The notes below the pieces were generated by a model, which worked only from the letters and a program-made list of their open reading frames with translations, searched no databases and was not told the origin of the DNA. Position numbers and translations under genes: made by a program. A stretch of 44,284 bases of DNA from Bdellovibrionales bacterium (GTDB lineage Bacteria; Bdellovibrionota; Bdellovibrionia; Bdellovibrionales; JAMPXM01), in NCBI GenBank assembly GCA_005808505.1, contig SYLX01000071.1, forward strand, positions 1-44,284. The letters are read 5' to 3'. Below are positions 1-44,284 of this stretch, piece by piece; positions within the stretch are counted from its first letter, which is position 1, and each line of letters opens with the position of its first letter.

Positions 1-1
1 C

Positions 2-2647
2 GGTTATCTCTCGAGCACCGATTGGTCGACTTTCAACAATAAACTTGGCACTACACTCACGGGTGGCTCGATCTGGGTTGGCAACGGATCAAACGTCGCG
101 ACGGCCGTTGCGCCTGCAGGCGACGTGACGATGACGAACGCAGGTTCGTTTACGGTAACGAAGTTGCAAGGTCGTACGGTTGCATCAACGACGCCGGTCA
201 CGGGTCAGTACTTGCGCTATAACACGACGAACACTTCTTGGGAGCCGCAGTACTTCAACGTCACCGACCTTCGTAAATCGGACGGAACTTCGCAGTTTGC
301 GTCAGCGTCTTGTACGGCGGGACAGACCCTGAACTGGTCTTCGCTCACGGACACCTTCACTTGCACGAACATTTCGATTGCGAACACGCAAGTGACGGGA
401 CTCGGCACGGCTTCGACAAAGAACTTCGGCACGGCTGCAGGCAACTTAGTTGAACTCGATGCGGGCGCGAAAATTCCGGCGAGCTTATTGCCGACGGGTG
501 CGGCTTCGAAGTGGACGGCGACGGGTTCAGATATCTATTACTCGACCGGAAACGTCGGAGTAGGTACCGCTACACCTGGTCAACCACTCGACGTGGTGGG
601 TATCGCGAGAGCAGGACGCTTCGTTGCAAACGGAACAGGGAACAATCCTGGTCTTCCGCAAATTACATTCAATAGCGATTCAGACACAGGCATGTACCTC
701 ATCGCTAACGACATCCTAGGATTTTCTACTGGTGGCGCTGAACGCTTAAGAATCAATGCATCTGGTAACGTTGGGATCGGAACCGCTAGCCCGAATTCAA
801 AATTGCAGGTTGAGGGCAACATCACCGCTCGCATGACGTCAAGTTATCCCCGTATAGAAGCTATTTCCTCGCAGGCCGCTGGTTATGCGCCGCCCATGAT
901 CGCAATGTCGCGGACGAACACAGGTGGTGCAGCAACACCTGATAACCAAGGTTTGGGTGAAATTCGCTTCGAAGGCATATCAACAAGTTCAGCTTACGTA
1001 TCACCGGCGTCGATTATCGCGACTGGCGGTGTAAACACGGCAAACGGGATTCCTGGCCAACTTGTTTTCTCCACAGATCCTGCTGATGGCTCAGGCATTC
1101 AGGCGAGGATGACAATCCTGCCGAACGGAGCTGTGGCCGTCGGACCAAGCAACTCGACCGGTTATATGTTTCAAGTAAACGCTGCACTTTCAGGACCTGG
1201 CAGCTATTTCAATACCGCACTCTACGATACCGCTGCGATGGCGCAAAACATAGGCGGTGGCCTCGCGTTTGGTGGTGAGTACAACAGCACAACTCACGCC
1301 ACTGCTATTTTTGGCGGTATCCGCGGCGGAAAAGAAACGGCGACAAACAACTCCTACGGTGGATACGTCTCACTTTACACGCGACCTGCTGGAAGTAACC
1401 CAGTAGAGCGAATCCGTATCGACTCCAATGGTAACGTCGGGATTGGAACAACAGTTCCCGAACATCTCCTCCACCTGTCGAAGTCTGGTTACGCCCAGGC
1501 CCTTCTTGAGTCCATTAACGATCACGCCGAATTCGATATGGCTGCTTACGGCACAGGTAAACAATCCATGTTTTTCCTGACGGCTGCGCGGGGAACTGAG
1601 GCGTCGCCGACATATCTTCAAGCGGGTGATAGCGTGGGCTACATTGGAGCCGCGGCTGCTCAAGGCGGAAGACAATCTGGAAGAATCGCCTTCTACGCTT
1701 CCGACAACTGGACAAGCACTAGCACGCCCGGCATTCTGACTTTCTCCACAACACCGTCGGCCGCAACGGTGCCTTACGAGCGTATGCGAATTGACGAAAA
1801 CGGTAACGTCGGTATCGGAACGTCGAGTCCTACAATTCCGCTTCATGTAGAAAGCAGCCAAGCCGTCACTTACATGACACTCCGAAGTACAGCCGCGATG
1901 GCAGCCAACAATGGAGGAACAATCCTTCTTTCCGGAAGATATGATGCGTCCAACAACGCTGATTTCGCCAGTGTCTCTGGCGTAAAAGAAAACGGTACGA
2001 GCGGAAGTGATGGCGGTGCGCTCACTTTCAGTACGAACACCGCAGGAGCGACGTACCTCCAAGAACACATGCGAATCACCGCGGCGGGGCGCATCGGCAT
2101 GGGAACCGCTAGCCCGAACTATAAGCTCGATGTCGCGGGCGACATTAATGCCTCTGGTTCCGTTCGCGCGGCGGGCGTAGCACTCACATCCGACATCCGC
2201 TACAAGCGCGACATTCAAACGATCGACGATGCGCTCGAGAAGCTTCTTAATTTGAGAGGTGTCTCGTACAACTGGCGAACGGAAGCCTTCCCCCATAAGC
2301 ACTTCAACAACCGTCAGCAGATCGGTGTCATCGCTCAAGAGGTAGAGGCTCAATTCCCCGAAGCCGTCGACACCAATCATGAGGGCTTCAAATCCGTGAA
2401 TTATCCTGCACTCGTCGCTCCGATCATCGAAGCACTCCGGACTCTGCACGAGCGGATTGTGGGAGTCGAATCGAAGCAGACTTCGCAAGCTCGGGAAATT
2501 GCTTCCAAAGCCGATCGCGCGGAAGTCGATGCGCTCAAAGAAGAAAACTCAGCTCTCAAAGCAAAGGCTGCGAAAATTGAAAAAGAGAATGAGCTGATCA
2601 AAGCATATCTCTGCGCTAAGGATCCGACGGCACCTCTTTGCCGGTGA
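2..2647 (+). CDS. Tail-fibre/adhesin-like protein with C-terminal S74 chaperone domain (5' end outside window)
   Basis: The frame is open from the first bases of the window, so this is the C-terminal part of a longer protein; the first ATG in frame is at 125, but in-frame coding upstream (a Y-L-S-S-T-D-W-S-T-F-N-N-K type segment) shows it is not the start. The body carries five copies of a G-N-V-G-I-G-T-x-x-P fibre motif typical of beta-rich trimeric fibres. Near the C-terminus is a peptidase S74 intramolecular chaperone domain with the S-D-I-R-Y-K Ser/Lys motif and the I-G-V-I-A-Q-E-V-E signature; in this family it trimerises the fibre and then cuts itself off. The end is a coiled coil rich in K/E/A heptads with a terminal Cys pair (L-C-A-K...P-L-C-R). 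In Bdellovibrio, proteins of this design are mosaic adhesive fibres used in prey recognition; that role here is inferred. A phage tail fibre is the alternative, but no phage genes are nearby. Confidence 0.85.
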   Translation, partial: GYLSSTDWSTFNNKLGTTLTGGSIWVGNGSNVATAVAPAGDVTMTNAGSFTVTKLQGRTVASTTPVTGQYLRYNTTNTSWEPQYFNVTDLRKSDGTSQFASASCTAGQTLNWSSLTDTFTCTNISIANTQVTGLGTASTKNFGTAAGNLVELDAGAKIPASLLPTGAASKWTATGSDIYYSTGNVGVGTATPGQPLDVVGIARAGRFVANGTGNNPGLPQITFNSDSDTGMYLIANDILGFSTGGAERLRINASGNVGIGTASPNSKLQVEGNITARMTSSYPRIEAISSQAAGYAPPMIAMSRTNTGGAATPDNQGLGEIRFEGISTSSAYVSPASIIATGGVNTANGIPGQLVFSTDPADGSGIQARMTILPNGAVAVGPSNSTGYMFQVNAALSGPGSYFNTALYDTAAMAQNIGGGLAFGGEYNSTTHATAIFGGIRGGKETATNNSYGGYVSLYTRPAGSNPVERIRIDSNGNVGIGTTVPEHLLHLSKSGYAQALLESINDHAEFDMAAYGTGKQSMFFLTAARGTEASPTYLQAGDSVGYIGAAAAQGGRQSGRIAFYASDNWTSTSTPGILTFSTTPSAATVPYERMRIDENGNVGIGTSSPTIPLHVESSQAVTYMTLRSTAAMAANNGGTILLSGRYDASNNADFASVSGVKENGTSGSDGGALTFSTNTAGATYLQEHMRITAAGRIGMGTASPNYKLDVAGDINASGSVRAAGVALTSDIRYKRDIQTIDDALEKLLNLRGVSYNWRTEAFPHKHFNNRQQIGVIAQEVEAQFPEAVDTNHEGFKSVNYPALVAPIIEALRTLHERIVGVESKQTSQAREIASKADRAEVDALKEENSALKAKAAKIEKENELIKAYLCAKDPTAPLCR

Positions 2648-2676
2648 CAGTTCTTCGACTGGAGTTTTACGATCAT

Positions 2677-2709
2677 CGTTGGCATGATAGGGCCAACGCC
2701 TTTGTTTCA
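2677..2709 (+). terminator. Putative Rho-independent terminator after the fibre gene
   Basis: A 7-bp perfect stem (CGTTGGC / GCCAACG) with an 8-nt loop is followed by a T-rich tail (CCTTTGTTTC), about 30 nt past the stop of the fibre gene and before the DUF3565 gene. The T tract is interrupted, so termination may be partial. Confidence 0.5.
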
Positions 2710-2738
2710 GCGGAGGCCATCGTGAAACTCAGGACCAG

Positions 2739-3110
2739 ATGAAGCAGAAGATCACAGGCTACCATCTCGACAATGAAAACCACTGGGTTGCAGAACTCAA
2801 ATGCGGTCATAACCAACATGTCCGTCACGATCCACCTTGGTCGATTCGTGACTGGGTGACGACTCCCGAGGGCCGCGCAAGTCGCATCGGCATTGAGCTT
2901 AATTGCATTCGGTGTGACGAAGCCGGTCGTGCGGTCGCCGCTGCGATCATCATCGAAGCGAAATCACAGTTTCTCGCGAGCTATGAAAATGCAGGCATCA
3001 GCGGACTCTGTGAAGAAGGCCGTCTCGAAGCCGCGCTCGGAAGTTTGGATTCTCTCCCTCTCGATTCGATCCTCGAACGCGCACTCAAGCCAGATCCAAC
3101 GCAAAATTAA
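2739..3110 (+). CDS. DUF3565 family protein
   Basis: This 123-aa cytoplasmic protein has the DUF3565 signature: H-W-V-A-E-L-x-C-G-H-x-Q-H-V-R-H-x-P-P-W near residues 16-35, then a W-V-T-T-P-E-G-R segment and an L-N-C-I-R-C pair. The Cys/His pattern suggests a bound metal, but I can name no activity; the family is uncharacterised and is sometimes fused to tellurite-resistance-type proteins. The ATG at 2739 follows an AGGA at 2731-2734. A GTG at 2722 is closed by a stop after six codons, so it is not the start. The residues after about 80 are not conserved in the domain. The gene stands alone between the fibre gene and the lanthipeptide operon. Confidence 0.75.
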   Translation: MKQKITGYHLDNENHWVAELKCGHNQHVRHDPPWSIRDWVTTPEGRASRIGIELNCIRCDEAGRAVAAAIIIEAKSQFLASYENAGISGLCEEGRLEAALGSLDSLPLDSILERALKPDPTQN

Positions 3111-3482
3111 TTCTGGCTCGTTGAGGATTGCTTTCATCTTCGTGATAAGTTTTTGAAAACATGCTGGATCGCGATCGTGACGACGTTCGTTTCGCGGAGC
3201 CATTCAGACACCTGAGAAGAAGGTAGCGAAGTCCATTTGCCACCAGCTTTTGAATTTCAGCCGGTGTCACCCGAGCCATTCCGATTCATTCACTCACAAC
3301 TTTTTCGCCGCATTGATGCGATCGGTTTCCTTCTGCCACTGATCAATTTCGATGCTCATCGCGATAGAATTTGTCGCTCGGAAAAGCGAAGGATTAGCGA
3401 CAAATAACTCCTGGACACACTGCCGTACCAAAAATATTTACTTACGCAAAATCCAACACCCTGCCCCGCGAGGAGATGGCTG
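3111..3482. other. 372-bp intergenic region upstream of the lanthipeptide operon
   Basis: I see no convincing gene here. On the minus strand short frames exist (a 21-codon frame 3294-3359 beginning M-S-I-E-I-D-Q-W-Q-K and a 64-codon frame from 3279 beginning M-A-R-V-T-P-A-E-I-Q-K). Neither has a recognisable domain, and the second runs into the DUF3565 gene. They could be remnants of a decayed gene. The right end holds the candidate promoter of the operon. Confidence 0.4.
3412..3440 (+). promoter_or_regulatory. Candidate sigma-70-type promoter of the lanthipeptide operon
   Basis: TGGACA (3412-3417, 5/6 to the -35 consensus), a 17-nt spacer, then TATTTA (3435-3440, only 3/6 to the -10 consensus). 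The expected transcript start is about 35 nt before the ATG at 3483. The spacing is ideal but the -10 box is weak, and lineage-specific sigma factors are not known to me. Confidence 0.3.
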
Positions 3483-6400
3483 ATGTGTCCGACCGATCAT
3501 GATGGAAAGAATGCTAACGAGGGAAAGAAAAAGATTATCTTAGCTACGGCTTCCGTAACGATGCTCATGCAGCAAGCGGCAAGCTTCGGTTTGACACCCG
3601 AGATGGTAGCGAAAGCGTGGAAGAGCCCTGAGTATCGCGCTACTCTCACGGAAGAGCAGCGCAAGCATCTTCCGGCGAATCCCGCAGGTGATCTGAATGT
3701 TCCCCTTATCACACGACACATCAAACATTCGATCGAAGTTGCTGGCACAACGACCTACGCTGATTGCGGAACGACAACTTACGCAGACTGCGGCACAACT
3801 ACTTATGCGGATTGCGGTACCACGACCTATGCCGATTGCGGCACTACGACTTACGCCGATTGCAGCAGCACGCAATTAACAGCCTGTGCGCCCGGCGCCC
3901 TTAAAGCAGAGGGAACACAGAAGCTAGCGGGAACTACAGCTGTAATCGACTGCGGCACGACGGCTGTCATTGATTGCGGAACTACTGCGGTTATCGACTG
4001 TGGAACTACAGCTGTTATTGATTGCGGAACAACAGCAGTCATCGATTGTTCGAGCACACAAGTCGCAGATTGCGCTCCTCAAGCAAAAGCGACGGGTAAG
4101 GGCATTCTTCTCGCTGGCTCAACATCACCAATTGATTGCGGCAGCACATCTCCGATCGATTGTGGAAGTACTTCTCCTATTGATTGCGGAAGCACTTCGC
4201 CAATTGATTGTGGCAGCACTTCGCCCATTGACTGCAGCGGCACTCAGCTCACTGATTGCGCTTCGGTTGGCGCTGCTGGCGAGCGGACGATCACGATTGC
4301 AGGTTCAACTTCTCTAAGCTCCTGCGGCAGCACATCGCTCAGCTCTTGCGGCAGTACTTCGCTAAGCTCTTGCGGTAGCACTTCACTCAGCTCGTGCGGC
4401 AGTACTTCCCTGAGTTCATGCAGCAGCACGGAATTAACCGAGTGTGCACCGAGTGCCGCACAACCCGATAGCAAAACGCTTCTCGCTGGATCAACTGCGT
4501 GGAGTGATTGCAACGCAACTCAACTTCCTGAATGCGCTCCCCTTCTTCGCAAAATTCATGAAACACAGAGTTTCCATTTAGCCGGCACGACGGCACTTCA
4601 CGACTGCGGCACGACTGCTTTGCATGACTGCAGCAGCACGCAGGCTGCTGACTGTGCACCTCAAGTCAATGAGTCGAACGAATCCGAGGGAATGAAGCTC
4701 GCGGGCAACACTTCGGTCTACGATTGCGGGAACACCTCGGTCTATGACTGCGGAAATACCTCAGTCTACGATTGTGGAAACACTTCGGTTTATGACTGCG
4801 GGAATACGTCGGTTTACGATTGTGGGAACACTTCAGTCTATGACTGCAGCAGCACGCAAGTAACCAATTGCGCTCCAGCCATAAAGACAGTGTCAGTCGA
4901 AAAATCATTCAAGCTCGCTGGCTCCACGATGCTCCATGATTGTGGTTCCACAATGTTGCATGATTGCGGCTCGACGATGCTCCATGATTGTGGCTCAACG
5001 ATGCTGCATGACTGCGGTTCGACCATGCTTCACGACTGCAGCAGCACTCAAGTTGCTGACTGCGCTCCCGGAGTTAAAGAGCAGAAAGAAGCTGCAAGCA
5101 TGCAACTCGCAGGCAACACAAACGTGTTCGACTGTGGAAATACGAATGTATTCGATTGCGGTAACACGAACGTCTTTGATTGTGGAAACACGAACGTCTT
5201 CGACTGCGGAAATACCAATGTATTCGATTGCGGTAACACGAACGTTTTCGACTGCAGCAACACTCAGGTAGCGGAGAATGCTCCTCAAGTTAAAGACGCA
5301 ACGGAGAGCATCCAACTCGCTGGTAACACTGGTCTCATGGACTGTGGAAACACGGGTCTCATGGATTGCGGTAACACAGGCTTGATGGACTGTGGAAACA
5401 CGGGCCTCATGGATTGCGGCAATACAGGCTTGATGGATTGCAGCAGCACTCAAATCGGCGAATGCGGCTCACAAGTAGGTCAAGCCGCGAAAGCCGATGA
5501 GCTTAATCTCGCGGGCAACACAGGCTTGAGTGATTGCGGTAATACAGGTCTCAGCGATTGCGGCAACACAGGCTTGAGCGATTGTGGAAATACCGGCCTC
5601 AGTGATTGTGGAAACACTGGCTTGAGCGATTGCAGCAGCACTCAGCTCGCAGACTGCGCTTCGAATCTTAGCCAGGCTGATAAGATCGATGCTTTGAAGC
5701 TTGCTGGTAACACGAGTTTCAGTGACTGCGGCAATACGAGCTTTAGCGATTGCGGCAATACGAGCTTTAGCGACTGTGGAAACACCAGCTTCAGCGATTG
5801 TGGTAACACAAGTTTCAGCGACTGCAGCAGCACGATGCTCACAGAGTGCTCGCCGAGCGTGGCAAGCGCCGATGTGAAACTCATTCAGCTCGCTGGCAAT
5901 ACCGGCCCGATTGATTGTGGCAACACAGGTCCCATCGATTGTGGAAATACCGGCCCCATTGACTGCGGAAACACGGGCCCTATCGATTGCGGCAATACCG
6001 GACCGATTGACTGCAGCAGCACGCAAGTTGCTGACTGTGCGCCGGGAGCGGGTCGCTCAAAATTTGCGTCGGGTCTCCTCGCTGGCTCAACGGGACCTGG
6101 AGATTGTGGATCCACTGGACCTGGTGATTGCGGTTCGACTGGGCCTGGTGATTGCGGCTCAACGGGCCCTGGTGACTGCGGTTCAACCGGACCTGGCGAC
6201 TGCAGCGGCACCCTACTTGCTGAGTGCGCTCCCGGAGTTAGCCCTGCAAAAGCCACAAGCCTCCTCGCCGGCACGACAGGCCTTGGAGACTGCGGAACCA
6301 CGGGCTTAGGAGATTGCGGCACAACAGGTCTCGGAGACTGCGGGACAACCGGCTTAGGCGACTGCGGAACGACAGGCCTTGGCGATTGCAGCAGCACACA

Positions 6401-6770
6401 GATCGGCGCGTGCGCGATTGCTCCGGCTCCGAAGGCAAACGTTGCTGCCCGTAAGGTGCAGTTTGCTCCAACGAAAGCCGCTTTTGCGGAAACTCTTACA
6501 CTGTCGCTGGACACGTTGCTCGCCAAGAACTTGGCCGTTGAATTCCAGCTTCTTCCAGAAGACAAAGGGTTCACGGTCGCGCTTCCGGGCTCGATCCCTA
6601 AGATGGTGAAAGTTGAAACCAAAGGCTTCACGCAGATCGCGGAGTGGACGTTGAGTCAAAGCCAGTTCTCGCTGGCAAATGCTCAAGCGGCTCACCCTGA
6701 GCTTGACGGCAAATCGGTAAAAGACGCCGTTCAAGTCTTGTTCGATCGGGGCCTTGTAACGTTGGCATAA
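3483..6770 (+). CDS. Giant multi-core lanthipeptide precursor: mersacidin-type leader plus 15 blocks of octapeptide repeats
   Basis: 1095 aa. Residues 37-70 match the mersacidin/lichenicidin-type class II leader: A-W-K-S-P-E-Y-R followed by L-T-E-E-Q-R and then L-P-A-N-P-A-G. Residues 88-977 are 70 octapeptides G-[T/S/N]-T-x-x-x-D-C in 15 blocks of identical copies (5,5,5,5,1,2,6,5,6,5,5,5,5,5,5). Each block ends in a cap octad such as S-S-T-Q-V-A-D-C; a 14-16 residue linker then ends in [L/I]-A just before the G of the next block. Every octad has a Thr at position 3 for dehydration and a Cys at position 8 for thioether formation. Residues 978-1095 are a non-repetitive C-terminal domain I do not recognise. 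The ATG follows AGGAG (3471-3475) by 7 nt. No Sec signal is visible. The stop is 7 nt before lanM, which strongly supports a substrate role. A structural repeat protein is the alternative. Confidence 0.85.
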   Translation: MCPTDHDGKNANEGKKKIILATASVTMLMQQAASFGLTPEMVAKAWKSPEYRATLTEEQRKHLPANPAGDLNVPLITRHIKHSIEVAGTTTYADCGTTTYADCGTTTYADCGTTTYADCGTTTYADCSSTQLTACAPGALKAEGTQKLAGTTAVIDCGTTAVIDCGTTAVIDCGTTAVIDCGTTAVIDCSSTQVADCAPQAKATGKGILLAGSTSPIDCGSTSPIDCGSTSPIDCGSTSPIDCGSTSPIDCSGTQLTDCASVGAAGERTITIAGSTSLSSCGSTSLSSCGSTSLSSCGSTSLSSCGSTSLSSCSSTELTECAPSAAQPDSKTLLAGSTAWSDCNATQLPECAPLLRKIHETQSFHLAGTTALHDCGTTALHDCSSTQAADCAPQVNESNESEGMKLAGNTSVYDCGNTSVYDCGNTSVYDCGNTSVYDCGNTSVYDCGNTSVYDCSSTQVTNCAPAIKTVSVEKSFKLAGSTMLHDCGSTMLHDCGSTMLHDCGSTMLHDCGSTMLHDCSSTQVADCAPGVKEQKEAASMQLAGNTNVFDCGNTNVFDCGNTNVFDCGNTNVFDCGNTNVFDCGNTNVFDCSNTQVAENAPQVKDATESIQLAGNTGLMDCGNTGLMDCGNTGLMDCGNTGLMDCGNTGLMDCSSTQIGECGSQVGQAAKADELNLAGNTGLSDCGNTGLSDCGNTGLSDCGNTGLSDCGNTGLSDCSSTQLADCASNLSQADKIDALKLAGNTSFSDCGNTSFSDCGNTSFSDCGNTSFSDCGNTSFSDCSSTMLTECSPSVASADVKLIQLAGNTGPIDCGNTGPIDCGNTGPIDCGNTGPIDCGNTGPIDCSSTQVADCAPGAGRSKFASGLLAGSTGPGDCGSTGPGDCGSTGPGDCGSTGPGDCGSTGPGDCSGTLLAECAPGVSPAKATSLLAGTTGLGDCGTTGLGDCGTTGLGDCGTTGLGDCGTTGLGDCSSTQIGACAIAPAPKANVAARKVQFAPTKAAFAETLTLSLDTLLAKNLAVEFQLLPEDKGFTVALPGSIPKMVKVETKGFTQIAEWTLSQSQFSLANAQAAHPELDGKSVKDAVQVLFDRGLVTLA
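3744..6413 (+). repeat. Coding repeat array: 15 blocks of 24-bp units (70 octads plus 15 caps)
   Basis: Octad blocks (positions; variable residues 4-7): 3744-3863 TYAD x5; 3930-4049 AVID x5; 4116-4235 SPID x5; 4302-4421 SLSS x5; 4488-4511 AWSD x1; 4584-4631 ALHD x2; 4704-4847 SVYD x6; 4920-5039 MLHD x5; 5112-5255 NVFD x6; 5322-5441 GLMD x5; 5514-5633 GLSD x5; 5706-5825 SFSD x5; 5895-6014 GPID x5; 6084-6203 GPGD x5; 6270-6389 GLGD x5. A 24-bp cap octad follows each block. Within a block the amino-acid sequence is identical, while most copies differ at third codon positions. The phase is 24 nt throughout, with no frame disruption. Confidence 0.97.
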
Positions 6771-6777
6771 GGTTCGA

Positions 6778-9630
6778 TTGACAGACTCAAGCCAGTTTCT
6801 CATTCAAGCGGAATCGGAGCTTAACCTCTCCGATCCGCTTTTTTGTTCCAGGACTTTTTCGCGATGGGCGGGCTCAGCATTTGCTGCGCCCGTCATTCCG
6901 TTAGTTCTCTACTTCGCAACCCGCTTGCGCGATCGCTATCGTGCGCTTGAAATTCCGAAATCGGTTTGCGCTTTCGATGAAGAGACTTTCGTCGATACTT
7001 TCCTCCAACATCTCGACAAACGACTCTCGCGTGCCTTGAACCGCACGATCATTCTCGAAATTAACGTTGCGCGAACGCTCGGCGAGCTCACCGGCGAAAC
7101 GCCGGAAGAGCGCTTTGCGGACTTCGTGACGAAGATGAAAGTTCGCGAACGACGCGAACGGTTTTTTGCCGACTATCCCGTGCTGCTTGATGTCCTCAAA
7201 ACGCTTCTTCAAAATTGGTTCGATGCGAGTTCTGAGTTTGCCGAACGTCTCCGCAATGATCATGCGGAACTAGAGTCCACTTTCTCCGAAAGCTTGGGAC
7301 CGCTCATCGGCTTTGCAAACCAGTCGGGAGATTCGCACAATCACGGGCGCAGCGTCTTAATTGCTGTCTTTCAGTCCGGAACACGCGTCGTTTACAAACC
7401 TCACGATGTCGAAGTCGATGTACGATTCCACGAGTTCCTCGGTTGGCTAAAGGAAAAAGGCTTCACCGATCCGTACATCGCAAAAACTCTCGCGAAGAAA
7501 AACTACGGCTGGACCGAGTTCATCTCCTATCTACCGTGCGAAGACGAAAAGGAAGTCGAACTCTTCTACCTCCGCACTGGACAGCTCCTATCCGCCCTTT
7601 ACTTAATCGGTGCAACCGACGTTCACAGCGAAAACTTAATTGCTCGCGGCGGCTACCCCATCGTCGTCGACGTCGAAACTCTTTTTCATCCGCACGTTCA
7701 GCACAGCAATCAACCCTCAGATCAAGACACCGCACGCACGGTGTTCCCGAAACTTTTCATGGGCTCCGTCGTAAAGACCGAACTCATGCCGAAATTGAAA
7801 GGATCATCTCCCGATTCCGCCGCAGATATGAGCGGCCTCGGTGCACAGGCCGGTCAAAAAACCGCGATTCGCGGCCAAGCTGTCTCGGCCGTCGGCACCG
7901 ATGAAGTTCGTGTTGCCGATGCAACTTACACAACTGGCCAGGTGCAAAACCGACCGCGTCTCGAGGGTCAAACTGAAGTTCTCCCGATTCATGGAGATCT
8001 CCTCGTCGAAGGCTTCACCGATGGATACGAGATTCTTCTTGAGAACAAAAGCGAGCTTCGTGAGTTCTTGGATCGTTTCCGTACGATCCAGATCCGTGCG
8101 GTTCCGCGGAACTCTGCTGATTACTTCCAAATTCTCGTTAACAGCTATCACCCTGATGTTTTGGGACAACCCGGTTACCGCGAGCAGGTCACCCATTCGC
8201 TTGAGCCAGCTGCAAAGAACTTTCCGAATTTAGGAAAACTTCTTCCTTCAGAGCGCGCGCAAATTCTTGAAGGCGATATCCCGTACTTCATGACAACACC
8301 AGCATCGACGGATCTTTTAGGTGGCGACGGAACACTCATCAAAGATTGCATCGCCGAATCCGGTTGGAGCATCTTTGAACGCAAGCTCGAACGCTTTGGA
8401 GCTGAAGACTTACGGCTCCAACGTCAGATCCTTCGCGCCTCGATGGCGTCGATGTTTGGCTTCAACACCTATCGTCTTTCTCCAATCAAACTAACGAAGC
8501 CATATGAAACGTATGTTGATGCTGCTCGAGCGATTGCGGATCACTTAAACGAAGCAGCCATTCGTCAAGCCGAGACGCTTACGTGGCTTTCCCTTGAATC
8601 CAAAGGACGACACCAACTTACGAATCAGAACATCTACCAAGTCACGCAAACGGGTCTTGGACTTTACGAAGGCATCACAGGTCTTGGGTTCTTCTTCCAC
8701 GGCCTTTATAAAGTCACAGGTGACGATCAGTATAAAAAAACGGTCGAACAGATTAGTCGCACGCTCGATCACTCACCGGAGTTGATGAATCTCACGCCGA
8801 GTGCATTTAATGGCCTTGGTTCACTCGTTTACTTTTTCTCGCACGTCGGGAGAGTTCCTGCCGTCGAGAATCTTGCGAGTCGCATGGATCCAGCAAAGGC
8901 TGCGAAAGTTCCCGACATTATCTCGGGTCATGCCGGCAGCATTTTAGCTCTTCTTGCTGGCGGTGTTTTAAGTCCAACGAGTTTGAAGAAGGCGATTGAA
9001 TTTGGCGATGCTCTCGTTCGATTCATCGAGCAAGGATCAACTCTTCCTATTCAAAGAGGATTCTCGCACGGCTTTGGCGGACTCGGCTTCGCCCTAGCAA
9101 AACTCGGGGAAAGAACCGGCGAAGAGCGGTTCCTTACGGCATCGCTGAAAGCGTTCGAAAAAGAAGACTCTCTCATCAAAGGTGAGAACTGGACAGATCC
9201 CGATTACTTCAAACAAAACGGCGGACGCCACCAAGCAACTTGGTGCCACGGGCTTCCAGGTCTTGCTCTCGCGCGCATGTCCTCGACAGAGCCCTCAGCA
9301 AACGCTTTTGCGTCTCTAGCTCTCAGTCAGCTGACGGAGGCTTCGGCGAACCACGGCCTCTGTCACGGAGCTCTCGGCAATATCGATGTGCTTATTGAAG
9401 GTGCGAAGCATTTACCGGATGGCGAGCGCTGGATGATGGCCGCGCACAACTGGGGAAAGAAAGCTCTCGTCGAAACGAAAGAGCGGGGCTTGCGAACAGC
9501 GTTCCCATTGTTCTTTGAGAATCCCGGTTTGATGACGGGCTTTGCAGGGATCGGCTACGGATTCTTGCGTCTCGCGCGCCCCGATCTTCCATGCGTCCTC
9601 ACGCTTGAAGGTCCTACCAGGAGCAGGTGA
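6778..9630 (+). CDS. lanM: Class II lanthipeptide synthetase LanM
   Basis: 950 aa, a normal LanM length. The N-terminal dehydratase half (DUF4135, roughly residues 100-460) shows V-Y-K-P with K207, then D281-V-H283-x-x-N286 and D298-V-E300. These correspond to the kinase-like and elimination residues known from CylM, which phosphorylate Ser/Thr and eliminate phosphate to give Dha/Dhb. The C-terminal LanC-like cyclase (about 570-945) has S-H764-G-F-G-G, W-C823-H-G-L-P-G and L-C862-H863-G, giving the three zinc ligands C823, C862 and H863 used to activate Cys thiols. Both activities therefore look intact. The start is TTG 6778, 5 nt after AAGG and 7 nt after the precursor stop, so translational coupling is likely. 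The stop overlaps the next ATG by one base (TGATG). Its likely substrate is the repeat protein encoded immediately upstream. Confidence 0.95.
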   Translation: MTDSSQFLIQAESELNLSDPLFCSRTFSRWAGSAFAAPVIPLVLYFATRLRDRYRALEIPKSVCAFDEETFVDTFLQHLDKRLSRALNRTIILEINVARTLGELTGETPEERFADFVTKMKVRERRERFFADYPVLLDVLKTLLQNWFDASSEFAERLRNDHAELESTFSESLGPLIGFANQSGDSHNHGRSVLIAVFQSGTRVVYKPHDVEVDVRFHEFLGWLKEKGFTDPYIAKTLAKKNYGWTEFISYLPCEDEKEVELFYLRTGQLLSALYLIGATDVHSENLIARGGYPIVVDVETLFHPHVQHSNQPSDQDTARTVFPKLFMGSVVKTELMPKLKGSSPDSAADMSGLGAQAGQKTAIRGQAVSAVGTDEVRVADATYTTGQVQNRPRLEGQTEVLPIHGDLLVEGFTDGYEILLENKSELREFLDRFRTIQIRAVPRNSADYFQILVNSYHPDVLGQPGYREQVTHSLEPAAKNFPNLGKLLPSERAQILEGDIPYFMTTPASTDLLGGDGTLIKDCIAESGWSIFERKLERFGAEDLRLQRQILRASMASMFGFNTYRLSPIKLTKPYETYVDAARAIADHLNEAAIRQAETLTWLSLESKGRHQLTNQNIYQVTQTGLGLYEGITGLGFFFHGLYKVTGDDQYKKTVEQISRTLDHSPELMNLTPSAFNGLGSLVYFFSHVGRVPAVENLASRMDPAKAAKVPDIISGHAGSILALLAGGVLSPTSLKKAIEFGDALVRFIEQGSTLPIQRGFSHGFGGLGFALAKLGERTGEERFLTASLKAFEKEDSLIKGENWTDPDYFKQNGGRHQATWCHGLPGLALARMSSTEPSANAFASLALSQLTEASANHGLCHGALGNIDVLIEGAKHLPDGERWMMAAHNWGKKALVETKERGLRTAFPLFFENPGLMTGFAGIGYGFLRLARPDLPCVLTLEGPTRSR

Positions 9631-10274
9631 TGTCACAAACGCTTCTTTCGGAAAGAACATTCGATACAGACTTGGCCAACTGGTTTGATCCGGTTTCGGC
9701 CCCGTTCTTCCAACAGGCGTACTGGAAGCAGTCTCCTCTCTATATCAAGGGCTCACCGACTCGTTTGGCAAAACTTCGTGAGATCTTTCTCGGCCTTGAT
9801 CTAAATGCACTTTTGCATAGCGCAGGACGAGCCAACGAAAACTGCATTCGCGCTTGGTTTCTCAACAACGGCAAAACCGATACGAGGCTAACGGCTCAAC
9901 CGGCCCAAGCTTTGATTTTGTTCGATGCGAACTTCACTCTTTATTTTGAACCTAAGACGCCCGCTGTCCTCGATTTTGTACGCGAACTCATGCTTAAGTC
10001 CGGTAATTCCGTGGAAGCGGCGATGGTGAGTATCTTCGCTAGCAAAAAAGCACATTTCACAGCAACTCACGTCGACAACAACGAGAACTTTACGATCCAG
10101 CTCCAAGGTCGCAAAGAGTGGACCGTGGGGCATGACGAAGCGGTCGCAGATCAAAAGTTCATCCTGGCACCGGGCGATCTTCTTTACTGTCCAGGTCCTT
10201 GGCGTCATTCGGTGCTAGCACTAGAAGACAGCATTTCGCTCAATCTGAACTTCATCAAAAAGCGTGAGAGCTAA
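9630..10274 (+). CDS. JmjC/cupin-like Fe(II)/2-oxoglutarate oxygenase in the lanthipeptide operon
   Basis: 214 aa. The double-stranded beta-helix metal triad is visible: H147-V-D149 in a T-H-V-D-N-N-E-N-F segment and H193 in P-W-R-H-S. The G-D-L-L-Y-C-P-G-P-W-R-H context is typical of bacterial cupin-like/JmjC hydroxylases (the ROXA-type family that hydroxylates protein side chains). The ATG at 9630 follows AGGAG (9619-9623) by 6 nt; a GTG three bases upstream is less well placed. The gene overlaps the lanM stop by 1 nt and the next ATG by 1 nt. By position it is a tailoring enzyme of the lanthipeptide; the near-invariant Asp next to the Cys of each octad is an attractive target by analogy with Asp hydroxylation in duramycin-type lanthipeptides, but that is inference. 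The N-terminal 60 residues show no motif I know. Confidence 0.8.
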   Translation: MSQTLLSERTFDTDLANWFDPVSAPFFQQAYWKQSPLYIKGSPTRLAKLREIFLGLDLNALLHSAGRANENCIRAWFLNNGKTDTRLTAQPAQALILFDANFTLYFEPKTPAVLDFVRELMLKSGNSVEAAMVSIFASKKAHFTATHVDNNENFTIQLQGRKEWTVGHDEAVADQKFILAPGDLLYCPGPWRHSVLALEDSISLNLNFIKKRES

Positions 10275-12409
10275 TGAGACTCGCATTCTTTGTCTTCATT
10301 GCTCTCCTTCCCCAGCTCTCACTGGCCGTAAGCTCCTTCGACTGCGAGAGAGTCAGCGCCGGACCATCACGGCCCGCGAAGACATTTGCGCACGCTCTCT
10401 CAAACGCCCACGCGGAGATTCGATTTTTTGGCACGCACGATGAGTATGCGGTAGCCGATCAAGCCCTCGCGCGCATTTTAGATCACGCAGATCCGCTCCA
10501 AGTCTTCGACCTTCGTGAGTACGCACAAGCTTTGGTTGATGCTTGCTCATTACCCGCTAGCCCCAGCGAACTCTCCGTAGCTCACATAGAGATGCGCGGC
10601 AACGTCGCCTGGATTCGCCCAGGTAAAGGTGAAGTCCAAATCCCTCGCGAAACACGTGCGGCCGTCATCGACTTAAACGGTCTGCCGGACTCACCTGAAG
10701 TGGAGACGGCATTGCGTTCTCTGCTCGAGAAACTTCTCGACCAACAAGTTGCAATGCCCATGCGGAGTGTTCGTAAACATGTAGGCCTTACGGATGAGGG
10801 ATTCCGCTCAGGACAAGTCACGTACCGAAACGAAGTGAGCGCTTTGAATCAAACACCATTGAGTGGCTCTCGTTTGGCGACTCTTCCTTTAGCTTTTCTC
10901 GTTGGGAAGAAGTTAGCGCCGAAAGCCGCCGAGATCGCCGCCACTTTGCGACTGAATAATCGAGCCTGGATTATTGGCGAATCAATTCCGACCGGCATTG
11001 CTGAACTCCGTTGGCTTTCGGTTGGAACCTCCGGCATCAGCTACCGTGCGACTGATCTCAAGCTTCGCGAAAGGCGCTTGCCCGATGAGATTCGTCCTGA
11101 TTTCACCGTTGATCAGCTGACCACACTAGATGTCACAAAGCTTGGTCAGCCTCCCTCAATAAGAGTTCTAGCTTCGGAAGGCAAACGGCCGCGCATCAAA
11201 GCCATCGCTCCATTTGGCAAAACGCAGGCTCCGCTCAATCCTCTCGGCGACCTACGTGCGGCGCTTCTCATCGCGCACGGCACTTCTCATCTTTTTTATC
11301 CGAAGCTGCCGGCAGGTCGCCGCATCCGGTTCGATGAGCGACTTCTTGAAGTTCTTGCTCATGCTCCCACGGACAGCCGGGATCGCGTAAGTTTCCGCAA
11401 CTCACTTCGCTCACTTGGCGAGGCTCTGCGTGATGGACACAACTATGTCTATGATCGCACGTACCGAATTGCTCCTGAAGGTGCGGGCTTTCTGCCGATT
11501 CATTTCGACTTCGATGGTACTTATCCGGTCGTTGCGGCTTCAGCTGCTGAAGGTGCGATACCGGGCGATCGCCTCGTGCGCATCGACGATGAAGACGCAA
11601 GAAGCTGGCTTAGCACCGAAGCCAAGCGAACTTCTGCTGGGGGTTCAGGTTACAAAATCGAACGAGCCTTGCGCGAACTTCAAATCCAAACAGGAAGTCG
11701 CAAGTTCCAATTCCTCAGCCCATCCGGTGACCTGAAGACATTGGAGCTATCCCCGTCGACTCTCGAAACATTCTCGGCACTCAAACGTTATGATTACGTG
11801 AGACCTTCCGGCTGGCTCTCTGAATATAACGCAAGCGATGTGTTTTACCTGAATGCCTCAAGCCACGTGCTGCCTGACCTCACGGCTCTAGATCAACTTC
11901 TGACTGACGCGAAGTCGGCTCGCGCGCTAATTATCGACGTGCGCACATCGCCAAAGATCAACGCGATGGCCCTAGCTGCACGGTTGATTCCTCGTGAGTT
12001 TAAGGGACCTCTGTATCTGACGCCGGTTTGGAATGGACCTGGTGAAAGCTCTGACCTCATCGAACCGCAACGGAACTTCAAACAGTCGCCGATGGCGTTC
12101 ACTGGCCAAATCATTCTTCTCACCGGTCCACTCACGGTTTCTGCAGCTGAAAACGTCGCGACCTATCTTGCCGATGCGGGTCGTGTAACGATCGTAGGTC
12201 GCCCCTCCGCGGGCACGAATGGATCGATGTCAGGATTGCAGCTTCCGGGGCAGTTCTTGTTCACGATTACCGCAATGAAAGTTCAACACGCGAATGGTGA
12301 GTTGTATCGCGGCCTCAGACCCGACGTGCTTGCTCAGCCGACCTACTTGCACTTTGGTGCAGGTCGAGACGCGGAACTTGAACAAGCGGTTGAAGTAGCT
12401 CGCAAATAA
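10274..12409 (+). CDS. Secreted S41 family (tail-specific/tricorn-like) serine protease
   Basis: 711 aa with a clear Sec signal peptide (M-R-L-A-F-F-V-F-I-A-L-L... cleaved near residues 18-20), so the enzyme should act in the periplasm or outside. The C-terminal third is an S41 peptidase: a PDZ-like stretch around residues 410-460 (P-G-D-R-L-V-R-I-D-D), the nucleophile S623 in L-T-V-S-A-A-E-N and the G-R-P-S-A-G-T-N-G turn. H389 lies in L-R-D-G-H-N, a His seen in S41 subfamilies with a Ser-His catalytic arrangement rather than the CtpA Ser-Lys dyad. The first ~350 residues are not recognisable. The ATG overlaps the oxygenase stop (TAATG), so it is the last gene of the operon. A role in cutting the modified precursor, perhaps after the repeated L-A sites, is a hypothesis. 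The gene converges with the LLM gene, 3 bp apart. Confidence 0.8.
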   Translation: MRLAFFVFIALLPQLSLAVSSFDCERVSAGPSRPAKTFAHALSNAHAEIRFFGTHDEYAVADQALARILDHADPLQVFDLREYAQALVDACSLPASPSELSVAHIEMRGNVAWIRPGKGEVQIPRETRAAVIDLNGLPDSPEVETALRSLLEKLLDQQVAMPMRSVRKHVGLTDEGFRSGQVTYRNEVSALNQTPLSGSRLATLPLAFLVGKKLAPKAAEIAATLRLNNRAWIIGESIPTGIAELRWLSVGTSGISYRATDLKLRERRLPDEIRPDFTVDQLTTLDVTKLGQPPSIRVLASEGKRPRIKAIAPFGKTQAPLNPLGDLRAALLIAHGTSHLFYPKLPAGRRIRFDERLLEVLAHAPTDSRDRVSFRNSLRSLGEALRDGHNYVYDRTYRIAPEGAGFLPIHFDFDGTYPVVAASAAEGAIPGDRLVRIDDEDARSWLSTEAKRTSAGGSGYKIERALRELQIQTGSRKFQFLSPSGDLKTLELSPSTLETFSALKRYDYVRPSGWLSEYNASDVFYLNASSHVLPDLTALDQLLTDAKSARALIIDVRTSPKINAMALAARLIPREFKGPLYLTPVWNGPGESSDLIEPQRNFKQSPMAFTGQIILLTGPLTVSAAENVATYLADAGRVTIVGRPSAGTNGSMSGLQLPGQFLFTITAMKVQHANGELYRGLRPDVLAQPTYLHFGAGRDAELEQAVEVARK

Positions 12410-12412
12410 CGA

Positions 12413-13417
12413 TCAGCTGAGCGCCTTCGCCTGCGCGATGTACTCGTAAGAGCGCATTCGATCCGTATGTTCGTAGGTATCTGAAGTGATGATGAGTTCA
12501 TCTGCACCCGTCCGGCGAAGGAGCTCATCTAGATCGCGTCGAACTTTTGCGGGCCCACCGGTTACCATCAAACCCAACATTGATTGCACGGCCGACTTCT
12601 CGCGCTCGGTCCACATCAAATCCATGCTCTGAACCGGTGGCTTCGAAAGACTTCGATCCCCGCGCACTAAGCCTAAGAAGGCTTGTTGAACGCTTGTCGC
12701 AAGGTACGCGGCTTGTTCATCACTTTCGGCCGCGATCACCGGAACACCTGCAATTACGTAGGGTTTATCAAGCACGGCTGATGGTTGGAACTGGTGACGG
12801 TAGATTTCAAAGGCTTCGATCATATCCGCTGGAGCAAAGTGTCCGGCGAATGCGTAAGGGCGACCTAGCCGTGCCGCAAGTTGAGCGCTAAAGAGGCTAG
12901 AGCCAAGGATGTAAATCGGCACGTTGATACCCGTTCCAGGAATCGCGCGAACTTGCTGACCTGGCTGGGCGGGCGCGAAGTAAAAAAGAAGCTCTTCGAT
13001 GAGTTCACCAAAATCAGCGCCGAAGTTGGATTGATCACGTCTCAACGCCCGCATCGTTTGGCGATCGGTCCCGGGCGCGCGGCCCAGCCCGAGATCGATT
13101 CGATTAGGATAGAGAGTCGCGAGCGTCCCGAACTGTTCAGCAATAACGAGAGGCGCGTGATTTGGAAGCATAATTCCGCCCGAGCCTACGCGAATCGTTT
13201 TCGTGTGCTCGGCGATGTGTCCGATGAGTACAGAGGTCGCGGCACTTGCGATGCCCTCAAGGTTGTGGTGCTCGGCCAACCAAAACCGTTGGTAACCGAG
13301 ACGCTCCACTTGTTGGGCAAGCTCGCGCGATTGCTTGTATGTCTCAGCGATCGTTTGACCTTGCGAGACCTTGGCTAAATCAAGAACTGATAAGGAGACC
13401 TGCGCAAGAGTTTTCAT
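12413..13417 (-). CDS. LLM class flavin-dependent oxidoreductase (luciferase-like monooxygenase)
   Basis: 334 aa. The N-terminus shows the bacterial luciferase-like TIM-barrel pattern: S-L-S-V-L-D-L, then R-F-W-L-A-E-H-H-N near residue 45, [13 protein letters not shown] near 80 and D-L-G-L-G-R-A-P-G near 105. This is the subgroup annotated MsnO8 or YhbW-like. These enzymes use reduced FMN to oxidise small molecules; the substrate here cannot be told. The predicted protein is cytoplasmic. It is convergent with the S41 protease gene and divergent from the PadR regulator gene across about 220 bp. Its ATG has only a weak upstream G-rich stretch as ribosome binding site. Confidence 0.88.
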
Positions 13418-13573
13418 GGCCCCAATCTAGGCCCTTCCTCCATACACGTAAAATGAAATCTAGAGAGCCTAATTCGCCGCTGCGACAACTCAAGGCCTAC
13501 GCATGCTAGCACCAAAACAAATGGGTTTCGGGCGTTTTGCGCTGACCTATAGCTAGGACAAACCGGAGGAGAC

Positions 13574-13602
13574 TTGAAATTCCGATATATCGAATTTATT
13601 CT
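13574..13602 (+). promoter_or_regulatory. Predicted promoter of the padR/nfeR-like operon
   Basis: TTGAAA (13574-13579) and TATTCT (13597-13602) are separated by exactly 17 nt. The predicted transcript start falls inside the right arm of the large palindrome, so a bound repressor would occlude RNA polymerase. Confidence 0.5.
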
Positions 13603-13622
13603 AATTTCGATATATCGGAATT
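13578..13622. promoter_or_regulatory. Double palindromic operator of the PadR-family regulator
   Basis: Two copies of the self-complementary core CGATATATCG lie inside two perfect 17-bp inverted arms (13578-13594 and 13606-13622) separated by 11 bp. The element sits over the predicted promoter just upstream of the regulator start. Its placement and symmetry indicate autoregulation by the PadR dimer, comparable to the NfeR (YqjI) arrangement of enterobacteria. Confidence 0.8.
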
Positions 13623-13641
13623 ATTGAGAAAGGATTCTGAT

Positions 13642-14196
13642 TTGCGCGATCATGTTCACGGCCGTCACAAAAAGGGGCAAAGAACTGAAGAACGGATCGG
13701 CCGCCTCCTTGGGCACGGCGACCTTCGTTATCTCATTTTGTTTCTTCTAGATAAGAAACCTCGTCACGGGTACGAGATCATCAAGTCGGTGGAGGAGCTC
13801 TCGTCCGGCGCCTACTCCCCTAGTCCCGGTTCGATCTACCCAACTCTGACCTTCTTAGAAGAAGGCGGCTTTGCCGACTCCGCCCTCGTTGAAAACAAGA
13901 AGCTGTACTCGATCACGAAGCAAGGCCGCGAGCTTCTTGAAGAGAACAAAAGCTTTGTCTCCGAGCTCATCAAACGATTTGAAAACGCCTGCGAGAAGAT
14001 GTCGCGTCTCAAGCACTGGGTCGGTCGCGAGGAAGATGAAGAGATCGCAAGCGAGAATCGACCCTCCATCCGCCGCTCGATGCATCGACTCAAAACCGAA
14101 CTATTCGCGATGACGGAAGCGAGCGGCGCCAAGAAAAGAAAAGTCGTCGAGATCATTGATCGCGCCGTCGAAGAAATTAGAAAGCTAAAGGATTAA
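13642..14196 (+). CDS. nfeR: PadR family transcriptional regulator, NfeR/YqjI-like
   Basis: About 184 aa. After a short His-containing N-terminus (D-H-V-H-G-R-H-K-K-G) comes a PadR winged helix: G-H-G-D-L-R, then H-G-Y-E-I-I-K and the very conserved Y-S-P-S-P-G-S-I-Y-P-T-L. The remainder is a coiled PadR C-terminal domain. E. coli NfeR (YqjI) has the same core, preceded by a much richer His/Cys metal-sensing tail, and controls the ferric-siderophore reductase NfeF. Here the next gene is also a SIP-type reductase, so the pair is conserved. TTG 13642 is preferred because AAAGGA (13629-13634) stands 7 nt before it; TTG 13624 would extend the protein by 6 residues but lacks a ribosome binding site. 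The shorter His tail leaves the effector (nickel, iron or other) uncertain. Confidence 0.85.
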   Translation: MRDHVHGRHKKGQRTEERIGRLLGHGDLRYLILFLLDKKPRHGYEIIKSVEELSSGAYSPSPGSIYPTLTFLEEGGFADSALVENKKLYSITKQGRELLEENKSFVSELIKRFENACEKMSRLKHWVGREEDEEIASENRPSIRRSMHRLKTELFAMTEASGAKKRKVVEIIDRAVEEIRKLKD

Positions 14197-14199
14197 GGC

Positions 14200-14988
14200 G
14201 TGGAAGCAAATCGCCACGAAATAAAAACCGTCACGCACCAGGTGAAGTTGCGCAAGCTGACCGTGAAACAAGTCTCCGAGGTAAGCGCAAGCTTAAAGCG
14301 GATCACACTTGCGGGTGAAGATCTCGAAGGATTTCAATCCCTCTCGCCCGACGATCACGTAAAAGTCTTTTTCCCCTGCCCTGGAGAAACAGAAGCTATC
14401 GTGCCAACGTTTGGTCCGAATGGACCAGCAGTGCCCGAGGGCTCACGCAAACCCATCATGCGCGACTACACTCCTCTTCGCTTTGATCCCGAAAAGATGG
14501 AACTCGATCTTGAGTTCTTCATTCATGGCGAAGGTCCCGCAGCCCATTGGGCCGCGCAAGCAAGCGTTGGTCAGAATCTTATGGTGGGCGGCCCCCGTGG
14601 ATCTAAGATCGTTCCCTACGACTTCGACTGGTATCTGATGATCGGCGATGAAGCTTCTATCCCTTCATTCAAGAGAAGGCTTGCCGAACTCCCCAGCAAC
14701 TCACTCTCCGTCGTTCTCATTGAAGTCGAAGATGAGAAGCATGAAGTTGAACTTCACGGCTCGGGAACACACGAGATCCATTGGATTCACCGGAATGGAA
14801 GACCCGCCGGAGATCCGCAAGCTCTCAAAGAAGCGCTCTCGCAGATCACGTTTGCAGAGGGCGATTGCTTCACTTGGATCGCCACCGAAAGAGCGGCCGC
14901 AATGTTCTTGCGTGATTACTTAGTTCAAGAGCGCTCCTTGAACACGGAGTGGATCAAAGCCACTGGCTACTGGATCAAGGAGAGCTAA
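14200..14988 (+). CDS. nfeF: Siderophore-interacting FAD-dependent ferric reductase (SIP/ViuB/NfeF type)
   Basis: 262 aa. Visible SIP-family features are the FAD-binding R-D-Y-T-P-L motif near residue 88, the G-P-R-G-S loop near 138 and the G-D-E-A-S-I-P-S-F segment that begins the NAD(P)H-binding C-terminal domain. The family reduces Fe(III)-siderophore complexes in the cytoplasm so that iron is released. The GTG start is 3 nt after the regulator stop, with AAGG just upstream, so the two genes are co-transcribed and controlled by the palindromic operator. The MFS gene follows directly. The family assignment is firm; the siderophore substrate is unknown. Confidence 0.88.
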   Translation: MEANRHEIKTVTHQVKLRKLTVKQVSEVSASLKRITLAGEDLEGFQSLSPDDHVKVFFPCPGETEAIVPTFGPNGPAVPEGSRKPIMRDYTPLRFDPEKMELDLEFFIHGEGPAAHWAAQASVGQNLMVGGPRGSKIVPYDFDWYLMIGDEASIPSFKRRLAELPSNSLSVVLIEVEDEKHEVELHGSGTHEIHWIHRNGRPAGDPQALKEALSQITFAEGDCFTWIATERAAAMFLRDYLVQERSLNTEWIKATGYWIKES

Positions 14989-14990
14989 AT

Positions 14991-16202
14991 TTGCAGTCGA
15001 TACCAAAATCCAAATTTCTTTCGGGCTTTGGCCTGGTCTTTCTCCTCGGTGCACTCACGGCTTTCGATCCACTGACGATCGACATGTATCTTCCCGCCTT
15101 CGGTCAAATCGAGAAAGACTTCCAAACTTCCATCGCGAATGTTGAACTTTCTGTCTCAACGTTTTTTATCGGTATGGCTCTAGGCCAACTTTTCTATGGA
15201 CCGCTTGCGGATCGATTCGGCCGAAAGAAGCCGCTCATCGCCGGCATGATGCTCTACTTCGTTGCGACAATCGGTTGCGCCTTCTCGCCGAACATCTCCA
15301 CGTTCATCGGCTTTCGCTTGCTGCAAGCGCTAGGTGGTTGCGCCGGAATGGTCATTAGTCGCGCGATCATTCGTGACCTCTTCGACAAGAAGCAGGTCGC
15401 CACATTTCTTTCGAACATGGCGTTGGTGATGGGCCTAGCTCCAATACTGGCTCCTTCGATCGGCTCGATCATCAGCACTCTCTTTGGCTGGAGAATGATT
15501 TTCTTCGTACTCGCGGGCGCAAATCTTCTTTGCATGGCTGCGATCATCACGCTACTTCCGGAGACCGTCCATGAACGTAAGGCTTCGCTCAACATTGGGT
15601 CCGTTTTGAGATCTTACGCAGGACTATTACGGAATCGGAGTTTCATTGGTTATTTGATTCCGGACACGGCAATTCGCGCAGGCATGTTCGCTTACATTGC
15701 GGGCTCCCCTTTTGTTTTCATCGACCTGCTAGGAATTCCGTCTAACCGCTACGGTTTTGTCTTCGGGGCTAACGGTCTTGGTCTCATCGCGGCTTCGCAA
15801 GTGAATCGTCGACTGCTGAACCGCTTCTCGCCTGAGGTTGTTTTGAAGTGGAGTGTCCGCATGGCTGCGCTGGCTTCGGTACTTGTGTTCCTCTCGACTT
15901 TCACGGGGCCTTCGAAGTTACTTCTTCTCTCGTCGATTTTCGTTTTCCTCGCGACGTTGAACTTCGTGAGCCCAAATTCGCTCGCGGGAGCTCTTGCTTC
16001 TCAAGGACACCAGGCCGGAACTGCGTCGGCTCTGTATGGATGTCTCCAGTGGGGAATGGCAACATTCTCTTCCTTCCTCGTTAGCCACTTCCACAACGGC
16101 ACGGCCTTGCCGATGACCGGAGTCATCTTATTCTGTGGTGTTGTGTCGCTCGCAGCGTTTCAGTTTTTGGTACCAGTTTCCTTTTACAGAAGCGATGCGT
16201 AA
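14991..16202 (+). CDS. Bcr/CflA family MFS drug/metabolite exporter
   Basis: About 403 aa with twelve hydrophobic segments. The start of the family is recognisable: F-D-P-L-T-I-D-M-Y-L-P-A-F in TM1 and the loop 2-3 motif G-P-L-A-D-R-F-G-R-K-K-P. Bcr/CflA proteins export drugs, sulfonamide-like compounds or amino acid derivatives by proton antiport. TTG 14991 is chosen because AAGGAG (14978-14983) is 7 nt upstream; an earlier ATG at 14949 lies deep inside the reductase gene. It forms the third gene of the NfeR-SIP operon, which suggests export of a siderophore or metallophore. The last codons (L-V-P-V-S-F-Y-R-S-D-A) are read from a REP element, so the natural C-terminus may have been replaced. 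Confidence 0.88.
   Translation: MQSIPKSKFLSGFGLVFLLGALTAFDPLTIDMYLPAFGQIEKDFQTSIANVELSVSTFFIGMALGQLFYGPLADRFGRKKPLIAGMMLYFVATIGCAFSPNISTFIGFRLLQALGGCAGMVISRAIIRDLFDKKQVATFLSNMALVMGLAPILAPSIGSIISTLFGWRMIFFVLAGANLLCMAAIITLLPETVHERKASLNIGSVLRSYAGLLRNRSFIGYLIPDTAIRAGMFAYIAGSPFVFIDLLGIPSNRYGFVFGANGLGLIAASQVNRRLLNRFSPEVVLKWSVRMAALASVLVFLSTFTGPSKLLLLSSIFVFLATLNFVSPNSLAGALASQGHQAGTASALYGCLQWGMATFSSFLVSHFHNGTALPMTGVILFCGVVSLAAFQFLVPVSFYRSDA
16169..16199 (+). repeat. REP-like element, copy 1 (inside the 3' end of the MFS gene)
   Basis: GGTACCAGTTTCC followed by TTTTACAGAAGCG: one of five dispersed copies of a ~25-bp sequence. It is translated in frame as the last residues of the exporter, whose TAA lies immediately after the element. 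One base differs from the others in the TTGCAG part (TTACAG). Confidence 0.8.
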
Positions 16203-16275
16203 CAATCCTTGCAACCACTGCGACCCGTGACGCGAGAAACTTCCCTTTCAGCGCGGGCGTCAGTATCGTTTCCTC

Positions 16276-17163
16276 ATGATGAATCGAAAAGACGCCAAAG
16301 ATTTTCCGCAGGAGCTTCTCAACCTCTTTGATCGTTACGTCCACGGCGATATGGATCGCCGCACGTTCCTCGATCGCATGACGAAATTCGCCGTTGGTGG
16401 GCTCACCGTTGCGTCCCTCTTTGAGAGTCTTCGTCCTAACTACGCATGGGCGATTCAAGTTCCAAAAGATGATCCCCGAATCAAGACCGAAGAGGTCACG
16501 GTTCCATCTCCAAAGGGGAACGGAAAAATCAGCGGTCATCTCGCGAAGCCTGCGAAAGGTGATCGACATCCTGCTGTCTTAGTCGTCCATGAGAATCGAG
16601 GTTTGAATCCGTACATCCAAGACGTCGCTCGTCGATTGGCGACGGAAGGCTTTCTCGCTTTCGCACCTGATGGCTTAACGAGCGTCGGTGGCTATCCGGG
16701 CGATGATGAAAAGGGCGGCGAGCTCTTCAAGAAAGTCGATCGAGAGAAGATGACCGAAGACTTCATCGCGGCTGCGCGCTGGTTGAAGGCGCGTCCTGAC
16801 TCCACGGGGAAACTTGGCGTCGTAGGTTTCTGCTTCGGTGGCGCCATTTCCAACACACTCGCCCTGCGTATGGGAAGCGACCTTCTCGCCGCAGTTCCAT
16901 TCTACGGCTCACAGCCTGCTTCTGAAGATGTACCAAAGATCAAAGCGGCGCTCCTCATTCACGATGCTTCTCTCGATGAGCGCATCGTAAAAGGATGGCC
17001 CGCCTACGAAGCAGCACTGAAAGCCAACAAGATCACGTACACGCATCATATGTACGAAGGATCGCAACACGGCTTTCACAACGACACGACTCCTCGTTAC
17101 GACGAGAAGGCCGCCAAGCTTGCTTGGTCGCGCACGCTCGAGTTCTTCAAAAAGCGTCTGTAG
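16276..17163 (+). CDS. Tat-exported dienelactone hydrolase family protein
   Basis: 295 aa. Near residue 36 is D-R-R-T-F-L-D-R followed by a hydrophobic run and A-W-A, a Tat-type signal with a long N-region. The mature part is a dienelactone-hydrolase-like alpha/beta hydrolase with the unusual Cys nucleophile: C186 in V-G-F-C-F-G-G, D234 in S-L-D-E-R and H265 in Q-H-G-F-H. Such exported proteins are often annotated as carboxymethylenebutenolidase; the substrate here is unknown. ATG 16276 or ATG 16279 are both possible, and neither has a clear ribosome binding site. The stop TAG is continuous with REP copy 2. Confidence 0.88.
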
Positions 17164-17192
17164 GTACCACTTTCCTTTTGCAGAAGCGGCGC
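17163..17192 (+). repeat. REP-like element, copy 2
   Basis: GGTACCACTTTCC-TTTTGCAGAAGCGGCGC begins with the last base of the dienelactone hydrolase TAG stop. A small stem (CACCG-aagg-CGGTG, 17207-17220) follows within 20 nt, as in classical REP units with a conserved head and a hairpin. Confidence 0.85.
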
Positions 17193-17245
17193 ACGATAAC
17201 CAACGCCACCGAAGGCGGTGCTGCATTAGCACGGGAGCCGGATCC

Positions 17246-17800
17246 ATGTCCGAATTCACATTCCGCCAAATCCAGCGCACCGACTTTCTTCAATTGCAGC
17301 AGTAGCTACTCCAACCTCACATCGCGCGCTGGTGGGCCGATGATCCAACGATCGAGGCGATTGAACAGGATTACGCTGGATGCATTGATGGCACAGAACC
17401 GGCCGAAGTCTTTATCTGCGATTACCTCGGTAAGCCTTTCGGGCTCTGCCAGAGGCTCCGCATCCGAGACTATGACGTCTATGTGGAAGAACTAAAGCCT
17501 CTCACTCGCATTCTCGAAGGCACGTATAGCATTGACTATCTCATTGGCAACACCCGGGATACAGGACGTGGCTTAGGCACGAAGATGCTCAAAGCATTCA
17601 TCGAAAAGCTCTGGCGCGACAAGCCCGCTGCGGCTGAGCTCCTCGTCCCGGTTCATATCGAGAATAAGGCCTCTTGGAGAGCTTTAGGAAAGCTCAGCTT
17701 CAACGTCCTGACTCGAGGTGAGCTCACACCAGATAATCCCGCGGATAGCCAAGACCACCTCCTTATGCATCTCTTACGCCCTCAAGGCCCGTTTGCATAA
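17246..17800 (+). pseudogene. GNAT acetyltransferase (AAC(6')-like) interrupted by one TAG codon
   Basis: From ATG 17246 the frame reads F-T-F-R-Q-I-Q-R-T-D-F-L-Q-L-Q-Q, then TAG (17303-17305), then L-L-Q-P-H-I-A-R-W-W, and runs on without a break to TAA 17800. The joined 184-codon product has the AAC(6')-type GNAT architecture: P-H-x-x-x-W-W near the N-terminus, G-T-Y-S-I-D-Y-L-I-G, the acetyl-CoA loop R-G-L-G-T-K-M and an E-N-x-A-S-W-R-A-L-G-K end. The stop lies exactly where the family usually has Trp (x-W-L-x-x-P-H-V), so a single TGG to TAG change explains it. A shorter product from the internal GTG at 17483 would lack the N-terminal third. Recent inactivation, TAG readthrough or a sequencing error are all possible. 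Confidence 0.75.
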
Positions 17801-17866
17801 TAACCGTGCAAACCACACGGAAGTTGCATATCCTCCGATCGCAAAATCTCAAAGAAACGATCTTAG

Positions 17867-20800
17867 ATGCGCTCGTCCCCAACGAACCTCGCCGAACAAA
17901 AAGAGCAGTACCAGGCTGCACAGAAACACACTTCGCAGCTCGAAGCCGCGTTTCAAGCGATGGCCGATGGTGTGATCATCTTCGATGCTGAACAGAAGTT
18001 CGTTTTCGCAAACGCCGCTCTCGCCAAAATACTCGGTTACAAGAGTGTCGATGAGCTCAAAAAGAATCTCGATTACTTCACCGATATTCTCGAACTCAGA
18101 TCTCTCAAGGGTGAAGTTTTGCCCATCGAAACTTGGCCGATCTCGCGCGTTCTTCGTGGTGAGTCGGTCACCGCATTTGAGTGCCTTGGTCTTCGTCGCG
18201 ACACAGGTCAACGGTGGGTGTTCTCTCTCAGCGGTGAACCCGTTTTTGATGAAACTGGTAAACAAGCTTCCGCCATCGTCGTCACTCGCGACATCACGGA
18301 CGCAAAACGCGCGCAGCAAAAACTAGAAGAGAGCGAAAGACGTTACGAACTCGCAAGCCGCGCAACCCGCGACGTGATCTGGGACTGGGATCTCATTACC
18401 AACGAGATCGCTTGGAACAACGCCATCATGACGGAGTACGGTTACGATGAGTCGATGCTCCTCTCACCGGCAGACGGGTGGTTTAATAAAGTTCATCCCG
18501 ACGACTTAGAACGAGTCAAAGATGACATCGCCTCGTTTCTCGTCAGTGGCAAACATCATTGGCAGGGTGAGTATCGCTTCAGGAAGGCGGACGGCAGTTA
18601 CGTATCCGCTATCGATCGAGGTTATCTCGTTTATGACGAAAGCGGCCGGGCGATCCGGATGATCGGCGCACTCTTAGATGCAACTGAGCAACACAAACAT
18701 CTGCAGGCGCTGGAGAATGAACGCGCGCATTTCAAGGCTATCCTCGAGCAGCTCCCGGTAGGAGTTTGGGTATCGCAAGTTCCGTCGGGCGAGATCGTCA
18801 TGGATAACTCATCGGCTCGCCAAATGCTCAAGCAGCCTGCGCAGCCCGCTTCCGATATTGAAGGTTACACGGCCTATAAGTGTTTTCACTTAGACGGTCG
18901 CCCTTATGAACCACTCGACTATCCGGCTGCTCGCGCCGTGCAGTTCGGCGAGACGGTTAACGGCAGAGAAATGTATTTTGAAACTCCGAATGGAGATCGC
19001 ATTTACGTCAGAGCTTCCGCTACCCGCGTGAGGTCCGCAGTTCTCGGTGGAGACTCCGTCGTAACGGTCGCGATGGACATCTCAAGCTTAAAAGCTGCCG
19101 AAGGCGCTTTGCGCATGAGCGAAGCGAAATTCCGCACGATGACCGAGGCTATGCCCCAGATGGTTTGGTCAGCTCCGCCCGACGGCATGACCGATTTCTT
19201 CAACAAACGTTGGTATGAGTTTACCGGCGTAGCTGAAGGATCAACCGAAGGTATCAACTGGAGCACGGTCATCCACGCAGACGACAAAGCGCGCGCCGAA
19301 AAAGCTTGGAAAGCTACAATTGAAAACGGAGCTCCGTACGATATCGAATTTCGAGTTCGACATCACTCCGGCGAATTCCGCTGGGTGCTTGTACGCGCGT
19401 TGCCTGTTGAAGACGAGCAAGGCGGAGTCCTCCGCTGGATGGGCACGTGTACCGATATTCACGATCAGCGATGTTTGCGTGAACAACTCGAGGAAACGCA
19501 GAAGCGACACGATCAAGCCATGCGCGCCGCGAAGGTCGGCACATGGGACATCGATCTCCATGATGGATCCATCAAGTGGTCAGATATTGAGTTCGAGCTT
19601 TTTGGCTCGAAATCGAAATCTCCACCGAAGAACGTCAGCGAAGCGTTGAGTTTCCTGCATCCGGATGATCGCAAAAAAGTTCTCGACGAGTTCGAAGCTG
19701 TTGCGAGCGGAACTCGTGACTACGAAATTGAGTTCCGAGTCTTTGATAAGAACTATCCGGAAGGTTTCCGCTGGATTTCAGCGAAAGCTATTCTCATTCG
19801 CGATGCCGCCGGCAAACCCGCGCGTGTCGTCGGAACAGACATTGACGTCACTTCTCGCAAGCTCGGTGAGCTCGAGTCCGTGCGCGCACGCGAAGCGGCC
19901 GAATCCGCAAACAACATGAAGAGCTCGTTCCTAGCGAACATGTCTCATGAGATCAGAACTCCGCTCGGAGCGATTCTCGGTTTCGCGGAGCTGCTCCGAG
20001 ATCCGCGCTTGGATGGAGCCGAACGCGAGAGCTATCACCGCATCATCAAACGCAACGGTGAGCAGCTCTCAAGCTTGATCAACGACATTCTCGATCTCTC
20101 GAAAATTGAGGCCGGTCAGCTGAAGGCAGAAATTCTTCCCTGCACTCTGCGCAACCTCATCGAGGAAGTTTGCTCAGGCTTCCGCGTGCAAGCGCGAGAC
20201 AAGCTCGTGGATCTCAACTGGGATGCGGAACCTGCTTTGTCGGACGTGATCGGAACTGATCCCACCCGTTTGCGCCAAATCCTTACAAATTTGATCAGCA
20301 ACGCGATCAAATTCACTGAACGCGGTTCGATTGTCGTTTACGCAAAACGCGATGCCCGTGGCTTGGTGAAGATCTCGGTTGTCGATACCGGCGTTGGTAT
20401 TAGCACCGAGCACGCGGCAAAGCTTTTCCAACCGTTCACACAGGCCGACGCATCGATCACGAGAAAGTACGGCGGCACGGGTTTAGGCCTCACGCTTTCG
20501 AAGCGCTTAGCCGAAGCCTTGGGCGGCGATCTCGTTCTTGAATCGTCCAAGCCCGGGCTCGGGAGCGTCTTTGCGCTCACGCTGCAAAACCAACTTGCAA
20601 CGCAAGTTCACCAGCAGGCTTCGGTTGCGCCCCCGGAAGAGGAGCGGAAAGACGAAATTCTCAATCCGCTAAATGGCTACTCAATTTTGTTGGTTGAAGA
20701 CTTTTTGGATAACCAACTCCTCATCACGCGGATCTTAAAGCGACAAGGTGCCGAGATCGACATTGCTTCGAACGGTGAGGAAGGTGTGGAAAAAGCCCTG

Positions 20801-21025
20801 AGCGGCGCCTACGACGTCGTGTTGATGGATATCCAGATGCCCGAGATGGACGGCTACACAGCTGCCCGCCTCATGCGCCAACGTGGATTCACGAAGCCGA
20901 TCTTTGCACTGACCGCACACGCGATGCAGGAGATCCGCAATCAATGCCTTGAAGCTGGATACTCAGACCTGCTGACTAAGCCAATCAAAGCTGAAGAGCT
21001 GATCCGGAAGCTGCGGGAGATTTAG
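17867..21025 (+). CDS. Multi-PAS hybrid sensor histidine kinase
   Basis: 1052 aa without a membrane segment, so a cytoplasmic sensor. Order: about five PAS/PAC domains (roughly 25-145, 150-275, 280-410, 415-540 and 545-665, several with the W-x-W-D or W-D-I-D start and R-D-I-T or D-I-x-D end), HisKA with phospho-acceptor H694 in [11 protein letters not shown], HATPase_c (about 795-910, with D-T-G-V-G-I and G-G-T-G-L-G-L) and a C-terminal receiver domain with D988 in L-M-D-I-Q-M-P-E-M-D-G. Because the receiver is the last domain, a phosphorelay to a separate Hpt protein or direct allosteric control is expected; no partner is adjacent. ATG 17867 has no good ribosome binding site. The TAG stop continues into a duplicated REP head. 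Two further kinases of the same plan lie at 34863 and 39001. Confidence 0.93.
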   Translation: MRSSPTNLAEQKEQYQAAQKHTSQLEAAFQAMADGVIIFDAEQKFVFANAALAKILGYKSVDELKKNLDYFTDILELRSLKGEVLPIETWPISRVLRGESVTAFECLGLRRDTGQRWVFSLSGEPVFDETGKQASAIVVTRDITDAKRAQQKLEESERRYELASRATRDVIWDWDLITNEIAWNNAIMTEYGYDESMLLSPADGWFNKVHPDDLERVKDDIASFLVSGKHHWQGEYRFRKADGSYVSAIDRGYLVYDESGRAIRMIGALLDATEQHKHLQALENERAHFKAILEQLPVGVWVSQVPSGEIVMDNSSARQMLKQPAQPASDIEGYTAYKCFHLDGRPYEPLDYPAARAVQFGETVNGREMYFETPNGDRIYVRASATRVRSAVLGGDSVVTVAMDISSLKAAEGALRMSEAKFRTMTEAMPQMVWSAPPDGMTDFFNKRWYEFTGVAEGSTEGINWSTVIHADDKARAEKAWKATIENGAPYDIEFRVRHHSGEFRWVLVRALPVEDEQGGVLRWMGTCTDIHDQRCLREQLEETQKRHDQAMRAAKVGTWDIDLHDGSIKWSDIEFELFGSKSKSPPKNVSEALSFLHPDDRKKVLDEFEAVASGTRDYEIEFRVFDKNYPEGFRWISAKAILIRDAAGKPARVVGTDIDVTSRKLGELESVRAREAAESANNMKSSFLANMSHEIRTPLGAILGFAELLRDPRLDGAERESYHRIIKRNGEQLSSLINDILDLSKIEAGQLKAEILPCTLRNLIEEVCSGFRVQARDKLVDLNWDAEPALSDVIGTDPTRLRQILTNLISNAIKFTERGSIVVYAKRDARGLVKISVVDTGVGISTEHAAKLFQPFTQADASITRKYGGTGLGLTLSKRLAEALGGDLVLESSKPGLGSVFALTLQNQLATQVHQQASVAPPEEERKDEILNPLNGYSILLVEDFLDNQLLITRILKRQGAEIDIASNGEEGVEKALSGAYDVVLMDIQMPEMDGYTAARLMRQRGFTKPIFALTAHAMQEIRNQCLEAGYSDLLTKPIKAEELIRKLREI

Positions 21026-21035
21026 GTACGATTTA

Positions 21036-21065
21036 GGTACCACTTTCCTTTTGCAGAAGCGCCGC
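21036..21065 (+). repeat. REP-like element, copy 3 (left flank of the RAYT gene)
   Basis: GGTACCACTTTCC-TTTTGCAGAAGCGCCGC. It is preceded by a tandem near-duplicate of 11 bp (ATTTAGGTACG at 21020-21030 and ATTTAGGTACC at 21031-21041), the first of which contains the stop codon of the kinase. Its tail forms an 11-bp perfect inverted repeat with 21087-21097 (AGAAGCGCCGC / GCGGCGCTTCT). Confidence 0.88.
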
Positions 21066-21097
21066 GCAACAACCGTCGCCATAGCAGCGGCGCTTCT
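21055..21097. repeat. 11-bp inverted repeat forming the hairpin of REP copy 3
   Basis: AGAAGCGCCGC and its exact complement GCGGCGCTTCT are separated by about 21 nt. This is the foldback expected of a REP unit recognised by its tyrosine transposase; it could also act as a terminator between the convergent kinase and RAYT genes. Confidence 0.7.
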
Positions 21098-21108
21098 CCT
21101 CCGCCCAC

Positions 21109-21753
21109 CTAATAGATTAATTTCTCGAGCTCACTCGGCCGCCCCGTTTTACGCGAAGTCTTGAATTCAAACTTCGTACGCTTCAAGGCTCGTCTCACTT
21201 CTTCGTCGTGTTCGGGATTCGTCGGAGCGTTCAACCATTTCAACGCTTGTTCATCGAAGTTCGGAGTGAAGAGAAGTTTGTCCTCGACCAGAGGAATCGA
21301 AAGCCGATCAAATCCAAAAAGCCGGTGCAGAGTTGAGAACTTGTAGTCTTCCACTCGCTCGCACATCTTTGCGCGCACGGGATTTCGGTACACATACTTG
21401 AACGCGCAGTTAAAGTGATGATCGCACGTGATAATCGTCCGATTGAATCGGCCGCCCCACAGATGATTGATACGTCCGGTGAGCCGCGAAAATTCACGGC
21501 TTGTTTCGCGCATCAGGTACCTCATCGCTTCGCTCAAATTACCGTTCGGGGCTTGAGCTAGCATGTGGAAGTGATTCGACATCAGCACGAACGAAAAAAT
21601 CTGCAGGTCATAAATTTTTGTGACGAGGTAAAGGTAATCTTCGAACAGACACCAAACGTCTTCGAGCGGAATCTCGAACCATTCTTTGTTAATGGAACGT
21701 CCACCTAAGTGGTAACGGTAGTCAGGATGCATGGGAACATGTTTTCTCGGCAT
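21109..21753 (-). mobile_element. REP-associated tyrosine transposase (RAYT, Y1/IS200-like) gene
   Basis: A 214-aa coding sequence of the TnpA_REP/Y1 transposase superfamily. The HUH metal-binding pair is H61-F-H63 in V-L-M-S-N-H-F-H-M-L. The helix with the catalytic tyrosine is K-Y120-V-Y122-R-N-P-V-R-A; Y120 is in the usual place. L-W-G-G-R-F-N-R near 100 is the RAYT hallmark before the tyrosine helix. Single-copy RAYTs are domesticated enzymes that cut single-stranded REP hairpins. The gene lies between REP copies 3 (direct) and 4 (inverted), and three further copies lie within about 5 kb, which ties enzyme and repeats together. ATG 21753 begins M-P-R-K. The reading frame is complete with no decay. 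The C-terminal 60 residues are family-variable. Confidence 0.92.
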
Positions 21754-21882
21754 GTGCGGCCATGTTGCAGACTAGGTACCTAGCTCCACTACACACTCGT
21801 TCTCCCCGCCAACTCTTGATTTCCGGAAGACGTCCCCAAAACAAGAGGCAGCCCCGTAGAGGCCACCTCTTCACGACTCACT

Positions 21883-21907
21883 GCTTCTGCAAAGGGAAAC
21901 TGGTACC
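21883..21907 (-). repeat. REP-like element, copy 4 (right flank of the RAYT gene, inverted)
   Basis: On the minus strand GGTACCAGTTTCC-CTTTGCAGAAGC. Its first base is the last base of the TAG stop of the GH114-like gene. An AAGAGG...CCTCTT foldback follows within 50 nt. With copy 3 it encloses the RAYT gene in inverted orientation (about 870 bp overall). Confidence 0.85.
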
Positions 21908-23265
21908 TAGTTGCAGACTTGGCGTAAGTAGCCGCTCTGCGAGGGACCGACGAGGAGTAAATCCCGTTTCATACTGTTCACACCTAGCTGGTTGAACATC
22001 GAACAGTTCTGAGTCAGGCCGCGAGCGTACTCGACATTGAGCGAGAGCTTACCGCGCTTGGAGTACTCGGCGAGGGGTCCACACTCGTTGTACTGCTGAC
22101 ACTCTTCATTCAAGATGCCGTCGAACTTCTCCACCATCATTTTTCCGGTGCGGTCGCGGAGGAGAACTTTGTCCGGACCGTTCTTCTGGAAGATCGCGAG
22201 TCCGTGCTCGTGTGCGACATCCGCAAGCCAGCCGTTGAAGTCCAGTTGCTCTTGGAGCGTGATCTTTCCGCCAGCGTTTTCGTCGTTCTGCAAGTTGTCG
22301 GGTTCGAGAGCATCGAAGCCTTTGTCTTTACACATCTTGATGCGAGCTCGCAGAATTCGCGCAAGCACTGAGTCGGGACGGAAGACATCGCGAACATCGA
22401 GGAACCATTCATCCCAATCCGTGTCGTAGTGGATTTTCAAGTAATCCGGATATTGATCGGAGTCGGGACGGAAACTTTCCCAGCTTCCGGCGTTGATGTA
22501 ACAGACCGTATAGACACCTTGCGCTTTCAACTGCGCAACTTTCGCAGGCGCGGTGTTAAAGCCGTCGATATCCATCAAGCGAACACCCGCCGGAGTCGAG
22601 ATTTGAGCATCCGAGGGTGCGCCGATCTGCCAATCCCACAACACCTTTCCCGATGGCGGCATGACGTAACCCGTAGATGGGGGTGTCGGAGTTGGCGTAG
22701 GTGCGGGTGTCGGAGTTGGTACCGGAGTCGGTGCGGGAGTAGGCGCCGGCGTCGGTGCAGGAGTCGGCGTAGGAGAAATTCCGCCATCTCGAATCACCAA
22801 CTGATCTAAAACCGTATCTCCCCAACCGCTCTTCAGACGCAAGCGTATCGTGATCTGTCCGTTCACCACGAAAGCGGAACGGAGGGAATAACGAAGATTC
22901 TGCATAACGGTTGAGCCCGTGACAGATCCGAGAACTTCGAATGTGCCCGCACTATTTCGAGCGGTGAACTCATAAATATCTGCGGCACGTTTCAATCTAA
23001 ACGCCGCAATGAGCTCCAGGGATGATGTGTTCAATCCCGCAGCGCTGTAAACATAAGTTACCGTCGTTCCCGCCGAGGACGTGTAGTAGTTCACGACTTG
23101 CCCCTCGCCGGCACGAGTGAGAGCAGAGCGATTTCCGCTCGACGTTCCCGCATTTACAACCATGGATGTTGCGAGTGACTCCGCCGCATGCGCAGCCGAA
23201 CCGCCGATCATCGTCACGAGGACTACCAACGCCGCATTCATTTTGATTCGCCAACCAAGTCCCAT
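21907..23265 (-). CDS. Secreted GH114-like endo-alpha-1,4-polygalactosaminidase
   Basis: 452 aa. A Sec signal (A-A-L-V-V-L-V-T-M-I-G-G-S-A-A-H-A) is followed by a ~120-residue beta-rich N-terminal module, a Pro-Thr linker of P-T-P-A repeats near residues 170-200, and a TIM-barrel domain resembling GH114. Markers of the latter are V-L-W-D-W-Q-I-G, V-C-Y-I-N-A-G-S-W-E, W-D-E-W-F-L-D-V-R, C-K-D-K-G-F-D-A-L-E-P-D-N and V-E-K-F-D-G-I-L-N-E-E-C. GH114 enzymes cleave galactosaminogalactan-type polymers; the D and E clusters are as expected. In a predator it could attack prey or biofilm polysaccharide, but that is inference. ATG 23265 is supported by AAGGGG 7 nt upstream. The stop codon merges with REP copy 4. 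Confidence 0.85.
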   Translation of the reverse strand: MGLGWRIKMNAALVVLVTMIGGSAAHAAESLATSMVVNAGTSSGNRSALTRAGEGQVVNYYTSSAGTTVTYVYSAAGLNTSSLELIAAFRLKRAADIYEFTARNSAGTFEVLGSVTGSTVMQNLRYSLRSAFVVNGQITIRLRLKSGWGDTVLDQLVIRDGGISPTPTPAPTPAPTPAPTPVPTPTPAPTPTPTPPSTGYVMPPSGKVLWDWQIGAPSDAQISTPAGVRLMDIDGFNTAPAKVAQLKAQGVYTVCYINAGSWESFRPDSDQYPDYLKIHYDTDWDEWFLDVRDVFRPDSVLARILRARIKMCKDKGFDALEPDNLQNDENAGGKITLQEQLDFNGWLADVAHEHGLAIFQKNGPDKVLLRDRTGKMMVEKFDGILNEECQQYNECGPLAEYSKRGKLSLNVEYARGLTQNCSMFNQLGVNSMKRDLLLVGPSQSGYLRQVCN

Positions 23266-23413
23266 ACTGAATCCCCTTTCTCAGTCCGTTCACGATCCGA
23301 AGTCAGTTTGACAAACGAATCGCCCGAAGCTGAGTGACATGTTTGGGGCGTATTTTTCTCCGGGACTTCGGATTCAGAGGTGTCTCTGAATGAGACACCA
23401 TCAACGATGGGGA

Positions 23414-23950
23414 CTATTGAGCGAGGATCTTTTCAAGCTTGCCGAATTGCTGCTTCCAGCCCAGCTGCGCAAAGAGCTTCATGATGAGCGGGATTCCTTC
23501 TTCGGTGATCGAGACGTGAGTCCTCGTGCCGTCTAGATCTTTGAATAGAACGGTCATCTTTACGGTGTCCGGCCAATTGCCCGGCACTGGAATTTGATTT
23601 CCGGCTAGCGCGTTTCCATTTTCGTCGGAGAAGACCAGATCTGAGACGATCTTTTGATGCTCGACGACTTCCGTATACGTTCCAGCGTTGTAGCTGACTT
23701 CTCCACCAGGAGATTTCATCGCGAGTAGATATTTGCCCCCAACCTTCAGGTCGTTTTTCACGACCGGCGCGCTGTATCCATCAGGGCCCCACCACTGCTT
23801 CATCGACTCGGGATCGTTCCACGTCGTCCAGACCTTGGCGACTGGCGCAGGCAATGTATGCTCCACGCGAGCTGTTGAGCGCGTTTGGAGACTCACACCT
23901 ACGACAAGGGCCAGAACTACGATGACCGCGATAAGAGACTTCCAAATCAT
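23414..23950 (-). CDS. Membrane-anchored or exported SRPBCC (AHSA1-type) protein
   Basis: 178 aa from ATG 23950. One N-terminal hydrophobic segment (L-I-A-V-I-V-V-L-A-L-V-V-G-V) acts as signal or anchor; the rest is an AHSA1/START-like fold: A-P-V-A-K-V-W-T-T-W-N-D-P-E near residue 35, W-W-G-P-D-G-Y and a final helix containing G-W-K-Q-Q-F-G-K-L. AHSA1-type domains bind hydrophobic ligands; export is unusual for them. ATG 23950 follows GGAAGG by 6 nt, so I prefer it to the ATG at 23977, which overlaps the frnE-like gene. The gene lies about 24 bp after that gene and is probably co-transcribed with it. Confidence 0.82.
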   Translation of the reverse strand: MIWKSLIAVIVVLALVVGVSLQTRSTARVEHTLPAPVAKVWTTWNDPESMKQWWGPDGYSAPVVKNDLKVGGKYLLAMKSPGGEVSYNAGTYTEVVEHQKIVSDLVFSDENGNALAGNQIPVPGNWPDTVKMTVLFKDLDGTRTHVSITEEGIPLIMKLFAQLGWKQQFGKLEKILAQ

Positions 23951-23973
23951 TTTTTGCCTTCCGTTGGTTCGTT

Positions 23974-24615
23974 TCAAGGAGCGGGCTTCAAAGCCTCATC
24001 AAAGGCCTGAAGAAAGACATCTATGGGCTGAGCGCCCGAAACACCTAAGCGGCGGTTGAAGATGAAAAACGGGACACCTTGGATTCCCAGCTGTCGAGCT
24101 TCGGCTTCATCGCTTCGGACCTCATCGATGAACTGATCCGTCATCAACATTTGGTGGATCTCGTCTCTGGAAAGTCCTGCAGCCGCTCCCAGATCTGCGA
24201 GAACTTCGACTTTCGCGATGTCCTTACCTTCGGTGAAGTAAGCTTGAAATAGGCGATCCTGGATCTGAGTCTGAAGTCCCTTCGACGCTCCTAAATGCGC
24301 TAAGCGGTGAGCATCGAATGAGTTAGTCGGAACGATCTTCTCCATATGAAATGTCATTCCGCAATCGGCCGCCATCTTCGTGACTCGCTCGTTTGCTTTC
24401 TGAGCCCATTCGAGCGTCTGCCCGTACTTCTTGGAGAGAATTTCCGTAATCTTCTCGGTTTGACTCTTTGGGGAATTGGGATCGAGCTCGAAACTCTTGA
24501 AAGTGACTTTCACGTTGTCCTTCTGTGGGTACTTTTGAAGAGCCAGATCAAACTGGCGTTTCCCAATCGCGCAAAAGGGACAAGCAAAATCTGACCATAC
24601 TTCGACTTCAATCAT
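23974..24615 (-). CDS. DsbA family oxidoreductase, FrnE-like
   Basis: 213 aa. The thioredoxin-fold N-terminus reads V-E-V-W-S-D-F-A-C12-P-F-C15, the C-P-F-C active site typical of FrnE-type DsbA proteins; F-E-L-D-P-N-S-P and the cis-Pro segment G-V-P-F-F-I-F-N near residue 180 also fit. There is no signal peptide, so the protein is cytoplasmic and acts as a thiol-disulfide isomerase or glutathione-transferase-like enzyme. The intervening helical domain has the expected length. It is upstream of the SRPBCC gene on the same strand, and REP copy 5 lies 70 bp upstream of its start. Confidence 0.88.
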   Translation of the reverse strand: MIEVEVWSDFACPFCAIGKRQFDLALQKYPQKDNVKVTFKSFELDPNSPKSQTEKITEILSKKYGQTLEWAQKANERVTKMAADCGMTFHMEKIVPTNSFDAHRLAHLGASKGLQTQIQDRLFQAYFTEGKDIAKVEVLADLGAAAGLSRDEIHQMLMTDQFIDEVRSDEAEARQLGIQGVPFFIFNRRLGVSGAQPIDVFLQAFDEALKPAP

Positions 24616-24684
24616 TTCTAGAGTCTCACTTAAGGATCAAATAGCGGTCAACGTCGGGCGTCTGTCGCTCCGATCCCGACACGT

Positions 24685-24710
24685 CGCTTCTGCAAAAGGA
24701 AACTGGTACT
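24685..24710 (-). repeat. REP-like element, copy 5
   Basis: Minus strand AGTACCAGTTTCC-TTTTGCAGAAGCG, differing in its first base from the GGTACC consensus. It is the only copy not attached to the 3' end of a gene; it lies between the divergent frnE-like gene and the gene at 24885. GC-rich foldback sequence (24655-24684) lies on its downstream side. Confidence 0.82.
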
Positions 24711-24884
24711 AACGGGCAATTTTGGGCACGCAGGTGTCGCGGGAGTTGATAGCGAACCCCGAGCTTCATGCTTCCGGAGGGCGGGCACAGTTAGTGCTCT
24801 AGGTACAAAGTGTTTGCGACGACCTCTGAGCAGAAGACGAAACAAAGCTGCCAGATTCACCAATGTCGCTAGAAGGATTGAACC

Positions 24885-26198
24885 ATGCGTATCATGAATG
24901 CTCTTCTCGCTACGATGATTGCGATCGGCGGCCCGCTTCAAGCTCAAGCCTACGACTGGAACGGCAAGACGATCATGCACGTCACTGACTTCGGCAACAT
25001 GCAAGTTAGCAGCGGCCACCCGCTCGCAACTTTCCGTGCGTTCCAACTCGTCGCTCACGAAGCTAAAAAGCGCGCCGATAAGGGCGATACAGAACTCCGT
25101 GACGCTCTCATGCTCGTCTACGGTGAAGCGAATCTCGAAGATTTCGCGAATAAGAATGGCTATGCCTTCCAAACGACCGTGTTCGGCAACTGGTTGAACG
25201 AAGTGAACACCAACGTCGATCTAGAAGGGAACTTCTTGATGTCGACAGCTGCAGGCTTCTTAGCAGCCCGATATACCGGTGAAACGACGACCGACATGAG
25301 CGTGAAGATCGGCACTCACGAGCACAACGAGTACGGCGATCTAACAGAAGCTCAGATGCACGGCGACCACTCGGTTGTTTGGGATGCAGCGACTGGATAT
25401 TCTTCGACGAACTTCCGTCACAGCATGATGGTGACATCGAAAGATGCTTACCACCCCATCACGCAGGACCAGACGTTCGATCGCATCACAGAGCACTACG
25501 CTTATCACTCGATCTCGGTTGCGATCCAAGGTCTTCTCGACACGGTTGTAGCTGAAACCGAAAACGCAGAACTCGAGCAGAGCAAAACGTTCTGGGGCCG
25601 CATGACGGATCTCCGCAAGAAACTCGGCTCAAGCGTGTTCGTATCGGATCGTAACCGCCATAAGTCGAACTTCCGCTACATCGATGCACTGAGCAACTTG
25701 GGCGGCGTGTTCCACTTGGTTCAAGACTCGTCGGTTGCTTGTACGGATAAGATGAAACTCATCATCCCCGACTGTATCGAAGGCGATGGCCACGGTATCG
25801 TTCGCAACATCGGCGGCCGCTACCAAGTCGTAGCTCTAGCGGATGACGAAGTTTACCAAGCTCGCAAAGACTTCCACGGAAAACTCGACAACGTTTACCG
25901 TCCCGAAAACATCGAGAAAGTCTTCGGAAGCTTTGACCCAGCGATCGCGGGTGCGCACATCCTCCGTGAAGTAGCGCTCTCGGTTTACCGCCAACACAAA
26001 GAGTGGAACAAAAATCCTTCAAAGCGCATCAAAGCGGTTAACGCCGATGGTTCAATGACGGATGAGTTTGTTCGCGCCACTTACGAAGCTACGAAGATCG
26101 CGGCTAAAAAGATCAACAACGGTTACGTTCGTATCCGTTACGCTGAGAAGAAAGACCGCATCCTTCCCCCGAAGCTTTCTGACCTCCAGGCGAAGTAA
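24885..26198 (+). CDS. Secreted protein of unknown function with His/Asp-rich motifs
   Basis: 437 aa with a Sec signal (M-N-A-L-L-A-T-M-I-A-I-G-G-P-L-Q-A-Q-A). I do not recognise the family. Visible features are a cluster H-E-H-N-E-Y-G-D...H-G-D-H near residues 140-160, I-T-E-H-Y-A-Y-H-S near 205, and L-G-G-V-F-H-L-V-Q-D-S near 275. The H-x-x-Q-D-S pattern recalls the zinc-site helix of phospholipase C/P1-nuclease-like proteins, which would fit a secreted metal-dependent hydrolase, but the similarity is weak. The mature part is mostly helical in composition, with few Cys. The ATG lies in a leader with no strong ribosome binding site (GAAGGATTGAACC gives AAGGA 8 nt before). A terminator follows the gene, so it is probably monocistronic. 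Confidence 0.7.
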   Translation: MRIMNALLATMIAIGGPLQAQAYDWNGKTIMHVTDFGNMQVSSGHPLATFRAFQLVAHEAKKRADKGDTELRDALMLVYGEANLEDFANKNGYAFQTTVFGNWLNEVNTNVDLEGNFLMSTAAGFLAARYTGETTTDMSVKIGTHEHNEYGDLTEAQMHGDHSVVWDAATGYSSTNFRHSMMVTSKDAYHPITQDQTFDRITEHYAYHSISVAIQGLLDTVVAETENAELEQSKTFWGRMTDLRKKLGSSVFVSDRNRHKSNFRYIDALSNLGGVFHLVQDSSVACTDKMKLIIPDCIEGDGHGIVRNIGGRYQVVALADDEVYQARKDFHGKLDNVYRPENIEKVFGSFDPAIAGAHILREVALSVYRQHKEWNKNPSKRIKAVNADGSMTDEFVRATYEATKIAAKKINNGYVRIRYAEKKDRILPPKLSDLQAK

Positions 26199-26228
26199 TC
26201 CTTCCGCCTCAGACTTGAAGTCCCTGCT

Positions 26229-26257
26229 CCGAGCCGCTCTTAGCGCGGCTCGGTTGC
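26229..26257 (+). terminator. Rho-independent terminator
   Basis: A 9-bp perfect GC-rich stem (CCGAGCCGC / GCGGCTCGG) with a 7-nt loop and a short TTGCATTT tail lies 30 nt downstream of the secreted protein gene and before the helicase gene. Confidence 0.65.
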
Positions 26258-26315
26258 ATTTCCGGGCTCGCGAAGTTTTTCACCCCATTCAATCGTTCTC
26301 GACAGCAGGTGAGTT

Positions 26316-27653
26316 ATGGTAAATGATCGCGCCATGAAATCCTTTTCCGAATTCGACTTGCTCCCTTCCCTTCAGAAAACCCTCGACGATAAGAATTTAT
26401 CGAAACCGACCGAGATCCAAGCCAAGGTGATTCCGCTCATGATGAATGGCGAATCCGTCGTCGGCATCTCGGAGACCGGCAGCGGAAAGACTCTCGCCTA
26501 CGCGTTGCCTCTTCTTCACCAACTGAAAGAGCTTGAGAATACCTACGATCCCGTTCTCGATGACAGCACTCCCCGAGCCGTGATCATGGTTCCGACACGT
26601 GAACTCGGTGAGCAGATCGCAAAAGTCTTTAAGACTCTCACTCACGACACGCGTCTTCGAGTTCGGACAGCTCTTGGCGGAATGGCGTTGGATCAAGCCC
26701 GCCGAAACGTCGCGGGCGTTTTCGAGATTCTTCTCGCGACTCCCGGTCGTTTAGTTCAGCTCTTGAAGGCAGAGCTGATTCACCTTGATGACGTGCGCAT
26801 GCTGATTTTCGATGAAGCCGATCAGATGATGGATGAAGGATTCAAAGCCGATTCTGACTTTATCGCCGAGTCCTGCCCGGAAGAACTCCAACTCGGATTG
26901 TTTTCGGCAACGATCTCCCCTCGAGTTCAGGAGTTGATGGATACGCTTTTCGCAAAAGCCAACGTCATCAAAAGCGCTGGCAGCGGCAAAGTTGTTAAAA
27001 CTCTGGTGACAAAGAACATGACCGTCACCGACGGCAAGCGCTGGCCGGTGCTAGAGAAAATTCTCGCTACACCTGTTGAAGGCGGAACGCTCATCTTCGC
27101 GAATACGCGAGAGCAGTGCGACAAGATCGCAAAAGATCTCGCGGCAAATGGTTACGCATGCGCCCTCTACCGCGGCGAGATGGATAAGAACGAGCGTCGC
27201 AAAAACTACAAGCGCTTCCGCGATGGCGATATCGATATCCTCGTAGCGACAGACGTCGCGGGCCGAGGTCTAGATATTGAAAACGTGAGCCGAGTGATCA
27301 ACTATCACCTTCCTCAGCAGATGGATAATTACCTGCACCGCGTGGGTCGCACGGCACGCGCTGGTCGGTCAGGCCTTGTGGTGAATCTCGTGACAGAAAG
27401 GGATGAGCCGCTGATGGCAAAGCTTGAGGGTCGTGAGGTGAAAAATCCTCCACGCACTCGACAACCTTCCGGCGTACGATCTGGTGAGAAGCCGCGCTTC
27501 GCAAACAAAGGTAAAACCGGCGGCGCGCGATCTTTCGATAAAGCGGAAAAGAAATCTTCCTCCCGGCCCGGGTCCAAACCCGGTCCCGGAGGTCGACCAG
27601 GTGGCAGACCAAAATCTAAGTTTGCCGGAAAGCCGGGTAAGAAACGTTCGTAA
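26316..27653 (+). CDS. DEAD-box ATP-dependent RNA helicase
   Basis: 445 aa. All core motifs are present: the Q motif region, Walker A G-S-G-K-T (55-59), P-T-R-E-L, T-P-G-R, D-E-A-D (166-169), S-A-T (197-199), A-T-D-V-A-G-R-G-L-D and H-R-V-G-R-T-A-R-A-G. A basic Gly/Pro/Lys-rich tail of about 80 residues (R-P-G-S-K-P-G-P-G-G-R-P-type) probably binds RNA. These helicases unwind short RNA duplexes in ribosome assembly or mRNA decay; RhlE/RhlB-like naming would go beyond the evidence. ATG 26316 with upstream AGGTGAG or ATG 26334 are both possible starts. It stands alone after a terminator. Confidence 0.95.
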   Translation: MVNDRAMKSFSEFDLLPSLQKTLDDKNLSKPTEIQAKVIPLMMNGESVVGISETGSGKTLAYALPLLHQLKELENTYDPVLDDSTPRAVIMVPTRELGEQIAKVFKTLTHDTRLRVRTALGGMALDQARRNVAGVFEILLATPGRLVQLLKAELIHLDDVRMLIFDEADQMMDEGFKADSDFIAESCPEELQLGLFSATISPRVQELMDTLFAKANVIKSAGSGKVVKTLVTKNMTVTDGKRWPVLEKILATPVEGGTLIFANTREQCDKIAKDLAANGYACALYRGEMDKNERRKNYKRFRDGDIDILVATDVAGRGLDIENVSRVINYHLPQQMDNYLHRVGRTARAGRSGLVVNLVTERDEPLMAKLEGREVKNPPRTRQPSGVRSGEKPRFANKGKTGGARSFDKAEKKSSSRPGSKPGPGGRPGGRPKSKFAGKPGKKRS

Positions 27654-27870
27654 GCCGATCTCCAAAGTTGCGTAAATCCTTAACGAGCTCGGTAGCGAAA
27701 CCCAGCTCGCTAAATAATAAAATTTCGCGGCGAGGAAGAGAGCAACCGTACGGACTCTCGCACCCCAGCTGTTTTGAATCTGCAGACTATTTGTCAGATG
27801 GATCCAGTCTTGAAGAACAATACCAGAGATTCGCTGTCGCTAATCGAAGAGCCCGAATACAAAGAGGATC

Positions 27871-28491
27871 ATGAAGCCAAACACCCATGCACGTAGCTAC
27901 TCGATCGCCACTCTCGCCCTAATCTATTTAGTTCTTCGTTTTGGTTTTACGCGGCAGCTTGATGCGCTAGGGCCATACGCTGCGTATCTAATGGAAGTTG
28001 GATTCGTGATCATCGCGCTCGGTATCGTTGGGCGTCCATCTCTTCGGGCGTTCAAACTACCTCGAGCAGCGTTTTACTACTTCCCACTAGCACTCGCAGC
28101 CGGTTACGGAATTTTCATCGCGGCTGGGTATTCGGGCGTGCCGATCCCCTTTGATCTTGTGGGAACAGAAACAGTCCTCTTTTTACTTCTCGTCGCGCCC
28201 ATTTTAGAGGAACTCATTTTCAGATTCCTCCTTTGGCAGCCTGTTCAAGCTCTAACCGGACGTGCGTGGCTGGCGCTGATCTTCACTGCTTTTCTCTTTT
28301 CATATTCCCACCTTCACGCCATTTGGTTTGTTCCGCCCGTTATCCACAGCTTTATCATCTACCAAACCGCATATACGCTCGCCCTTGGTGTCGCTTGTGG
28401 ATACTTTGTCTACCGCTACAATTCGGTAACAGGTGCAATGATGATCCATTTCGCATTCAATTTAGGATTCTACTTGGCTTCGCGCTTCTAG
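27871..28491 (+). CDS. CPBP family intramembrane metalloprotease
   Basis: 206 aa with about seven hydrophobic segments. The Abi/CPBP (CAAX protease) motifs are E113-E114-x-x-x-R in L-E-E-L-I-F-R, S-H147-L-H149 in the next helix and H193-F-A-F-N197 near the end, giving the expected Glu/His metal ligands. Such proteases process prenylated or membrane peptides, and in some bacteria they protect against or mature bacteriocins. The lanthipeptide operon is 15 kb away, so no link is claimed. ATG 27871 has AGAGGA just upstream. Confidence 0.88.
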   Translation: MKPNTHARSYSIATLALIYLVLRFGFTRQLDALGPYAAYLMEVGFVIIALGIVGRPSLRAFKLPRAAFYYFPLALAAGYGIFIAAGYSGVPIPFDLVGTETVLFLLLVAPILEELIFRFLLWQPVQALTGRAWLALIFTAFLFSYSHLHAIWFVPPVIHSFIIYQTAYTLALGVACGYFVYRYNSVTGAMMIHFAFNLGFYLASRF

Positions 28492-28536
28492 CGTTCCGCA
28501 TTTATATGCGCCACTCATGAATTTGCCAGTTGAGAA

Positions 28537-28815
28537 ATGATGATCGCTCGCGAAAAAGAAATCACGATCTGCTCTGGATGCACCACTCGAAGTTCATTGA
28601 GCCGCGATGAACTCAATGAACTCATCGAAAAGCTTCACGCGGAACTCGCTCGTCGCAAACCCGAGACGATCTGGCGCATCAGCACGCAGTCTTGCTTTCG
28701 TTTCTGTCCGCAAGATCGCATCGTCTTGAGCGTAGGTCGAAGCTTGGCAATGAGCCGATCGCGCCAGCTTGAGGACCTTGTGAAACAGATCTTGAGCTTT
28801 CCAGAACCTGATTGA
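28537..28815 (+). CDS. Small (2Fe-2S) ferredoxin-like protein
   Basis: 92 aa. C-S-G-C near residue 13 and S-C-F-R-F-C-P near 52-58 give the four Cys in the C-x2-C ... C-x3-C spacing of thioredoxin-like ferredoxins, with V-L-S-V-G-R following as the last strand. The helix between (L-S-R-D-E-L-N-E-L-I-E-K-L) also fits. The function is not known; the protein may carry electrons or be a DUF1636-like protein. The start is either ATG of the pair 28537/28540. The gene follows the CPBP gene by 45 bp and may be co-transcribed. Confidence 0.6.
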   Translation: MMIAREKEITICSGCTTRSSLSRDELNELIEKLHAELARRKPETIWRISTQSCFRFCPQDRIVLSVGRSLAMSRSRQLEDLVKQILSFPEPD

Positions 28816-29070
28816 AGATGTCTACTAGACCTTCTTCTGAAACGCCCTCTGCAAGAAAGCTCGGATCAAAGGGCAAATCCGCTGACCCGGAGACTCTGTA
28901 ATTCGAACGCAGCTCATGTTCATTCCTTTGAAACGTTAGCTGATCACTTCCTTCAGATTGCCGAGGGATTGGTCCTTCAGCAATCGATTGAGCGTGGATC
29001 TCAGCTAAAGATCACAGATGAAAAGGTGATGAACGGAACTTGAGAATGGGTCTGGACCTATGAATTAATC

Positions 29071-29637
29071 CTAACTCAAGGCCTGGAGTGTTTTGTTCAC
29101 ACGTTGATCGATGGAACCAGTGACCTCAATCACCACAAGATGGCTCAGGAGTCCAAGGGTGTCATCGAGAAGAAATTCTTTGAGGATTTGGTCGACGCGG
29201 GCTCGAAGCTTACGGCCTTCCCTCGAAACCGCACCGATACGATCAGGATCTTCTACGGGGCAAAGAATGATCGCGTCTACATCAGCGAGTGCCTCTTCGC
29301 ACAGTTCAATCCACTCTTGTTTATCAAAGCTTTCGCGAGGCCGAAGACTAAGAGCGTACGCTAAGAAGTCGAGAGGAGATCGATCGAAGATCGTGTCCCC
29401 TCGACTTTCTTTGATCGATGAATGCCAGACTTTTAACTGTTCGAAGAAATCTTCCACCGTAGGAACTTCGGGGAAGTCATAACCTTCTTCAACCATCCGA
29501 TGATAAGGCTCCTCGAATAACTCGTAGTCTTTGAGTTTGGACTGAAGCTCTTCGGCAAGAGTCGACTTCCCCGTTGAGTGAGTGCCCGCTATTGCTATAC
29601 GCAAAAAATGCTCCCGGTTGCGAAGTCGAGAATTCAC
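29071..29637 (-). CDS. P-loop ATPase/kinase of the AAA_28 type
   Basis: 188 aa. The Walker A G-T-H-S-T-G-K-S-T lies near residues 18-26, followed by F-E-E-P-Y-H-R, a D-R-S-P-L-D-F motif as in deoxynucleoside-kinase-like and NadR-like P-loop proteins, and a lid region R-E-G-R-K-L-R-A-R. It probably phosphorylates a small substrate or RNA end; the substrate is unknown. The start is a GTG whose GTGA overlaps the TGA of the nucleotidyltransferase gene upstream, so the two are translationally coupled. The paired context suggests a common nucleotide- or RNA-related task. Confidence 0.75.
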   Translation of the reverse strand: MNSRLRNREHFLRIAIAGTHSTGKSTLAEELQSKLKDYELFEEPYHRMVEEGYDFPEVPTVEDFFEQLKVWHSSIKESRGDTIFDRSPLDFLAYALSLRPRESFDKQEWIELCEEALADVDAIILCPVEDPDRIGAVSREGRKLRARVDQILKEFLLDDTLGLLSHLVVIEVTGSIDQRVNKTLQALS

Positions 29638-30284
29638 TTCACCGTAACAACTCGATCGACAAGTTTTTTTAAGAGCTTTAGATCCGTAGGTTGGCTAAGA
29701 ACTCGATCGTAGAGACGGTAAGTTGCGGGATCATTTCGCTTCAACCAAGCGAAGCTCTCTTTTGACCCCCAATATCTCGCTTTTCTCAGATTGAAGTACT
29801 CATACAAGAGCGCTTCGTGGAGCCACGATCTACGATACTTGGCTTCCAAATCGTCGGCTTCAGCTCTTTCTAACATCTTGTACGCCCAAATCTTTCGCGC
29901 TTCGATTTCGTCAGCCGGCAAGGGTTGATGGGGTTTCTTGAGAGCACGGCGGAGCTTCGCCATGAGTTGAGTCCCGAACTTATCCTTTTCAAAAAGGACC
30001 AAGGCTTCCTTCATGTAGAAATGCTGATCGTCGATGCGCTTGAGGTCGATCTCCGGGAAAATGAAGACATCAAGGAATTTGCCATTTCGCTTCTCCGCCA
30101 CTCGAATCTTCCGGCCATGTTTTCTGATTCCGGCGAGATCGTAATCGCTCTTGAGGGTCGCATCCCCTCTGGCTCGCGAGCCGTACAGCAAAACGGTATG
30201 GCATTTGTATTTTTCGATAAGCTCTCGAACAGCGCCTTGCAAGAAGGGATCTTCGTGGACAAACGGCTGATCTATCTTCTTCAT
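29634..30284 (-). CDS. Nucleotidyltransferase-domain protein (MNT-like) with helical C-terminal domain
   Basis: 216 aa. The polymerase-beta-like nucleotidyltransferase signature is clear: L-L-Y-G35-S36-R-A-R-G-D-A-T-L-K-S-D47-Y-D49, the G-S-x10-D-x-D motif, and a third acidic strand in F-L-D-V-F-I-F. The C-terminal 100 residues are helical and rich in Arg/Lys/Tyr (Y-R-R-S-W-L-H-E-A-L-L-Y-E-Y). Proteins of this size transfer a nucleotide to a small molecule, tRNA or protein; minimal versions act as antitoxins of HEPN toxins. It is the first gene of a two-gene operon with the P-loop ATPase. The perfect hairpin at 30335-30369 lies 50 bp upstream of its ATG. Confidence 0.75.
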   Translation of the reverse strand: MKKIDQPFVHEDPFLQGAVRELIEKYKCHTVLLYGSRARGDATLKSDYDLAGIRKHGRKIRVAEKRNGKFLDVFIFPEIDLKRIDDQHFYMKEALVLFEKDKFGTQLMAKLRRALKKPHQPLPADEIEARKIWAYKMLERAEADDLEAKYRRSWLHEALLYEYFNLRKARYWGSKESFAWLKRNDPATYRLYDRVLSQPTDLKLLKKLVDRVVTVK

Positions 30285-30334
30285 TTCGGCCCCCGTTTAG
30301 GTCTCTACGTCACCACACCTCATAGGGCGAATCA

Positions 30335-30369
30335 ATTCACACATGGCAACCGCTTTGCCATGTGTGAAT
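30335..30369. promoter_or_regulatory. Perfect 15-bp inverted repeat between divergent genes
   Basis: ATTCACACATGGCAA and its exact complement are separated by 5 nt (CCGCT). It lies between the divergently transcribed nucleotidyltransferase gene (start 30284) and the secreted CcmI-C-like gene (start 30446). It could be an operator, an mRNA leader hairpin or the terminator of a small RNA; the lack of a following T tract speaks against the last on the plus strand. Confidence 0.6.
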
Positions 30370-30445
30370 CTCTTCGAAGGAGTTGCTTTTTAGCTCGAGT
30401 CGGGCCAATTCATTCTGAGAAACCTTCCACGATAAAGGAGTCTTC

Positions 30446-30829
30446 ATGATTCGCTCGACCTTGATTGCAGCATTTCTCGCCTTCGCAACTCTTGCCCAAG
30501 CGGCACCGAGTGAAATCTCGGGAGAAATCACGGTCGCCAAAGGCGCTACGATCAAACCAGGTGGTGCGCTCTTCGTTATGGCGAAAGAGACCGGCAAACC
30601 GATGCCCGTTGCGGTTTTGCGCGTGGCGGATCCAAAGTTTCCTTTCAAGTTCACGCTCAGCGAGAAAAACGCGATGATGCCCGGCACACCTTTCACAGGT
30701 TCGTACCTCATCACGGCTCGATACTCCCCAACAGGAGATGCGATGGATAAAACGGGCCCTGAAGGAACGCAGACAAATCCCGTTGCTGTTGGTAGCAAGG
30801 ACGTAAAAATCGAGATGAAAGCTCGATAG
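30446..30829 (+). CDS. Periplasmic single-domain protein resembling the C-terminus of CcmI/CycH
   Basis: 127 aa with a Sec signal (L-I-A-A-F-L-A-F-A-T-L-A-Q-A). The mature part follows the C-terminal domain of the cytochrome c biogenesis factor CcmI (CycH): I-S-G-E-I-T-V-A, then G-A-L-F-V-M-A-K, M-P-V-A-V-L-R-V, F-P-F-K-F-T-L and A-M-M-P-G-T. In CcmI this domain binds apocytochrome c. Stand-alone copies are known only as hypothetical proteins. The ATG is 8-10 nt after AAGGAG (30435-30440). The gene converges with the PhyH gene, 2 bp apart. Confidence 0.72.
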   Translation: MIRSTLIAAFLAFATLAQAAPSEISGEITVAKGATIKPGGALFVMAKETGKPMPVAVLRVADPKFPFKFTLSEKNAMMPGTPFTGSYLITARYSPTGDAMDKTGPEGTQTNPVAVGSKDVKIEMKAR

Positions 30830-30831
30830 GC

Positions 30832-31698
30832 TTAATAGTCCTTATCGACGCCCATCACGAGACCTTCGATATCGTGCTTTTGCGTGATGGGCTCCGGTTT
30901 CTCCACAACTCGACAAACTAGATGCTTCTTGAGAACGTCAGGAAGCGATTCATAAAATGCTTTCGTCACTTGCATATCGTGAAGGGCCGCGTGTCCAGCT
31001 CCAGGTGCATCAACGCCGACAACCAATACTGGGCGTGGAACCATAGAAGCATGAGCTGTTCCGCGATGAATCGTCAGCGCTGAGCGGCACGAGAGATCAC
31101 CCATCTTCGGAAAAGTCCGAATCGCGCGCTCCGCAAATCGAGGTGAGAGATCGCGCGGTGGAAACATCTCGTGCTTCCAGCTCCTCCCATCATCCCACTG
31201 AGTTCCTAACGCAATTTCAAATGGACCCATTTCGGCAGTTACATCGACCGCAGTCATATTGAACGCAAGAGAGGTGATTCGTCTCTCTTCGTAAGACTCT
31301 TTCGGTGATGGAAAGTCCCGATGCCAAGGCTGATACTGAGCGCCTTCAAACGGTATATCAAAGCCAATCTCAACGATCTCGAAGTCCGGGCCTAAAACAG
31401 CTTCACTCATCGCGAGGAACCAGGGATGAGTCGTCAGCTCCACGAATCCTGAGATCATCTCGGGCTGAACTTCGACATACCATCGCCGAGGACCGCGACC
31501 AATGGCGCCTCCGGGACGCTGAATGCTTTCCCAAAAAATCTTCATGATGTCGTTGCGTAGATTCTGCACCCACGCTTGGCTGAAGGCTCCACGACGTGCC
31601 GCAATGCCATCGCGATAAAGCTTCTCGACAGCGAGTTGAACTAAACCTGTCTCTGCGGAAAGAGCTTGCGTTGAAGTTGGCGTGCGTTCGATTTCCAT
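30832..31698 (-). CDS. Phytanoyl-CoA dioxygenase (PhyH) family oxygenase
   Basis: 288 aa from ATG 31698. The Fe(II) facial triad is visible as W-H126-R-D128-F-P and H211 in I-H211-R-G-T-A-H216, with R222 downstream as the likely 2-oxoglutarate-binding Arg. The family hydroxylates small molecules such as fatty acyl or secondary-metabolite substrates. ATG 31698 has GGGAG 6 nt upstream; a longer frame begins at 31794, but its first 32 residues overlap the SRPBCC gene and look non-native. The gene is the last of a run of three minus-strand genes (GNAT, SRPBCC, PhyH). The substrate is unknown. Confidence 0.8.
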   Translation of the reverse strand: MEIERTPTSTQALSAETGLVQLAVEKLYRDGIAARRGAFSQAWVQNLRNDIMKIFWESIQRPGGAIGRGPRRWYVEVQPEMISGFVELTTHPWFLAMSEAVLGPDFEIVEIGFDIPFEGAQYQPWHRDFPSPKESYEERRITSLAFNMTAVDVTAEMGPFEIALGTQWDDGRSWKHEMFPPRDLSPRFAERAIRTFPKMGDLSCRSALTIHRGTAHASMVPRPVLVVGVDAPGAGHAALHDMQVTKAFYESLPDVLKKHLVCRVVEKPEPITQKHDIEGLVMGVDKDY

Positions 31699-31790
31699 CT
31701 CTCGCTCCCGTTTTGAGTGCTGACTTTTACTGCCAGCACGAAAAACCGTCGAGCTCCACCAACTTAGCTGAGGTCGAGCCAGAGCGAAGA

Positions 31791-32228
31791 TCACGAGCGG
31801 GAGGAGACCTCCAGCAACGATCTTAGCGTTTCGAGATCCTTCCGGATCAAATCCGCATCGTGTGCGAAATCATCATCGTTCATTCGTGGAAGCCTAAAAA
31901 GAGTGAAGACGACCTCACTCCCCTTGCTGTTAGCGACGACTCGAAATGGATTGTGGTTCACTTCACCACTCGGGAGAGTCACGTCGTGGTCCATGACGCC
32001 AAAGGAATTTCCGTCTGCAAACTTAACCTTCACGTCACCCATCGGTGACTGACAAAGCCAAGAATCACCTGAACGAACAATCGTCGCACCGCTAAGCCCT
32101 GCAGCCCAGCGAGGAAGATTTTGCGGATCCGAAGCAAAAGCGTAAACTTCTTCAGGAGTTTTCCGAATCGACTGACTGATATGCAAAGCTGGATAGACGC
32201 TGACTGAATCCTCTCGGGGCTGGCTCAC
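31791..32228 (-). CDS. SRPBCC family (polyketide cyclase-like) protein
   Basis: About 145 aa. I-R-K-T-P-E-E-V-Y-A-F-A-S-D-P-Q-N-L-P-R-W-A-A-G near the N-terminus is the SRPBCC/polyketide-cyclase-2 signature; the last helix D-L-I-R-K-D-L-E-T-L also fits. The domain binds hydrophobic ligands. I choose GTG 32228 because AAGGAG stands 8 nt upstream and its GTGA overlaps the TGA of the GNAT gene; the GTG at 32237 lies inside that ribosome binding site. Translation is therefore coupled to the GNAT gene. Confidence 0.8.
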   Translation of the reverse strand: MSQPREDSVSVYPALHISQSIRKTPEEVYAFASDPQNLPRWAAGLSGATIVRSGDSWLCQSPMGDVKVKFADGNSFGVMDHDVTLPSGEVNHNPFRVVANSKGSEVVFTLFRLPRMNDDDFAHDADLIRKDLETLRSLLEVSSRS

Positions 32229-33076
32229 GTAGTCCACTCCTTCTTCGGATATCTACAGAGGCCGATCGATTTCTCCGTCGGCTTGAAGCCTACTGATTCA
32301 TAGACTTTGGCTGCGTGGTATTCAGGATCAGCCACCATTACAAGCTTTGACGCCATGAGATTTTCGTACGCGTACTTGGCTGTTTCATATACGAGGTTTC
32401 CGCAAATTCCACGGCGACGAAACTCGGGATGAGTTCCGACAGCTTGGTAACGAGCTATGCCGTCGAACTCGTACACACCGCAATCGGCAACTAGTCTGTC
32501 GTCAACAAAAGCGCCAAACCATTTGCCCAAACCAGATTCGGCCATCGCGCGGTACTTTTGAAATTGCGCTCGCTTAAAAGGCACGTAGGACTCGAGCTTG
32601 AAGTCTTTAAGCTCAGAAGCCACTTGGTTGTGAATCGCGGCTTCCCAATCTTCATCCGAGTGCAATGGCCTGATGACCAGCCTTGCGACGGCATGTTTGG
32701 GCGTAACGAGTTGGTCTTGCGTCATTGTCAAAACGACAGATCTTTCGAACTCAAAACCATTTTCCAAAAATGTCTTGGCTTCGCCATCCGACGCATCCGT
32801 TGAGTCCCAACCAAATGTCATGTGTTTAATGAGAGGCTGATGGCGAAACTCCATCTCGAAGTGCTTGATCCACTTCTCATAATCACCCTGCTGAGGGGGC
32901 CTTTTCATTACGAGCAGGTTGCCCCAAAAGTAAGTAGGGTTCTGCGGCGATTCGGCGACGAAATAATCGGCGCGTTCTTCGAGCCGACCCTTGAAAGCGA
33001 GAATGGAAAGATCTGTACGATAAGCGAGCGATCGGAGCGATCTCAACGTATCGAGGGCAGAAGTCTGAATGCTCAC
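32225..33076 (-). CDS. GNAT family N-acetyltransferase
   Basis: 283 aa, longer than a single GNAT domain. The C-terminal half has the acetyl-CoA loop R-R-R-G-I-C-G-N-L-V, preceded by Y-Q-A-V-G-T-H-P-E-F and followed by A-A-K-V-Y-E-S-V-G-F. The N-terminal half resembles a second, degenerate GNAT fold (F-L-E-N-G-F-E-F-E near residue 105). The acyl acceptor is unknown. It is the first gene of the GNAT-SRPBCC-PhyH run. The ATG at 33076 has TTCGGAGGGAGC upstream, giving a GGAGG ribosome binding site. Confidence 0.85.
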   Translation of the reverse strand: MSIQTSALDTLRSLRSLAYRTDLSILAFKGRLEERADYFVAESPQNPTYFWGNLLVMKRPPQQGDYEKWIKHFEMEFRHQPLIKHMTFGWDSTDASDGEAKTFLENGFEFERSVVLTMTQDQLVTPKHAVARLVIRPLHSDEDWEAAIHNQVASELKDFKLESYVPFKRAQFQKYRAMAESGLGKWFGAFVDDRLVADCGVYEFDGIARYQAVGTHPEFRRRGICGNLVYETAKYAYENLMASKLVMVADPEYHAAKVYESVGFKPTEKSIGLCRYPKKEWTT

Positions 33077-33131
33077 CGTTGCTCCCTCCGAAAGCGAGAG
33101 GGAGAGAAATATCTCCCTCGCTCAGACTCGA

Positions 33132-33623
33132 TTACTTCCAAGATTTGATGAGTTCAACCATTTGATCAAATGCGATGCCCCAGCCCTGCTCGAAACCCAT
33201 TTGTTCGTGCGCTGTGCGGCTCGCCTCATCACTGTGAAGCGCAATGGCCGTGTACTTCGTACCTTTTCCATGAGGCTCGAGCATAATGATTGCCGACATT
33301 TGAAATTGCTCAGGGCTGGGTGTGCGCGGATTTGGACGGAAACCCGGTCCTAAAGCAGAGGTCCACACAAGCTTTCGGTTTGGAACAACTTCAAGATAGC
33401 AACCAGCTTCGGCGCCTGGTGCTTCTCCATTCGGTCCTTGCATCTCTGTAAGGAAAATACCGCCTGGACGCGCATCGATCTCGGCGCGAACAACTTTCCA
33501 AGGTCGAGGGCAGAACCACTTCTTCAACTCCTCAGGATTCGTGAGGGCTTTCCAAATCTTTTCAGGTGCCACGTCGGTTGTGCGCTCAAGGACGAGATCG
33601 AGTTTCGGGTTGATTTTAAGCAT
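33132..33623 (-). CDS. AHSA1-type SRPBCC protein
   Basis: 163 aa. The AHSA1/START signature is clear: A-P-E-K-I-W-K-A-L-T-N-P-E-E-L-K-K-W-F near residue 20, R-P-G-G-I-F near 52 and the final helix F-E-Q-G-W-G-I-A-F-D-Q-M. The ATG follows AAGGAG (7-8 nt). It lies 30 bp downstream of the DoxX-like gene on the same strand, so both are probably controlled by the TetR-type operator at 34102-34125. Such TetR, DoxX and AHSA1 groups are common, with unclear function. Confidence 0.88.
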   Translation of the reverse strand: MLKINPKLDLVLERTTDVAPEKIWKALTNPEELKKWFCPRPWKVVRAEIDARPGGIFLTEMQGPNGEAPGAEAGCYLEVVPNRKLVWTSALGPGFRPNPRTPSPEQFQMSAIIMLEPHGKGTKYTAIALHSDEASRTAHEQMGFEQGWGIAFDQMVELIKSWK

Positions 33624-33653
33624 GTAACTTCTCCTTAATTTGGGTTCGGCAGA

Positions 33654-34058
33654 TTATTTTGATGGCTGCAAAAGCAGGCGAACGCGCGAATCACGCAAGT
33701 AAAGCCCGAGCCAAATCAGAATCGCAACGTAGACCGGAAAAAGCGTATGCGAGAACATGGGATTTCCAACACGGACATGGCTCGCGATCGCTCCACCTAA
33801 GTAGCCAGTCAGCAGAATGGCTCCGAGCACCGCGGTTCTCGGGATGACGTGGATCACCAAAGAGATCAGCAAGAGAGTGCCGACAATGGGCATCTTCTCA
33901 ATTGGCCATTGAAGCGCCGCACCTGCTTCGAGAGCCTCGGGCGGAAGTTTATCCATGAAGAACTTCATGACTCCGTCAAAGAGGAGAAAGAGAATAGCCA
34001 GACCGCTAAGGATCCGCCCCGTCCAGAGTGCACCTTTTGATTTCTGCGATTCGGCCAT
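33654..34058 (-). CDS. DoxX family membrane protein
   Basis: 134 aa with four hydrophobic segments: I-L-S-G-L-A-I-L-F-L-L-F-D-G near residue 15 (the DoxX start), then V-G-T-L-L-L-I-S-L-V, A-I-L-L-T-G-Y-L-G-G-A and Y-V-A-I-L-I-W-L-G-L-Y. DoxX-like proteins take part in membrane redox complexes in some bacteria. ATG 34058 is selected by AGGA 6 nt upstream; the frame extends to 34103 without a ribosome binding site. It is divergent from the TetR gene. Confidence 0.85.
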   Translation of the reverse strand: MAESQKSKGALWTGRILSGLAILFLLFDGVMKFFMDKLPPEALEAGAALQWPIEKMPIVGTLLLISLVIHVIPRTAVLGAILLTGYLGGAIASHVRVGNPMFSHTLFPVYVAILIWLGLYLRDSRVRLLLQPSK

Positions 34059-34101
34059 ACGCTTTCCTTTCAATGAGTGATTTATAAGATCTATCGGCAG
34101 C

Positions 34102-34125
34102 ATTACATATCACTTGATATGTAAT
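34102..34125. promoter_or_regulatory. TetR-type operator 1 (upstream of the doxX-like gene)
   Basis: Perfect 11-bp arms ATTACATATCA / TGATATGTAAT around a 2-bp centre. The same ATATCA-nn-TGATAT core recurs at 34182-34195. The spacing and symmetry suit a TetR dimer. Confidence 0.8.
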
Positions 34126-34181
34126 AAAGAGGAATTTGTGAACGAGCTCGTCTCAAATCGATAAACTATTGGATTCATTAG

Positions 34182-34195
34182 ATATCAGATGATAT
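34182..34195. promoter_or_regulatory. TetR-type operator 2 (upstream of the tetR gene)
   Basis: ATATCA-ga-TGATAT, with further partial matches on both sides (TTAG / GTTAT) to operator 1. It ends 9 bp before the regulator ATG at 34205, which implies autorepression. Confidence 0.75.
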
Positions 34196-34204
34196 GTTAT
34201 TTTT

Positions 34205-34813
34205 ATGGCCAAGCCCAGAGTTCGAGACCCAGAAAAAACGAGAGCGCATATACTGAATGCCGCTTTCCTTGAAATCTATCGCCACGGATTCAACGGCGTC
34301 GGCGTTCGCGAACTTGCTTCGAAGGCTGACGTCACAATCGGTGCCTTCTTCCACTACTTCCCGACCAAAAATCACGTTGCCTACGCCATTATCGACGAAA
34401 TCGTGCATACCGGAATTCTTGAGCGCTGGATCAAACCTTTGGCGGCTTACAAGAATCCTCTGCAAGGTATGCTCAAAGCGTTTCGAAATACTTTTGAAAA
34501 TTGGCCCGATGAACTCGTCACGCTGGGCTGTCCGCTTAATAATCTGACTCAAGAAATGTCTGCTTCCGATGAGTCGATCAAGGCAAAGACCAAAGCTGTG
34601 TTGAATGACTGGATCGAAAAGACGAAAGAACATCTTGATCGAGCGCAGGAGTCAGGACACTTGCGCAAAGATGTTGATACGCGGGAGCTAGCTGAGTTTA
34701 TCGTGACCTTCCAGGAAGGCACCTTCGCCATGGGTAAAGCTCTCAGTGACCGAAAGATCTTCGATTCCATGTACAAGAATTTCAAACGCCATATCGAATC
34801 GGTTTCTGCCTAA
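34205..34813 (+). CDS. TetR/AcrR family transcriptional regulator
   Basis: 202 aa. The N-terminal helix-turn-helix is typical: T-R-A-H-I-L-N-A-A-F-L-E-I-Y-R-H-G-F near residues 12-29, then V-G-V-R-E-L-A-S-K-A-D-V-T-I-G-A-F-F-H-Y-F. The C-terminal ligand domain is of the TetR_C_6-like sort, with C-P-L-N-N-L near residue 112. It probably represses itself and the divergent doxX-AHSA1 operon through the two palindromes in the 146-bp intergenic region. The inducer is unknown. Confidence 0.92.
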   Translation: MAKPRVRDPEKTRAHILNAAFLEIYRHGFNGVGVRELASKADVTIGAFFHYFPTKNHVAYAIIDEIVHTGILERWIKPLAAYKNPLQGMLKAFRNTFENWPDELVTLGCPLNNLTQEMSASDESIKAKTKAVLNDWIEKTKEHLDRAQESGHLRKDVDTRELAEFIVTFQEGTFAMGKALSDRKIFDSMYKNFKRHIESVSA

Positions 34814-34862
34814 AGCGCGACTCTCTGCTGACTTTAGCGAAAATTCTCTATAAGCTCGGTGA

Positions 34863-36848
34863 ATGAATTTTCCCTTACGCTCTGGCGCAGGCGGCTCTCT
34901 CGAGCTAACAAATGCCTTGCTTGAAAATCTCAGCGATCCCGTTGTCGCCTGTGATGCCAGTGGCAATCAGATGCATTTTAATCGGGCGGCTCGCGCCGTG
35001 CACGGTTTACCAGACATTCCGGTCCCGGCATCCGAGTGGGCACGCCACTACCGCCTCTTTCACAAAGACGGTGTCAGGCCCCTTGCGATGGAAGAAGTTC
35101 CGCTCTTTAGGGCACTCTCTGGAGAGACCATCCATAACGTGGAAATTGTCGTTGGTGCTGGAGATCAACGAAGAATCGTTCTTTGCAACGGCCAGGCGGT
35201 TTTTGATGAGACTGGAAAAAAACTTGGCGCCGTGATCTCGATGCGTGACGTGACCGAGATGAGAAAAGCAACCGCTGAACAGTTGCGCGCTCTTTCTGAT
35301 TCAGAAAAAAGGTTCCGAACGCTTTTCGAGCAGTCTCCACTTAGCGTGCAGCTCCTCAGTGTCGATGGTCGCACGCTTCAGGTAAATGCCGCCTGGAAAA
35401 AGCTTTGGGGCACGAAGGATGATTTCGTAACCAACTTCATCTTGAATGGTTACAATATTCTGCAAGATCAGCAGTTGGTTGAAAAAGGCATCATGCCTTA
35501 CATCCTCGAAGGATTTGCCGGTAAAGGAACGAAAATTCCTGCGATACGGTATGAGCCAACCGAGATGGTGGCGATCGGGCGCGCTCGTTGGGTCGAAGGT
35601 TTTATCGAGCCGATTCTCGATGAAGACGGCAGAGTCCGCGAAGTCGTTCTCATCCACCAAGACGTGAGTGAGATCATCCACTCGGAAGAACAGCTCAGAG
35701 CCGCCCGGGATGCGGCCGAAGAATCCAACCGCTTAAAGAGCGCTTTCTTAGCGAATATGTCTCATGAAATTCGTACTCCCCTCGGGGCAGTCTTAGGATT
35801 TAGTGAACTCCTCAAAGATCGAAATCTTTCGGCTGAAGAAGCGAACGAATATTTGGAAATCATGTCCCGCAGCGGACAAGCGCTGATGCGAATTATCGAT
35901 GACATCCTGGATCTTTCAAAAATCGAGGCAGGCCGTCTGCAGCTCGAGCTTGCTCCGACCGACTTAAATGAGCTCCTGAATGAAGTGGCTATCCTCTTCA
36001 AAGTTGAAGTCGCAAAACGGAAAGTTCAACTCGTCGTTGAACCGGTTGCGGAGACTCAAGCTAACATCGAGACCGACGCAACGAGATTGCGGCAAGTGTT
36101 GATCAACTTAGTTGGGAATGCCGTCAAGTTCACGGCGCAGGGAGAAGTTCGGGTCACGACAGAGATGGTCGAAAATGAACTTCGCATTTCCGTGCACGAT
36201 ACTGGAATCGGAATCTCATCAGAGCTGCAAACTCATTTGTTCCAGCCCTTCAATCAAGTCGATAGCTCACGTACCAGACGCTTTGGAGGAACAGGATTAG
36301 GACTCGCTCTTTCAAAACGTTTAGCGCAAGCGCTTCGTGGTGATATTCGATTAGTCTCCAGCCAACCCCAGGTAGGTAGCGTGTTCCAAATCACGCTCCC
36401 CTATACACCAGCCGACTCTGCAAAGTCGGCTCAAAACCGCAGCGAGAGGGCGGACGAGCGCACGATGAAAGAAGTATTGGACGAAATCAGAATTCTTTTG
36501 GTCGACGATTCCGAAGACAACCGAAAGCTCCTCGTCAGAATCCTCGCTAAGCGAGGCGCCAAGGTCACGGAGGCACGTGACGGCTCGGAAGCTGTTTCAT
36601 TAGCCTCTAAAGGGAACTTTGATATTATTCTCATGGACGTTCAAATGCCGGTAATGGACGGCAATCAAGCCACCCAGGTCCTTCGCGGAATGGGACTTCA
36701 AACTCCAATCATTGCACTGACAGCTCATGCCATGGCGGAAGAACGGGCAAAGTGTATTGAGGCCGGAGCAAACGCGCACGTAACGAAGCCTGTCCAAAGT
36801 GCGACCCTTACCGAAACGATCCTGAAGTTAGTTCAGCCACAGAGCTAG
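34863..36848 (+). CDS. PAS-PAS hybrid sensor histidine kinase
   Basis: 661 aa, soluble. Two PAS domains (about 15-135 and 145-270) precede HisKA with H301 in [11 protein letters not shown], HATPase_c (about 400-515, D-T-G-I-G-I and G-G-T-G-L-G-L) and a receiver domain with D592 in L-M-D-V-Q-M-P-V-M-D-G. It is the shortest of three kinases of the same plan in the window. Its stop overlaps the stop of the convergent YdeI-like gene inside a CTAG. No cognate regulator is adjacent. The first PAS (A-L-L-E-N-L-S-D-P-V-V-A-C-D-A) has no visible cofactor residue that would name the signal. Confidence 0.92.
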   Translation: MNFPLRSGAGGSLELTNALLENLSDPVVACDASGNQMHFNRAARAVHGLPDIPVPASEWARHYRLFHKDGVRPLAMEEVPLFRALSGETIHNVEIVVGAGDQRRIVLCNGQAVFDETGKKLGAVISMRDVTEMRKATAEQLRALSDSEKRFRTLFEQSPLSVQLLSVDGRTLQVNAAWKKLWGTKDDFVTNFILNGYNILQDQQLVEKGIMPYILEGFAGKGTKIPAIRYEPTEMVAIGRARWVEGFIEPILDEDGRVREVVLIHQDVSEIIHSEEQLRAARDAAEESNRLKSAFLANMSHEIRTPLGAVLGFSELLKDRNLSAEEANEYLEIMSRSGQALMRIIDDILDLSKIEAGRLQLELAPTDLNELLNEVAILFKVEVAKRKVQLVVEPVAETQANIETDATRLRQVLINLVGNAVKFTAQGEVRVTTEMVENELRISVHDTGIGISSELQTHLFQPFNQVDSSRTRRFGGTGLGLALSKRLAQALRGDIRLVSSQPQVGSVFQITLPYTPADSAKSAQNRSERADERTMKEVLDEIRILLVDDSEDNRKLLVRILAKRGAKVTEARDGSEAVSLASKGNFDIILMDVQMPVMDGNQATQVLRGMGLQTPIIALTAHAMAEERAKCIEAGANAHVTKPVQSATLTETILKLVQPQS

Positions 36849-37423
36849 CGGTCTGTGAGGCCTTTGCCTGCGAGGATCCGGGGCACACACTTCTCGATGC
36901 GGCTCGCGCGCGTCGCCGATTGCTTGGCGCTTGAGAAATGGAGAACATACGCACGCTGACGACCTGGTGTCAGTGATTCGAAAGCTTTCTTCAACTTCGG
37001 CGTCTTCCCAAAGGCTTTCTTAAGCTCTTCGGGCAGTACCTGAGGCTTCTTTTTGAGTTCGACTTTCTTACCTGTCTCCTCAAGTGTGATCGCTTCTTTG
37101 ACGAACGCTTGAATCGTAGTTTTCAGCTTAGTGACTTCTTGTTCTGATCTGAACTCAAGCCGTTTTGCCGCTTGAGAGTTTGGTCCGTTCTCGACAAGCA
37201 GCTTTTTAGGATCCTTAAGCAGTGAACCTTTGAAGAACATCAACCCCAGACAGCCTTTAAACGGCTGGATGATAACAACGTTACTCTCGTTAAAACCGTA
37301 ACACGGAAGTCGCCATTTAAATCCTTCATCTAGCTTCGTCTTCAATAAGGCGGCGCGTAGCTTGATCATTTCTTTTTGCCAGGTCTTTGAAGACTTTAAG
37401 AACTTGTCGACATCTGCGTTCAC
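36845..37423 (-). CDS. YdeI/OmpD-associated family protein (DUF1801-containing)
   Basis: 192 aa. The N-terminal half is DUF1801-like (M-N-A-D-V-D-K-F-L, G-F-K-W-R-L-P-C-Y-G, G-C-L-G-L-M-F-F-K-G) and the C-terminal half carries the YdeI signature: L-P-E-E-L-K-K-A-F, L-T-P-G-R-Q-R-A-Y-V-L-H-F and K-Q-S-A-T-R-A-S-R-I-E-K. The biochemical role is not settled; members have been linked to stress and antimicrobial-peptide tolerance. The predicted protein is cytoplasmic and basic. Confidence 0.88.
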   Translation of the reverse strand: MNADVDKFLKSSKTWQKEMIKLRAALLKTKLDEGFKWRLPCYGFNESNVVIIQPFKGCLGLMFFKGSLLKDPKKLLVENGPNSQAAKRLEFRSEQEVTKLKTTIQAFVKEAITLEETGKKVELKKKPQVLPEELKKAFGKTPKLKKAFESLTPGRQRAYVLHFSSAKQSATRASRIEKCVPRILAGKGLTDR

Positions 37424-37901
37424 ACCGCTGCTCCATTACCAGGATAGATTTCGGAATCTTTTGCACTTCAGATTTTATTGAATTGATCTCGCACATTCAT
37501 CAAGAAACGAGTCACCTCATAACTCTAGAATCTGTTTGATGAGCTCACGAGAAGAGATTCATTCTTGGAAGAGAACATGACTTCATAAACTGAGTTGCCA
37601 TGAGTCGCGAGGACGCAAGTGTTTACAATCTGTGTTTCGCATCCAACTCATCTTATTAGATTCCCGCAGAACTCGTGACTCCGATAGCGAATTTTCGATT
37701 GCGAACATAGGTTGTTTGCATTCGTCCGTCGCTTGCGTTGAAGACGTAAAAAAGTCGAGCAAGCCGCTTTGTACCTAGGTGAAATCGCTGCGGCTTGAAA
37801 GATCGTTATCAGCAGTCGTTCGATCCCTGGCGCGAATGAGACGTTGAAACTGGAATAAACGTTCTGCAGTCAAACCATGTCCATTTAACAGGGAGAAAAA
37901 A
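37424..37901. other. 478-bp intergenic region
   Basis: No coding sequence of note. The region contains an 8-bp stem (CAAGCCGC 37760-37767 / GCGGCTTG 37790-37797) with a 22-nt loop and should hold the promoters of the divergent genes on either side. AGGGAGAAAAAA before 37902 is the ribosome binding site of the membrane protein. Confidence 0.4.
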
Positions 37902-38738
37902 ATGGCAGCCTACACAGTCTCTGATGCTAATCATGTAAGTCTTTCGAGCGAGCACCCGTTGATCAGCTGGCGCTCAATCCTCGCTGGTTCGCTCGTCACA
38001 TTCCTCACGCTTGTTTTCTTGCTCGCGCTCGGAATGGCTTTTGGTGGTGTGAATCTCGATGAAGAGACAAGTCTCTCGGGAGCTGGTAAATTCGCCGGCA
38101 TCTGGTTCCTGGTTTCGTCCGTCGTATCGTTGTTCGCAGGTAGCTACTTTGCGGCTCGCGTTTCGAAGTTTCGAAATACCCGAATTGGCTCGGCACAAGC
38201 GATTATCATCGCTTCGCTCTTCTTCGGCGCGATGCTTTGGCAATCATTCTCCGTTCTCGGAGCTGCGGGACGCCTTACAGGCCGTGTCGTCGGTGGCACT
38301 GCCGTGGCTGCAGGCGCAAGCGTAGCTGCTGCAAGCCAGAGTTCGATCGTCAATGAGATTGCAGAAGACGCTCTCGGAAACGCCAACATTCAACCTGATC
38401 GCATTCAAGCCGTTGTCACAGGCGTTGCGAGCCGTCTCGTACGCGGTGATACCGAAGCGGCTCAAAACTATCTCGCTCGCCAAACTGGAATTTCTCCGGA
38501 AGAAGCGAATCAACGGATTGCTGCCGCAAAAGTCCAGGTTGACCAGGCTCTTGTACAGGCTAAAGAAGCAACAGCTAGTGCACTGCAAGCGACTGGATGG
38601 ACAATCGTTCTTCTCGTGGCGTTTGGAGCGATCGCAGCTATCGTCGGTGGCGCCTTGGGTGCGCGCACGAACTCGCGCAAGCCCCTCGTAGTTGATGATC
38701 GTGCTGACGCACGCTACTTCGAATCGCAACCTGTATAA
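37902..38738 (+). CDS. Membrane protein of unknown function (TIGR04086/YrzE-like layout)
   Basis: 278 aa. Three N-terminal hydrophobic segments (about 28-50, 68-90, 98-120), a long soluble Ala/Gln-rich helical stretch (about 130-225) and one C-terminal segment (W-T-I-V-L-L-V-A-F-G-A-I-A-A-I-V-G-G). The W-R-S-I-L-A-G start and G-S-Y-F-A-A-R-V are seen in small stress-associated membrane proteins. No catalytic motif. The start has GGGAG 8-9 nt upstream. It is followed by a hairpin terminator and stands alone. Confidence 0.7.
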   Translation: MAAYTVSDANHVSLSSEHPLISWRSILAGSLVTFLTLVFLLALGMAFGGVNLDEETSLSGAGKFAGIWFLVSSVVSLFAGSYFAARVSKFRNTRIGSAQAIIIASLFFGAMLWQSFSVLGAAGRLTGRVVGGTAVAAGASVAAASQSSIVNEIAEDALGNANIQPDRIQAVVTGVASRLVRGDTEAAQNYLARQTGISPEEANQRIAAAKVQVDQALVQAKEATASALQATGWTIVLLVAFGAIAAIVGGALGARTNSRKPLVVDDRADARYFESQPV

Positions 38739-38769
38739 CGACCCGAGGACTTTCAAGTTACGAGATCCG

Positions 38770-38803
38770 ATCCAGATCATTAGCGCACGTTGATGATCTG
38801 GAT
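38770..38803 (+). terminator. Putative terminator hairpin
   Basis: A perfect 11-bp stem (ATCCAGATCAT / ATGATCTGGAT) with a 12-nt loop lies 30 nt after the membrane protein gene. The T tail is short (TTTC), so it may be a weak terminator or an mRNA-stabilising hairpin. Confidence 0.45.
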
Positions 38804-39000
38804 TTCAACAAAGCAAAGTGTTTAACTCGAATTTTCGAGACGCTTCTTCTCGATGTTTCTTGATTCCAGCAATTGGTGAATAGCTCGGCGTCAGATCGCT
38901 TCGTCGGACACGCATCAACTTCCGCCCGAAAAAAAATCATTCATTGCTCAAAAGAAGCTCGTGCTAGATTCCGCCAAACATCCAACGGGATCTTTTTGAA

Positions 39001-42000
39001 ATGTCGGATCGTCACGGTGAAGCCGAACGTTTGAGAGCTGTTCAAGCATCAGGGCTTCTCGATACACTGCCCGAGCGCGCTTACGACAACTTGACGAAAC
39101 TCGCCTCGATTATTTGCGGTACACCAATCGCTCTCATTTCTCTATTGGATAAAGACCGTCAATGGTTCAAATCTAAAATTGGTCTCGATGCGAACGAAAC
39201 CGGTCGCGACGTGGCCTTCTGCAATCACGCCATCCAGACTAACGAAGAATTGCTTCAAGTTTTTGACGCAAGTGTCGATACGCGCTTTCAAGAGAATCCA
39301 TTAGTCACGGGTGATCCGAAAATCAGGTTTTATGCCGGGGCTCCTCTGCGAACCTCAGATGGACACGCTCTTGGCACCCTCTGCGTGATTGACCGCAGAC
39401 CTAGGGAACTTTCGCCCGAACAGGCCGAAGGTTTGCGAGCGCTCGCCGATCAATTGATGTTGCTCATCGAGGCACGGGCGGACAGATCTACTCTCGAGAG
39501 ATCAATTGAAAAACAGCATGACCTAGAACGATCTCGAGATGAATCAATCGAGAGAGCAGACAACGAACATCAAAAGATGATTCAAGTTTTTGAGCAATCT
39601 CCGCAGCCGATCGGAATGCTAGCGGGAGAAGAACACTTCTACTCCTATATCAACGAACCATTCCGAAAACTCTTCTTTCCGAACAAAGATCCAATCGGTC
39701 AAACGGTCGCAGAAGCCCTTCCCGAAGCCGTTGAACAGGGCTTTGAGGATCTTCTCGATCAAGTTTTCCGAACGGGCGAGACTTATTCCGCTCACGAAAC
39801 GCCGTTTACAATGAATCTTCCCAACGGCGCGACAAAGACGCTTTATCTCGATCTGATTCATTCCGCGCTTCGCGACCCAAAAGGAAAAATTGAGGGAGTC
39901 CTCGCATCTGCCGTCGATGTCACTCAAAAAGTTTTGCAGCGAAACGAGATCGAATTGGTTCGCAGCAAACTAAAATCGTCTCTTTCGTCCATTCCGATCG
40001 GAGTTACGATTCTGGAGGGGCCGGAGTTTCTTTACACCTTCACGAACAAAGCTCACGATCATTTTTTTGGTGGACGAACCGATCTAGTTGGAAAAACCGT
40101 TCGTGAGGCGGTTCCGGAGGCCGAGAGTCAGGGTATTATCGAGCTGCTGACCCACGTCTATGAAACGGGTGAACCTTATCACGTCGAAGCAGCTGAGCTC
40201 ACCTTCCGCCAAGCCGATGGCTCGATGAGAACCTTCCGAGCAACGTTCAGCTACAATCCTCTACGCCTTTCCGATGGCGAGATCTTCGGTGTCGTCGCCA
40301 CAGTGTTTGACGTCACTGAGCGTTTCGAAATCGATCAAGTTCTCAGAGAGACGAAAGACCGAGCGCTGAAAGCAGAAAAGCTTCTGAGTCAGGCCGTGAG
40401 TCTCGCAAAGATTGGGTTCTACGATTGGGATATTCCGCAAGATCGCATCACGTTCAGTGATCGCTTTAAAGAAGACTGGGGTCTTGAAGACGGCACGCCT
40501 CTGAGCGAAGCGTTTCTACTTATCGTCGAAGAAGATCGTGCCCGAGTTCATTCGCTGATCGAAGATGCGATGAGGAACAAAACTGCTTATCGAGCTGAGT
40601 ACCGAATACAGCGACGGGATGGCCGAATTCTTTGGTTAGAAGTCCAGGGTCACGTTCTATACGACGCTGGAGGAACTCCGATTCGTTTTTTTGGAACGAG
40701 TCTCGATATCACGTGGCGAAAGATGATCGAGATTCGACTAGCAAACGAAATCGCCCAGCTCGATCAGATCTTCGAGAAGTCACCGGCGGCGATGGCGACA
40801 TGGATCGGCGAGGATCATGTATTTGACCGCGTTAACGCCGACTATGAGAAACTCTTCCCAGGCAGGGCTTTGGTTGGTCGTCCCTTTCTCGAGGCTTGCC
40901 CAGAGCTACGCGGTCAGGGATTCGACGACATCATTCGCGAAGTCATGCGTACAGGCCAAGCCTACGCTGGACGCGAAATGCTCGCGAAAATCGCGTCGGT
41001 CCCGGGCGAAGAACCAAAAGACCACTACTTCGATTTCAGCTACATTCCTCTCTTTGATTCCAACGGAAAAGTGTTTGGAGTCTACGATCACTCAATCGAT
41101 GTGACCGAAGCCGTGAGCGCGCGCCGTGAAGTCGAAAAAGCACGAGCGATTGCTGAATCAGCAAACCAAGCTAAGAGTTCTTTCCTGGCGAATATGTCTC
41201 ACGAAATTCGAACACCTCTTGGCGCGATTATCGGTTTCAGCGATCTGCTGCGAACAAGCGCTTTGGGTCCGGCAGAATCAGGGAATTATCTGAATGTCAT
41301 CGAACGCAATTCGAAACACCTTTTGCGGGTCGTAGACGACATTCTCGATCTTTCCAAAGTCGAAGCCGGAATGTTGACAATCGAATCGATCGATTTCTCG
41401 CTAGTCGAGCTTCTGTCAGACTTCTCATCACTCATGGGATTCAAAGCACGAGAAAAGGGAATTCAGTTTGAACTTCGATTCGAAACAAAGATTCCCGAAC
41501 CAGTTCTCTCGGACCCTACTCGCCTACGACAGATTCTCACTAATATTTGCGCGAACGCGATTAAGTTCACCGAAAAGGGTCGCGTCCAATTGACGGTGAG
41601 TTACTCGGACGAAGCGCTGCACTTCCGCGTGAGCGATACCGGGATCGGAATTTCACCGGAACAGTCTTTAAAGCTCTTTTCCCCCTTCCAGCAAGCTGAC
41701 TCGACCACGACTCGTAAATATGGCGGTACGGGCTTGGGCCTTGTTCTCACGCGAAAACTTTGTGAGGCAATGGGAGGAAGTTTTGACCTTGTGAAATCAA
41801 CACCTGGAATTGGAAGCACCTTCGTCGCATGCGTTCGGATCAAGCCAGCTCGAAATTCGGCAATGATTGATGCCAAACTAAGCGTTGAGACCGACGGAGC
41901 AAAGCCAACAGAAACTCTTACGGACTCCCAAGTTTTAGAGGGAAAGAAAATTCTTCTGATCGAAGATTCTCCCGACAACCAAATCCTCATCAATCTTTAC

Positions 42001-42297
42001 CTCTCAAAACGAGGAGCCAAAGTCGATATCGCAAATGACGGATACGATGGGGTGAACATCGCGCTCACGAACAACTTCGATGTCGTCCTCTGCGATATGC
42101 AGATGCCACGCATGGACGGATATGAAGCTGTTATAGAGCTACGCAAACGAGGATACTCGGTTCCGATCATCGCTCTTACAGCTCATGCGATGAAAGAGGA
42201 ATACAATAAGGCGATGGCGGCAGGATTTAGCGACTACTTAACGAAGCCCGTACAGAAGGAACAGTTGATCGCGGCGATCGTGAAGCACTTATGCTAA
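39001..42297 (+). CDS. GAF-PAS hybrid sensor histidine kinase
   Basis: 1098 aa, soluble. The N-terminal GAF domain (about 25-160) has the familiar start [15 protein letters not shown] and F-Y-A-G-A-P-L-R-T...G-T-L-C-V-I-D. Then come about four PAS domains (185-310, 315-445, 455-580, 585-715), HisKA with H734 in [11 protein letters not shown], HATPase_c (about 835-950) and a receiver with D1032 in [11 protein letters not shown]. The second, third and fifth sensory units are of the type with E-A-L/V-P-E-A-x-x-Q-G, common in bacteriophytochrome-like kinases, but I see no chromophore Cys. It is transcribed alone; its stop is 6 bp from the convergent lipoprotein gene. Confidence 0.93.
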
Positions 42298-42303
42298 CGA
42301 ATT

Positions 42304-43239
42304 TTACCTTTTCTGCAGCGTAAGCGTTTCTTTAGCCTTACCGATACCAGCCTCTATCGCAGGCTTTAGCGTCGAGTAGTGACTGGCTCCGTAAACAACC
42401 GTTACGAATCGATGCTTTGATAACATTGCTTCAATCAAGCCAAGCGTGAAACGATCTCTTATAATTCCGATCGCCGACGAAATTTTCTGGGTGAACACGT
42501 TGCTTCCGAAGATAGGTGCCGACTCTTCCGTCGTGATTTTTGAGCTGAGATCCTTGCCGCTTTTGCTTTTATACCAAGATCTGATCCTCGATAAAGATGG
42601 GCATCGTGCCTCCTCAATATGAAATGTCCTGCAATAATGCTTGAGAAATGATGTCGGCCTCGAATCGTCGAGTTCACCGTTCATCTCTCTCTGTCTGACC
42701 CATTGAGGAATTTGCCGAACCAAGTAGAAACCTAGGATGTCTTCATCCGTAAAGCTCTGCTGTTTGAGCTCGCGGTAAGTCTCCCGATCATCAATTTCTC
42801 CACCGATGAACCCGATGTTTTGCTCTGTAGCGCGTGCGACTGCTACCGCACTCTCCCCGCCTACGACGAAATCGTTTTTTATTCCCTTGAGAGATTCCGC
42901 AACGAACCACTGTGGACTCATGCCTTCTGAAGCCGGAATCGGTTCAATGATCAAAAACGCAGGCCTAAATCGGCTGAATGCTTCATTCACCAATTGGTGG
43001 GTCTCGCTTTTTGGATCGTTTTCGTGGTGCGCGGCCACGTAGATGAGTTCGTACGAGCCCTTCTTGTGGTGAGCAATGAAAGGTCTACGTGGCGACACCT
43101 CACCCAGCTCCGTGGTCCAAGGTCGAATCAAACCTGGATCTAGACGCGGTGGCGAGTGACTCAGTGAAACGCATCCAGAAAAGTAGTTCGATAGGAAGAC
43201 CATGGTTAAAGAGAAAAATCCGCTCGATCTGGCTCTCAC
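42304..43239 (-). CDS. Lipoprotein with TraB/GumN-like fold (tentative)
   Basis: About 311 aa. The N-terminus has a short hydrophobic run ending in the lipobox-like Y-F-S-G-C, so the mature protein should be lipid-anchored. The body has features of TraB-type proteins: E-L-I-Y-V-A-A-H-H-E-N near residue 65, R-P-A-F-L-I-I-E-P, a G-G-E-S segment and, near the end, R-F-V-T-V-V-Y-G-A-S-H-Y. The conserved His pairs and Glu suggest a metal site, but the family call is tentative. GTG 43239 follows GGAG by 5 nt; GTG 43245 and ATG 43203 are alternatives. The gene lies between the GAF kinase (convergent) and the DUF2945 gene (divergent). Confidence 0.6.
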   Translation of the reverse strand: MRARSSGFFSLTMVFLSNYFSGCVSLSHSPPRLDPGLIRPWTTELGEVSPRRPFIAHHKKGSYELIYVAAHHENDPKSETHQLVNEAFSRFRPAFLIIEPIPASEGMSPQWFVAESLKGIKNDFVVGGESAVAVARATEQNIGFIGGEIDDRETYRELKQQSFTDEDILGFYLVRQIPQWVRQREMNGELDDSRPTSFLKHYCRTFHIEEARCPSLSRIRSWYKSKSGKDLSSKITTEESAPIFGSNVFTQKISSAIGIIRDRFTLGLIEAMLSKHRFVTVVYGASHYSTLKPAIEAGIGKAKETLTLQKR

Positions 43240-43350
43240 TGCCACTCCATTTGTTTAATCCTGTAGTAAGACGATGCCACAGATTGAGCTCGCCCGCAGG
43301 ATTGAGTAAGTTTGTTGGCAACCGAAGCATCAGGCGGCCGCGGGGGACTC

Positions 43351-43617
43351 ATGAAGACATTTAGAATTAAACAAAAAGTCAGTTGGAAGTGGGCAAACGG
43401 CACCGTTGAAGGTGAAATATTGGAAGTCTTCAAAGAGCGCGTCGAAAAAACGATAAAAGGCGCCAAGATCGTTCGGAAAGGGACACCTGAGAACCCGGCT
43501 TATCTCGTGCGTTCGGAAAAAGGAAATCTCGCGCTGAAACTTCACTCCGAGTTAAGCGAGACTTCAACAGAATTTGCTGGTTCTTCACTGATTAATTCAC
43601 TGCTCGGTCAGAGATAA
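43351..43617 (+). CDS. DUF2945 (hypervirulence-associated TUDOR-domain) protein
   Basis: 88 aa from ATG 43351, which has GGGGG 4-5 nt upstream. F-R-I-K-Q-K-V-S-W-K-W-A-N-G-T-V-E-G near the start and P-A-Y-L-V-R-S-E-K-G-N-L-A-L-K-L-H-S-E-L at the end are the DUF2945 signature, a small SH3/Tudor-like beta barrel common in soil bacteria. The function is unknown. Confidence 0.85.
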   Translation: MKTFRIKQKVSWKWANGTVEGEILEVFKERVEKTIKGAKIVRKGTPENPAYLVRSEKGNLALKLHSELSETSTEFAGSSLINSLLGQR

Positions 43618-43719
43618 CCAAGAGCTGAGTCCATTCATTCCTAAACTAAAAATATCAAACCTAAAAAGTCATTCCTCCTGTTGAATCCCCAGAATTCGTC
43701 GGTGTACCGTTGTACCTAA

Positions 43720-44284
<565 letters not shown>

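What the first reader, a model, noticed from the sequence alone, without database searches (positions are those of the whole stretch)
3483..12409. A giant multi-core lanthipeptide operon: 70 octapeptides in one 1095-aa precursor next to LanM
The precursor has a mersacidin/lichenicidin-type leader (A-W-K-S-P-E-Y-R ... L-P-A-N-P-A-G), 15 blocks of G-x-T-x-x-x-D-C repeats and a LanM gene 7 nt downstream, then an oxygenase and a protease with overlapping genes. Class II precursors are normally under about 100 residues with one core. Seventy Thr/Cys octads in one chain would be an extreme multi-core RiPP, possibly yielding 15 products or one long thioether-linked polymer. I know of no described case.
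Basis: partly seen in the sequence, partly recalled or inferred. Interest (0 to 1): 0.97.

Follow-up and report, generated by a model that had tools for sequence, protein, structure and literature searches.

The report
Giant 15-block lanthipeptide precursor operon
One bacterial gene strings 15 blocks of eight-residue threonine/cysteine units behind a single lantibiotic-type leader, directly upstream of a gene for a lanthipeptide-making enzyme that is predicted to close up to 84 thioether rings in the chain, which would likely then be cut into about 15 different ring-chain peptides; single precursors of that kind would be new for this class of natural product.

Summary
Observation confirmed and extended. 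ORF 3483-6770 (1095 aa) has a mersacidin/lichenicidin-type leader over the family cut-off, then 15 blocks: 70 octads GxTxxx(D/S)C, identical within each block, each block closed by one divergent octad (SSTQVADC-like); 85 octads, 84 with Cys. LanM follows after 7 nt, then a JmjC-type oxygenase and an S41 protease. The same genome holds a second LanM with three tandem short precursors (one cut by a contig end) of the same design: leader, about five copies of a 7-residue unit, one cap. Thr-X4-Cys spacing is shared by octads, heptads and caps while the linker between rings changes length: the ring is the conserved element. Non-terminal octads of each block are identical in protein, yet all 85 octads differ in DNA, and synonymous divergence within blocks is about that between blocks, which points to selection rather than DNA homogenisation. 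Mersacidin-type cores found in 56 of 80 surveyed LanM loci are at most 150 aa with at most 11 Cys. A July 2026 paper says multi-core precursors have not been reported for lanthipeptides. Most likely a multi-core class II lanthipeptide precursor giving about 15 multi-ring products. Rings, cleavage and function are untested.

The parts
3483..3743 (+). Leader (residues 1-87): basic/hydrophobic start KKKIILATASVTML, mersacidin-type motif AWKSPEYRATLTEEQRKHLPANPAG, then SIEVA before the first core
   Evidence: TIGR03898 35.0 bits vs cut-off 23.5, residues 44-71; 47% identical over 79 residues to a C43 precursor
3744..3887 (+). Block 1: GTTTYADC x5 + cap SSTQLTAC
3930..4073 (+). Block 2: GTTAVIDC x5 + SSTQVADC
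4116..4259 (+). Block 3: GSTSPIDC x5 + SGTQLTDC
4302..4445 (+). Block 4: GSTSLSSC x5 + SSTELTEC (no Asp before Cys in the five)
4488..4535 (+). Block 5: GSTAWSDC x1 + NATQLPEC
4584..4655 (+). Block 6: GTTALHDC x2 + SSTQAADC
4704..4871 (+). Block 7: GNTSVYDC x6 + SSTQVTNC
4920..5063 (+). Block 8: GSTMLHDC x5 + SSTQVADC
5112..5279 (+). Block 9: GNTNVFDC x6 + SNTQVAEN (cap without Cys)
5322..5465 (+). Block 10: GNTGLMDC x5 + SSTQIGEC
5514..5657 (+). Block 11: GNTGLSDC x5 + SSTQLADC
5706..5849 (+). Block 12: GNTSFSDC x5 + SSTMLTEC
5895..6038 (+). Block 13: GNTGPIDC x5 + SSTQVADC
6084..6227 (+). Block 14: GSTGPGDC x5 + SGTLLAEC
6270..6413 (+). Block 15: GTTGLGDC x5 + SSTQIGAC. The 14 spacers between blocks are 14-16 aa, and all 14 end in (L/I)A before the G of the next block
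6414..6767 (+). C-terminal tail, 118 aa without Cys; unidentified
   Evidence: no Pfam match at E<=5; only one insignificant PDB hit, E 0.79; single-sequence model pLDDT 38.6
6778..9630 (+). LanM, class II lanthipeptide synthetase (950 aa, TTG start)
   Evidence: TIGR03897 698.7 bits, DUF4135 and LANC_like over cut-off; solved relatives LicM2 and CylM
9627..10274 (+). JmjC/cupin-type putative 2-oxoglutarate oxygenase (215 aa); a search with this protein found no second copy in its genome
   Evidence: JmjC_2 and Cupin_8 over cut-off; YxbC and NO66 family among solved relatives
10274..12409 (+). S41-family protease with N-terminal signal-like segment (711 aa); 35% paralogue on contig C72 next to another precursor leader
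   Evidence: Peptidase_S41 54 bits

Best explanation
The 1095-residue protein is most likely a multi-core class II lanthipeptide precursor: the adjacent LanM is predicted to bind its single leader, dehydrate the Thr of each octad and close it onto the Cys five residues on, giving up to 84 methyllanthionine rings, and the chain would then be cut at the (V/L/I)A-G block starts into about 15 peptides, each a row of identical rings ended by one different ring. Shown: leader, LanM, operon, block structure, T-X4-C spacing, and the single-block precursors beside a second LanM. Inferred: that LanM modifies the blocks; that each block is one product; that the JmjC enzyme oxidises the Asp before Cys; that export uses the Sec-like N-terminus and the S41 protease matures the chain. 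The products would be a set of 15 periodic lanthipeptides differing in ring residues 4-6, possibly antibacterial or surface-binding; that function is a guess.
For: Leader over cut-off in the protein itself and LanM 7 nt downstream. An own-genome leader search gave three hits over the cut-off: this protein and two on contig C43. C43 carries a second LanM with leader + TQYMGC x5 + STQFESC-SG and leader + STSWQGC x5 + STQFESC-MA, plus the tail of a third...QTSGWGC-ETSGWGC-ETSGWGC-STQFESC-MA: single-block forms ending just after the cap. The first giant block and one C43 precursor share SIEVAG before the core. Non-terminal octads identical in 15 of 15 blocks against at least 157 synonymous changes. 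C823, C862, H863 (cyclase metal ligands, role recalled) are invariant and K207, D281, H283, N286, D298 (dehydratase site, recalled) nearly invariant in the 12-sequence alignment. The S41 protease has one near-full-length paralogue in the genome, next to another such leader, and no full-length relative in the other 58 of 59 genomes searched.
Against: No mass data, so no ring is shown. LanM would have to reach cores up to about 900 residues from one leader. No GG/GA site at the core border, and no LanT recognised: the C39 search gave one fragment over cut-off (25.1 bits) and one below (21 bits); read out, the first is an 82-aa frame at the edge of the locus that ends shortly after the C39 part, the second a stand-alone 261-aa frame, neither with room for or sign of an ABC transporter part (by eye). 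The genome is a draft (93% complete). Two blocks are short (1 and 2 units) and one cap lacks Cys. In the C43 heptads the linker residue varies (G/D, Q/E), so unit identity is not absolute there. No homologue of the giant was found. S41 as a between-block cutter is weakened because its paralogue seems to lie with another precursor. The hydropathy measure behind 'Sec-like' is crude: LanM itself scores as high (2.32) near residue 34.
Confidence: 0.6

Rival explanations
1. LanM makes the rings, but the chain stays whole: one long secreted thioether-ring polymer with 15 ring segments joined by flexible spacers, working as a structural or adhesive surface protein.
For: Identical units within blocks despite near-saturated synonymous change fit a periodic structure; spacers vary in sequence; there is a 118-aa tail of unknown role; no LanT-type cutter was recognised.
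Against: The second locus makes separate single-block precursors ending right after the cap, and all 14 spacers end in (L/I)A-G, like the leader/core border of the short precursors, VA-G and IA-S.
Confidence: 0.2
2. Each octad, not each block, is a core: LanM closes the rings and proteases free many copies of 15 kinds of cyclic octapeptide.
For: Octads are contiguous and identical within blocks, like repeated cores in fungal dikaritin and epichloecyclin precursors (PMC9233826 passages).
Against: No recognition sequence between octads; each block ends in a different unit (15 of 15); under mere dosage, single variant units should be tolerated, but none is seen among the non-terminal octads.
Confidence: 0.1
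3. Unmodified Cys-rich repeat protein (disulfide or metal binding, or solenoid) that only carries a lantibiotic-type leader.
For: Regular Cys spacing; AlphaFold2 on blocks 1-4 draws some short strands.
Against: That model has mean pLDDT 36.9 and is uninformative. LanM is 7 nt away, and what octads and heptads share is the T-to-C step, not the period.
Confidence: 0.07

Closest known systems
Class II lanthipeptides of the mersacidin/lichenicidin type (TIGR03898 precursor, TIGR03897 LanM)
   Same: Leader family, LanM type, Thr/Cys cores
   Different: 1095 aa with 15 blocks and 84 potential rings; one mining study reports precursors of 29-100 aa, at most 7 known and 8 predicted bridges, with tandem duplication in some (PMC11251773 passages); no LanT and no GG site recognised here
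Multi-core RiPPs: three-core microviridin AMdnA, cyanobactins, plant cyclotides and orbitides, fungal ustiloxins/phomopsins (dikaritins) and epichloecyclins
   Same: Several cores in one precursor chain, cut into several products (PMC5934393 and PMC9233826 passages)
   Different: Other chemistries, not LanM; [quoted passage not shown]
Plesiocin (four repeated units cyclised by PsnB; named in a passage of PMC5934393)
   Same: Repeated ring units in one peptide
   Different: ATP-grasp enzyme instead of LanM (same passages), four units; ester rings are recalled
Prochlorosins (solitary promiscuous ProcM-type enzyme; abstract start of PMC10783134; many separate substrates recalled)
   Same: One LanM-type enzyme and a set of varied products
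   Different: Separate genes for the precursors, not one fused chain

Membership tests
Class II lanthipeptide precursor, mersacidin/lichenicidin type | Leader matches TIGR03898 over cut-off | tested here: met
   35.0 vs 23.5 bits; 40.1 bits in the genome search
Class II lanthipeptide precursor, mersacidin/lichenicidin type | LanM encoded next to it | tested here: met
   LanM 7 nt downstream, TIGR03897 698.7 bits
Class II lanthipeptide precursor, mersacidin/lichenicidin type | Core with Ser/Thr paired to Cys | tested here: met
   T-X4-C in 84 of 85 octads
Class II lanthipeptide precursor, mersacidin/lichenicidin type | Short, single-core precursor | tested here: not met
   1095 aa, 15 blocks; 75 leader hits in 56 of 80 LanM loci have cores of median 47, at most 150 aa
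Class II lanthipeptide precursor, mersacidin/lichenicidin type | Leader removed by a C39 LanT at GG/GA (recalled as usual for class II) | tested here: inconclusive
   VA-G or (L/I)A-G instead of GG/GA; C39 search: one fragment over and one under cut-off, neither with an ABC part as read; draft genome
Lanthipeptide | (Methyl)lanthionine present in the product | not testable with these tools
   Needs mass spectrometry
LanM (class II synthetase) | DUF4135 dehydratase plus LanC cyclase domain, over the family cut-off | tested here: met
   LicM2 and CylM are the two solved relatives
LanM (class II synthetase) | Cyclase metal ligands and dehydratase residues kept | tested here: met
   C823, C862, H863 invariant; K207, D281, H283, N286, D298 nearly invariant in 12 sequences, one of them an N-terminally short fragment; their roles are recalled
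Multi-core RiPP precursor | Several cores under one leader, with repeated flanking sequences | tested here: met
   15 blocks, all 14 spacers end (L/I)A before G; single-block counterparts on C43
Multi-core RiPP precursor | Release of several products | not testable with these tools
   Needs product analysis

The most novel reading that the evidence does not exclude
The first multi-core lanthipeptide precursor: one gene encodes a library of 15 periodic lanthipeptides, most of them a row of five or six identical methyllanthionine rings plus a distinct end ring, up to 84 thioether rings installed in one chain under one leader. Selection for identical rings within a product, not gene conversion, keeps the units alike, which would make it a new architecture: repeating-ring, multivalent lanthipeptides or a genetically encoded thioether polymer.
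Probability: 0.6. Interest if true: 0.95.

Novelty: new variant of a known kind. Interest (0 to 1): 0.9.

Why it matters
If LanM modifies this chain, up to 84 rings would be installed from one leader, about ten times the seven known or eight predicted bridges given in PMC11251773 (passages), which tests how far leader-guided modification can reach. It would bring the multi-core strategy to lanthipeptides, and give a natural template for cassette libraries of ring peptides and for thioether polymers. It also shows how such systems can be missed: one large mining run discarded candidate ORFs longer than 120 aa (PMC7268733 passage), a limit that would also drop the 121- and 122-aa single-block precursors found here.

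Tried and rejected
Homologues of the giant precursor: genome-contig scan found none; the protein search gave one hit at E 9e-4, which I judge spurious (a protein with unrelated LRR/Roc-type domains, names recalled from the Pfam accessions; only the 7989 candidates sharing most words were scored); a leader-only search found 112 candidates and none at E<=10; viral contigs none. Matches in four other genomes of 196 are 36-50 residues long and lie on short perfect DNA repeats; judged unrelated.

LLM oxidoreductase 12413-13417 as a LanJ-type reductase: rejected, it has strong matches in many relatives (18 of 59 genomes with any match, own included) although no full LanM was found in the phylum outside this genome, and it lies on the other strand.

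The idea that the S41 protease is there only because the giant has many blocks was dropped after its 35% paralogue turned up on C72 beside another leader. C72 and C43 may be neighbours, but their ends show no exact overlap of 10 nt or more, so this stays a guess.

C-terminal tail as a docking or winged-helix domain: no support. AlphaFold2 on blocks 1-4 as a test for a solenoid: uninformative. Active selection for codon dispersal: not needed, since synonymous difference (5.04 of 24) is below full randomisation (5.69; 2000 of 2000 simulations with the gene's own codon usage, 1998 of 2000 with that of the neighbouring genes, reach the observed value).

I also retested block identity with blocks bounded by spacers instead of by identity, because blocks were defined as runs of identical octads.
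Full report
WHAT IS THERE. ORF 3483-6770 encodes 1095 aa. Its residues 44-71 match the mersacidin/lichenicidin leader family TIGR03898 at 35.0 bits against a cut-off of 23.5; Pfam has no match to the protein at E<=0.001. After the leader come 15 blocks. Bounded by the spacers, each block repeats one octad GxTxxx(D/S)C exactly and ends with a different octad, usually SSTQxxxC: non-terminal octads are identical in 15 of 15 blocks (in block 5 there is only one), and the terminal one differs in 15 of 15. Copies are 5,5,5,5,1,2,6,5,6,5,5,5,5,5,5, 70 in all, plus 15 caps: 85 octads with Thr at position 3 in all 85 and Cys at position 8 in 84. The 14 spacers are 14-16 aa and all 14 end in (L/I)A before the G of the next block. 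A 118-aa Cys-free tail closes the protein; no relative was identified.

OPERON. LanM starts 7 nt after the precursor stop and scores 698.7 bits against TIGR03897 (cut-off 304); its solved relatives are LicM2 and CylM. A JmjC/cupin oxygenase overlaps it by 4 nt and an S41 protease overlaps that by 1 nt. The JmjC protein is related to YxbC and NO66-type hydroxylases. The luciferase-like gene downstream lies on the other strand, has relatives in many genomes of the lineage, and is judged not part of the operon.

A SECOND, SMALLER COPY OF THE DESIGN. The same genome has a second LanM on contig C43 (33% identical). Just upstream lie two complete precursors of 122 and 121 aa: leader + (G/D)TQYMGC x5 + STQFESC-SG, and leader + STSWQGC x5 + STQFESC-MA. 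The contig end holds the tail of a third, with QTSGWGC/ETSGWGC units and the same STQFESC-MA end. Contig C72 ends inside another such leader, next to a 35% paralogue of the S41 protease. So the recipe 'leader, about five like units, one different cap' recurs, and the giant reads as 15 such cores fused behind one leader. A search with the JmjC protein found no second copy in the genome, and the heptads have no Asp before Cys, which fits, weakly, a role on that Asp.

THE RING IS THE CONSERVED ELEMENT. Only the linker changes (two residues or one; in the heptads its residue varies, G/D and Q/E). That is what one expects if LanM closes a Thr-to-Cys methyllanthionine in every unit; a fixed-period solenoid would not need it.

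SELECTION ON IDENTICAL UNITS. Take the 14 blocks with at least two non-terminal octads (69 units, caps and block 5 left out; 141 pairs). No amino acid differs, yet no two units share the same DNA; mean 5.04 differences in 24 nt, at least 157 changes, all synonymous, where about 23% of random single changes would be. One search took blocks as runs of identical octads, which makes the zero partly circular; therefore used spacer-bounded blocks and found the same. The caps are excluded by position, always last. All 85 octads, caps included, are distinct in DNA. Synonymous codon differences within a block are about as large as between blocks (G 0.688/0.687, T 0.681/0.752, D 0.546/0.485, C 0.440/0.399). 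The total is a little below full randomisation (5.04 against 5.69), so some trace of kinship within blocks remains, but recent gene conversion cannot explain the identity. I infer that the product needs identical rings within a block, which favours the block as one molecule over octads as dose copies.

HOW UNUSUAL. Of these 80, 56 carry a leader similar to this one (75 hits at tblastn E<=0.01); cores run to a median of 47 and a maximum of 150 aa, with at most 11 Cys. In whole genomes of 50 of these 80 loci, 46 had TIGR03898 matches; the open frames listed reach 467 aa. I fetched six of the long ones; in all six the part after the leader motif was at most about 150 aa, and the rest of the frame lay upstream of it or belonged to the leader. 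In 368 genomes of the window's phylum a search with this LanM found full-length LanM only in its own genome. The closest LanMs elsewhere are a 600-aa fragment from a JGI source (90% identical) and a 924-aa protein on a 17-kb contig (54%); the next are 36% or less.

LITERATURE. PMC13343206 (July 2026; [quoted passage not shown] PMC11251773 (passages): precursors 29-100 aa, known maximum seven bridges, predicted eight, tandem duplication in some peptides. PMC7268733 (passages): candidate ORFs longer than 120 aa were discarded. PMC8692599 (passages) gave nothing on this system. My searches (open-licence PMC only) listed no paper whose title or abstract start described a multi-core lanthipeptide; most hits were not opened.

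MECHANISM, STEP BY STEP. Shown by sequence: leader, LanM, block design, T-X4-C. Inferred: LanM ring closure; Asp oxidation by the JmjC enzyme; export through the basic/hydrophobic N-terminus that all four leaders share, a weak argument since the same crude hydropathy measure also gives LanM 2.32 against 2.19-2.32 for the three leaders measured; maturation by the S41 protease; cuts at (V/L/I)A-G. No LanT was recognised: of two C39 hits one is over its cut-off (25.1 bits) and one under, and neither frame carries an ABC transporter part. The function of the products is unknown; a set of 15 ring variants suggests diversified targets.

CAVEATS. The genome is a draft (93% complete, 7% contamination). 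The window's DEAD-box helicase gene is 70% identical to its best match outside the genome, in a same-family genome (59 genomes of the lineage searched, none outside), so the contig fits the lineage. The longest exact repeat in the precursor gene is 29 nt, so misassembly of the array is unlikely but not excluded.

Noticed in passing
L016 (contig C43) 12599-16600: Second LanM with three tandem repeat-core precursors, one cut by the contig end; single-block form of the same design.
   Followed up: yes
L113 (contig C72) 1-2530: S41 protease paralogue (35%) next to another mersacidin-type leader that runs off the contig; C72 may adjoin C43, not proven.
   Followed up: partly
L073 16116-17363 and 18538-20889: Thermoanaerobaculum MAG: 415-aa TQCGGIHTCG Thr/Cys repeat protein near a second protein with LanC-like motifs (by eye), beside an ordinary class II cluster; another possible long repeat substrate.
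   Followed up: no
L055, frame near 8981: Ordinary-size precursor whose core holds two tandem copies of a 16-residue Thr/Cys unit (TTAITCTATLGGCCPA, second copy with small changes).
   Followed up: no
window 3744-6413: Neighbouring octads differ more at DNA level than units two apart (5.47 vs 4.44 of 24; 11 of 2000 within-column shuffles reach the neighbour value): old duplication in pairs, or selection against adjacent repeats.
   Followed up: partly
window 5256-5279: Cap of block 9 has Asn in place of Cys; that block has six main octads, so it still holds six possible rings.
   Followed up: no
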